A DNA stretch of 64,000 nt from Cymbidium sinense (Eukaryota > Streptophyta > Magnoliopsida > Asparagales > Orchidaceae), in assembly GCA_021442155.1 (NCBI GenBank), contig CM038229.1, positions 72,312,443-72,376,442 on the forward strand. The letters run 5' to 3'. The notes beneath the pieces are model-generated. The model saw only the letters and a program-made list of their open reading frames with translations. It was not told where the DNA came from and did no database searches. Position 1 is the stretch's first letter. Each line of letters begins with the position of its first letter. This document shows positions 1 through 64,000 of this stretch, piece after piece. The position numbers and the translations under genes were made by a program.

Positions 1-1380
1 GGGAGGTAAAGTCTTTGCTGGGTCCAAGACATGCTAACTCAAGGTGACATCAATTATAATGATTAATTAGGGATTGTTTACGAGCGACCTCTGTAACAAG
101 TCATGGCTATGCCATCTATTCTGCTTCATCATACTCCTTTGATGTCGAGGTGTTGGGCTAATTCTACGGTGTATTCCTGATCAACCTCATCACCTTCCTT
201 GACTTTTTATTCCCTAAGAAGAGATCCTCTAGTATCAAGCATACGAACTCCAGCTGAATCACCCATCAGGTCATCTTCGTTGGGATCGAAGCTACTCTCT
301 CTTCATCAGACCAGGAATACCCCAAGATCTCCTTCTTCTCCATGAAATAGTGTGCAACTATGTCATTAAAGGAATGATCCAACTCAATAGGTATAAAGTT
401 TAAGGCGGGTGATCATTATCATGCTTGAGAGCACGGACCTGCTGCACTTAGGAGTCAATCATGGGTGTACTCATTGGAAGAATGATACTCCTAACTGCTA
501 TTGGCTGTAATAGAGGTAACAATCCTAGAATGATCCTCTACCTCTGTATCTACCTCCTATCTTTCTAGGATAGGATCAAAGATCAACACACTGAGCATTA
601 CATTTGATCATGCGGTGTGGGAAAGGTCGAGCCGGATGTGACCTCACTTGCTCACGAAACTACGGGCTGAAATTGCACCACTGGAGGAGGTGATAAATGA
701 ATCCTCCTGGAATCCTCTCTGTCTAATCTAGAGAGAGGATGAAACTAGTTTTCTATAACCAGTGGTGAAGTCATGATGGGAGACTTATCCATATGATTGA
801 AACGCCTCTAGCTCCCGCTCAGGAGTGTGGCTTGTTTGATCATCAGGTTCTTGTTCCTATGCTGGGTATGGGTCGGATAAGAGGAGTGTGAGCTAGACCC
901 ATACACAAATGTGTGGGAGGCAAGCCCTAAAACTAGGGTAGCCACCCACTTGGAGGAATGATGGTGGGGTCTAGCATATCTGGTGGCAACTCTAGGATGA
1001 TATCGAGTTGGTACTACCGATACTGATGGAACTATAACAATTGAAGTCTATGGTACTGCCACAGCTTTGCTCTTCAGTGAGGATGAATCAAAAGGTAAGT
1101 CCTCATGACTAGCAGCTTCCACCGGGTCACCTTCATCTGGCGTGGTGAGGGAATGCCCTCACTGGCGATCTTGCCCCTCAAATCCCGACCAAAGTGGTAT
1201 GGTCCAAATGGAAAAAGTCGGCTAGATCTGATCCATCGTGAGGAAGGTAAAGACAAATTTCGAGAACGCCATTTCCAAAAGCGTAGTAAAGGTGAACTAT
1301 CTTGGTTGAAAAGAATGCGCAATGAACATGAACTTGTATCAATTCAATTTTCTATCTACATAGATTTTTTTGAATTTTAA
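1..1380 (-). pseudogene. Decayed gag-region remnant of minus-strand element alpha
   Basis: Read on the minus strand, this stretch matches the N-terminal gag region at 62156-62824. Shared landmarks are YFMEKKEILG (320-349) versus YFAEKRELLG (62682-62711), and FDPNEDD (270-290) versus FDPDEDD (62750-62770), followed by a similar DSAxVxMxxTRxS stretch. The two peptide landmarks here lie in different frames and are followed by stops, so the gene is dead. It lies downstream, in the sense direction, of the leader and primer-binding site of the same element, as expected for gag. The remainder of gag and all of pol lie outside the window to the left. The function in an intact element would be the structural particle protein. 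The open frames of 82 and 91 codons near 1074-1380 are chance frames in this decayed region. Confidence 0.7.
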
Positions 1381-1399
1381 ATTTTGAAAGTTTGAACCC

Positions 1400-4300
1400 A
1401 CATCTAACAACTTGGAAGTGTTAAGTGGGGTTCAAATGGATTTGAGAAGATTGATTGAAAGAGGAATTTGAATATGAATCCAACTTCAATAAATTTGGGT
1501 ATGTTGAAATATGGATTCAAATTTTTCTAAGAAGGATGCTTCCATAGGTTCATGTTTGTTTGAATTTGAATGTTTGATTTTAAGGACCCTTTCCTTTAAC
1601 AAATTTGGGAATGTTAAATTAATGGTCAAATTGATTTTGTTTTTGTTTGATTATTTTGGAATTTCATTCACTTAGCAAATTTAGGTATGCTAAGTGAAGT
1701 ATTTGAGAATGATTATTTCTTTAGAGAATTTTTGTTTTGCTTTTGGAAAATTTTGGAATTCTAACTTAGCAAATTTAGGTATGCTAAGTGAAGTATCCAA
1801 GTGTGTTTTGTTTGATTTTTGAAAATAGGATTCTTAGCAAATTTAAGTATGCTAAGGAAATCCTAAGTGTCTCATTTTGTTTAAAACGTTTTGGTTTTTT
1901 GACAAGGTAGGATCCTTAGCAAATTTGGGTATGCTAAGGGAATCCTAAGTGTTTCATTTTGTTTGGAATGTTTTGGTTTTTTGGAAAGGTAGGATCCTTA
2001 GCAAATTTGGGTATGCTAAGGGAATCCTAAGTGTTTCATTTTGTTTGGAATGTTTTGGTTTTTTGAAAAGGTAGGATCCATAGAAAATTTGGGTATGCTA
2101 AGAGAATCCTAAGTGTTTTATTTTTGTTTGTTTTGATTTGATTGAAAGTGGATACTTTCCTTTAGAAAATTTGGTATGCTAAAGATGAAGTCCCACTTAG
2201 TTTTGTGAAATAAAAATTTCACTTAGCAAATTTGAGTATGCTAAATGAAACTCCAAAAGGTGTGTCCAAAATTTTTGATTTGTTTTTTTTTTTGGATTTT
2301 GAAAATGGAAACTTCTCCTTAAAAAATTTAGTATTCTAAAGAAAGAAGTTCCAAAGGTGTTTGAAGATTTTTGTTTTGGACTTGAAAACTTCACTTAGCA
2401 AATTTGGGTATGCTAAATGAGGTTCCAAAAATGTGTTTTGAAAATTTTGGTTTTGGAATTTGGAGACTTCACTTAACAAATTTAGGTATGTTAAATGAAG
2501 TTCTAAAGTGGTGTTTGAAAATTATTAGATTTTTGATTTAGAGACTTCACTTAACAAATTTGGGTATGTTAAATGAAGTTCTAAGTATGTTTGAAAATTT
2601 TGAATTTTGAAATTTGGAAACCTCACTTAACAAATTTGGGTATATTAAATGAAGCTCCAAAATGTTGTTTAAAATTTTTTGAAATGTGATTGTTGATTTT
2701 TGATTTTGGATTTAGAAACTTCACATAACAAATTTGGGTACGTTAAATAAAGTTCCAAAATGTGTCTTTGAAAAATTTTGATTTTGGATTTGGAGATCAC
2801 TTAGCAAATTTGGGTATGATAGGTGAGGTTCCAAAAAGTTGTTTGAAAATTTTAGAATTTTGGATTTGGAAACTTCTCTTAACAAATTTGAGTATGTTAA
2901 ATGAAGCTCAAAAATGTTATTTGAAATTTTTTGAAATGTGATTGTTTATTTTTGATTTTGGATTTGGAAACTTCACTTAACAAATTTGGGTATGTTAAAT
3001 GAAGTTCCAAAAAGTATGTTTGAAAATTTTTTATTTTGGATTTGGATACTTCACTTAAAAAAATTTGGGTATGTTAGGTGAGGTTCTAAAAAGTTGTTTG
3101 AAAATTTTTGAATTTTGGATTTGGAAACTTCACTTAATGAATATGAGTATGTTAAATGAAGCTCCAAAATGTGGTTTGAAATTTTTTGAAATATGATTGT
3201 TGATTTATGATTTTGGAATTGGAAACTTCACTTAGCAAATTTGAGTATACTAAATGGAGTTCCAAAATGTGTTTTGAAATTATTTGTTTTAGAATTTTTG
3301 GTTTGGAAATTTTTGGATTTGGGAACTTTACTTAACAAATTGGGTATGTTAAGAGAAATTCTAAATGTGTTCAGAAATTTTTTGAATTTTGGATTTGGAA
3401 GCTTCACTCAATAAATTTGGGTAAGTTAGGTGAGGTTCCAAATGGTGTTTGAAAATTTTGAATTTTGGATTTGGAAACTTCACTTAACAAATTTGAGTAT
3501 GTTAAATGAGGTTCCAAATGTGTTTGAAAATTTTTCTAGATTTTGGATTTGGAAACTTCACTTAATAAAATTGGGAATGTTAAATGAAGTTCCAAAATGT
3601 GTTTTGAAAATTTTTGAAATATGATTGTTGATTTTTGATTTTGGATTTGGAAACTTCACTTAGCAAATTTGAGTATGCTAAATGAAGTTCAAAATTGTAT
3701 TTTTAAAAATTTTTATTTTTGAATGTGGAGACTTGACTTAACAAATTTGGGTATGTTAAATGAAGTTCCAAATGTATTTTGATTTTTTTTGAATAAGAGG
3801 TCCTCCATTTCACAAATTTGGGTATGTGGGAATGGAAGTTAATCTCATTTTTGAAATGTGAGATTTATTTTTATTTTGTGTGTGATTATTGCTTTTTGAA
3901 AGAGGGATTTCCAACTTAATCACATATGGGATATGTTTCAGTGGGATTTCCAAATGATTTTATTTTTATTTGAGAATGAAATCTTCATTCAAAAAATTTG
4001 GGTATATTTAATGAGGATGTTCATATGTGCTTTTGAAAAGTTTTAATTTTGTTTTGGAAATGAAACTTCCATTCAAAAAGTGTGAGTATATTGAATGAGA
4101 GGATTCATATGTGATTTTTGAAAAATTTTAATTTTATTTTGGAAATGAAACTTCCATTCAATAAGTGTGAGTATATTGAATGGAAAGGATCCTATGTGCT
4201 TTTTGAAAACCTGGATTTTGATTTCTTAGAAAGATGACTGTTTATTTTATTTCAAAAATGAAATCTTTATCAAAATGAATTGATGGAAGATGTTCATTTG

Positions 4301-4560
4301 TGATTTTGGAAAGATGTTAGTTTTATTTGAACATGAAGCTTCCATTCAATAAGTGTGGGTATATTGAATGGAAAGATTCATGTGTGCTTTTTTTTTTTTG
4401 AAAACTTTATGATTATGATTATGATTTTTAGAAAAGATGATTGTTCATTTTATTTTGAAAATGAAATCTTCATCAAAGTGAATTGAAAGAAGATGTTCAT
4501 TTGTGCTTTTCAAAAATGTTATTAGTTTTATTTTTGAAAATCCCTACATGTAATAATTAT
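1400..4560 (-). repeat. Hairpin array in the 5' leader of element alpha (about 35 units)
   Basis: About 35 diverged units, spaced roughly 70-100 bp, each carry an inverted repeat around a short loop. Examples on the plus strand: arms 2544-2556 and 2567-2579 (core CTTAACA / TGTTAA); arms 1996-2003 and 2014-2021 (CCTTAGCA / TGCTAAGG); arms 4153-4163 and 4174-4184 (TCCATTCAATA / TATTGAATGGA, perfect 11 bp). The loop is usually close to AATTTGGGTA on this strand. Spacers are rich in T and in TTTTGGA-like runs. The array lies between the primer-binding site (4949-4968) and the gag remnant, so in the sense (minus) direction it is leader sequence of the element RNA. A related array lies at 59300-61060. 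No protein frame runs through it. The arms vary together between units, which plain tandem duplication does not require. Confidence 0.85.
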
Positions 4561-4948
4561 GAGAATTGTTAAATGTGGGTGATACAATTTTGTGGAAAAT
4601 ATTTTTATTAAGTGCATTTTTGAAAATGTGCTTTTTAAAAAAGCAAAGTTCTTTTGGAAGATTTATTTTTGTCTTTATTATTTTGGAATGAGCCTTTCCT
4701 TATAATGACCATAATATGGAGGAAGTTTTAAAAATGTTTTTTTAAAGAACTTTTCATTTTACCCATTGGAGGACCCAACAGGGATTTTAAGACCAACGAA
4801 GAATGTGGTCCTAAAACCTAAAGATGTTGGCTAACTTAACTCAAGAATGAAATGAGCTAAGAAGGATAGTCTTGGATTCATACCAAAGTACAAATCCACT
4901 ATCGATATTTAATGACAACGATCATTTACCAAAGATGGAGAGAGGAAC
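4561..4948 (-). other. Leader of alpha between primer-binding site and hairpin array
   Basis: No gene is visible. A conserved block at about 4766-4930 matches 46008-46200 at the same position in element epsilon, including GGACCCAA(C/T)AG and GGTCCTAAAACCTAAAG. This confirms that both intervals are the same part of the same element family. The block is the first sequence downstream of the primer-binding site in the sense direction. Confidence 0.65.
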
Positions 4949-4968
4949 CATCCCAAGTGGAGTCGCCA
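4949..4968 (-). promoter_or_regulatory. Primer-binding site, tRNA-Arg(ACG) type
   Basis: On the minus strand the site begins TGGCGACTCCACT, eight bases past the LTR end. Its complement matches the 3' end of plant tRNA-Arg(ACG), including the CCA tail, at 17 of 20 positions; the tRNA sequence is recalled from general knowledge. Tat and Ogre-type Ty3/gypsy elements use this primer. The site fixes the sense direction of the whole family as minus here and argues against reading the LTR in the other direction, which also has TG...CA ends. The equivalent site in epsilon, near 46203-46221, is badly mutated. Confidence 0.8.
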
Positions 4969-6461
4969 GAAAAATCAGTGGTGAAAAATTTCTATATAAG
5001 AGGGAGTTGCCTTTCAAATCTGTCTGGTTGAAAATAAAGACAATACCTTTATAAAAATTCATCTTTTTAGGATGACACGTAGATCCGTAGAAATACTTAT
5101 TCAGGTGATCGAGTATGTCATTAAGGAAATAGTGTACTATCTCGAAAGATAAAAGTCACTACCCTTTATTAGACCTAATCACCTCAATAAAGACTCCTTA
5201 GGATGATGGTCTGCATATGTACTAGAGATTCTTCTCCTATTATATATGGAAAAGTAAAGCAAGATTTATTTTAAGCCGGGTTCATTAAGTTCCCTACAGG
5301 GGCAAGCCCCCATAGTTAATTACATCCTAAGGAATGGAGATTCCTTAAGAAAACTCTCGATTAAGGTAAATGATCATTGTCTCTGAAGATTTCAATAGGG
5401 AAGGACTATTAATTGATTGGTTTATTTTTGAAGATCAAATGGGATTGATCAAAGAGATATTTATTATTGAAGCCAAAATGGGAATAAGCAGGAGATGCTC
5501 ATGATGTTAGCAAACCTAGCGAGCATCTCAAACTATCTTATGATTGGGCTTTATATTTCTGAAACTGATTTAGTTTGTTTGAGTTGTATTTTTGTTAGAA
5601 TATTAGGGCCTACAATTCCATAATACAAGGTTATGAAAATGCCTAAGATGTGAGGATTTGAGCTTAGGGCCCACAAAGGGGAAAAATAATCTCAAAATAT
5701 AAATCGAGGGAGCTTTGGTGAGGGCTGAAAGCACAACCTAAGTCTAAGGAAAGAAATGGGTAATTGGTTTGCCTCCACAAGAGAGGACAAACCACCCAAC
5801 AGCTTACACTTACAACTGCTTGGGGGTGGCTGCCAACTAGCTCCTCCTATGATTTTAAATACATGTAGGAAAGTCTTCATGCTTAATGCAAGATAGCTAG
5901 GATGTTATTATTTAGAAAGAGACTAAGTCATTAAACTCACTCCCTAAAGAGACTAGATCATGTAAAGGTATGCTTCAAATGACCTAAATCTAATGCAATT
6001 CAAATTTCATTTTATTTTCATTTTGGACAATCATTTTGACTCACGCTAATAGGATTTATATGCAATGCATGAGAAATAAAGATTATGGGCCAAAATTAGT
6101 GAGAAAGGAGGAGGTGAGTTTCCACCATGGCTCTCACAGGTCAAGCCAAGTTTCTCTGGCAAAGGTGGAAGCCCTCCAATCAAGAGTGAAATAAGATGTA
6201 TTTGTGCAAGATATTATAAAATAAATTCTCATCCAGCTAAGGGATTGCTAATTCTTTCATCTTGATTTAAACCTAAGCTTTAAGTAAGGTTATGAGTTTT
6301 TTAATTTGAATTTGAGTCGTTAGGTAGGGTAAAAAATTTATTTTTTCCTAAAGAGCCTAATCCACATCTAGGCCATACATAAAGCAAAAAGCATCTTTGA
6401 ACATTCACCATTAATATAATAAATTAAATAAATGTTATGTGAGAGCTATTTCTTCAATTCT

Positions 6462-6494
6462 TTCTTCTTCTTCTTCTTCTTCTTCTTCTTCTTC
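6462..6494. repeat. (TTC)n microsatellite
   Basis: About eleven uninterrupted TTC units inside the alpha LTR. At the corresponding place the other LTRs carry the conserved block with TATAAGG, which alpha lacks. The tract probably marks a local deletion and expansion. Confidence 0.9.
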
Positions 6495-9400
6495 GATGGT
6501 TTGAAGGTGGATGCTCCAAGGCTTCACATGGTGCATAAGATAGGATCTTATGACCAATGATTATCCTAATCCCCATAACAATCATGCCAAAATCCTAATT
6601 ATACAAATTTTTACAAGAAAAGGAAAAATGGAAATCTAATTAACACCTGCAAAATAACTATTAGCTAAAATAAACCACACAAATCCCAAGCATGTATATT
6701 GGACTTATCACCCCACACATAGGTGACTAAGTCCACCTGGCCTATGGATTATGCTTAGGGGTATAAAGCACCTGCAAGCAAAAATATTTATATTTTTATT
6801 TATGATAGCGCCCCTTAAGCACAATTCCTTACAGAAAAGAATAGTTAGACTAAGAACACCCTAACATCTAGTCTAAAACATACATCACTAAACAAAACAA
6901 ACATCAAACCATGCATTGACCTAACCTAAGGCTAGAAGTGCTGACTTAGGTTAATGTGTGTGCTTTGAAGGCTTGTGTGGTTTGCTTAGCTATGGCTTTA
7001 GGTTCAAATTTTTTAAGTATGAAGAACATGTTCAACTTAGAGGAGGGTTTCATTTAAGTTGTTTAACTATTTTGGGTTAATTTTAATTCATATTTTGATT
7101 TGGTTTAAGTGGATCTTACATTTAATTACTAAGTTATGATGAGGGGGAAAGAGAGGAGGACTTTCTCTTTCCTTCCATTAACCTAAGTAATTTATAAAGT
7201 AGATTCACATCTTAATTTCATTTAGGTGAATATTTTGATTAAATCTTTTAATTAATCCTATGTTTAGATAAACTCTAAACAAGCCAATTCAAAAAGAAAG
7301 GTATTTTAAGATTAAATAAAATGAATCAAAATTCACATAAAATACATTATTTCATTTCTTCCCCCAACATATATAACATGCATATGGATGGATACCCTTA
7401 GCATATCTATACATGAAAATAAGTGTATTTAACACACTTTATGATGCATGCCAAGTAATTCACTTATGAAAATTTAGAAGTTAAATATGCATGATTTTCT
7501 TGAGTAGAAAAGGTTTTCCTTATCCAAAATTTCACGTACACAAATGAAAGTAAGAAAGGCATAAGTGAGTATAGCGCCATTGTTAACCAAAGCTGTAAGG
7601 TATAAAACCTTTTTAGGGCTACTTAAAGCCTCGCAACCTCGGGGTTGTCTAGACTAATATACCACTTTCTTTAAATACAAACATATGTCTAAAAGAAATG
7701 AAATGGAAAAGAAGAGTGTAAAAATTATTTAATGGATTCATTTTGTTTTATGCAATTTATGTATGTTAGTGTAGGTAATCCTTCTTAGGTGATAGCATAG
7801 GGATGAATAGGATATGGAATTAAGTAAGTGTTGGGTTCTTTTCAAATGAACCCTACATCTTACCAACTCCTATTCAAAACTATGCTAACATAAGAAAGAA
7901 AGGAAACCTATGCTAAACATACCTTTATAATCTATCACATGCAAACTCATAATTAAGATACAAGTAGCATACTTTCAGATTTGGTATTTGATTCATATGT
8001 TTTGAAAATAATTTGGATTGAGTAGTCATAATATCCATTCATATTTCTACTTTAGCCAACACATGCAAATTTGACATAAAGTAAATAATTTCATTTAAAA
8101 ATTGAATTTCAAAACTATGAATGTATGAAATCACATGGCATACAACTCAACATATTGGGGAAAGATGGAAAGCGATGAAATCATGTAAACAAACTCACTT
8201 TATTTAAATCCTAAAGACATTCTTATAGAATAAGAAAATTTAGAATAAATCAAAGTGAATTTCAAAGTGATTCTTGTTTAGTTTGAAGTTTGATTTAATT
8301 TTGAAAAGGTGAGATGAGTTTGCTATTCCTAACCCATTCCCACATGTTTTTAAGATTTTTGTTTAATTTTTAGATAATTAGATCAATTTTTAAGCATTGA
8401 TTAGGTTAAGGTATGAATTAAGTAGCTTAATTAACCCTTACCTATACCACTTTAGAAGAATTAACTAAATAATTATGAGCCAATGAGATAACATAAAATC
8501 CACAAGAAATTTAAATTTGCAATGCACCTAATAAAGAAAAGGCCTAATGCAATTTGGCTCATAATTAAAAGTTAATTAAGCTAAGGGGTCTAGCTTAAGT
8601 AATTTCAAAACACCATTTCATACCTATGAATGGGGTTTTGATTTCCTTAATTGAACTTAGGTTATTAAACACCTAAGCATCTACCCAATGTAGATTAATT
8701 AAATTTTGGAACTTTTTAGGATTTTTAGAAATTGATTAATGGGATAACTAATGAATTAACCCTTAATTAAGAGATGATTAAGGAGAGAAGAGGGGATTTA
8801 GGGAATAACTTAGGGGAAATGCCCCAAAATCATTCTATAAACTTTCTACTTACTGGATCTGACCTTAACCAACCCTAATCATAGGGTAGATTCACTAATC
8901 ATATCCTAATTATGCTTAATTACATGAAAGTGGAAATTAGAGAATGAGATAGCAATTTCTCCAATTGAGCCCTCAATAAATCTCAAGAAAATTTGGGGAG
9001 GTAGAGGTCATCCCCTAAAATGAACACCAAAAGTTTCAAATTAATTGATGATCTAATTAAAGGATAATTAGCTAATTAAAATTCCAAAAGAAACCCAAAT
9101 TCAGAGAAAAGAGAAATTTAAAATCTATTGAAATAATTTTTAAAATATTCTAGATGAAATTATCTTTCCATAGCATTTTTTTCTTTTATTTTTCTAATCT
9201 TTCTAGAGGGAATTATGAATTTTAAGAGTTCTTTGAATGAATTAGGAATTAATTAATGCATTTAACTAATCCCTGATTAATCGTTGGCTCACGGCATGAC
9301 ATGTGGCGGTGGCGGTCAGTGCGCTTTACAAGCATCACCCCGTGAGGGGAAAACTTAAGTTGTCACCTCACAAAGGTGGCGGTGGCGCACGTGCTTAAAT

Positions 9401-9729
9401 TCTCAGCCGTCCGATCAAAGATCGGGCAACTAAGGATCTCCCCCATGGTTTATAAAGAATAAATGAGATCTAAACGTGCTAAATAATCTGAGTCATCCAT
9501 CTAAAATGCACGGATGGACGGCTGAGATGAGCCAAGTTCTTCCCCTTGATCAATAGAGACTGTTCATGATCAAGAGGAAGATCCAAGCTCGATCTAGCAT
9601 AGAATCACAAAAAATTTAACCCACACCATCTAAAGATATAGAATGGCAAATCAAACGGTCAAAATTCGATGAGGTGAAAATTTTTTTCATAAAGCTCCAC
9701 ACCACATTGAGTTTAGTGATCGAAAAATT

Positions 9730-9745
9730 TCATACCTCGTTGGAG
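9730..9745 (-). promoter_or_regulatory. Conserved splice-donor-like site, alpha LTR
   Basis: The minus strand reads CTCCAACGAG|GTATGAAA with the boundary at 9736|9735. The same GAG|GT in a CTCC-plus-three-bases context occurs at the homologous place in all six LTR copies that span it. It lies about 420 bp downstream of the TATA-like motif at 10156-10162. No transcript evidence is available. Confidence 0.4.
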
Positions 9746-10155
9746 GTGATCACCGGCACTCGAGATCGATGATGTAGCTTCATCTAGTGGAGACGAAGCC
9801 CTGTTTAAATTCCTAGGCCTTGGGGTTGAGTGGATTGATGGATGGACCAACACCACTTCACTTGGGCTTCAACTTTGATCTAATTGAGCTTTTCCTTTCC
9901 TCTAGAACTTCAGAGAGAGCTTAGGAAAATTCAACTTGACCCACTAATGGAGTGTGCAAGAGTAATTGGATTCAAATGGAGTATAGAAGAAATTGGCAAT
10001 TCACTCTACCTCCCCTATTTTTGCACTGTGCAAAATCGAGAAATAGGGAATTCTAATCCTCTCTAAGAAGCTTGGGAGTGCACTCTGATGATTGATCTAG
10101 GTTCCTTAGCTTCAATCGACAGAGGGCAAGTGAAAATAGAAGTGAATTAGGGGGA

Positions 10156-10162
10156 GTATATC
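10156..10162 (-). promoter_or_regulatory. TATA-like motif GATATAC, alpha LTR
   Basis: The minus strand reads GAGATATACTCCCCC, between the TTGACC-rich U3 and the donor-like site. Delta has the same motif at the same distance from the donor, and beta and gamma have GGTATACCCC there. It is a candidate core promoter with no functional evidence. Confidence 0.35.
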
Positions 10163-10589
10163 TCCCCCTTGAAGGATCGGATGACCAACAATGTCCATGA
10201 CATTTTGATCCAATTGATGAGATTGGAGAGTTTGTTTTGATTGTTTTGAGTGTGCACATGGTCGATTTGATCCAAGGAATGGATTGCCAACTTCTCATTT
10301 GCCTTAATTTGAGCTTAAGAGGGAGTTTGAATTGAATTTTAAGCTAGGTGGTTGGGTTTGGTGTATGGACCATATGGGCTGACCAAAACCCATTTGGTTG
10401 CGTGCACCACTCATCACTAAGTCCCCTTGAGCTTTTAAGAAAGCCTCATGTGATTGTGAAGAGTTTATGACCAAAATACCCATGGGTTAGGCCAAAATTT
10501 GTTCTTTGGCCTAGGGGTAGGATGGTTATTTTGCTATTTTGCTACTTTGGACATGTTGGGTAAGTGCAAAAACTAGTTTTGGCTCATGT

Positions 10590-11460
10590 TAACCCATTTA
10601 GGTCAAAATGGGTCAACTTGGGTCAAGTTGACCAATTGGTCAAATTGGGTCAAACCAAGGGTTGGGTCAAGTTCATATGACCATTTGAAATGTTTTGGTG
10701 GCTTTGGTTTGGTTTAATTTGGATTATTTTTTGATTTGGCTCATATGACTTCATTTAGGTCAAATGGGTCAAGTTGACCTATTTGACCTATTTAACCTAT
10801 TTGACTTGAGCTATGTCAAGGGTAGGTTTAGGTTAAGTTAGTCATATGGAGTGAATTGGTATCTTTTTTTCCAATCAAATTGGGTTAAGTTCAATTTTGA
10901 TTCAACACGACCCCTTTAGGTCATGTTGGGTCTAAGATCAATTGGGCTAGCTTAGGTCTAGTTGGCCAGTTGAGGCTTTGGTCAAGTTCAACAAGTGATT
11001 TGGAATGAACTTGACCCATTGGTTTGGATCAATTTGGCTTAGATCAAGTTTTGACACTTTTTTGGCCCTTTAGGTCAAAATGGGCCAACTTGGGTCAAGT
11101 GGCCAATTGGGCAAGGTTAGGCTCAAATGTTGGCTTAGTCAAGTTCAAACATAAGTCATGAGTGAACTTGTATCAATGGTTGCAATCAACTTGGCCTATG
11201 GTGGAATTTGGCTATGTAAGGTTTCATTTTGGGTTAAATGTTGACTTGGTCAACCCTTAGGTTTGACTTGGTTTGACCCAATTTGATTAATTGATCATCC
11301 CATAATGATTGTTGATCATGATGAGAGGGATATATGAGTTTGGTTCAATCTAATTTGGTTAGGAACAAAATTTGGCTCATAAGGGTACTTTAGGTCACTT
11401 TGGGTCAAGTGAGCCTAAGTGGATCAAATGGCTTGGTAAAACCTTGATTTGAAGTTGATT
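10590..11460. repeat. TTGACC/GGTCAA-rich U3 block, alpha LTR
   Basis: A dense run of TTGACC, TTGACT and their complements is set in phrases such as GGGTCAAGTTGACCAATTGG. The hexamer TTGACY is the W-box bound by WRKY transcription factors. The block lies upstream of the TATA-like motif in the sense direction, where an LTR enhancer would sit. Similar blocks occur in gamma, delta and epsilon. The phrases are short degenerate repeats, so the enrichment may come from local duplication. Confidence 0.6.
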
Positions 11461-13020
11461 GAACTTGTTTATGGACTTATGATCGAAATATAAATCCATT
11501 TGTAAGTGGTTTGAAGTCAAATGGGTTTTGATCCATTTGAAAATTTCATATTCAAAGGAAGAATATGAAGAGGCTTTGGGTTTGATTTTTGACTTGGGTT
11601 TTGATTGTTTGATTGAAGTTTGGACTTATATATGAGCTCATGATTGTAGGGTTGATTGAATCATGAGAAAAAATCAAGGGTTTGGTTTGATTTAGAGTTG
11701 ATTTGGCTAAGTTCAAGATTTTGGCTTGAAAAGCTTAGATTGGATTTTGAGTTGATTTGATTTGATTTTTGGAATTGATTTTGATTGTTTGAATTTATAT
11801 TTCATTTATATATGTGAATATAAATGAGAATATAAATGGATCATGAGAAAATTTCAAGGATTTGAAGAGGTTTAATCATGATTTGGGTTAAATCCATTAA
11901 AGGGAATTTAAAGGATTTAAAGAAATTTTTAATTTAAAATTTATTTTTTGAATTGGATTGGACTGATTTATATTTATATTTTATTTATATATGAGGATAT
12001 AAATGATAATATAAATATGTTTTGAGAAAATCTTATGATTTTGAATAGGTTTGATCAAGATTTTGGTTAAATCCGTTAACGGGAATTTTAAAGGATTTAA
12101 GGAAATTTCAAGGATTTTAAATTTGGAATTTAATTTTTGCCTTTGATTTGATTGATTTGTATTTATATTTTATTTATATATCAGAATATAAATGAAAATA
12201 TAAATAAGTTTTGAGAAAATCCCAAGGGTTTGAATAGGTTTGATCAAAGTTTAGGTTTGATTTTGGCTAAGTCCTTTAATGGAAAATTAAAGGGACTTAA
12301 GAAAATTTTCATGAATTGATTTTGAATTTTGAATTTGATTTGATGGGTTTGAATTTATATTTCATTTACATATGAGAATATAAATGCGAATATAAATTAG
12401 GTGTGATAAAATCTCAAATATTTGATTTGGTTTTGATTGCTTTAGGTTAAGTCCTTAAGGGAGGCTTAAGGACTTAAGCAAAATTTGGACTTAGGAATTT
12501 TTGATGGATTTTGATCATGGGTTTCAATCATAGATCTCAATCATGGATTTCAATCATGGAATTGATTTGAGTTTGGAGAAAATCAAATAGAATTGATTTG
12601 GAGTTTGAATTGAAGGAAGGAAAGTGAGACACAATCCAAGGGAATTGACCAATGTGCAAAGCTCTTTGCATAAGATCCTTGCCATAAGTGGCAAAGTCCA
12701 CTTTGTCCTTCCCATGGCAGCCATCTAATTGCCAAATAAGGTATTCCTAAACCCCCCTAGCCCAATCTAAGCTAGCCTAGCACTTGCCATGGACCAAGGG
12801 AAATAAACCAAGCCACCTCACTCATGGTCGAACCCCATGAGCGAAGGGAAGGACCAACCCGACTCAATCCTCCCATAACAGCCTTGGAGACTCCTCCCAC
12901 AGCTTTGTCCACTCCTAGCATGCCACGTGGAGCTGACAGTGACCCTTCCGGTGCCCTGGCAGTGATTAATCGGCCAAATTTTTGGAAGCGATCTTGTCCG
13001 TCCATCAAATGCAATTGAAG

Positions 13021-13027
13021 GGTATAC
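13021..13027 (+). promoter_or_regulatory. TATA-like motif GGTATAC, beta LTR
   Basis: GGTATACCCCC lies about 418 bp upstream of the donor-like site, the same spacing as in alpha, gamma and delta. It is a candidate core promoter only. Confidence 0.3.
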
Positions 13028-13433
13028 CCCCTCAATTCGAGAGGCAAACGACACAATTGGCACAAAAAGAGTTCCCCAAGTGATTTTGAAATCTTAGAGA
13101 CTTCTCAAGAGCCTCCTCGAGCTTCCTCAACCAATCTTTCCTCCTCCCCGAGCAAAACTGAAATAAGACAAGCTTCTCCTGTGCAATACTCCCTCTCCAC
13201 TCAACCAAATCTCAATTCCCCACACCTGCACCATTCTCATCTTTGCTGAAGCCAACTGAATCATCCCTAAGCCTCCATGACCACTAGAGACTAGAGTTCA
13301 ATCGAAGCCGAGGCTCCTACGTGTGTGGCTTGGTCGATCGAGAGATCTACACCAAATCAAGGCTCGTGCAGCTCAGTAGGGCTTCATCTCAACCAGACGA
13401 AGCTTCCTCAGTCGTTCGAACCGCCGAACAATA

Positions 13434-13450
13434 GCTCCAGTGAGGTAATT
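13434..13450 (+). promoter_or_regulatory. Conserved splice-donor-like site, beta LTR
   Basis: The plus strand reads CTCCAGTGAG|GTAATTTT with the boundary at 13444|13445. It is homologous to the sites in alpha, gamma, delta and both LTRs of epsilon. Confidence 0.4.
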
Positions 13451-16400
13451 TTGTAAAACTGAGCTCCTTAGTGAAAATTGTTTGGTCCTTTGTGAATTGA
13501 ATGTGCATTTGAGTTAATCCTATCCGTTGGATGTGTGCGCCTCCCTTCCCCGAAGGTGTGGGATCGATTTGGAGACAATCTGAGCTCTGGTGAGCTTAGA
13601 TTGAATGCAGAAAGACAAACAACATCCGTCTTTCACCATTCTCGAATGGGATGGATCTCAGACCGTCCATTTCGCATGGTTGGAACACATGGTCATGATC
13701 TAATCGCATTAGATCCGCTTTGATTTCTCCTCTAAACCATGGATTGAATCATGACCATTCAATCTTAGATCGGGCGGTTCATAGGAATGACACGTTCGCC
13801 ATAATCTGAGTTAGCAATGGATGTGATAACATAAATAGTCAATCCTGTCATGCCACATAAAAAGCACGCTGTGTCAGCTGCCATGTGGCCTGATGGGATT
13901 AAGGCTTTAATTAGCCTATTTTAATTAATTTCTAAGGCTGAATTTTCCTAAATTCATAACTAATCATAGAAAAATCCAAAAAAAATATAAATGATGACTC
14001 ATTTTAATGATATTTCAGAGAGGAACCCTTTAAAATTATCATTAATTAATTTTGAACAGTAATTTATACTTAATTAAGGTTTGATTAAAAATTTAATTAG
14101 CCTAATTACTCTCTGATTAATTATCCAATTAATTTCAAACTTTTCAGAGATGTTTAGGGGGATGACCTCTGCCTCCCCTATTTTTGTTAGGATTTATTGG
14201 ATAGTTAATTAGAGAAATTAATTGATTAAGTCTTAATTAATCTCCTACCTTAATTAATGATAAATAAGTAAATGAATAGTAACTTAATCCATAAATTAAG
14301 TTCATGGCTCTCCGTTATCAGTGAAGAGTCTTAGAGAAATGGTTTAGGTTCATTCCTTATGACCATTTCATTAAGCCTCTTTATCCATTTTAATTAATTA
14401 AAGATTTAGTGATTAATTAACTTAATTAAGATGTGAGCTGTTTTAGAGCTTTATTAGTTGGAATGACTTAGTTATTGGGATCGAGACCTATCTCTTGATC
14501 TCTTTCCTTAAGTTAATTTCATCATCCTAATTAAGAGATATAATCAAAAGATTTAATTAATCAATTAATGACTTGATTAAAATTAAAATTAAAATTAAAC
14601 TGATTTAAAATCCATATCATCTTTAAGCAACCTTAATTAATCTTTGGGTAGCCCTTTAGATGTTCAATAGTCTAAAGGAATTTAATGAAATTATGGTTAG
14701 CTTACATGTGTAAGAAAATTATAAAAGTAATTAATTATATCCTTTAAGTCTAATTAACTATTAATCATGAGCCAATCGCATTAAGCCCCTTTTAATTCTT
14801 AGAAGCATTACTAATTTACTTTTCATATGGTTGCATATCATGTTGGCTCATCATTAATTAGTTAATTAACTTAAGGTGATATTAAAAACTTAATTAATTA
14901 CCTAATTCACACCCCTTATAAACCATCAAACCAAAAGACATTAAAACTTTCATTTAACCTTTGGGATTAAATAGCTTTAAATAGAAATGGAATGAATGAG
15001 ATCATGTGCTTATGTTCCTTTATTTCTTTCTAATCATATTAAATATTGTTTGCCACTTGTAATCACACATTCATCTCTTTTAAAATTAATTAAATGAAAT
15101 GGTTTCTTTTATTTCAAATTGCATGTGTTGATTTAAATTAAAAAATAGGTGTGGAATTATTACTATTAAATCAAAAGTTATTTTCGAAAGTATATAAATC
15201 AATTATAACATATGGAGTGATGTTAATTACAAGTATCTATAATTTTGTATGTGTTATAATCTAAGATATGCAATACGAAGCTCTCTTTCCTTACCTTATA
15301 TGGATTTACATAGGATTTACAAATGTATAGTTCATTTGAAAATAACACAACATTTGCCCAAATCCATTCCTATGTATCTCCATGCTAAGACTTAGGAAGA
15401 ATTTCATATCACATATGTAAATCATATAATCAAATAACACATGACTTCTAGTATGACTTCTCATTCTTGTGGTTCTTTTTGTATATTCATATGTATATAA
15501 AAAAAGTGGTATATTAGTCTGGACATCTCGGGGATGGGAGACTTTAAGTAGCCCCAAGTAGGTCTTGTACCTTACTCCCCTGGTGCAAAATAATGGCGTC
15601 ATACTCACTTAAAAATCTTATACATATGTATGTATAACATAACCAATGGATGAAAATCATAATTCAATCAAAATAAGTTCTTCTTTTGCATGATTTTCCA
15701 TCCTTATAGTTGCTTGTACATTCATATATATATAAGAAGAGTGGTATATTAGTCTGGACATCCCCAAGATGCGAGGCTTTAAGTAGCCCTAAGTATGAGT
15801 ATGTCTTGTACGTTACTCCCATGGTGTGAAACAATGGCATCGTACCTGCTTAGAACTTTTATACATTTGAATGTGCATGTAGCTCATGGATGAAAATCCC
15901 CTTTCTTATTAAAAGGACATGCATTCATAATTCAATCAAATGAAATGTTTAAATTCCAAATATACTCGCTTACATTCATCATTTAAGTGTGCTAAGACAT
16001 ATATTGCATGTGTAGGTATACTTAGGACAAAACCATATGCATGTCACACATGATGAAAAGAAATGAATGAATATTTGTCATATGATAGTAGTTCATTCTA
16101 ATTAATCTTCAGATGTCTTTCTTATTGAATAAGGTCACTTAAATTTAACCTACACACTGGATTAATTAAAACATATAATAAGACATTCACTAAAGAGAAT
16201 CAAACTAATTAACTTGCTTTAGGAATGACTTAAGGTAGGAATGAAAGAGAGGTCCCCTCTTTTTCTTCTCTTTATAGCACCTAGTTATTAAGTGTAGGCC
16301 ATATGAAACAAAAAGGAAATATTAAGTAAAGTTTACAAATCAATTAAACCATTTAAAGTGAAACCATCCTTTATAAATTAAATCCTTCACCATTAGAAAA

Positions 16401-18089
16401 TTACAACTCTAAAGCCTAGTTAGGATATACCACACAAGCCTTAATATACACACATTAGATTAAGTCACCGCTTCTAGTCTTATGTTAGAGCGATGCATCA
16501 TTTGATGTATGCTTATTTTATGATGTATTATTGTAGACTAAATGTTAGGGTGTACGCCTCGTAGATTGGATGTTAGGCCGTGATTAGCCTAATCATATTT
16601 TTTATAGGAGATTATGCTTAAGGGGGCTTTAAAATAAACATAAATGCTCTCTTTTGTAGGTTGCTTAACCCTTAAGCATAATCTAAACTAAGAAGGTGGA
16701 CTTGGTTACCCATGTGTAGGGTGCTAAGTCCAAATTATCCATGTAACTGCTTGGGTTGTACGGTGTGTTTAGCTAACACTTATTTTACAGGTGTAATTAA
16801 ATTTACTTTCCTTCTTTTAATATAATTTTACATTAGGGTTAGGATAAGTGGTATAGGGGTTATGGATGAACATTGGACAGAAGGTTTAATCCTAGGGTAC
16901 CATGTGATGCCTAGAAGCCCACCAAATTAAAAGAAGCAAATCAAATGAAGGAAGTATGGAGACTTGAAGATTTGACGGTCCCCCATAAAACTTACAATTT
17001 TTAATTTATAATTATTCTTTCATATACCGGGTTGTATAAGGGTAGAGCTCGGCTACCCATATTTATTTTGGGTTGTACGGTGGTACCCGAATGCACTGGC
17101 CTCTTATTCTTTTGCATCAGCTTTATAAAAATTGTTTGATATTTTTCTTAGCTTATGTATTAGAAAAATCATGTATTTTCATAGTTTATTTGTGATTGAT
17201 GATTGTTGTATGGCCTGGATGCGATTAGGCTCTTAGGAAAAAAAATTTAATTTTTCTACCCCAATCACAACTCATAATATAATTTTCTAAAATAACTCAT
17301 AACCTCATATAAAACCTAGGTATTAAATCATGATAATAAAAGATTTAACAACCCCTTAGCTAAATGTTGTATGCAAAATATCATGCCTATCATTTTGCTT
17401 CACTCTTACTAAGAGAGGGTTTCCATCTTTGTCAGATACTAAAAAGGCTTGACCTTTGAGATCCTATGATGGAAAACACCTCTTTCTCTTTTGATTTAAC
17501 TCATAACCCATTTCATAATGCATTTGGACATATAAAATCCTATAGCCTATGTCAATTGAAGTGTCAAAAAAACAAATAAAATTTGATAAGATTTGCATTA
17601 GATTAAGTCATTATTCATACCACTCATGCTCTAGTCTCTTAGGGAGTGGGTTCAAGGACTTAGTTTCTTTTCTAAATAATAACAACCTAACCATCTTGCA
17701 AAAGCATATGACTTGCCTACATGAATTTAAAGCATTGGAGTTAGCTAGCTGCCACTCTAGGCGGTTATAAGTCCAGCAGTCGAGTGATTTACTCTCTCTT
17801 GTGAAGGTAAATAATATACCCATTTTCACCTTAGATTTAGGATGTGCTTTGGACCTCACTAAAGCTCCCTAAATTTAGGATCTGAGATTATTATTTCCCC
17901 TTGGACTATAAGCATAAATCCTCGCCTCTTAGGCATCTCCATAATCTTGTATTGTGGGATTATAAATCCTAGCTTCCTAATAAAATTTTAACTCAAACAT
18001 ATAATTTCTTCTCAATTTCAAATATATAAAGTCCAACCATAGGATAGATTGGAATGCTCACTAGGTTATCCTAGTATCATGAACATCCC

Positions 18090-18237
18090 TATTGACCTCA
18101 CTTTTGGAGTGAGCTCTCAACTTCCTCGCCATAGATTTAGGGCTCTTATAGACACTAAGAGTTCCTTAGTCTTAAAACATTTCTAGTGATTAGGTAAACA
18201 ATTAACCTAACCCTAGAGACTTAGAAGAGTTAGCCAT
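18090..18237 (+). mobile_element. Start of gamma LTR (first 148 bp)
   Basis: The LTR begins TATTGACCTCAC, the same TG-to-TA change seen at the start of the 5' LTR of epsilon, and includes the short stem CTCACT/AGTGAG conserved near the terminus of the family. It is interrupted after GCCAT at 18237 by delta and resumes at 26001. The left neighbour is the interior of beta, so gamma inserted into another LTR of its own family. The five bases before it are ATCCC; the matching duplication would lie outside the window. Confidence 0.8.
18233..18237. repeat. Target-site duplication of delta, left copy (GCCAT)
   Basis: GCCAT directly precedes the LTR terminus TGTGGTG and is repeated exactly at 25996-26000 after GTCAACA. 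Removing delta and one copy restores continuous gamma sequence ending ...GAGTTAGCCATAGGATTAGG. Confidence 0.9.
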
Positions 18238-21200
18238 TGTGGTGAAATATTTTCATCTTCATCTATCTTTTAAAAAATAAATAAAGACAAAAATATGTTA
18301 GTTGGACACCACGTAGATTCGCAGATGTTCTTATTAAGACGATCAGGTATGACAGTGAGGAATGATGTACTATCTTGAGAGATAGAAGTCATCATCCTAC
18401 AATGGACCTAATCACCTAATAAAGACTCCTAAGGACAATGGGTCTTCGGATGTACCATAGATTCTTCCCCTACTTTACATGAAAAAGTAAAGTAGGGTTT
18501 ATTTTAAATTGGGTTCATTAAGTTTCCTATGGAGGCAACCCCAATACTTAATTACATCTTAAGGAATGAGATTCCTTAAGAATGCTCTCGATTAAGGTAA
18601 ATGATCATTGTCTCCAAAGATTTCAAAGATAGGACTATCAACAAATTAGTTTTTTTTGGAAGATCAAATGGGATTGATCAAAAAGAGGGAGTTATTATCA
18701 AAATCAAAGGGATATAAGTAGGGTATGCTCATGATGCTAGGAAAGCTAGTGAGCATCCCAAACTATCCTATGGTTGGGCTTTATATTTTTGAAATTTGAA
18801 GAGAGTTCATTGTTTGAGTTAATTTTTATTAGAAATTTAGGGCTTACAATGCCATAATACAATATCATAGAAATGCCTAAGAGGTGAGGATTTAGGCTTC
18901 TAGCCCGCAAAGGGAAATAACAACCTTAGAACCTAAATCTAGGGAGCTTAGGCGAGGGCCAAGGCATGACCTAAATCTAAGGCAAAAATGGGTATATGGT
19001 TTACCTCCATAAGAGAGGATAAATCACCCAACTGTTGGACTTACAACCGCCTAGGGGTGGCTGCCAACTAACTCCTCCTATGATTTTAAATACATGTACA
19101 CAAGTCTTATGCTTTTGTAAGATAGCTAGGGTGTTGTTTACTTAGAAAGAGACTAAGTCCTTAAACACACTCCCTAAGAGAATAGATCATGTAGGGAATG
19201 AATAATGACTTAAATCTAATACAAATTTTGTTAAAATTATTTTTTTTTTTGATAATTTATTTGACACAGGCTATGGGATTTATATGCCTAATGTATGAGT
19301 AATTGGCTATGGGCCAAAATCAGTAAGAAGGAGGTCTATTTCCACCATGGCTCTCAAAGGTCAAGCCATTTTCTCTAGCAAAGGTGGAAGCCCTCCATAA
19401 GCAAGAGTGAAGCAAGATGCTTTTTATGCATGATGTGAGGCATACAACATCCAACTAAGGGGTTACTAAATCTTTTATTTCTTGATTTATGTCCTAGGCT
19501 TTAGGTGAGGTTATGAGTTGTTACTTTTTAATTTTGAGTTGATTAATTAGACAGAAAATTTATTTTTCCCTAAGAGCCTAATTGCATTCAGGCCATTCAT
19601 CAAAGCAAGAAAGAAACTAGGAAAAACATGTCATCTTAATGCACAAGCTAAACAAACATAAAATAATTTTATAAAGCCAACGTAAAAGAATAAAAGGCCG
19701 ATGTGGTCAGGCTCCATCGCACAAACCCAAAAAGAAATGTGGGTAGCCAAGCTCTACCCTTATACAACCCAGATTATAAATGAATATTTACAATTTATAA
19801 AGAATTCATGTTATGAGGGTCTTCATTCTTCATTCTTCATTTCTTCTTCTCTTCATTTCTTCATTTCTTTCTTATTTCTTTCTTTCTTTATTTCTTCTTT
19901 CTTCATTTAGACTTGGGGTGTAGTTTTCTCCTAGGCTTCACATTGTACAAAAGACATAGTCTTATGATCACTGCTCATCCTAATCCCCCATAACATTCAT
20001 TCCAAATCTTAATTATAAAATTACATAAAAATGGGAAATGTAAATCTAACTAAACTTGCAAAATAGAGATTAGCTAAACATACCACACAATCCCAAACAG
20101 TTATAGGAATAAATTGGACTTAGCACCCCACATATGGGTAACCAAGTCCACCTATCCTAATTTGGATCATACTTAGGGGTATAAGCAACATGCACAACAA
20201 AAGTATTTATATTTTTATTACAGTACCCCTTAAGCACAATCCTCTGTAGAAGACAATGACTAGACTAAGACCATCCTATCATCCCTAACATCCAATCTAA
20301 AAATATTACATCAGAAAATAAAATCAGGCATCAAATCATACGTCGCCCTAACATAGAGCTAGAAATGGTGAGTTAGCCTAATGTGTGTGTGTCTATTAAA
20401 GCTTGTGTGGCATGTCTTAGCAAGGCTTTAAGGTTAGAATTTTCTAAGTGTGAAGGATTCAACTTAGATGGTTATTTCATTTAAGTAATTTAGTTGATTT
20501 GTTAATTTTATTTGATGATTTGATTTGGTTTGAATGAACTTACACTTAATTACTAAGTATTGTAAAGAAAGAAAAGAGAAGAGAACTTCCCTTTTATCCC
20601 TACCCTAAGCAATTTCTAAGGTAGATTCATTAATGATTTTTTTCTTTAGTGAATGTTTTATTATGTGTTTTAATTAATCCTAAGTTTAGATTTTATTTAA
20701 ATGAACATATTCAATAAGAAAGGCATTTTTAAGATTAATTAAGGTGAATTACTATCACAAAACACACAACCATTTATTTTTTTTCTAACATGTATACCAT
20801 GCATATGAAATGATCTTAAGCATAGTTATACATGTAAATGCAAATCTTAGCACACCTTAATGATGAATGCAAAGAGATATTGTTTAGAAAAATTTGGATA
20901 TTCCATGAATGCATGATTTTGTTATGTAGAAAAGGGGGACTCTTTTATCCATTAATCAAACGCACATTTACATGTACGAAAGACATAAGTGTGTATGGCA
21001 CCATTATTTTCTACACTAGGGGTATAAAGTATAAGACCTTCTTAGGGCTACTTAAATCCTCGCAACCCCGGGATGTCCAGGCTAATATACCACTTTTCTT
21101 AAATACATGTGCATGTACAAAAATAAAATAAATGGATGAAGAATCATGCAAAAGATTTTTGTTTGTTTGTTTGATTTTGGTTGTATCATTTACATGTGCA

Positions 21201-23114
21201 ATGTGAGGATCCTTCTTAAGTCATGACATAGAAGTGTATAGGAGTAGATTTAAGCAAGTGTTATGTTCTTTTCAAATAAACTATAGACTTTGCAAATTCT
21301 AAACAAACCCATGTTAAGAAAGAGAAGAAAATCACATAACACATTTCTATGCTATAATCACATACAAGCTTATAAGTACCTATAAGTAGCATACTTCCAT
21401 TTATGATCTTTGATTTATAGATTTTAAAAATAATTTTTGATTTAGTAGTGATAATAGCCATTCATAATCTTACTTTAGCCAAAGCATGCAATTTGACATA
21501 ATGGAAACATTTCATTATTTTGATTTTTTAAAAGATATGAATGTATGGTTTCATATGGCACACAACATTTAGCATGCTTGGAAAGAGATAAAGTAATGTA
21601 AGAATATGACTTCATTCACCCAAATTAATTCCTAAAGACAATCCTATGAAATAAGATCATTTAAAGTGAATCAACATTCTTTAAAGAGATTTTTATTTTT
21701 GTTTTGAATTTGATTTGAAAGTGATTTGTGAGAAAGAGTTTGTTGTTCCTAACCCATTTCCCCCATGTGTGAATCAATTTAGTTTAATTTTAGGACAATT
21801 AGATTGATTTTATGTTTTGTTTAGGTTAAGGTGTGAATTAAGTCCATTAATTACCCCTTACCTACACCACTTTAACATAATTAACCTAACAATTATGAGC
21901 CAACATATCATATGCAACCACATGGAAATTAAATTAGTGATGCACCTAAGAAAGAAAGGGGTATAATGTAATTGGCTCATAATTATTGATTAATTAAGCT
22001 AAAGGATTTTTATTAAGTACTTTCATAACCTCCCCACACATGTGAGGTGGAAGTGATTTCTTCAAATTTACCTTAGGCTTTTGAACACCTAAGGATCTAC
22101 TTAGCAAGAGATTTATTAAGTTCATATTAGTTTTGAAAGTTTGATTAAGCTAATTAAGTAAATCATTAGTGGATTAATCCTTAAATTTTTTTGTATTAAG
22201 GAAGAAAAAGGGTTTAGGGAATAACTTAAAGAAAATATCCCAAACCCATTTCATAAACCTCCCCCTTACTTAAACAATATTTAATTATCTCAATTAAGTG
22301 ATTAAACTACTATTCAAATGCTTAATTACTCTTAATTACATTAAGGGGTAATTAGGGTTCATTAATTAATTTTCCTAATTAACTCATTAATAAATTCTAA
22401 GAAAGTTAGGGGAGGCAGAAGTCATCTCCCTAAATATGTCTGAGAAATTTAGAATTAATTAATTAATTAATTAGATTTTTAATTAAACCCTAATTAAGGA
22501 AAATCCACTCTTCAAAATCAATTACAAAGAATTTTATTAGATTCCCCTCTGAATTATCTTTAAAATGAACCCTCATTTATATTTTTTTGATTTTTCTACA
22601 TTTACTTATGAACTTATAAAGTTTCTATGATTAAAGGGTGATTAAATAGCCCTAATTAATTAACTAATCCCATTGGTGCCACGTGGACTACTGACACGGT
22701 GCACACTTTCCATGTGGCATAACAGAATTGGTTATTTAAGTTGTCACATCATGTGCTGCATCAGCCAACAGTGCGACATGCTTTCCTTTAGGCCATCCGA
22801 TGAAGGATCAGATGGTTAGGATTAAGCCCCTGGCTATGAAGGATTAAATCAATGGATCTTCTGCATTTAATTAGGGTCATCCATCCAAAACACACGGGAA
22901 GGATGGCCCATGATTCATCCCTACCTAAGCCTGCGGGAGACGGAGACAGTCCATCCTCCATGGCTTGATTCGAGCTCACTTGAGCTCAGATTAGGCTAAG
23001 ATTCAACCCACACCATCAAGAAGTATAGAGAAGAACATCCAATAGTTGAATTTCAATGGGATTACAATTCCCTTCACAAAGGACCAATCATTTTTCAAAT
23101 TAAGGTCAGTTTTG

Positions 23115-23130
23115 AGTCATACCTCATCGG
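23115..23130 (-). promoter_or_regulatory. Conserved splice-donor-like site, delta LTR
   Basis: The minus strand reads CTCCGATGAG|GTATGACT with the boundary at 23123|23122. It is homologous to the sites in the other LTRs and about 420 bp downstream of the GATATAC motif. Confidence 0.4.
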
Positions 23131-23540
23131 AGGCTATCACCGACACTTCCAACAATGGAGGTAGCTTCATCTAGTGGAGACGAAACTCTATTGAAAGTTT
23201 CAAGCCTTGAGATGAAGTGGATCTTCCAATTGACCAAGGCTCCCTCCAATGGCTTGCGACTTTGGTCTAGGTCTCCCTTCCTGTGGCTTGGATGCTTGGG
23301 AAATGCTTTGGGTGAACTCGACTTGCCTACTTGATGGTGCTTGCCAAGTGAATTGAGGTTTGGTTAGGTATTGTGTGAGGTGGAATTTCCTTATGCCTCC
23401 TCTATTTTTGGCTTAAGAAAAACTGAGAGAGGGAAATTGGAAAGAGCTTGGGAATGCTTGGAAAACTTGAAGAAGCTTTCCTTTGAACCTCTGAGCTCAA
23501 TCGAATGAAAAGAAGATGGTTTGAGTGGAAATGAAGGGGA

Positions 23541-23547
23541 GTATATC
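23541..23547 (-). promoter_or_regulatory. TATA-like motif GATATAC, delta LTR
   Basis: The minus strand reads AAGATATACTCCCC, matching alpha in sequence and in distance to the donor-like site. It is a candidate core promoter only. Confidence 0.35.
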
Positions 23548-23999
23548 TTCCCCTACTTGGATCGAATGGCCAAAGCTTGTCTTGCCATTTTGATCAAATT
23601 GAGGAGGTCAAATGGTTTTTTTGGTTATTAAGAGTGTCATGTGCTTCATTTTGGCAGAGGAGTGGAGGTGTGGAGGTGCACATGTGTCAAATGAGTGCAG
23701 GAGGTGATCCAAGTGGAGAATTTTGATTGGAAGGGTCAGTTTGGCTTTGAGTTGGGTCATGGCTGACCCAAACCCATTGGGTCATCTTCACCACCCTCTT
23801 TAGTGTCCATGTGGTCCACTAAGAGGATGCAAGTGGCCGTAAGAAGGAATTGGCCAAATTCCAAGTGAATTTGGCCGTAGGTTACCCTTTGACCCAAGGG
23901 TAAAATAGTCATTTGGCTTTCATTTTGATTTACGTAGATTTGAGATGTTTCAAAAATAGGTTGGGCCAAATTCCAATGAATTTGGAGTTTATTTGATAT

Positions 24000-24910
24000 G
24001 ATTTGGCCCATGTTTACCCATCTAGGTCAAAATGGGTCAAATTGGGTCAAGTTGACCAATTGGTCAAATTGGGCCAAACCATGGGTTAGGTCAAGTTCAT
24101 ATGACTATTTGGAGTGGTTTGGTATCATTGGTTTGGTTTAGTTTGATTTATATTTTATTTTGGTTCATTTGAGTTTACTTAGGTCAAACGGGTGAAGTTT
24201 ACCAATTTGACCCATTTGACCCAATTGGGTTAGGTCATGGGTTGGTTTAGGCTTGGTTGATCATTTGAAATGTTTTGCAAGCTTTGGTTTCAATCAAGTT
24301 TTATTTGGTTTAATTTCAAGTTGATTTGACCTTTTAGGTCAAGTTAGGTTCATGGTCAATTAAGCTATGTTGGGTCTAGTTAGCCAACTGAGGCTTTGGT
24401 CAAGTTCAACAAGTGATTTAGGATGAATTTGACCCATTGGTTGCAATCAATTTGGTTTAGATCAAGATTCAACACATTTTGACTTTTTAGGTCAACTTGG
24501 GCCAACTTGGGTCAAGTTGCCAATTGGGCTAGGTTTGGCTCAAATGATGACTTGGTCAAGTCCAATCATTAATCATGAATTGGTTTAGATCAATGGTTTC
24601 AATCAATTTGGTCTATGGCAAATTTTGGCTAGTTTGGGTTTCATTTGGGTTACATGTTGACTTGGTCAAAGGCTAGGTTTGACTTGGCTTGACCAATTTG
24701 AGTGATTGATCATCCTATGATGATTTTTTCTCAAAATGTGAGGCTTAGATGGGCTTAGTTCAATCCAATTTGGGTAGGATTAGAATTTGGCTCAAAAAGG
24801 TGCTTTATGTCAGTTTGGGTCAAGTGAGCCTAAGTGGGTCAATTGTCTTGATCAAGGCTTGATTCAAGTTTGGTTGAACTCACATATGGACTTATGATTG
24901 AAATATAAAT
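24000..24910. repeat. TTGACC/GGTCAA-rich U3 block, delta LTR
   Basis: By eye I count about 25 occurrences of TTGACC, TTGACT or their complements in roughly 900 bp, against about one expected by chance. These are W-box hexamers. The block lies upstream of the candidate promoter in the sense direction. Confidence 0.65.
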
Positions 24911-25995
24911 CCAATTACAAGTGATTTAGAGTCAAATGGGTTTTGATTCACTTGACAATTCCAAGTTCAAAAGGGTGAACATGGGTTTGATTTGGTTTGA
25001 TTTGATCTTGGCTTGATGATTGAAGTTTGTGTTTTGATTGGTTTGTGATTGAATGATTGATTGTTTGGAGAGAGAATCCAAAGGTTTGAATTGATTTGAG
25101 AATGATTTGGTTAAGTTCAAGAATTTGACTTGAAAGGGTAAAGGTTGGTAGGTTAGATTTGGGCTTAAGTTTTGAATTTGGTTTTGGTTATTTGAATTTA
25201 TATTTTATTTATATTTATGAATATAAATGAGAATATAAATTGGTTATGAGAAAATCGTTTGAATTTGTAGTGATTTGAATTTGATTTGTTTAAGTTCAAG
25301 GATTTGACTTGAAAGAGTTTAGGTTGGATTTTGACTAGATTTGGATTTGAGTTTTGGATTGATTTTGGTTATTTGAATTTATATTTCATTTATATTTGTG
25401 AATATAAATGGGTTATGAGAAAATCTTTTGAATTTGAAGTGATTTGAATTTGATTTGAGCTAATTCCATAAGATGAAATCAAAGGCTTAGGAAAGATTTT
25501 GGGTTTGAATTAAGATTTGATTTGGAACTGATCATGGATTTCAATCATTTGGAATTGATTCATGATTTGGATTTGATTTGGAATTTGACAAAATCAATTG
25601 AGTTGGAATTGATTTAAGATTTGAATGAATTGATTTGAGCTAAGTCCATAAGGTGAAATCAAAATGGCTTAGAAAAGTTTTGGGTTTGAAGTTGATTTGA
25701 ATTTGAAGTTAATTTGAATTTGAAGTTAATTTGAATTTGAAGTTGATTTGAATTTGAAGTTTGACTTGAAAGGAGGAAGTAAGGATTTGGTTCAAGCTAA
25801 AGGGTAGGCATGTTTTTCTAATACCCCTAAGGCATAACCTATTCAAATAGCTAACTCTTCTAAGTCTTTAGGGTTAGGTTAAGTGTTCACCTAATCACTA
25901 GAAGTGTCTTAAGACTAAGGAACTCTTAATGTCTATGAGGAGTCCTATGTCTAAGATGAAGAAGTTGAGAGCTCACCCCAAAAGTGAGGTCAACA

Positions 25996-26000
25996 GCCAT
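25996..26000. repeat. Target-site duplication of delta, right copy (GCCAT)
   Basis: Exact repeat of 18233-18237, directly after the LTR terminus CAACA. Confidence 0.9.
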
Positions 26001-26579
26001 AGGATTAGGTTATGCCCTAGGGATTTAGGAAAACTTGTCTACCCTATAGTCTAAACCCAATCCTTGCTTCCTTCTTTCAAACTAAACCTCAAATTCAAAT
26101 CAAAATTTCAAAACCTTAAATTCAAACTCCTAAGCCCTTTGATTTTATCTTATGGACTTAACCTTAACCAAATTCAAATGAACCCCAATCCAATTGATTT
26201 TCTCAATTATCAAACTCGATCTCTAATCAAATTCCAAGTCATAAATCAATTCCAAACTCCAAATGATTCAAACCCAAATCAATTCAATTCCCAATTTTAG
26301 CCCTTTTAGCCAAATTCTTGAACTTGGCTAAATGATACTCAAAACAATTCAAAACTCATAGATTCCTTCATGATTAAATCATTCCTACACTCATTGACCT
26401 AAATATAAATATAAAAAATAATTCTCAAACCAAATTCAAGCTAACCCAAATCAAACCCAAGTTAGCCCTTTTGGCTTGAAATTATCATATGAACCAAAAT
26501 CCATTTGGCTTCAAACCACTTTCAATTAGATTTATATTTCAATCCTAGGCTTATGTGTGTGTTCAACTAAACTTGATCA

Positions 26580-27480
26580 AGCCATGATCAAGCCAACTAA
26601 CCCATTTAGGTCCACTTGACCCAAAGTGACATAAAAGACTTTTTTGAACCAAGTTCTAATCCAACCCAAATTGGATTGAACCAAGCCCATCCAAACCTCA
26701 CAACATGATCAACAATCACCCTAGGGTGATCAATTGTCTTGAATTGGGTCAAACCAAGTCAACCTAACCTGTTGACCAAGTCTACACTCAGCCCAAATGA
26801 AATCCAAACTAGCCAAAATCCATCATATGCCAAATTTATTAAAACCATTATTTCAAACCAACTCATAATCAATGATTGAACATGATTGAACCTTCACTTG
26901 AGCCAAACTAAGCCTAATTGGTCATTTGACTCAAGTTGACCCAAATTAGCCTAAAATGCCAAAATGGGTCAAATCATGATTTGATCAAAATTGATTGCAA
27001 CCAATGGCTCAAATTCATTCCAAATCACTTATTAAACTTGACCAAAGCTATAATTGAGCCCAAGTTGACCAATTGGCCAACTTGACCCAGCCTAGCCCAA
27101 ATTGACCTAAAGGGTCAAATTAGCCAAAATCCAAATTGAATCCAAATTAAACCAAACCAAAGCCTACAATCATTTTCAATTAGCCAATTGAACTTGACTC
27201 AACACCTAACCCAACCCAATTTGGTCAAATTGGTCAACTTGACCCATTTGAGCTATATGAACCCAAATGAACCATAATCAAATCCAAAGCAAATTGAACC
27301 AAACCAATGACACCAATATACTCCAATTGGTCATGTGAACTTGACCCAACCCTTGGTTTGACCCAATTTGACCAATTGATCAACTTGACCCAACCTAACC
27401 CAATTTGACCTAAATAGATTAAATCAAGCCAAATCAAATCAAATAAACTCCAAACCACTTGAAATTTGGGCTAACCCACT
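26580..27480. repeat. TTGACC/GGTCAA-rich U3 block, gamma LTR
   Basis: Dense TTGACC and GGTCAA phrases, the inverted counterpart of the blocks in alpha and delta. It lies upstream of the TATAC motif in gamma's sense direction. Confidence 0.6.
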
Positions 27481-27889
27481 TTTGACCCATCCCAAATCTA
27501 TCCAAATTAAAGCCATGGCCAAATGACCATTTTGCCCTTAGATTTAGGGCATCCCATGAGATAAAACACATGCTCATTGGATCATTTTCTCCCCCAGCCA
27601 CTTGGTACTCAACCATAAGTCCACTTAGGTACCTTGGACCATGGCTGACCTGACCCAATAGTGGTTGGGTCGGCCATGACCCATGGGGAGGTGAAATCAC
27701 CTCCCCATCCCCATTGGAGCTTTACAAATAGCCATAGGACACCCACTACTCCCTTGGACGCCACTCTCACACCTCCGCCACTCGAAGTAAGCCAGCTAAC
27801 ATGATTTTCTGGTCAAATCGAGCTCCCCATCACAACCATTGGATCAAAAAGCTAAGACAACCATTATTGTTTGATCCAAGGAATGAGGA

Positions 27890-27896
27890 GGTATAC
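27890..27896 (+). promoter_or_regulatory. TATA-like motif GGTATAC, gamma LTR
   Basis: GAGGTATAC followed by a C run, about 412 bp upstream of the donor-like site at 28301|28302. It is a candidate core promoter only. Confidence 0.3.
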
Positions 27897-28291
27897 CCCC
27901 CCCCCCCATTCTCACTCAATCCTAGAGAGACATACTCGATTCAACCCTAGCACCCAAGGAGAGAGTTCCCAGAGTGATTTCCCAACCTTCCCAAGCTCCC
28001 AAAAATCCCCATTTTTGGTTTTACACAAAACTGAAATAAGCGAGGCCATTTTGAATTCCCATTTTCTTAAATCTCCACCAAAGTGCAATTAACTTTGCAC
28101 ACACCTTCCTTGGAGCAAAACGAGTGAGGAAGAATCCTTTCCCAAGCTTCCTGATTGAAGGGTAGAGTTCGATCAAGATCGAACACCTGGTCTTCTGAGC
28201 AATCTACACCAAATCAAGGCTCATGCGGCTCAATAGAGCTTCATTTTTACCAAACGGAGCCTCCTCAATCATTGGAACCGCCGGTCATAAG

Positions 28292-28310
28292 CTCCGGTGA
28301 GGTATGCCAT
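28292..28310 (+). promoter_or_regulatory. Conserved splice-donor-like site, gamma LTR
   Basis: The plus strand reads CTCCGGTGAG|GTATGCC with the boundary at 28301|28302. It is homologous to the sites in the other LTRs. Confidence 0.4.
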
Positions 28311-29667
28311 TGAAACCAATCCTTGACTGAAAATAGGTTAGTCTTTTATGAAATAAATTGTTATGTCATGCATTTTCCACCACTGGATTTGATTGTTGTG
28401 CTTCCTTGAAGGTGTGGGATCATTTTCATCTCCATCCGAGCTCGGGTGAGCTCGGATTGAGCGGCGATCGATGGATGGTAGCCACTGTTCAACATTGGAG
28501 AGGAGATAGATCATGGATCATCCATCCTGCATGATCAGAATGGATGGTGATGATTATATCATACTTAGAGCCCCTAATTAATCCCTTGAAATTATGGGTT
28601 TAATCATGACCGTCCAATCTTAGATTAAACTATCCACAGAGTTACCACATGCACCGCCATCTGAGTCATCACTTGGATGTGACAACTTAAATAGAAAATC
28701 CCATCATACCATGTGGAAAGCACGCCACGTCAGCCGCCACATGGCCCGATGGGATTAAGGCTTTAATTAAGACTAATTAATTAGTTTTTAATCCTGAAAC
28801 TTCTTAAATTCATAACTAATTATAGAAAAATTTTAAAAATACAAACTTAGGCTCATTTTAAAGATATTTCAGAGTAGAATCTAGGAAAATTATTATTATT
28901 TGAATTTGAATAATAAATTTAGCTTAATTAAGGTTTAATTAGAAATGTAATTAGTCTAATTATTCTTTAATTAACCATCCAATTAATCTCAAACTTTATG
29001 TGCATGTTTAGGGGGATGACCTCTGCCTCCCCTATTTTTTGGGATTTTATTAGTTGCTTAATTAGGGAAAATAATGGATTAAGCCTAATCAATTTCTTAA
29101 TATAATTAGTGATAATTAAGTAAGTTAATAGTAAAGTAATTAGTCAATTAAGCTTATTATCCTTTGTTGATGATGATGAAGTCCAGGGAAATGGATTAGG
29201 ACTCCCTCTTTCAATCTTTTCTTTAAGTCTTCTCTAATCCCTCTTGAATAATTAATTAATTAACACCCCTTAATTAATTAATCAACAAGATTAATCAAAA
29301 TCCAAGCCATTCCTGAACCTTAATCAACTAATTGAAAGGATTTAGGGATTGAGACTTGGGCTCTCTTCTTTGCCACTTTCTCTAAGCCTATCTCATTTTG
29401 CTTGGTTAAGATTAATTAAAGTTTAATCAACTACTTAATGAATTTAATTAATTCAATTAAAATAATTTCTCTAATTTAATATTGGGTAGCTCTTTGGGTG
29501 TCTAATGACCCAAAGTGAGAGATGATGAAATTATGTTTAGCTCATATGTGTGAGAAAATCATAAAAGTAGTTAAGTGAGATCCCTTAAGTCTAATTAACT
29601 ATTAATCATGAGCCAATTGCATTAGGCCCCTTTCATTTCTTAGGAGAATTGCAAATTTACTATTCAT

Positions 29668-29672
29668 GTGGT
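29668..29672. repeat. Target-site duplication of epsilon, left copy (GTGGT)
   Basis: GTGGT precedes the LTR terminus TGTGGTG and is repeated at 55748-55752. Joining the flanks gives TTCATGTGGTTGCATATCAT, which matches the uninterrupted beta copy near 14823-14842. Confidence 0.9.
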
Positions 29673-32600
29673 TGTGGTGTTTATTTTTGGGATGTGGGAC
29701 ACCATGCAGATCTTAGGTGATACTTATTGAAGTGATCAGGTACGATATTAAGGAATGATGTACTATATCAAAAGATAGAAATCACCACCCGATAATGGAC
29801 CTAATCACCTAATAAGGACTCCTAAGGCATGATGGGTCTTCGAATATACCAGAGATTGTTCCCCTACTTTACATGAAAAAGTAAAGTAAGGTTTATTTTA
29901 AGTCGGGTTCATTAAGTTGCCTATGGAGGCAAGCCCTAATAGTTAATTACATCCTAAAGAATGGGAATTCCTTAAGAATACTCTCGATTAAAGTAAATAA
30001 TTAGGTTCTCCAAAGATTTTAATGTTAAGGCTATCAAAGGATTGGCTATTTTAGAAAATCAAATGGGATACATCAAGGAGAAGACTTATTTTTGGAATCC
30101 AAAGGGAGAGAGTAGGAAATGCTCATGATACTAGGAAGCCTAGTGAGCATTCCAATCTACCCTATAGTTGGGCTTTATATCTTTGAAATTGAAGAAAGTT
30201 AATTATTTGAGTTGACATTTTATTAGATTACTAGGGCTTATAATTCTATAACATAAGATTATAAAAATGCCTAAGAGGTGAGGATTTATGCTTGTAGCCC
30301 AAAGAAAATAACCTCCTTAGATTCCTAAACTAAGGAGCCTTGGTACAAAATAAAGGCATGACCTAAATCTACAGAAAAAATGGGTATATGGTTTACCTCC
30401 ATAAGAGAGAATAAACCACCAAACTGTTGGACTTATTACCGCCTGGAGAGGCAACCAGGTAACTCCTCCTATGCTTTAAATCCATGTAGGAAAGTTTTAT
30501 GCTTTGCAAGATGGCTAGGCTGTTGTTCATTTAGAAAGGAAACTAAGTCCTTAGACTCACTCCCTAAGAGACTAGAGCATGAGTGGTATGAATCCATGAC
30601 TTAATCTAATGAAAAATTTATCAAATTTATTTGATTATTTTGGACTTTTTGTTTTGACACTGGCTATGGGATTTTGTATGCCTAAATGCATGGGAATTTG
30701 ATTATGGGCTAAATCAAAAGAAAAAGGGGTGTCTTCCACCAAAGGCTCTCATAGGTTAAGCCTTGATTCTCTGGCAAGGATGGAAGCCCCCTCTTAACAA
30801 GAGTGAAAGAATATGACATGCATGATATTATACATTCATCCATCCAGCTAAGGGGTTACTAAAAACTTTATTATCTTAATTTAATTCCTAGGCTTTTATG
30901 TGAGGTTATGAGTTATTTTAAAATTTTAATTATGAGTTGTTAATTGGGGTAGAAAAATTAATTTTATCTTAAGAGCCTACCGCATCCAGGCCACACATTC
31001 AAGCATCAATCATAAAGAAACTATGAAAAATATGATGTTCAAATGTGCAATCTAAATACAACATCAAATAATTTTATAGATTACTGTAAAAGAATAAAAG
31101 GCCAATGCGGTCGGGTTCCGCCATACACCTCAAAAAAAGAAAAAGAAAGATGGGTAGCTGAGCTCTACCCTTTTACAACCCGGATTACAAAAAAAATAAT
31201 ACATGCTATGAGGGTCTTCTTTTCTTCATTTCTTCCTTTCTCTTTCTTTTGATTTGATTTGCTCCAAGGCTTCACAGGGCACCCTAGGGACTAAGCCTTC
31301 TGGCCACTACTCATCCTAATCCCCCATAGCACTAATCCTAATTCCTAATACAAAATTACATTAAAAATAGGAAAAGTAAATCTAGCTACACGTGCAAAAC
31401 AAATGTTAGCTAAACGCACCATACAACCCAAGTAGTTATATGAATAATTTATACTTAGCACCCACACATGGGTAACCAAGCCCAACTGTCCTAACATGGG
31501 CTATGCTTAGGGGCTAAGCAACCTGCATAGCAAAAGCATTTATATTTATATTACAGTGGCCCCGTAAGCACAACCCCATGTAGAAAATATGATTAGGCTA
31601 ATAACAGCCTAACATCCAGTCTAAAATATTACATCATAAAATAAAATACAACATCATACATACAACGCCCTAACTTAGCACTAGAAGTGGTGACTTAGTA
31701 TTCTAATGTGTGTGCTTAAGGCTTGTGTGACAAGACTTTACTAGGCTTTTTTTGTTTAAGTTTCAATTTGGAGTTTGAATTTGTTTAAAGTTTACCTTTG
31801 GGTGATTTCAATTTAAATGATTTAATGATTTACTTTTCATTTTTATTTCAATTTTATTTGGTTAAAGAGATGTTTAAGTTTTCAAGAATGAAGAGTAGAA
31901 TGAGTTCCACTTGTAGATGGAACTCACCCAATTCTACATCCTAATTCCTAAAGAATCTAACCAAGGTCCTTAAGTACCTTAATTAGCCCATTTGAATTTG
32001 TGTAATTTGTTCGATTTGATTCATTTGACTTGATTTAGAATTTAGAATTTAGAATTCGAGTTTGTTTAAGTATTTGATTGATTGATTTTAGATTAGAAGT
32101 TTTAGTTTAATTGCATCTTGATAATTCAATATCCTTAATATCTAGTGAAGTTTGTTTAAGTTCATGTGTTTTTGGTTGATTAAGTTTAGATTAGATGTTT
32201 CAATTTAATTGAATCCTGATAATTCAATATCCTTTTAAATTAATATTTAACTCTTTTCTTTGATCATGGTTGTGTGACTTAACTTTATGTTTGTTTAATT
32301 CAATTGTGGTTCATTTATTTGTAATTTGATCGGATTAGAATAATTGAAATTTTATTTTGATTTTAATTGGGCTTGATTCTTTGTAATTAGGACCTTTATT
32401 TTTAATCACATCCATTTGTCATGTTCATCAAAGTTTGGTTAGTATTTTGACTTCATACATTGGATAGTTGATTAGTTTATCTTATTTAAGTAGATAGAAT
32501 GAGATTTGACTTGATTACATATTAAATTGATGAGAGTCTTTCTTAATTTGGTTTAATCTTATTTAGTTTGATTTGACTAGCTTTATCAGTCTATGGGTTT

Positions 32601-33840
32601 GCTTAGGTTCAATGTGATTATGTGATTAGTTCAATTAAGAAGTGTATTTATGTTAATTATAAATGTTAGTTTAATTTTCAATTTGGTTTCATATTGGTTT
32701 AGATTAATGATGTAATTAATGACTTAGCCATTTAAGTTTAATTTAGACTTTGATCGGTATTTAATTGCATCTTGATTGATTAAACTTAAGTTTAATGTGA
32801 TTAATTTGATTAACTTAATTAAGTTTAATGTGATTAATTTGATTAACTTAATTAGTTTGTTTAAGAGGTTTGATCAATTATTAAATTAAATAAAGATTTG
32901 TTTAATTTTTTTTAATTTGATTTCATATTTATTTAAGTTAATGATATAATTAGTGAGTTAATAATTTATGTTTAAATTAAGATTTAATTAGTATTTAAAT
33001 GGATTTATGTTTAATTAAGCTTAGGTTTAATATGATTAACTTAATTAACTTAATTAGTTTATTTAATAGGTGTGATTAACTTAATTTGTGGATTAATTAA
33101 GTTTATGATTTGGATTAATTTTAATGTGATTTATAAAATTAATTTAATTTATTAAGATGATGGATTGATTTATTAAGTTTGCATTAATTAGATGTTTGAT
33201 TAATTAAGTTTGATTAAGGGTCAATTAAAATTATTAGATTAATTAAGAGTTTATTTAATTAGAGATTAATAAATTAACGATTTAGGTTTCGATTAGTGTT
33301 TAATTGCATCCTAATTATGATTGATTAAGTTTTAGGTTTAATTTTCTTAGTTTGATTTACTTAATTAGTTTACTTGAGGGATGTAATTATTAAATTTAAT
33401 TAGGGGTTTGATTTAAGCTTAATTTTAGAGTTAGCTTTAATGTAACTTATTTAAATTAATTTAATTAATTAAGGTGATGGAATAATTTATTTAGTTTACA
33501 TTAATCAGATGTTTGACTAATTAAGTTTGATTAAGTGTAATTAAATTTTTAAATTATTAGATTAATTAAGGGTTTGTTTAATTAGAGATTAATGACTTAA
33601 TTTCCCACATGTGAGTGATTTGGTTTAGTTAAGTATTTTTTTAAGTTTGATTTGATGAAAGGATTATTGTTATTACCATCATTGTTATTAAGTGAATTAA
33701 TTGTTTATTTCATTTCAATTAAGTTTGATTATTTATGATTAGAGTTTTATTTGATTTGATTCATTTGTTATGTTTGTTTGATTTCATTAACATGTTTGAT
33801 TTAGTTATTAGGTTGAAATATTTATTAGTTAATTAATTAT

Positions 33841-34310
33841 CTTATTCCAAATGGATGTGATTTAATCATATGTTCATTAAGTTTACCTTAATTTTATTTG
33901 GTTTAATTCGATTAGCATCAAACGATTAAAGTTTCCTAAATTTGTTGGATTTTGGGTTTGATTTAAGATTTAATCTTTTAATTGAGTTTTATTAACCTAA
34001 ACAGATTTAATCATATTTAATTTAATCTCCTTTACACATGATTTTTAGGGTTCATATGTGATTTAATCATATATGAACCCTAAATAAAAATTAATTATCT
34101 TATTCCAAATGGATGTGATTTAATCATATGTTCATTAAGTTTACCTTAATTTTATTTGGTTTAATTTGATTAGCATCAAATGATTAAAGTTTCTTAAATT
34201 TGTTAGATTTTGGGTTTGATTTAGGATTTAATCTTTTAATTGAGTTTTATTAACCTAAACAGATTTAATCATATTTAATTTAATCTCCTTTACACATGAT
34301 GTTGTTCTGA
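33841..34310. repeat. 258-bp tandem duplication private to the 3' LTR of epsilon
   Basis: The segment starting CTTATTCCAAATGGATG at 33841 recurs at 34099. The 5' LTR has it once, near 52454. The duplication therefore happened after insertion, or in only one LTR. Between the copies sits a short extra piece with a perfect inverted repeat. Confidence 0.85.
34044..34084. repeat. 14-bp perfect inverted repeat at the duplication junction
   Basis: TTTAGGGTTCATAT (34044-34057) is the exact complement of ATATGAACCCTAAA (34071-34084), with a 13-base loop. It is absent from the 5' LTR and lies exactly at the junction of the 258-bp duplication. Confidence 0.85.
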
Positions 34311-34929
34311 TTTGAGGTTTGATTAATGTTTACTTAAGTGCTATTTTATTTTTGATTTTGATCTAATATTTAAATTATTTTTAGATTATATTTTAATTAA
34401 CTCCTTAATTGATTAAACTCTAATCTTCAGTATTTATTTGGGGTTCATTAAGATTCAGAAGATCACATTACTTTCTTAAGAGTTCTAGATGTCAATTGAA
34501 GTGATTTAAGCCATTTTGAACATTTTTGTAAGTTTCTAAAATTTTTTTTATTTAATTTATTTTATTAAAATGGATAATCTGAACTTCAGAATTTAATTTC
34601 TCCCAACCCATAAGTTCTTTTAACTTAAAATTTTTATGGTAAGTGTGTTTTAACTTTAATTCTAATCTGTGAAACGTTCAACTTAATCTGACTTATATTT
34701 TTGGTTTAATTAATGGAATATGATTTACACTAAAACTCAAATTAAGCTCACAATACTTAGGAAAATTTGAGGATTTTGGGTCTATTGGATTCCTCTTCGA
34801 AAGATAAATCCAACAAGCCCTTATTTGTAATTTTTGGTTAAATATTTTATTTTTTATGAATTTTTGAAGTTTATGGTGATATAAATTATTATTATTATTA
34901 TTATATATTTATTTTTTTATAAAGAAGGA

Positions 34930-35130
34930 AATACCTGCAGTTTGGGCGGGAAGAGCGGCGACCAGCGCCTTCGGATCGTCAGATCCGTCAGATGTCTAGA
35001 TCGGATCGCGATCAGAGGATCGCGCGATCGCATCGATCGATCGTACGCATCAAATCGAATGGTCAGTGCATCACATGATCGAAGGCCGGTGCGCGATCCG
35101 TGATCTAAGCCGTCGATCCCCGAACGATCG
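34930..35130. other. GATC/CG-rich patch in 3' LTR of epsilon
   Basis: A short GC-rich island in otherwise AT-rich sequence, packed with GATCG, CGATC and GATCGCG words, giving many overlapping short palindromes. It lies about 250-450 bp downstream of the donor-like site in the sense direction. The 5' LTR has a counterpart at 53280-53480. Less extreme GC-rich patches sit at the homologous place in the other LTRs. Confidence 0.7.
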
Positions 35131-35364
35131 GACGGGTGCACTGTGGTGAAAAGTGTTTCAAGGGTATTTTTGGAAAAAATGAGAGTTTCTAAGCCAAAAC
35201 TTGACCAAATTGACCCATTTTCGTGCCGATTTACACCAAAGAAATTCTATTTCTAAATTGGGATGATTTAAAGAAAAACATGCTAGATTATCTAAGGGAA
35301 ATTCCTAAAATCGTGAGAAATTAATACAGAATATGCGAAATCCTAAGACCGGCTATGGTTTGAT

Positions 35365-35385
35365 GAAATTCACCTCACCGGAGAT
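35365..35385 (-). promoter_or_regulatory. Conserved splice-donor-like site, 3' LTR of epsilon
   Basis: The minus strand reads CTCCGGTGAG|GTGAATTT with the boundary at 35374|35373, 273 bp downstream of TATAAAA. It is homologous to the sites in the other LTRs. Confidence 0.4.
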
Positions 35386-35645
35386 GATTTTCGGCGGCGG
35401 TGAAGACCCGAGCGAGCTCTTAAGTATGTGAGAAAGATTTGGAGTGATCTTTAGCCCTTGTCTCTCTTCAGAATGTTACATTCTCTGATATCTACCGTCA
35501 CCTCACTGGAAGAGCAATTTACTTGTGTTTTTGACCTCAAAATAGCTCAAAGAAGTTGGGGATGGGTTTCTTTTTTTACTTTGGGGAGCTTTTGGGGGAT
35601 GAATGGTGGTGGGAGCAAGAGATCTCAAGCCTCATCTCCCCCTCC

Positions 35646-35652
35646 TTTTATA
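35646..35652 (-). promoter_or_regulatory. TATA box TATAAAA in 3' LTR of epsilon
   Basis: The minus strand reads CCATTATAAAAGGAGGGGG, a good plant TATA box, about 1.67 kb from the sense start of the LTR and just downstream of the TTGACC-rich block. The 5' LTR has the same motif at 54045-54051. Alpha and delta have the weaker CAAAAATAG here and instead keep GATATAC further upstream. Confidence 0.5.
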
Positions 35653-35989
35653 ATGGCCAAAAATTCAATATTTTTTGAATTTTTTTTGTCTCCAAATTGA
35701 TTGTCATCTTGTTGGGGTGGTTGGGATGGATGCTAGATTGATTGAGAACTTTGGATTTTTGCTCCAAAGTCCTCTCTTGCTGCCATATGATCAAATTTAT
35801 TCAATGCAAATATTGGGGATAAGTTAAGTGCATGTGATGGGGGGAGTTAAATGAGGTTGGGTGGAATCTTATGTGGGGGAAGATTCATGAGGGTTTTAAA
35901 TGGGTTGGGTTTATTTTGGGCTGATCCCAAATGGTTTTGGGTCGGGTTTTGTTCAGCCCCCAATGGATTTTGGCTTGGTTTCAAGGGAT

Positions 35990-36700
35990 TTAGCCCAATT
36001 TGGGTCATATGGGTCATTTTGGGTCAAATTGACCCATTTGACCAAAATTGGCCAAATTAGCTTGGGATATGGGTTGATTCATGTTCAATTGGCTAATTGA
36101 AGATGAATGTGGTCTTTGATTTGAATTAATTTGGATTTAATTTTGATTTAGGCTAAATTTACCCTTTAGGCCAATTTGGGGTAGGTTGGGTCAAGTTGAC
36201 CAATTGGGATCGATTGATCAAATTGAGTTTAATTATGGCTTTGGCCAAGTTCAATAATCAATTTGAAATGAACTTGAACCATTGGTTGCAATCAATTTGG
36301 GTTAGATCATGATTTGACGATTTGGTCCTTTAGGCCAATTTGGATCAATGGCCAATTGGGCTTCGTTTGGCCCAATTTGCAATCATCAGATGATCCGGGT
36401 CATGAAGATTTTGGTGAGCTTGGTTCAATCCAATTTGGGTTAGATTAGAAATTGGCTCAAATGAGTCCTTCAGGTCACTTTGGGTCAAGTGGACCTAAGT
36501 GGGTCAATTAGTTTGGTTTTGATTTAATTTGAATTTAGTTGAACTTATATATGAGCCCTAGATTGGAATATAAATTCAATGGTAATCAATTTGGAGTCTA
36601 AGGGATTTTGGCTCATTTAAAATTTTCAAGTCAAAATGGTTAAGTTGGGTTTGACTTGGGTCAGTTTCAATTTGATTTGATGATTGTAGGTTTCATTTAT
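35990..36700. repeat. TTGACC/GGTCAA-rich U3 block, 3' LTR of epsilon
   Basis: About ten W-box hexamers (TTGACC, TTGACT or complements), fewer than in delta and alpha, at the same position upstream of the TATA box in the sense direction. Confidence 0.55.
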
Positions 36701-37325
36701 ATTTGGGTAGATAATTGAATGAATGATTAATTGAAGAGAAAATTCATTGGTCTTGACTTGATCTGGATAGAATTTGGCTATGTCCGAAGAATTGTCTTAA
36801 AGGGTTTAGATTAAGTTTGAATTTGATTTTTGATATAGTTTTGGTCATTTGAATTTTGATTTCATTTATATTTGTGAACATAAATGAAGGAATAATTGAT
36901 TCATAAAGAGATCAATTGAGTTTGATTTGATTTAAGGGGATTTTTGGCTAAGCTTATGAATGTGGTTCATATGGCTTAAGAAGTGGTTTTAGGATTTGAA
37001 TTTGATTTTGTGTTTCAATCAGTTGGAGTCAAATTTTGAAGTTAGATTTGGAATTTGAATTTGAATTTATGATTTAGTTTGAGAATTGAGTCTAGGTTTG
37101 ATTTGAGAAAGTGTATCTAGATTGGTTTAGGCTATGGATAGGTAATTTCCTTAAACACTAAGGCATAGCCTAGTCTTATGATTAATACTTCTAAGTCTCT
37201 AGGCTTTGGTTAGATTTTCACCTAATCACTAGAAGTGTCTTATGACTAAGAAGTTCTTAGTGTCTAGAAGAGTCCTAAGTCTAAGAAGAGGAGGTTAAGA
37301 GCTCACTCCAAAAGTGAGGTCAACA

Positions 37326-37880
37326 AAGGACAATAGGTGTGGTGACATGAGTTGATCGAAATGATCAACAACATCCAGAAGATTGCAACAAACAATGAAA
37401 GTGATATACCTAGACCCAAAAGGTAGATAGAATCACAATCTTAGTGCAATGTATCTCTCTTTATGCCAAGGGCATAAGAGAGCAAGAAGGAATCCACTAG
37501 GGATTGAGTACATGAACCTTCCTCTAGGGAAATAGGTTCAAGTTATCCTCTGGGGATATGGATCTAAGTTCGATTGTGAATATGATTTATTTGGGTGTGT
37601 ATCCACTAGGGATAAGAATTTAATTGGATTTCTATAATTTGTTTGATCAAACTCCACTAGGGAGGTTGGTTTAATTTGTTATGGCTTCACCGGGGAGAAG
37701 GGTTCTAGATTGAGGGCATATCCACTGGGGATGTACACTCGATTGAATTTGTTTGATTTAGATCTAAACTCTGCTAGAGAGGCTAATTTGATTTGCGCCT
37801 CACTGGAGAAAAATTTGGTTTGTTTGAGATGTTTAATTTGACTCCACTAGGGAGGTTGGTTTTGAATTTATTTTGTTATG
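37326..37880 (-). other. Internal region of epsilon next to the 3' LTR, short degenerate repeats
   Basis: No gene is visible. From about 37490 the phrase CCACTAGGGA and variants (CCACTGGGGA, CCTCTAGGGA) recur every 30-80 bp alternating with AT-rich spacers, an irregular repeat. A polypurine tract would be expected on the minus strand just above 37325, but that strand reads CACACCTATTGTCCTT, which is pyrimidine-rich. Confidence 0.6.
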
Positions 37881-39600
37881 GACCCTATCGGTGTGCGATG
37901 GACTACACTAAGAAGGAGCCATAGGGGCCTTGGCCTGTCTTAGATTTATAAGTCTAAAGGGGTAGTCTACCTGCCATAAGGTAGGACTATCCAACCTAAG
38001 GGGTTGCCTTTTGATGTGCAACGACTATGCTAGGAAGAAAGCGTAGTAGACTTACATCTTCCAAAGCAAGGAAAAGTCGCTGGGATGATCTATTGGACGA
38101 GCAACACATCAAATCATATCTAAGGTGACTACTGAGTGAGCACTGCTGTGGGTCATACCTAAACTCAAGAGTAGTCCTGATGATTAATTTGATTTGATTT
38201 AATTTAATTTAATTTTATGTTATATTGTGAACCCTGTCGGCGTGTGATGGACCCACTGAGAAGGACCTATGTCAGCCTTGACCTATCTTAGATTTACTAG
38301 TCCAAAGGGGTAGTCTACCAACCACAAGGTAGGACTATCTGGCCTGAGGGTTGCCTTTTAATGTGCAATGACTGTACTAGGAAGAAAGCGTAGCAGACTT
38401 ACATCTTCCAAAGTAGGGATCAACTATTGGGGTGATCTGTTGATGGCACAACAGATCAATCCCGGCCTAGGGTAATTATTTGAGCGAATGCTGCTATGGA
38501 CTCATATTGACTCAAGAATAGTCAGAATTACTTTAATTTTAGATGGACCCTATCGGTTTGTGATGGATCTACTAAGAAGGAGCTAATATCAGCCTGAACC
38601 TATCTTAGATTTACAAATCCAAAGGGATAGTCTACCAGCCATTAGGTAGAACTAACCAACCTAAGGGGTGCCTTTCGATTTGCAATGGTCAAGTTAAAAA
38701 GAAAGCACAGGGACTTACATCTTCCTAAATAAGCAACCACTGGGGTGATCAGTTGCTTGTGCAACAAATCGGGCTCTACCTAGGGCTGCCCATCAGTTTG
38801 CAATGATCGTGCTGGAAAGAATGTGAAATAGACTTATATCTTTCAAAGCAAAGATGATCGCTGGGGTAACTCATTGGTGGCACAACAATTTGAACCCTGG
38901 TGACTACGGTGAGTACCACAGGGATTTATCTCAACTCAGTAGTGCAATTCCTATAGGGAGTTTTTGTGACCGCCTAAAGATAGGATACCTGCTTGGGAAA
39001 GGGGCCACTAGGGGCTTGAATTCCTAATCCACAAGTGAATTAATTTTGTTTGTTTATTTAGTTTATTTTATCATGGACCCTGTTAGTTTGCAATGGATCA
39101 AACTGAGAAGGAGCTTATATCAGCCTAGACCTATATTAGATTTACTGAACCAAGGGAGAATCTGTGCATCCGTTGAATAAATTCTCCAACCGTGGCTACC
39201 GAGGGGACTATCTAATCAAAGTAACACGGGTGTCTAAATGGGGTATCAAAAGATGTGATCTAAATAGAATGGCCACAGGGGAAGGGGCCGCAATGGGGCT
39301 TCGATCCAACACCCTAGAGAAAATGACATGGTTAGTCATATATCACATAGGTATTCGATGACCAACTCATAGAGAAAGCGCAGGGACTTACATCTTCCAA
39401 GAGTGGTGTACCCACCGGGTGAGTCGCTGTCACCATGGCAAACATCAACAAACCTATGGTGCCCATCGGTTTGCAATAATCAGTCTAGAAAGAAGGTGTG
39501 TAGGCTTACATCTCTCTAAAGGCATTCTGGGATAGTCTATCTTCGGGGTGTCATCGACTAGACTCTTGAGTGAATATCACTAGGTACTTATATCAACTCA
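37881..39600. repeat. Old degenerate tandem repeats in the internal region of epsilon
   Basis: A unit beginning near GACCCTATCGGTGTGCGATG recurs at about 37881, 38229, 38545 and 39075, each followed by AAGAAGGA, a CTTAGATTTA block, and GGGGTAGTCTACC or similar. All units contain a GAAAGCG...ACTTACATCTTCC segment related to the younger array at 39600-41460. Spacing is irregular (316-530 bp), so this is the more decayed end of one long array. The 65-codon frame at 39164 is not supported in other units. Confidence 0.75.
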
Positions 39601-41460
39601 AACATAGTCAAGAGGAAAGGAGCCTATGGGGGACTTACCCTAAGCTTCAAATATATTTGACCTAGTTACATCATGATGATTAGTTCAAGAAGAAAATATG
39701 AGAACTCACATCTTCTTAAACAGGATCAACCATGAGGTAGCTTACTGGCCAGGCAGCGAAGACTACGAAACTAACAAGGCGCTTGTCAATTTGTAATGGT
39801 CAAATTAGGTAGAAAGCATGGGGACTCACATCCTCCAACAAATGACCATTAGGGTGATCGGTTGCTTTGGGCATCAAATTGAGCCCATCCTAGAGCAGCT
39901 AATGAGTGAGTGCCACAGGGGGCTTGCTCTCACATCAAAATAGCCCGAAAGAAAGATATGTGTGTTTGTGTTTGATATGAAGGAATAGGATGCCATTGGG
40001 GGACTCTTCCACCTAAACCTCAGGGAAACTCGACCTAGTCAGAGTATGGTAGCTAGTTCAAGATGAAAGCACTGGGACTCACATCTTCTTAAACAAAGCT
40101 AACATAAGGTAGTTCAATGGTAGGGTAGTGAAGAATACCAAACTAACAAGGCGCTTGTCAGTTTGCAATGGTCAAATTAGGAAGAAAGCACGGGGACTCA
40201 CATCCTACAACAAATGACCATTAGGGTGATCAGTTGCTTTGGGAAACAATCGAACCCGACTTAGAGCAACTAATGAGTGAGTGCTACAGGGGGCTTACTC
40301 CCACATCAAAGTAGACCGAAACAAAGATATGTATGTTTGTGCTTGATATGAAGGAATAGGATGCCACTGGGAGAGTCTTACACCTAAACCTTAGGGAAAC
40401 ATGACCTCAGAGTATGTTGGCTAGTTCAAGAAGAAAGTGTTGGGACTCACATCTTCTTAAACAAAGGCAACATAAAGTAGTTCACTGACAGGGAAGTGAA
40501 GACTACCAAACTAACAAGGTGCTCGTCAGTTTACAATGGTCAAATTAGGAAGAAAGCGCGGGGACTCACATCCTCCAACAAATGACCATTGGGGTGATCA
40601 GTTACTTTGGGCAACAAATCGAACCTGACCTAGAGCAGGTAATGAGTGAGTACCATAGGGGGCTTGCTCCCATGTCAAAGTAGCCCGAAAGAAAGATATG
40701 TATGTTTGTGCTTGATATGAAGGAATAGGATGCCAATGGGGGACTCTTACACCTAAACCTTGGGGAAACTCGACATAGTCAAAGTATGGTGACTAGTTCT
40801 AGAAGAAAGCGTTGGGACTCACATCTTCTTAAACAAACCCAACACAAGGTAGTTCACTGATAGGGCAGTGAAGACAAACTGATAAGGCACTCATCAGTTT
40901 GCAATGGTCAAATTAGAAAGAAAGCGTGGAGACTCACATCCTCCACAAATGACCATTGGGGTGATCAGTTGCTTTGGCCAACAAATCAAACCTGACCTAG
41001 AGCAGTTAATAAGTGAGTGCTATAGGGGGCTTGCTCCCACATCAAAGTAGCCCGAGAGAAAGATATGTATGTTTATGCTTGATATGAAGGAATAGGATGC
41101 CACTGGGGTCTCTTACACCTAAACCTTAGGAAAACTTGACCTAGTCAGAGTATGGTGGCTAGTTCAAGAAGAAAGCGTTGAGACTCACATCTTCTTAAAC
41201 AAAGCCAACACAAGGTAGTTCACTAGTAGGGTAGTGAAGACTACCAAACTAATAAGGTGCACTTCAGGTTTACAATGGTCAAATTAAGAAGAAAGCACGG
41301 GGACTCACATCCTCCAGCAAATGACCATTAGGGGTGATCGGTTGCTTTGGGCAACAAATCAAACCCGACTTAGAGCAGCTAATGAGTGAGTGCCACAAGG
41401 GGCTTGCTCTCACATCAAAATAGCCCAAGACTAAAGATATATGTTTATTTCATAAGTGGT
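39600..41460. repeat. Tandem array, five units of about 368 bp, in epsilon
   Basis: The marker ACTCACATCTTCTT occurs at 39704, 40077, 40445, 40817 and 41183, giving a period of 366-373 bp. A second marker, ACTCACATCCTCC (with one variant), follows about 120 bp later in each unit (39824, 40196, 40564, 40932, 41303), so each unit contains two related parts built on GAAAGC...GGGACTCACATC. It lies between the RT remnant and the 3' LTR in the sense direction. Ogre-type elements are known to carry tandem repeats at that position, which can seed satellites. No protein frame runs through the units. Confidence 0.88.
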
Positions 41461-42164
41461 TGTGTTGGGTTGATGAAGGAAGGAATATGATGTCAGGGTT
41501 CTCTTACACCTATCTTAATAGCACCAGAGATAAATATTGAGTTTTTTATGTATGTTTGAAGGAATGTTTAGATTGATGAGAAATTTTGAAGGGTGATAGT
41601 AGATAGATTTTTTTTTTGAAATTTCTTTAGGTGTGTGCAAATGAAATAAGAACAACTAAGAGTGGTGTTCTTTCTCCAAAATCCTTGGGACCCAGTCAAA
41701 GTAATTGATCATCCTTAGTGAAAGAAATTCACCAAGGCTTCTCAAATATTATGCTCTAATTTGTATTTGAATGAAAGAAAATTCTCATTCCAATTACTTG
41801 AATTATTCTCCAAATTTAAAATTTGATTTTGAGTGTAATGGATTTTGAAGTAATGTTTTTTGACATAGAAATAGAAACACTCTCCTATCATAATGGTTTA
41901 AACTAGTTTCCATCCTTCGAAGCACCAAAGTAGGCCTTTTAATGATCAAAAACAAAATCTTGATTTGGAGAGTTTTGAGATAGACTAACTTTGAAAGAGT
42001 TTAAACCATCTATATTCAACGTTAATTGAGGTCTCTCTTCCTTCTTCTTCTTTTTTTCTTTTCTCTTTATTATTTATATTTATTTATTTATTTTTTTGCA
42101 AGACCTTCAAGCTTTTAAATGGATGCATAGAGTTTTGTAATTTGATTATTGATGATAAATTTTA
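41461..42164. other. Unassigned internal sequence of epsilon
   Basis: AT-rich sequence downstream of the RT/RNase H remnant in the sense direction, where RNase H and integrase would be expected. I recognise no conserved motif on the minus strand. The pyrimidine-rich tract near 42030-42095 is low complexity. Confidence 0.5.
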
Positions 42165-42990
42165 ACAAGAAGAGTTGTACCCTAAATGGAGATATCCTTG
42201 AACTAGTGGCCAATAATGGAGGTGTCACGAAATATTACCTTATGCTTTTGAATGAGTATTGAAACTTATCATCCTTCAGAACTTGATCTACTTTCTTTAT
42301 CAAAGTAGTGAATGATTGACACCTACCAAAAAAAAATGAGAGATTAAGTATCTTAGGCACGACAACCTTCTTTGAAATGATTTTAATTGTGTTGAGACTT
42401 TCCTTTTTTTTTCTTTTTTTTTGAAGGTTGCATCTCTAATATCACTCTAATCTCTTTTAGATCAATTTTGTTATCCCATGATGCTTTACTACAAGCCCTA
42501 GAAACTTCCCTAAAGCCATCCTCATTGTATACTTTAGGGGATTCATTTTTAGGTTGTAGTATCATAATTAATCAAAGACAACTATTCAGATCGTAAAGAT
42601 GGTCTTCCTTTTCTTTGCTTTAGACCACGAGATCATCAACGTAGCATTCAACTTGGTGATGAATGAGTTTGTTAAAGATTCAATTCATGTTCATGGTGTG
42701 ATGCGCATTTTAAGGGTGAAAGGCATGAACTTATAGCGAGAAATTCGATGGAAATTATAAATGCAAACGACCTCTCATCCTCCGGCATCATTTGACCCAT
42801 CTTTGAATGAGGAGATTGCATGCAAAGAGGCTATGTTCACTATTAAATTTGATATAGGTAATGTGAATTCATCTTCAAGACATGCCTATCTTAGATCCTC
42901 AAAATTGACATATGTGCGGATTTGAATGTTCTTCCTTTTGACTGGGAATAGTGTTGGGAAATCATGGTAGTATCTTTCTTCTTCAATAAG
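42165..42990 (-). pseudogene. Degenerate pol: reverse transcriptase to RNase H junction of epsilon
   Basis: On the minus strand, RT motifs appear in order. TYVNFEDLR followed by a stop and ACLEDEFTLP corresponds to the usual VDYRDLN-ACPKDDFPLP block. SFKDG (42796-42810) keeps the motif A aspartate. MPFTLK corresponds to MPFGLK. HQVECYVDDLVV contains the catalytic YVDD (42632-42643). Further on, NKIDLKEIRVILEMQPSKK resembles the conserved IEIDPxKVKAILxMPPP region, and FKSIR-YFVTPPLLA near 42220-42260 resembles the RT-RNase H connection. The wording is closest to Tat/Ogre RT. Stops and frameshifts between every block make it inactive. This remnant sets the orientation of epsilon. The 60-codon frame 42383-42565 is part of it, running into a poly-A-like stretch. 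Confidence 0.82.
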
Positions 42991-43662
42991 GTTAACTTAA
43001 AACTTTGATCCTCTTCTTCGCATCAAAAGTTTCTTAAATAGGAATAGCAATAAGTTAAATTTTGAGTTTATTGACTGCTACCTTTGGAAATGTATTGGGC
43101 ACTTTATAATGGTCTTCGGTAAAGCAGACTTTAAACTACAAAAGTAACCTAACCAAGTCGTTGGCATTCTCCTTCTAACTTATCATATATGGATGTTGGG
43201 AGGGTGGGTGGACTCTCTTCATGTTCTAAGGTACTTTTTTATTTTTTTTATTTTTTTATTTTTTATTTTTTTTTACTTCAGGGAGTACATTCTCTATTTG
43301 AAAATCTTCAAAATTATTTGAGCAAAGTAGGTAGACTAAGCAAAAGATAATTTTATTACCTCATTCGAAGGTCTATCTACAAGCATTGAATCCTCTTTTG
43401 AGCTTGAAGAAAGAAAAATGAAGTGGAAATTTGAAATCTCATAATGTTTTATTTTTTTTTTGCTAGAGGTTAGGGGCAACTCTTAACTTCCAATCCTATA
43501 ATAATATCATGAGATAGTAGAATTGTAGTCAATGTGCTCGCATACCTACTAACTTTCTAGTCATATCATACATGAATCCTCCTTTTAGAACTTAACTCCA
43601 CAGATTTGCCAAAACTAGACTCAAAATTTATCTCATGTATTATTTTCTCTCTTTTTTTTCAT
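42991..43662. other. Unassigned internal sequence of epsilon upstream of RT
   Basis: Expected to correspond to the protease and pol linker in the sense (minus) direction. I see no protease DTG-like motif or other recognisable block. A T-rich tract at 43225-43275 is low complexity. Confidence 0.5.
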
Positions 43663-44320
43663 GAATTTACACCTCATACACATGATTTATTCTTTGTATT
43701 CTAAATCAATGTGTATTATTGATGCTTTACTTTTTTTTCTTTTTCTTCTTCTCATTCTCCTTTTTTTTTGAATTTACACCTCATACATATGATTTAATTT
43801 TTTTTTATTATAAATCAATATTTATTATTGGTGCTTTACTTTTTTTTCTCTTTTTCTTCTTCTCATTCTTCTTCTTCTTCTTCTTCTTCTTCTTCTTCTT
43901 CTTCTTTTTTGAATTTACACCTCGTACATATGATTTATTTTTTGGATTCTAAATCAATATGTATTATTGGTGCTTTACTTCATCTCTTTTTCTTCTTCTC
44001 ATTCTTTTTTTTTTTGAATTTACACCTCATACATATGATTTATTTTTTGGATTCTAAATCAATATGTATTATTGGTTACTTACTTTTCTCTTTTCATCTT
44101 CTCATTCTCCTTTTTTTTTTTTGAATTTACACCTCGTACATACGATTTACTTTTTTGGATTCTAAATCAATATGTATTATTGGTGCTTTACTTTTTCTCT
44201 TTTCTTTTTTTCTTCCTTTTTTTGAATTTACACCTCATTCATATGATTTATTTATTTTTTTTGGATTTTAAATCAATATGTATTATTAGTGCTTTACTTT
44301 TTCTCTTTTTTCTTCTTTTC
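43663..44320. repeat. Minisatellite, six units of about 100-140 bp
   Basis: GAATTTACACCTC or a near match starts units at 43663, 43770, 43911, 44016, 44123 and 44224. Each continues with CATATGATTTATTTTTTGG, a TAAATCAATATGTATTATT core, GTGCTTTACTT, and a variable T/C-rich tract that accounts for the length differences. The phenylalanine-rich open frames here are products of the T/C tracts, not genes. Confidence 0.85.
43868..43906. repeat. (TTC)n microsatellite inside a minisatellite unit
   Basis: About thirteen TTC units expanded from the pyrimidine tract of the second minisatellite unit, which explains why that unit is the longest. Confidence 0.9.
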
Positions 44321-44759
44321 TTTCTCCTTTTTTTCTTTTGTTTTTTTTTTTTTTTTTAGTCTTTGTCTATATTGTGTTCTCTGGAGGAGATTGCTTGTCT
44401 TTCTTTTCCATAGGATATTCTATGTTGAATATGACTTGAGGAGGTTGCCACTAACTGAGCAAGGAAGAATCAAATACTTTTCTATCTCATTAGAGAATGT
44501 GAGAGTGCACTTATTACTTAGCTTAGTGGGAAACCTTCCAAGGTAGTCTAGGACATTGAGATTAACCTTGAGAACAATTTGATGCCCTTATTTTGGATTG
44601 TGAGGTGTATCTTAAGAAGGATTTAGAATTTGATTATTTCCAATGACTTGTTTGCTTCTTCCTATGGTGTTGATCAAAGTGGTAGGACCTTGCCACTGTA
44701 ATAATTGACTTTTGTGATATCTTCTGAAAGAGAGGTAGAATTGGTGTCTACATACTCTC

Positions 44760-44808
<49 letters not shown>

Positions 44809-45150
44809 TTTTTTTCTTTTTTTCTTTTTTTCAAAGTTTGTCCCATTAGACCTTTGAAATTTGATGATTCTAACTCTTTATTAATAGTGACACCATGAAA
44901 GCATAGAATGGGGCATTTCTACCCGAGTTGGAATCATTAAAGCATAAAGTCCATCAGCACTGCTATTTTATGGATACGGTCGATATTTTGAGAGTTGTCT
45001 TCTTTTGGGAACTAGGATTCAAGTCATTTGAGTCATACTTATCTAGAATAAATAAGACATACTCAAAATCCTTGTCAATTTCATTCTTGGCCCTTGAAGG
45101 AATCTTTATGGCCTTTCTCCTTTAGGGTGAAAATCCACATCTTGATTTTA
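44321..45150. other. Unassigned internal sequence of epsilon with (CT)n tract
   Basis: By position this should hold gag in the sense (minus) direction, but I find no match to the gag blocks seen at 63259-63770. A (CT)n microsatellite of about 20 units lies at 44759-44802. The open frames at 44289-44546 and 44928-45125 have no family resemblance that I recognise. Confidence 0.5.
44759..44802. repeat. (CT)n microsatellite
   Basis: About 20 nearly uninterrupted CT units, continuing into TTCTCTC and a T-rich tract. Confidence 0.92.
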
Positions 45151-45930
45151 AGTTGAATTTTATCATAAAAGTTTTTATGATTCATAACTTTGTGATAGAT
45201 AATAATGAATATTGCATTATCATAAGTCATCTTAAGGTTTTCAAGCTCTATGTCAAATTTGATTCAGACATTTTTGATAAATTTAAAGAATTTGAACCCG
45301 CACTCAACAAATTTGAATATGATAAAGGGGTTCAAATAATTAGATCTCAATTTGGAGAGATTTTGAAGAGAATTTCTTTGGAACCTCACTTGCCAAATGT
45401 TGATATGATTGTAGGTTCAGAGCTCTTTGACTGGGACTTAAGAAATTTTGGAAACTTACTTTCCAAAAGATGGTAGGTTCTAAAATTTAGGAATTTTTTT
45501 TGTTTGGCATTATTTGATTTTGATTTTGAAAGAGAACTATTATTTAACAAGTTTGAGTATGTTAAATGAAATTGATTAATTTTATTTGAAAAAAGAAAAA
45601 AAATAGTTTTAATATATTTTTTTGAAGAAAAGGTTTTATTTGATTTAATTTTGATTTTGAAAAATGAACCTTCACTTAACAAATTTGAGTTTGCTAAGTG
45701 GGATTCAATTAATTTTATTTTGAAAGGGATTTAAAATTTTTGGAGAAATGATTTCTTTTTTTTGTTTAATTTTTATTTCAAAGAGAGAATCGCCATTTAA
45801 CAAATTGGATTATGTTAAATGTGGTTCATATGATTTTTATTTTGAAAGGACTTTTGAATTTTTTTTTTCTAAAGATGTTTTTGTTTTACTTTGGATTTTA
45901 TTGAAATTTTGTTAAGCATGAGATGAACTC
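45151..45930 (-). repeat. Short, decayed hairpin array in the leader of epsilon
   Basis: Four or five recognisable units, near 45300, 45390, 45546, 45672 and 45796, carry the family inverted repeat, for example CTTAACAAATTTGAG...GCTAAG near 45674 and TTTAACAAATTGG...GTTAAA near 45796. The array is much shorter than in alpha (about 35 units) and gamma (about 24), so unit number varies widely between elements. The 107-codon frame at 45153-45476 runs through the repeats and is not supported as a gene. Confidence 0.65.
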
Positions 45931-46229
45931 TACTTCACCAAGCTAGTGGTAAGAGGTTCAGAATTTTATGTTTGGTTATTTTCGCTTCCTTTAGTTAATT
46001 TATTTTAACCTATTGGGGGACCCAATAGGAATTTTAAGACCTACATAAAGTGAGGTCCTAAAACCTAAAGGATGTTGGTGAGCTCTACTTAAGGGTGAAA
46101 TAAGCTAAGTGCCAACTAAAAGAATGATAGTCTCGGGCCTATATAAAATATAAGTCCACTATTGATGCTTGGAGACAATAATTGTCTACTAAAGATCAGA
46201 GAACCATCCCAGTAGTCTTGAGAAAAATC
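45931..46229 (-). other. PBS-proximal leader of epsilon with ruined primer-binding site
   Basis: Matches 4766-4976 of alpha, including the GGACCCAATAG and GGTCCTAAAACCTAAAG words and the eight-base spacer before the LTR. The primer-binding site itself (near 46203-46221) keeps only scattered identity: the minus strand reads TCAAGACTACTGGGATGG where alpha has TGGCGACTCC. Confidence 0.7.
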
Positions 46230-49154
46230 TGTGGTGTTTATTTTTGGGATGTGGGACACCACGCAGCTTAGGTGATACTTATTGAAGTGATCAGGTACGA
46301 CATTAAGGAATGATGTACTATCTTGAAAGATAGAAATCACCACCATATAATGGACCTAATCACCTAATAAGGACTCCTAAGACATGATGGGTCTTCGAAT
46401 ATACCAAAGATCTTTCCCCTACTTTACATGAAAAAGTAAAGTAGGGTTCATTTTAAGTCGTGTTCATTAAGTTCCCTATGGAGGCAAGCCCCCATAGTTA
46501 ATTACATCTTAAGGAATGGGAATTCATTTAGAATACGATCAATTAAAGTAGATAATTAGGGTCTCCAAAGATTTCAAGGTTAAGACTATCAAAGGATTAG
46601 CTATTTTAGAAAATCAAATGGAATAGATGAAGGGAAGACTTATTTTTGGAATCCAAAGGGAGAAAGTAAGAAATGCTCATGATACTAGGAAGCCTAGTGA
46701 GCATTCCAATCTACCCTGTAGTTGGGCTTTATATCTTTGAAATTGAAGAAAGTTAATTATTTGAGTTGACATTTTATTAGATTGCTAGGGCTTATAATTC
46801 CACAACATAAGATTGTGAAAATGCCTAAGTGGTGAGGATTTATGCTTGTAGCTTGAAGAAAACAACTACCTCAGATTCCTAAACTAAGGAGCCTTGGTAC
46901 AAAACAAAGGTACGACCTAAATATAAGGCAAAAATGGGTATATGATTTACCTCCATAAGAGAGAATAAACCACCCAACTACTGGACTTATTATCGCCTGG
47001 AGTGGCAGCCAGCTAACTCCTCCTATGCTTTAAATCCATGTAGGCAAGTCTTATGCTTTGCAAGATGGCTGTTATTCATTTAGAAAGGAAACTAAGTCCT
47101 TAGACTCCCTAAGAGACTAGAGCATGAGTGGTATGAATCCATGACTTAATCTAATACAAATTTTATCAAATTTATTTGATTCTTTTGGACTTTTTGTTTT
47201 GACACTGGCTATGGGATTTTATATGCCTAAATGCATGGAAATTTGATTATGGGCTAAATCAAAAGAGAAAGGGTTGTCTTCCACCAAAGGCTCTCATAGG
47301 TTAAGCCTTGATTCTCTAGCAAGGATGGAAGCCCCCTCTTAACAAGAGTGAAAGAATATGACATGCATGATATTATACATTCATCCATCCAACTAAGGGG
47401 TTACTAAAAATTTTATTATCTTAATTTAATTCCTAGGCTTTTATTTGAGGTTATGAGTTATTTTAAAATTTTAGTTATGAGTTATTAATTGGGGTAGAAA
47501 AATTAATTTTATCCTAAGTGCCTACCGCATCTAGGCCACACATTCAAGCATCAATCATAAAGAAACTATGAAAAGCATGATGTTCTAATGCACAATCTAA
47601 ACATAACATCAAACAATTTTATAGATTATTGTAAAAGAATAAAAGGGCAATGCGGTCGAGTTCTACCGTACACCCTGAAAAGAGAAAAAAACATGGGTAG
47701 CCAAGCTCTAGCCTTATACAACCCGGATTACAAAAAAAAAATACCTGCTATGAGGGTCTTCTTTTCTTCATTTCTTCCTTCTCTTTCTTTTGATTTTATT
47801 TGCTCCAAAGGCATCATAGGCACCCAGGGGACTAAGCCATCGGCCCTCATCCTAATCCCCATAGCACTAATCCTAATTCTAATGCAAAATTACATCAAAA
47901 ATAGGAAAAGTAAATCTAGCTACTCCAAAATAAATGTTACACACCATACAACCCAAGCGTTATATGAATAATTTGGACTTAGTACCCATACATGGGTAAC
48001 CAGTTGTCTAACTATGGTTAAACAGGGCACTGCGAAAAGCTTTTATATTTATATTACAACGGGGCAACCCTATAGAAAACATGATTAGCTAACTACTAAC
48101 ATCCGATCTAAAACATACACCCTAACATCCAGTCTAAAACATTACATCACAAAAAAACACAACATCATATATACAATGCCATAACTTAGCACTAGAAGTG
48201 GTGACTTAGTATTCTAATGTGTGTGCTTAAGGCTTATGTGATAAGACTTTACTATGCTTTTTTTTTTTAGTTTAAGTTTCAATTTGGAGTTTGAATTTGT
48301 TTAAATTTTACCTTTGGGTGATTTTAATTTAAATGATTTAATGATTTACTTTTCATTTTTATTTCAATTTTATTTGGTTGAAGTGATGTTTAAGTTTTCA
48401 AGAATGAAGAGTATAATGAGTTCCACTTGTAGATGGAACTCACCAAATTCTCTAATTCTAAAGAATAACCAAGGTCCTTAAGTACCTTAATTAGCCCATT
48501 TTAATTTATGTAATTTGTTCGATTTGATTCATTTGACTTGATTTAGAATTTAGAATTCGAGTTTGTTTAAGTATTTGATTGATTGATTCTAGATTAGAAG
48601 TTTTAGTTTAATTGCATCTTGATAATTCAATATCCTTAATATCTAGGGAAGTTTGTTTAAGTTCATGTGTTTTTGGTTGATTAATTTTAGATTAAATGTT
48701 ACGAGTTAATTGAATCCTGATAATTTAATATCCTTTAAATTAATATTTAACTCTTTTCTTTGATCATGGTTGTGTAACTTAACTTTATGTTTGTTTAATT
48801 CAATTGTGGTTCATTTATTTATAATTTGATCGGATTAGATTAATTGAAATTTTATTTTGATTTTAATTGGGCTTGATTCTTTGTAGTTAGGACTTTTTTT
48901 TAATCACATCCATTTGTCATGTTCATTAAAGTTTAGTTTGTATTTTGACTTCATACATTGGATAGTTGATTAGTTTATCTTATTTAAGTAGGTTGAATGA
49001 GATTTGACTTGATTACATATTAAATTGATGAGAGTCTTTCTTAATTTGGTTTAATCTTATTTAGTTTGATTTGATTAGCTTTATCAGTATATGGGTTTGG
49101 TTAGGTTCAATGTGATTATGTGATTAGATCAATTAAGAAGTGTATTTTGTTATT

Positions 49155-49161
49155 TGTAAAG
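49155..49161. repeat. Probable target-site duplication of the RTE LINE, left copy
   Basis: TGTAAAG here and TATAAAG at 51267-51273 flank the LINE with one mismatch. The empty site in the 3' LTR (near 32655-32675) reads TTAATTATAAATG. Confidence 0.5.
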
Positions 49162-49165
49162 ATTG

Positions 49166-51223
49166 TAAGGTCATTCCAAGTGAAAATCTAAGTACCCAAC
49201 ATCGATTGTTAGTTTTAGATTTTAAGATGAAAGGTTGTGAGAGAAAAAATAAACTAAATTATTGTCCTAGAATTTGATGGGATCACGTAAAGAACACAGA
49301 TAAAAATATTTTTAAGAACAAGCTACAAGAGATTAGAGTTTGGGATGTTCATGAGAAAGCTAACATTATGTGGGAAAAAATAGCAAGTGAAATTAAGCAA
49401 GTTGCTAAAGATGTGCTTGGAGAATCAAAAGAAAAAGCTTCCTTTAATAAGAATAGTTGGTGGTGGAGTCAGAGTGTGCAAGAAAAGATAAAAAATAAGA
49501 AGTATTGTTATAAAACTTAGTTTAGATGTAAAAACTCAGAGAATTGGGAAAGATATAAAGTGGCCTGTAGAGATTCTAAGAAAGTTGTATATGATGCAAA
49601 AAAATTTAGCTTTTAGTGATTTATACAATAGATTAGATCCAAAGAAGGTGAAATATGTACGTATAAGTTAGCCAACCAAAGAGATAAGAGAAGTAAAGAC
49701 ATAGTTCAAGTGAGGTGTATTAAGGATGAAAATAATAAAATGCTTTTTTAGAAAATGATATTGAAAATAGGTGGATGAGGTATTTTGATAAACTTTTCAA
49801 TGAAGGATCACAATGCATTGATTTTAGCAACCTTAATACCCTAAAAAAAATAGAGAATTTCATTTTATCATCATTAAAGAAAATGAAATGTGGAAAGCAG
49901 ATGGATAATATTCCAATAGAAGTGTGGAAATGTTTAGAGATCATGGAATTTATTGGCTTACAAATCTTTTTAATGTCATTTTAAAGACTAAAAAGATGTC
50001 AGATGAGTGGAGAAAGAGTTTGTTGGTTCCTATATTTAATAATAAAGGTGATGCACAAGAGTGTGTAAATTATAGAGGAACTAAATTAAAGTGCCATACA
50101 TTAAAATTATTGGAGAGAGTAATTGAGCATAGGTCACGATGTGATACAAAAGTTTCTCACAATCATTTTAGTTTCATGCCAGGTAGATCTACTATGGATG
50201 CTATACATTTATTAACGGGTTTGATGGAGAAGCATAGAGAAAGTAAAGAGGATCTACATATGTTAGAGAAAGCTTATGATAAAGTTTCAAGAGATGTTCT
50301 TTGGAGAGTTCTAGAATAGAAAGGAGTTAATATTGGTTATTCAAGTCATTATGTAAGGTGTATTGAGATTTACATCAAGGATCAGCTTTAAGCCCTTATC
50401 TTTTTTTACTTTAGTTATGGATGTTCTTACTTAGCATTTACAAGAAGATGTTCCTTAGTGTGTGCTTTTTGCTAATGACAATCTTTTTGTTGATAAGACT
50501 AGAGAGGGAGTCCAACAGAAATTTCAATTATGGAGGTCAACTCTAGAGTCTAAAGGTTTTCATTTAAGTAGATCTAAAATTGAATATATGGAGTGTAATT
50601 TTAGTTGTAGAAGCTCTAGTGATAGTGTTGTGACATTAGGCAAATAAGTCATTAATAAGAGTGAGCATTTCAGATATTTAGGCTCTATTGTTCAAAATGA
50701 TGGTGAAATAGATGGAGATGTTATTAGTAGAATTCAAGTTGGATGGTTGAAGTGGAGGAATGCATCTGGCCTATTATATGATAGAAAAGTTCCACTTAAA
50801 CTTAAGGGACAATTTTATAAGATGGTGGTAAGACCTGCAATGACTTATGGTGCAAAATGTTGGCCAAAAAAAGAGAAGCATAAGACTAAGTTAAGTGTTA
50901 TAGAGATGAGGATGCTTAGATGGATGTGTGGCTTTACTCTTAGATATAGTATGCAAAATGAGTATATTTAGGAAAAAGTTGGAGTAGCTCAAGTGGTAGA
51001 TAAGAATAGGGAGAGTCGCCTTAGATGGTTTGGCCACATAAAGCGTCGGCCGTCCGATGACCCGATAAGGAGAGTAGATGCATTAGATTTGCCTTATGTT
51101 AAGAAATGTAGAGGTAGACCTAAAAACACTTGGTTAAGATGTATAAAAAATGATCTTAGTATACTTGATTTAAATGAGAATTTGACACATAATAGGACAC
51201 AATGGAGAAGGATACATAAATAA
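49166..51223 (+). pseudogene. Dead RTE-type LINE ORF: endonuclease end, reverse transcriptase, C-terminal domain
   Basis: Conceptual translation gives, in order: the last endonuclease block (KVIPSENLSTQHRLLVLDF), a linker ending with NWERYKVACRDSKK, RT blocks including [14 protein letters not shown] and [14 protein letters not shown] (50270-50320), the catalytic loop LFANDNLFVD (50464-50495), WRSTLESKGFHLSRSK, a palm/thumb region with RPAMTYGAKCW and MRMLRWMCG, and the C-terminal RESRLRWFGHIKRRP...GRPKNTW block ending at a TAA near 51223. The catalytic FADD has become FAND. Several stops (for example near 49290, 49520 and 50319), a deletion before LEKAYDK and frameshifts make it inactive. In an intact element this protein nicks target DNA and reverse-transcribes the element RNA. 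Confidence 0.9.
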
Positions 51224-51239
51224 CCAAGTGGGATTAAAT

Positions 51240-51260
51240 TTGTTGTTGTTGTTGTTGTTG
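51240..51260 (+). repeat. (TTG)n tail of the RTE LINE
   Basis: Seven TTG units immediately downstream of the LINE stop codon, followed by CTGCTA and the right flank. Confidence 0.9.
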
Positions 51261-51266
51261 CTGCTA

Positions 51267-51273
51267 TATAAAG
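51267..51273. repeat. Probable target-site duplication of the RTE LINE, right copy
   Basis: TATAAAG, one mismatch from TGTAAAG at 49155-49161. LTR sequence resumes with GTTTGTTTAATTTTC as in the empty site. Confidence 0.5.
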
Positions 51274-53279
51274 GTTTGTTTAATTTTCAATTTGGTTTCA
51301 TATTTGTTTAGATTAATGATGTAATTAATGACTTAGCAATTTAAGTTTAATTCAGACTTTGATCAGTATTTAATTGCATGTTGATTGATTAAACTTAAGT
51401 TTAATGTGATTAATTTGATTAACTTAATTAAGTTTAATGTGATTAATTTGATTAACTTAATTAGTTTGTTTAAGAGGTTTGATCAATTGTTAAATTAAAT
51501 AAAGATTTATTTAATTTTTTTAATTTGATTTCATATTTATTTAGGTTAATGATATAATTAGTGAGTTAATAATTTAAGTTTAAATTAAGATTTAATTAGT
51601 ATTTAATTGGATTTATGTTTAATTAAGCTTAGGTTTAATATGATTAACTTAATTAGCTTAATTAGTTTATTTAATAGGTGTGATTATTAGTGGATTAATT
51701 AAGTTTATGATTTGGATTAATTTTAATGTGTTTTATAAAATTAATTTAATTTATTAAGATGATGGATTAATTTATTAAGTTTACATGAATTTGATGTTTG
51801 ATTAATTAAGTTTTATTAAGGGTCAATTAAAATTATTAGATTAATTAAGAGTTTGTTTAATTAGAGATTAATGAATTTATGATTTAGGTTTAATTTAGGT
51901 TTTGATTAGTGTTTAATTGCATCCTAATTATGATTGATTAAGTTTTAGGTTTAATTTGCTTAGTTTGCTTAACTTAATTAGTTTACTTGAGGGGTGTGAT
52001 TATAATATTTAATTAGGGGTTTGATTTAAGCTTAATTTTAGAGTTAGCTTTAATGTAACTTATTTAAATTAATTTAATTAATTAAGGTGATGGATTAATT
52101 TATTAAGTTTGCATTAATGAGATGTTTGACTAATTAAGTTTGATTAAGGGTAATTAAATTTTTAAATCATTAGATAATTAAGGGTTTGTTTAATTAGAGA
52201 TTAATGACTTAATTTTCCACATGTGAGTGATTTGGTTTAGTTAAGTATTTTCTTTAAGTTTGATTTGATGAAAGGATTATTGCTATTACCATCATTGTTA
52301 TTAAGTGAATTAATTGTTTATTTCATTTCAATTAAGTTTGATTATTTATGATTAGAGTTTTATTTGATTTGATTTGTTTGTTATGATTGTTTGATTTCAT
52401 TAACATGTTTGATTTAGTTATTAGGTTGAAATATTTATTAGTTAATTAATTATCTTATTCCAAATGGATGTGATTTAATCATATGTTCATTAAGTTTACT
52501 TTAATTTTATTTGGTTTAATTCAATTAGCATCAAATGATTAAAGTTTCCTAAATTTGTTGGATTTTGGGTTTGATTTAAGATTTAATCTTTTAATTGAGT
52601 TTTATTAACCTAAATAAATTTAATCATATTTAATTTAATCTCCTTTACATATGATATTTTTCTGATTTGAGGTTTGATTAATGTTTACTTAAGTGCTATT
52701 TCATTTTTGATTTTGATTTAATATTTAAATTATTTTTAGATTATATTTTAATTAACTCCTTAATTGATTAAACTCCAATCTTTAGTGTTTATTTGGGGTT
52801 CATTAAGATTCAGAAGATCACATTATTTTCTTAAGAGTCCTAGATGTCAATTGAAGTGATTTAAGCCATTTTGAAGATTTTTGTAAGTTTCTGATATTTT
52901 TTTATTTAATTTATTTTATTAAAATAGATAATTTGAACTTCAAAATTTAATTTCTCCTAATCCAGAAGTCCTTTAATTTCAAATTTTTATAATAGGTGTG
53001 TTTTAACTTTAATTTCAATCTCTGAAAATTTCAACTTAATCTGACTTATATTTTTGGTTTAATTAATGGAATATAATTTCACTAAAACTCAAATTAAGCT
53101 CACAATATGCAAGAAAATTTGGGGATTTTGGGTTTGTTAGATTCCTCTCGGAAAGGTGAATCCAACGAGCCCTTATTTATAATTTTTGTTTAAATATTTT
53201 ATTTTCTATGAATTTTTGAAATTTAAGGTGATTCAAATTATTATTATTATTATTATATATATTTTTTATGAAGAAGGAA

Positions 53280-53480
53280 ATACGCGCGTTTTGGGCGGGA
53301 AGAGATAGCGACCCGCGCCTCGCTCGGGATCGTCCGATCACAAATCAGATGATCTAGATCGGATCGCGCGATCTAGAGGCCAAGATCGTGACCGTGATCG
53401 AGCCATCGATCGTCGCGTCTTGCATGTCGAATGAATGGTCGCATCACATGATTTGAAGGCCCGGATCGCGCTATCCACGT
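53280..53480. other. GATC/CG-rich patch in 5' LTR of epsilon
   Basis: Counterpart of 34930-35130, with the same GATCGCG-rich wording but many substitutions between the two copies. Confidence 0.65.
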
Positions 53481-53764
53481 GCAATCCGAGCCATCCGATC
53501 CTGCGAACCGTGGGGTCGGATGGTGGCTATGAGCCGCCGTGGTGAATAGTGTTTCAGGGATATTTTTGGGAAAAAAAAGAGAGTTTCTAAGCCAAAACTT
53601 GTCCAAATGGACTCATTTTTGCACTGATTCGTACCAAAAAAATTCTATTTCCTAATTGGGATGATTTAAAGTAAAAAATATTGGATTATCTAAGGGAAAA
53701 TCCTAAAATCGTGAGAAATTTAATACAGAATATGCGAAATCCTAAGGTCGGCTATGGTTTGATG

Positions 53765-53780
53765 AAATTTACCTCATCGG
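53765..53780 (-). promoter_or_regulatory. Conserved splice-donor-like site, 5' LTR of epsilon
   Basis: The minus strand reads CCCCGATGAG|GTAAATTTC with the boundary at 53773|53772, 273 bp downstream of TATAAAA at 54045-54051. In the 5' LTR this is the copy that would be used for the element's own transcript. Confidence 0.42.
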
Positions 53781-54044
53781 GGATGATTTTTAGTGGCGGT
53801 GAAGACTCGAATGAGCTCCTAAGTATGTGAGAAAGCTTTGGAGTGATCTTTATCCCTTGCCTCTCTTCAGAACGTCGCCTTCTCTGATATTTACCATCAC
53901 CTTGTCGGAAGAGCAATTTATTTGTGTTTTTGAGCTCAAAATAACTCAAAGAAGTGGGGGATGAGTTCCTTTTTTTTACTTTGGGGAGCTTTTGAGGGCT
54001 GAATGATGGTGGGAGCAAGAGATCTCAAGCCTCATCTCCCCTCC

Positions 54045-54051
54045 TTTTATA
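54045..54051 (-). promoter_or_regulatory. TATA box TATAAAA in 5' LTR of epsilon
   Basis: The minus strand reads ACCGTTATAAAAGGAGGGG, about 1.70 kb from the sense LTR start and just downstream of the TTGACC-rich block. It is conserved with the 3' LTR. Transcription would begin some 30 bp downstream. Confidence 0.5.
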
Positions 54052-54369
54052 ACGGTCAAAAAGTCAATATTTTTTGAATTTTTTAGCTTCAAATTGATTG
54101 TCATCTTGTTGGGGTGGTTGGGATGGATGCTAGATTGATTGAGGACTTTGGATTTTTGCTCCAAAGTCCTCTTTTGCTATCATATGATCAGATTTATTCA
54201 ATGCAAATGTTGGGGATGAGCTAAGTGCATGTGATGGGAGGAATTAAATGAGGTTGGGTGGAATCCTATGTGGGGGAGGATTCATGAGGGGTTTAAATGG
54301 GTTGGGTTTATTTTGGGCTGCTTCCAAAAGGGTTTGGGTCAAGTTTGATCACCCCCAATGTGTTTTGGC

Positions 54370-54930
54370 TTAGTTTCAAGGGATTTGGCCCAAATTGGGT
54401 CATATGGGTCATTTTGGGTCAAATTGACCCATTTGACCAAAATTGGCTAAATTAGCTTAGGACATGGGTTGATTCATGTTTAATTGGCTAATTGAAGATG
54501 AATGTGGTCTTTGATTTGAATTAATTTGGATTTAATTTTGATTTAGTCTAAATTGACCATTTAGGCCAATTTGGGCTAGGTTGGGTCAAGTTGACCAATT
54601 GGGCTCGATTGATCAATTTAAGTTTAATTATGGCTTTGGTCAAGTTCAATAATCAATTTGAAATGAACTTGAACCATTGGTTGCAATAAATTTGGGTTAG
54701 ATCATGATTTGACTCGATTTGGTCCTTTAGGCCAATTTGGGTCATTTAGATCAAATGGCCAATTGGGCTTGGTTTGGCCTAACTGATTGTAATTAATCAT
54801 CCTAGGGTGATCAACAATCATGGTGGAAGATTTTGGTGAGCTTGGTTCAATCCTATTTGGGTTAGATTATAAGTTGGCTCAAATGGGTCCTTCAGGTCAC
54901 TTTGGGTCATGTGGACCTAAGTGGGTCAAT
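54370..54930. repeat. TTGACC/GGTCAA-rich U3 block, 5' LTR of epsilon
   Basis: W-box-type hexamers in the phrases GGGTCAAATTGACCCATTTG and GGGTCAAGTTGACCAATTGG, upstream of the TATA box in the sense direction. Confidence 0.55.
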
Positions 54931-55747
54931 TGGTTTAGTTTTGATTTAATTTGAATTTAGTTGAACTTATATATTACCCCTAGATTGGAATATAAATTCA
55001 ACAGTAATCAATTTGGAGTCTAAGGGATTTTGGCTCATTTAAAATTTTCAAGTCAAAAGGGTTAAGTTGGGTTTGACTTGGGTTGGTTTCGATTTGATTT
55101 GATGATTGTAGGTTTCATTTATATTTGGGTAGATAATTGAATGAATGATTGATTGAAGAGAAAATTCATTAGTTTTGACTTGATCTGGATAGAATTTGGC
55201 TATGTCTGAAGAATTGGCTTAAAGGGTTTAGATTGTGTTTGGATTTGATTTTCAATATAGTTTTGGTCATTTGAATTTGGATTTCATTTATACTTGTGAA
55301 TATAAATGAAAGAATAATTGATTCATAAAGAGATCAATTGAGTTTGATTTGATTTAAGGGGAGTTTTGGCTAAGCTTATGAATGTGGTTCATATGGCTTA
55401 GGAAGGGGTTTTAGGATTTGAATTTGATTTTGGGTTTCAATCATTTGGAGTCAAATTTTGATGTTATATTTGGAATTTGAATTTGAATTTTTGATTTAGT
55501 TTAAGAATTGAGTTTGGGTTTGATTTGAGAAAGTGTATCTAGATTGGGTTTAGGCTATGGGATAAGTAATTTCCTTAAACCCTAAAGCATAGCCTAGTCT
55601 TATGATTAACACTTCTAACTCTCTAGGCTTAGGTTTGGTGTTCACCTAATCACTAGAAGTGTTATGACTAAGGAGTTCTTAGTGTCTAGAAGAGTCCTAA
55701 GTCTAAGAAGAGGAGATTAAGTGCTCACTCCAAAAGTGAGATCAATA

Positions 55748-55752
55748 GTGGT
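55748..55752. repeat. Target-site duplication of epsilon, right copy (GTGGT)
   Basis: Exact repeat of 29668-29672, directly after the LTR end ATCAATA. Confidence 0.9.
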
Positions 55753-58700
55753 TGCATATCATATTGGATCATTATTAGTTGGTTAATTAACTTAAAGTGA
55801 TATAGGTAACAGTTAATTAATCCACTTAATTCATACCCTAACCTAATTAAATCATAGAACCAGCTTAATTATTTCTTCCTTGAATCAAAATTAACTCACA
55901 CATGGAGAATGAGATTAAGACTAGCAATCCTCTTTCACTTTTCAAAACCAAGCTCAACCCAAAAATGAAATGACATTAAAGAAACTTTGGTTTATTTTAA
56001 ATAGCCTTATTTAATATGATTGTCCTTAGGACTTAGTTGGATTTGAATGAAATCACATGCTTGTGTTGTTTTATTTCTTTCTACCCATGTTAAAAGTTGC
56101 TTGCCATATGTAATCATGCATTCATTTCTTTTGAAATTAACTAAATGAATTAATTTCTTTTATGTTTAATTGCATGTGTTGCTTTAAATAAAATAGGTGT
56201 GGCTATTATTACTATTAAATCAAAAAATATTTTCAAAAAAACCTAGAAATCAATTATATTGGATGGAGTGATGTTAATCACAAGTATCTATAAGTATGCA
56301 TGTGAAAATAATATAAGATATGCAATATGAAGTTCTTTTTCCTCATCCTACATGGATTCACATAGGATTTACAAATGTGTAATTCATTTGAAAAGAATAC
56401 AATATTTGCCTAAATCTACTCCTATGCATCTACATGTTAAGACTCAGGAAGAATTTCACATCATATATCTAAATCATATAATCAAATCAAATATAACTAC
56501 TTCCATGACTTCTTATGCTTGTGGTCCTTTTTGTATATTCATATGTATCTGAGAAAAGTGGTATATTAGTCTAGACACTCAGGGGCTACGAGGCTTTAAG
56601 TAGCCCTAAGTAGATCTTATACCTTATGCCCCCAGTGTAGAACAATGACACCGTAGTCACTTAAAACTCTTATAAATATGTATGTGTGATGTGATCAATG
56701 AATAAGAATCATAATCAAAAAAATAAAATATAACTTTTGCATGGTTTTCCCTATCCTTATTGTTGCTTATACATCTACATGTATCTAAGAAAAGTGACAT
56801 ATTAGTCTGGACACCCTGGACCTACAAGGCTACGATGATTTAATTATCCCAAAGTAGGTCTTGTACCTTACACTCCTGGTATAGAACAATGGTGATGTAC
56901 TCACTTAAAACTTCTATACTTGGGAATATGTAATTAGATAATGGATGAAAAATCCCTCTTTTCTATGAAAAAGAAGACATGCATTCATAATTCAATCAAA
57001 ATTAAATATTTAAATTCCAAACATATTTCTTTGTAATCAACATTTAAGTGTACTAAGATTTACATTGCATGTATATGTGTGCTTAGGATTTAATCATATG
57101 CATGATATATATGATGAAAAGAAATGAATGAACATGTGTTATGTGATAGTAATTCATTCTAATTAATTTTATGATATCTTTCTTATTGAATAGGTTCATT
57201 TAGAGTGAACCTAAATTTAGGATTGATTAAAAAATATAATAATCCATTCACTATAGGAAATTGATTAATTTGCTTGCTTTAGAAATGACTTAAGGTAGAG
57301 ATGGAAGAGAGATTCCCTCTCTTTCTTCTCTTTATAACACTTAGTTGTTAAGTGTAAGCAATATAAAACAAAAGGAAAATATTAAGTAAAATCTTCAAAT
57401 CAATTAAATCACTTAAAGTGAAATCAACCCCTTTATAAATTAAATCCCTCATACTTAGCAAACTACAACTCTAAAGCCCAGTTAGGACATACCACACAAG
57501 CTTTAATGCACACACATTACACTAGGTCACCACTTCTAGCTTTATGTTAGGGCAATGTATGGTTTGATGTATGCTTATTTTGTGATATATTATTATAGAC
57601 TACATGTTAGGGTATATGTGTGTAGTATGGATATTAGGTCGATACTAGCCTAATTATGCTTTCTGCAGGGGGTTGTGCTTAAGGGGTCGTTCAATAAAAA
57701 TATAAATGCTTTTTGTTGTGCAGGTTGCTTAGCCCTAAGCATAACCCAAGTTAGGACAGGTGGGCTTGGTTACCCATGTATGGGATGCTAAGTCCAAATT
57801 ATTCATATACCTTCTTGGTTGTATGGTGTGTTTAGCTTAAAAATTGTTTTGTAGGTGTAGCTAGATTTACTTTCCTTCTTTTAATATAATTTTGCATTAG
57901 GATTATGATGAGTGTTATGGGGGATTAGGATGAGCATTGGTTATAAGACCAAGTCTTATGTACCATGTGATGCCTTTGGAGCAAGCACATTCAAATCAAG
58001 CCAAAAGGAGGTAAGAAAGGGAGAAAATAAACTAAAAAAATGAAGAGATGAAAGAGATGAAGAATAAAGAATGAAGAATAAAGACCCCCCATAACATTTG
58101 TCATTGGTAATTATTCTTTTGTAGTCCGGGCTGTATAAGGGTAGGGTTTGGCTACCCACACTTCTTTTCGAGTTATACAGCAGTACCCAACCACATCGGT
58201 CTTTTATTCTCTTGCGATAGCTTTATAGAATTATTTTATGTTTTTCTTAGCTTGTGTATTAGAAAAAGCATGCCTTTTCATAGTTTGTTTATGATTGGTG
58301 ATTGTTGTATGGCCTGGATGTGATTAAGCTCTTTGGATGAAAATTAAATTTTCTATCTCACTAATAAACTCATAACTAAACTTTTAAAATAACTCATAAC
58401 CTCACATAAAGCTTAGGTATTAAATTAAGATAATAAAATAATTAGCAACCCTTAGCTAGATGTTGTATGCTTAACAGCATGTATATCATCTTATTTCCCT
58501 CATGATTAAAGAGGGCTTCCATCTGTGCCAGATAGAATGGGCTTAACCATTGAGAGCCTATGATGGAAGAACACCTCTTTCTCTTTTGATTTGGCCTATA
58601 ACCAACTTCTCATGCATTTAGGCATATAAAATCCTATAGCCTATGTCAAAATAAAAAGTCCCAAATTGAATGAAATTTGATAAAAATTTGCATTAGATTT

Positions 58701-59245
58701 AAGTCATTATTGATACCCCTCATGCTCTAGTCTCTTAGGGTGTAGGTTTAAGGACTTAGTTTCTTTTCTAAATAATAATAACATAACCATCTTGCAAAAG
58801 CATAAGACTTGCCTACATGGATTAAAGTGTAGGAGGAGTTAGCTGGCTACCACTCCAGGCTGTAATAAGTCCAGCAGTAGGGTGGTTTATCCTCTCTTAT
58901 GAAGGTAAACTGTATACTAACTTTTGCCTTAGATTTAGGTCTTGCTTTTGCACTCGCCAAAGCTCCCTAGATTTAGGATCCAAGGTTATTGTTTCCCTTT
59001 GGGGCTATAAGCATAAATCCTCACCTCTTAGGCATTTTCACAACCTTATATTTTGGAATTATAAGTCCAAGATTTTTAATAAAATTTCAACTCAAATAAA
59101 TAAATTCGCTCAATTTCAAAAATATAAAGCCCAAACATAGGATAGATTAGAGTGCTCACTAGGCTTTCTAGTATCTCCCTACTCATCTCCTCTAGTTTTG
59201 ATAATAACTCTTCCCTCTAGATCTATCCCACTTTATTTTCTAAAA
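55753..59245 (+). mobile_element. Gamma LTR, 3' segment, truncated
   Basis: Gamma resumes with TGCATATCAT and aligns with beta 14833-18089 in order. It keeps the TATAAGG block (58134-58140). Homology ends near 59245, about 400 bp before the expected LTR end, so the CACCACA terminus and the primer-binding site are missing. Hairpin-leader sequence follows within about 60 bp, which points to a deletion across the LTR/leader junction. Frames such as 56352-56552 are chance frames in LTR sequence. Confidence 0.82.
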
Positions 59246-59299
59246 TATAACATACAAGGTTAATCTAGCTTGGTGATGCAAAGTTAATCTAAAATTTAA

Positions 59300-61060
59300 G
59301 AAAATAAATTCTTTCACTTCCAAAAGCACTTTTTTTGAAAATAGTCACCTTCATGCAACATACTCAAATTTGTTGAGTGAAAATCCTATTTTCAAAGCAT
59401 AACATAAAATTGAAACTCCACTCAACATATTTCACATATGCTAGAATGGAAGTTTCTCTCTTTTCAAAATCAAAGAAATCACATACATGGCATCAAAACA
59501 TATCATTGAAATCTATTTAACATACTTATGATTTGTTAAATGAATTTCATCTCCATTTTGGAATTTATTTAACATGCCACATTTGTCAAATAAAGAATTC
59601 CCCTCTCTTTCCAAAAAGAAGGAGTTTACATCAAATACACTCAATTACTACTTAACATGTCAAAGTTTGTAAGTGAGAATCTCATTTTCATATGCATTTG
59701 ATTCCAACTTAACATGTCAAGGTTCTTAAGTGAGAATCTTATTTTCATGTCACATTTTATTCCCACTTAACATATCAGAATTGTTAAGTGAGAATCTTAT
59801 TTTCATGTCATATTTGATAACACATAACATATCAAAGTTTTTTAAGTGAGAATCTCACTTTCATATACATTTGATTCCCACTTAACATATTAAAATTCTT
59901 AAGAGAGAATCTCATTTCCATGACACATTTGACTTTCACTTTACATGTCAAACTTGCTAACTAGGAGTCTTGTTTTCATAGATCATATTTGATTCCACTT
60001 AACACATCAAATTTGTTAAGTGAGAATCTCTTTATCATTACATATTTGACTCCCCACTTAACACACCAAATTTGTTAAGTGAGTGCCTCATTTTTCATGT
60101 CACATTTGGCCTCCACTTAACATATCTAATTTGTTAAGTGTGGGCCCCATTTTCAAAACATAAATCATATTGTATTTGAACTTTCACTTAACATACCAAA
60201 TTTGTTAAGTGCGAGTCCCATTTTCAAAACATAAATCCATCACATTTGGATTTTTACTTAACATACCAAATTTGTTAAGTGGAAGTCCCATTTTCAAAAC
60301 ATATATCAATCACATTTGGACTTTCACTTAACATACCAAATTTGTTAAGTGAGAGTCCCATTTTCAAAGAAAATCAAAACATCCATCATATCACATTTAG
60401 ACTTTCACTTAACATACCAAATTTGTTAAGTGAGAGTCCCATTTTCAAAGAAAATCAAAGCACCCATCAGTCACATTTGGGTTTTCACTTAACATACCAA
60501 ATTTGTTAAGTGAGAGTCCCATTTTTGAAGAAAAGCAAAACATATATCATCAAATTTGGGCTTTCACTTAACATACCAAATTTATTAAGTGAGAGTCTCA
60601 TTTAAATAGAAAAGCAAAACATATATCAATCACATTTGGCTTTCATTTAACATACCAAATTTGTTAAGTGAAAGTCTCATTTTCAAACATAAATCAAACA
60701 CATGTGGCTTCTACTTAACATATCAAATTTGTTAAGTAAGAAGCCCCATTTTCAAATCAACATTTCACACATCACAACCAAAGACATTCTACAAAAAATT
60801 TTAAACACACAATCACAATCTTTTCTTAGCATACTCAAATTTGCTAAGTAGAGGTCCTTTCAAATCATCAATATTTTCAAACAAGATACAGGAAATAAAA
60901 ATATCTCTAAGAAAATCTCTCCTCAAATTTCTGAACCCCACCCAACCTACCTAAATTGGTTGAGTATGGGTTCCGAAATCGAAATCAAATGGCAAACACT
61001 CTCCTCCATTTCAAAATCTCTCCACTGAACCCCACTTAACATATTTGAATTGTTAAGTGT
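59300..61060 (+). repeat. Hairpin array in the 5' leader of gamma (about 24 units)
   Basis: About 24 units spaced roughly 55-80 bp, better preserved than in alpha. The clearest unit has arms 60318-60333 and 60343-60358 around the loop TACCAAATT: 16 consecutive pairs, one of them G-T (G-U in RNA). Neighbouring units at about 60185, 60254, 60403, 60484, 60564 and 60646 keep the core CACTTAACA / TGTTAAGTG while the outer arm and spacer vary. Spacers read CCATTTTCAAAR and CACATTTGG. The array lies between the truncated LTR and the gag remnant, the same place as in alpha, and reads in the same sense direction. The 76-codon frame at 60279 runs through the repeats and is not a gene. Confidence 0.9.
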
Positions 61061-61720
61061 AAGTTCAGGATTCCAAATCAATATTTCTCTCTCATAATAA
61101 ATATTAAAGTAAATTCGACTTCTGATTCAACACATGCAGATACGGTCTGATGCACGATTATTAATTTTTGTAGTCAATATACATGGCTTCACAGAAGTTT
61201 TTTTTTTCACTTTCCCCTTTGGGATGGACTTGGTTTTGGATCGGGCTAGCCTACCCGTGATTGACTATACCCACCTAGTTTTCTTTGGTTAAGGATTTGA
61301 AGGAGCACGTGTTAGTTGTGAGGGGCAACCAAAGACTACCGTCCGAGACGTAGTAGGTCCAAGCTACCATCCCATTGACATGCCCTCTAACTCGAAAATT
61401 CTCTATTGAAGAGGAAGGCCATAGTTGTTCCCATGCCCTGTTCTGAGATAGTTTCAGCACCTGTCCATCCAACTGTCCATACCATTGCTCCAGCAAGAGC
61501 TACTACCTCCTTTTGGTTACCCCGAAGGGGAATGCTATCTTAGCTTCTGAGATAGTCTCCTCCACATTTGAGGTAGGTACTAACTCCCGCTCTGCCTTGT
61601 TCACTTGTACTCAATGCCATAATAAAATTGAAAGATTAAGCGGGAGCACAAGCGAGCAGCCAGAGAGCTTGAAGTTGCATCCCACATAGTCGAAGAGGGT
61701 TCACCCTGATAGGTCTCTCC
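61061..61720 (+). other. Leader of gamma between hairpin array and gag
   Basis: No gene is recognised. A polypyrimidine stretch (T10, then CACTTTCCCCTTTG, 61199-61222) followed by AG dinucleotides near 61278-61291 could serve as a splice acceptor upstream of gag, but nothing shows that it does. The minus-strand frame 61275-61496 and scattered plus-strand coding-like stretches have no family match that I know. Confidence 0.45.
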
Positions 61721-64000
61721 ATTTCTAACAACAACAAGTTCCACCCCCTCTCGGCCTCGAACAAAGAGGAAGATTATAGGAGGATTGCTTCTTCTCCTTC
61801 ACCAGCAATATATTATGAGACACTAGATAGAGAGCACAAGAGGCCCTATGCAGGACTTAGGACTATCCTACATCAAGTTGGCAGAGCACACGGACACTCG
61901 AAGTCTAGTACCTTATTTGGTTTGTGATCATTGATCCTTAGGAGTGTTTTGGGTCAAATCCATAGGGAGAGAGTTGCAGAGGCTCAAGCATGTACTCATG
62001 TAGACATGAGAGAGTAGCAGAGATACATTAGAAAGTTGGCATCCTTTCCTCTAATAGATTTCCCTGATCATCCCCCGATCAGGGCTGATCATTCAGACAT
62101 GATTTTTCTTATCGGTGTTACCCACCGTAGGCAGAGATCTCTCATTGAGGGATAATTGGTGTTGCTTTCACACCACTCCCCTCATTGTACACCATCACCC
62201 GTACAGCTCCCAGCTTCCACCACTCCCCCCAAGATCCAGAAGCCCTCATCAGAGGAGAGACCTTCTCCTTTGGTGATCTGGATTCGACCCGGGGATCTCA
62301 CTCCCTCCATCCCACCTATTGAGGTGAGATCGAGCTCCCCTACTCGACCCTCTACTTCAACTGTGGTTCGACAAGAGTGGCGACCCCACAGTGTCATAAT
62401 CGCACCACCACCACCATTAGATCTAGTAGTAGTGGTACTTACAGAGGGGGAAGCTGATAGTTTTATAGTTCCCATGGCAGTAGATCTCCTCAGGAACACC
62501 GCTCCACCGACGAGCAGTCATGAGCATATCTCTTCCAGTGAGCATAACCCTCCTATAGCTAGCACTCCAGTGATAGGTAGTGTTAGATGTATTTCATTTA
62601 ATGACCACAGTACCTCCATCGGTAAGCCCCGAGTATTTGTGTTGGCATGTTTAGATTGTTCCTTATATGAGATCTTAACTGCTTACTTTGCTGAGAAGAG
62701 GGAACTCTTAGGCAGTGATCGTACAAATTTTGGGGATGAGCGGATAGAATTTGATCCTGATGAAGATGACCTTCTTGAGGATTCAGCCAAAGTTCACATG
62801 ATCAGCACAAGGAGCTCCTTTTAGAGGGATCAGCATAGTCAAGAAGGTGTTGTGGTTGAGGAGGACGATGTCATCCATTCTATACAACACCTCCCTCAGC
62901 AGCTTAAATAGAAGGATGATCAGATCAACTGGATGGAGAAGAGGATGGAATACTTGTTAGTAACCCTCCATGCACTTCAAAATCAAGCCTCAGCCCCACA
63001 ACATATACCGATAGAGATAGATCATCTTAAGTTAGCACATGTTCAAGATAAGCCCAAGAGCACTTCTCTAGTAGATCAGGATAGTGGAGCTTGCATAGGA
63101 AGGTGGTGGATAACACCTCCATGCATGAGAAAGACATTAAAAACATGGTGGAACAACAGGTGAAGGATACGTTGACTCAAGCCTGAGGTGGCTCATATAT
63201 TCCATAGGGTAGACAATACTCAAAGGAATTTGATGTTGTCCAATTCCCTAAGGGTTTTGTGCCTCCTTCCTTCAAAATCTTTTATGATAGTGGGAACCCC
63301 CGACAACACATAGCACATTTCAAGGTTAGATGTTGCAATGCCGGTGGCAGCGATGCATTCTTATTCTGCCTCTTTGTCATTAGCTTGACAAGCATCACAT
63401 TTGATTGGTATGCTAAACTACCTAATAGTTTAGTGAAGACATTTGTTGAGTTAGAGTAGCTCTTTATTAAGAGATTTGCTGGAGCTCAGGAAAGGGTAAC
63501 TATAGGCAATCTCGTTGTAGCTCAACAACTCCCCGATGAGTCTCTTATTGATTATATTCTTAGATGACACAATTTAAGTATGAAATGTGAACCACAGCTG
63601 TCTGAACAGCATGTCATTGAAATTCTACTCAAGAATATTCATGTCCCGGTCGCCTTCATGCTTAGAGGGTTTATCATTAAGACATTTGAGAAGTTAATCA
63701 ACAAGGCATCTAGTCTACAAGGGGAGATCAAACAGTTACCTTTCCAAGATCAGTCAGCCAAGCCCAGACCGTAGAAGACATTTGAGAAAAGGCCAGGGGC
63801 AGTCACAGTAATTGATAAGGGGAAACAGCCAACCAGGGTTCAGTCAAACAAGCCTCGAGCTCAACAGTCTCCTCTACCACCTCCTTTGCCACCACCTCAA
63901 TCATCATACCTACCACTTCAATTGCCATAAGGGCCTCCACCGTCACCTCCTCAACAGTATCCTCATCATCATCATCCGCAGCAGTACTCCTACCCGCCAC
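61720..64000 (+). pseudogene. gag: Broken gag polyprotein gene of gamma (Ty3/gypsy), cut by the window edge
   Basis: An upstream coding-like part (RPYAGLRTILHQVGRAHGHS, ASFPLIDFPDHPPIRADH) precedes a 222-codon Pro/Ser/Thr-rich frame (62156-62824; the first codon is TTG after a stop, so this is not a true start). It continues in the same frame past stops at 62822 and 62909 to 63163, then shifts frame. The retrotransposon gag domain follows: GFVPPSFKIFYDSGNPRQHI (63256-63315), ITFDWYAKLPNSLVKTFVEL, LFIKRFAG, a DESLIDYI block and QHVIEILLKNIH, then a Pro/Gln/His-rich tail. Further stops lie at 63457, 63565, 63772 and 63928. In intact elements the product forms the particle. The N-terminal extension matches the minus-strand remnant at 1-1380. 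Dead copy. Confidence 0.85.

Follow-up and report, generated by a model that had tools for sequence, protein, structure and literature searches.

LTR retrotransposons make up a large share of many plant genomes, and to our knowledge little has been learnt of the cis-acting RNA signals carried by those of plants. One question then is how to account for a retrotransposon leader that is built as a tandem array of like hairpins, the stems of which change from unit to unit and yet stay complementary, as is found in the window, by which we mean the whole stretch of 64,000 nucleotides of the Cymbidium sinense genome under analysis. An earlier note, made from the letters of this DNA, had counted about 24 such stem-loops and had taken their co-varying arms as a sign of selection on an RNA structure. 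In our assessment the hairpin array is probably under selection, acting as RNA; the step that it would serve is a matter for more reserve, and is taken up at the end.

The array and its host element

The host of the array is a giant Ty3/gypsy element of the Tat kind (Ogre/Retand-like). In this element the array lies after the 5' LTR/PBS region and ahead of a gag-type ORF region, and a second, divergent element carries a further array on the other strand of the window.

55748..59251, plus strand: segment of the 5' LTR that runs collinear (78-85%) with LTR pieces in the copy on contig C9
59251..59265, plus strand: deletion junction of the window copy, where about 670 bp are gone, among them the end of the LTR and the first part of the leader with the PBS
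59345..61066, plus strand: beta array, 22 hairpin units in the element leader, delimited by a sequence-only HMM
60178..60745, plus strand: strong block, in which eight strong hairpins follow one another at intervals of 68-81 nt, with A/C/T-rich linkers
60318..60358, plus strand: best hairpin, its 16 pairs (all Watson-Crick except one G.T) enclosing the loop TACCAAATT
60816..60857, plus strand: variant-stem unit, CTTAGCA/TGCTAAG, with the ten-base loop TACTCAAATT
61183..63459, plus strand: gag-type ORF region, with stop-to-stop pieces at 61673-61927, 62156-62824, 62912-63163 and 63208-63459
1394..4377, minus strand: alpha array, 34 hairpin units in the second, divergent element, with the same loop motif and G-poor linkers

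The units were extracted with an HMM profile that reads sequence only and does not require pairing; the array described earlier stands, and its count comes to 22 units instead of about 24. Strong hairpins, as found by a simple hairpin scan of 59300-61060, are well above dinucleotide-shuffled controls, with 16 at a score of at least 18 (mean 1.7 and maximum 3 in 20 shuffles) and nine at a score of at least 26 (none in 20 shuffles). A control stretch of the LTR (1761 bases) gives one hairpin against a shuffle mean of 3.85 at a score of at least 18 and none at a score of at least 22, and an equally long stretch of the ORF region gives five against 3.05 (maximum 6) at the threshold of 18 and one against none (20 shuffles) at that of 26. 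The best unit does form 16 consecutive pairs, and the stem variants named beforehand, CTTAACA/TGTTAAG, CTTAGCA/TGCTAAG and ATTCAATA/TATTGAAT, all occur among the extracted units. That every unit is an inverted repeat holds well for the strong block, but several units at 59642-59970 make poor hairpins. The commonest loop in the wider beta family is TACCAAATT, present in 155 of 796 units. As a matter of composition, the hairpin arrays contain hardly any symmetric methylation sites, far fewer than the ORF region.

The placing of the array in a retrotransposon leader is right as to position, with the correction that the window copy lacks the start of the leader and the PBS-like stretch. It also lacks pol, and this copy of the element is dead. 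The copy on contig C9 shows the great LTR length and the extensive non-coding sequence typical of the Tat clade; its LTR pair measures about 7.5-7.9 kb, with pieces that are 81-86% identical, and its array follows the PBS-like stretch and precedes the ORF region. The match to window position 59265 sets in there some 280 nt past the end of the LTR, and the hairpin units start about 80 nt further on; the sequence just upstream of this point is alike in 37 of 39 other copies, the remaining two comprising one that reads N and one misplaced by its anchor. About 8 nt past the LTR end the seven copies shown have a stretch of the form TGGCGACTCC...GGGGA (its exact ten letters in one of the seven), which we take as a putative PBS, varying in sequence among them. 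Just upstream of the array, at L005:1386-1406 and at the equivalent places in other copies (not the window copy), there is a short hairpin, CCTATTGGG-CTC-CCCAATAGG, of which the version in L006 has one pair changed on both arms with pairing kept (CCTATTAGG/CCTAATAGG); in 27 of the 37 copies shown, the sequence GGTGAAAA or GGTAAAA stands 3' of this hairpin.

The region at 61183-63459 is presumed to be gag-type from its position and appearance. Pieces similar to these ORFs are present in other copies, and short gag-type matches also occur 3' of both the alpha array (24 and 31 residues) and a gamma array (73 residues); a Pfam scan of three gag-type pieces of the window and one downstream piece returned no match above the cut-off. 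The domain order comes from relatives. In L047, where four of the eight pieces scanned had a match, an RT_RNaseH piece (4972-5193) is followed by an RVT_3 piece (5507-5911) and an integrase zinc-binding piece (5932-6477), and L050 has an RT-matching piece slightly below the curated cut-off. From its place between RH and INT we infer that the RVT_3 piece of L047 is the aRH, a second RNase H which in this place is given as the mark of Ogre and Retand in the Tat clade (PMC6317226).

A shared non-autonomous family without pol was considered but is not borne out, the window copy, L044 and L053 losing pol at different points. The internal region breaks off into LTR-like sequence at L009:2556-2563, at L044:607-610 and near 1851-3813 of L053, and such different break points suggest repeated independent loss of pol; as the copies were found via their leader, they allow no inference on its retention. 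Elsewhere in the window there are tandem arrays at 39681-41426 (a 368-bp unit, 4.7 copies, 86% matches) and at 43645-44334 (a unit of about 105-107 bp with many TTC/TCT runs), and two 3-kb stretches, 29673-32663 and 46230-49160, run in the same direction with 90% identity and may be a younger LTR pair or a duplication nested in older elements.

Recurrence of the design and co-variation of the arms

The alpha array contains 18 hairpins with a score of at least 18, against a shuffle mean of 3.65 (maximum 6), and the design extends well beyond the window. A search with the leader started from 7504 first-look candidates and gave 40 scored places including the window's own, the main matches being 79-100% identical; of alpha-type places 40 were likewise scored, again with the window's own, and five were fetched. 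Two sets of units were assembled. The beta-family set, reduced from 876 profile hits to 796 full-length units, draws on 41 sources, namely both arrays of the window plus 39 other leaders, and the alpha-like set holds 193 units from eight divergent arrays, alpha and seven more, all of the same array design; the sets are largely separate, with the window's alpha array in both. The commonest loop of the alpha-like set is TACCCAAATT, in 70 of 193 units. In several divergent arrays of one genome the design is kept and the stems change.

Among the 55 distinct units of the window (22 beta and 34 alpha, two being alike), 80.1% of the cells pair, against 72.4% with the 3' letters shuffled, and both sides have changed in 101 cells, against 51 in the shuffled sets, none of 500 reaching 101, and 19-48 in slid registers. 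Pairs with a both-side change number 13 of 16, a count that 51 of 500 shuffles match. Column pair 4/41 takes five pair types, and column pair 5/40 is C-G in 20 units and U-A in another 20.

The larger sets were compared with a tree-aware null, in which columns evolve independently at their own rates on the unit tree. At pairs 3-13 of the beta family the Watson-Crick excess is 931, the null giving a mean of 31 (sd 163) and a maximum of 523 in 400 runs; in the alpha-like set the excess is 299 against a mean of 4 (sd 42) and a maximum of 125 in 500 runs, this control for relatedness being limited by trees built on units of 71 columns. Pairs 17-30 show no Watson-Crick excess over the same null in either set. 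With a value of 1644, the G-statistic for pairs 3-13 is higher than the average of the column-rate null (774, sd 279) and lower than its maximum of 2579. A further null, R-scape-like and used before it, shuffles substitutions among the columns of a branch, which places too many changes in the conserved stem columns and gives a wide distribution of G; the summed G-statistic does not exceed it (1880 against a mean of 2115), and both percent paired (pairs 1-9, 12 and 13) and the summed same-branch doubles (28 against 8.4, maximum 19) do. The co-variation claimed for the arms survives a null of independent columns on the tree in two sets of units, but not the substitution-shuffling null when this is judged by G.

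Own arms out-pair the mean of swapped arms in all four arrays, alpha, beta, gamma and delta (z 6.8, 4.3, 4.6 and 3.1, respectively), with the best of 2000 swaps in delta, the smallest array with 13 units, reaching 96 against the observed 95, and the exchange of 3' arms costs on average 3.6 kcal/mol per unit over the 796 units. Changes in the core stem (pairs 1-9) number 125 on internal and 500 on terminal branches, compared with 571 and 895 in the outer columns and an intermediate 94 and 210 in the loop, for units that were chosen by likeness to the core, a choice which may favour conserved cores. The rarity of core changes on internal branches fits constraint in living elements and decay after insertion.

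Strand polarity and the competing explanations

The reading of the array as RNA depends mainly on a polarity of the two strands, a new observation absent from the earlier note. On the sense strand of the alpha array the loops contain a single G in 337 letters, and the linkers 2.3% G and 19.8% C. All eight alpha-like arrays agree, with 0-1.5% G and 20.6-29.0% C in the loops and 1.8-3.5% G and 17.9-19.9% C in the linkers, as do the linkers of all 40 beta-type leaders (3.3-6.0% G, 17.0-22.1% C); beta loops are moderately G-poor, at 5.4-5.7% G and 16.4-17.2% C (5.7 and 16.4% over 796 units). In the LTR part of the window G and C are balanced, at 15.8 and 15.9%. Because the arrays share ancestry, these agreements do not count as many independent events. 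In partition-function folding the probability that loops are unpaired is 0.96 for the sense and 0.40 for the antisense strand of one alpha stretch (1390 nt), and 0.80 and 0.53 for one beta stretch (1120 nt), so that hairpins with open loops are the fold to be predicted for the sense RNA. Mean unit energies over 796 units are closer, -13.2 sense against -12.7 antisense, with 427 units favouring sense and 354 antisense, and for the first 1700 nt of 12 leaders the antisense fold is the more stable in all 12.

Were pairing selected in RNA, G.U would be expected as the favoured intermediate between two Watson-Crick pairs. First steps on internal branches of the beta family lead to G.U in 42 cases and to A.C in 54, showing no preference for G.U, and in the alpha-like set the figures are about 36 and 27 (approximate, with single and double changes pooled); internal and terminal branches do not differ in this respect (p 0.41 for beta, 0.11 for alpha-like). 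Internal branches do carry fewer transversion mismatches, a deficit which is not specific to pairing, since the loop columns show the same. Of the selection on RNA structure proposed at the outset, the structure is thus upheld by the co-variation of the arms, whereas RNA as the selected molecule is not singled out by these intermediates. Equal tolerance of G.U and A.C is what would be expected if neither strand were special, that is, if the palindromes were kept as DNA, in the form of dyad-symmetric protein sites or of cruciform-prone leader repeats, as proposed for the LTR boxes of Sireviruses. These Ty1/copia elements carry 8-32 palindromic RM boxes each, built on a CGG-CCG core in 12 of the 13 elements; the boxes are placed either before env or within the LTR, 5' of the TATA box, and form CpG islands (PMC2829016). 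Both cases have high-copy palindromic units in the non-coding DNA of plant LTR elements. Here, however, the stems are A/T-rich and nearly free of CG, the units lie in the leader, and the domain order, taken from relatives, is of the Ty3/gypsy type. More generally, stems that change and still stay complementary would hardly be tolerable to a sequence-specific protein, and G-poor loops and linkers are strand-specific, a polarity hard to explain by DNA palindromes, which we accordingly hold to be a rather unlikely basis for the array.

It could also be that no selection acts on the fold, and that the arms are matched by mutation, through template switching within the hairpin during reverse transcription or replication together with turnover of units by unequal exchange. 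Changes from one Watson-Crick pair to another on the same branch do exceed the null (22 against 5.3, maximum 15, at pairs 3-13), and 14 of the 27 branches with double changes are terminal, where copies should be dead. The double changes are, however, not copied tracts: in 26 of the 27 branches just one pair is affected, and 23 of the 28 cases are transition-transition, and 12 of the 14 terminal branches concerned carry at least four changes, against a mean of 2.8. As core stems are, in addition, better conserved on internal than on terminal branches, an origin by mutation appears unlikely.

A third explanation keeps the RNA but assigns it another task, in that ribosomes would pass the leader of about 2 kb by hairpin shunting or by entry at the A-rich, unstructured linkers, or the array would be an intron of the gag mRNA. 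The linkers are indeed A-rich, and the sense strand leaves them more open than the antisense strand does. The donor-like GGTGAAAA or GGTAAAA lies upstream of the array in 27 of the 37 copies shown, and an acceptor-like stretch, ATTAATTTTTGTAG (61160-61185), stands directly upstream of the ATG at 61183, which TTTTTGTAG precedes, so that the array is possibly intronic in some transcripts. ATG is not avoided, its 149 occurrences in eight divergent arrays ranking third among the six letter permutations (47-269), and we regard this explanation as quite improbable.

There remains silencing, with hairpins that feed or decoy small-RNA enzymes or a sequence that evades CG and CHG methylation. CG reaches 0.00-0.11 and CHG 0.03-0.18 of expectation in nine arrays, compared with 0.12 (CG) and 0.39 (CHG) for the LTR and with 0.34 and 0.84, respectively, for the ORF region. 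Such scarcity may stem from one repeated unit without these sites, the array stems are short as substrates for plant Dicer-like enzymes, and among nine Rfam matches at E<=1 in 59200-61200 no family, miRNA precursors included, attains its gathering score (the best, MIR7993, has 30.2 against 100 bits), all of which leaves silencing a very remote prospect.

Known systems and a putative RNA dock

Among known systems the nearest by lineage, judged on domain order, are the tandem-repeat regions of Tat elements (Ogre/Retand), for which large non-coding regions, often with arrays of tandem repeats, are described (PMC6317226, PMC7004042, PMC11963269). The arrays located in PMC7004042 and PMC11963269 lie downstream of pol and before the 3' LTR, whereas here the order is PBS-like stretch, array and gag-type ORFs, so that the array stands upstream of the gag-type pieces and not between pol and the 3' LTR. 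The units here are, moreover, co-varying hairpins with a kept loop, a structure that finds no mention in the portions of the Tat repeat descriptions available to us.

The position is shared with retroviral elements. Retroviral packaging signals are located between PBS and gag, and the stem-loops for packaging and dimerisation found there are few and differ from one another, frequently carrying unpaired G; the present hairpins lie between the same landmarks, but comprise more than 20 like units with G-poor loops. The plant pararetrovirus CaMV has a long structured leader, in the form of a single elongated hairpin with short ORFs, unlike the tandem array of like hairpins seen here. The CaMV leader is reported to recruit an RNA export complex (PMC12786077). 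Among the matches listed from the open-licence literature, no title or abstract opening describes a hairpin array in the leader of a plant LTR element, which is weak evidence of absence.

With these comparisons in mind, we return to the array as an RNA under selection and give even chances to its being a cis-acting element that works within the full-length sense RNA of the retrotransposon. Such an RNA would present 20-30 short hairpins, of about 9-16 bp in beta and, if mismatches are allowed, as many as about 20 in alpha, each with a loop of 9-10 nt of the type UACC(C)AAAUU, and the G-poor linkers would ensure that mainly the hairpins fold and that the loops stay exposed. Each hairpin would then be one putative binding site of a multivalent dock for a protein, its fold and loop kept by selection; the candidate ligand would most likely be Gag, or else a host export or packaging factor, and the bound protein would select the long, unspliced RNA to be exported or packaged. 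The anatomy and placing of the array, its recurrence in the genome, the co-variation of its arms beyond the tree-aware null and its strand polarity come out of the computation; the ligand and the step are proposals, and a role in packaging or export is to be taken as a tentative suggestion, rather possible than probable. More tentatively still, the array could represent a new kind of retroelement RNA element, in which multivalent like hairpins, with one loop motif and G-poor linkers, tag the RNA of the element for a protein that is either Gag-type or from the host.

A hairpin that is repeated, co-varies and has a single loop motif offers a direct handle on the protein that would bind it, and on export, packaging and translation. 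It also makes the evolution of a stem readable in many parallel units per copy and in many copies per genome.
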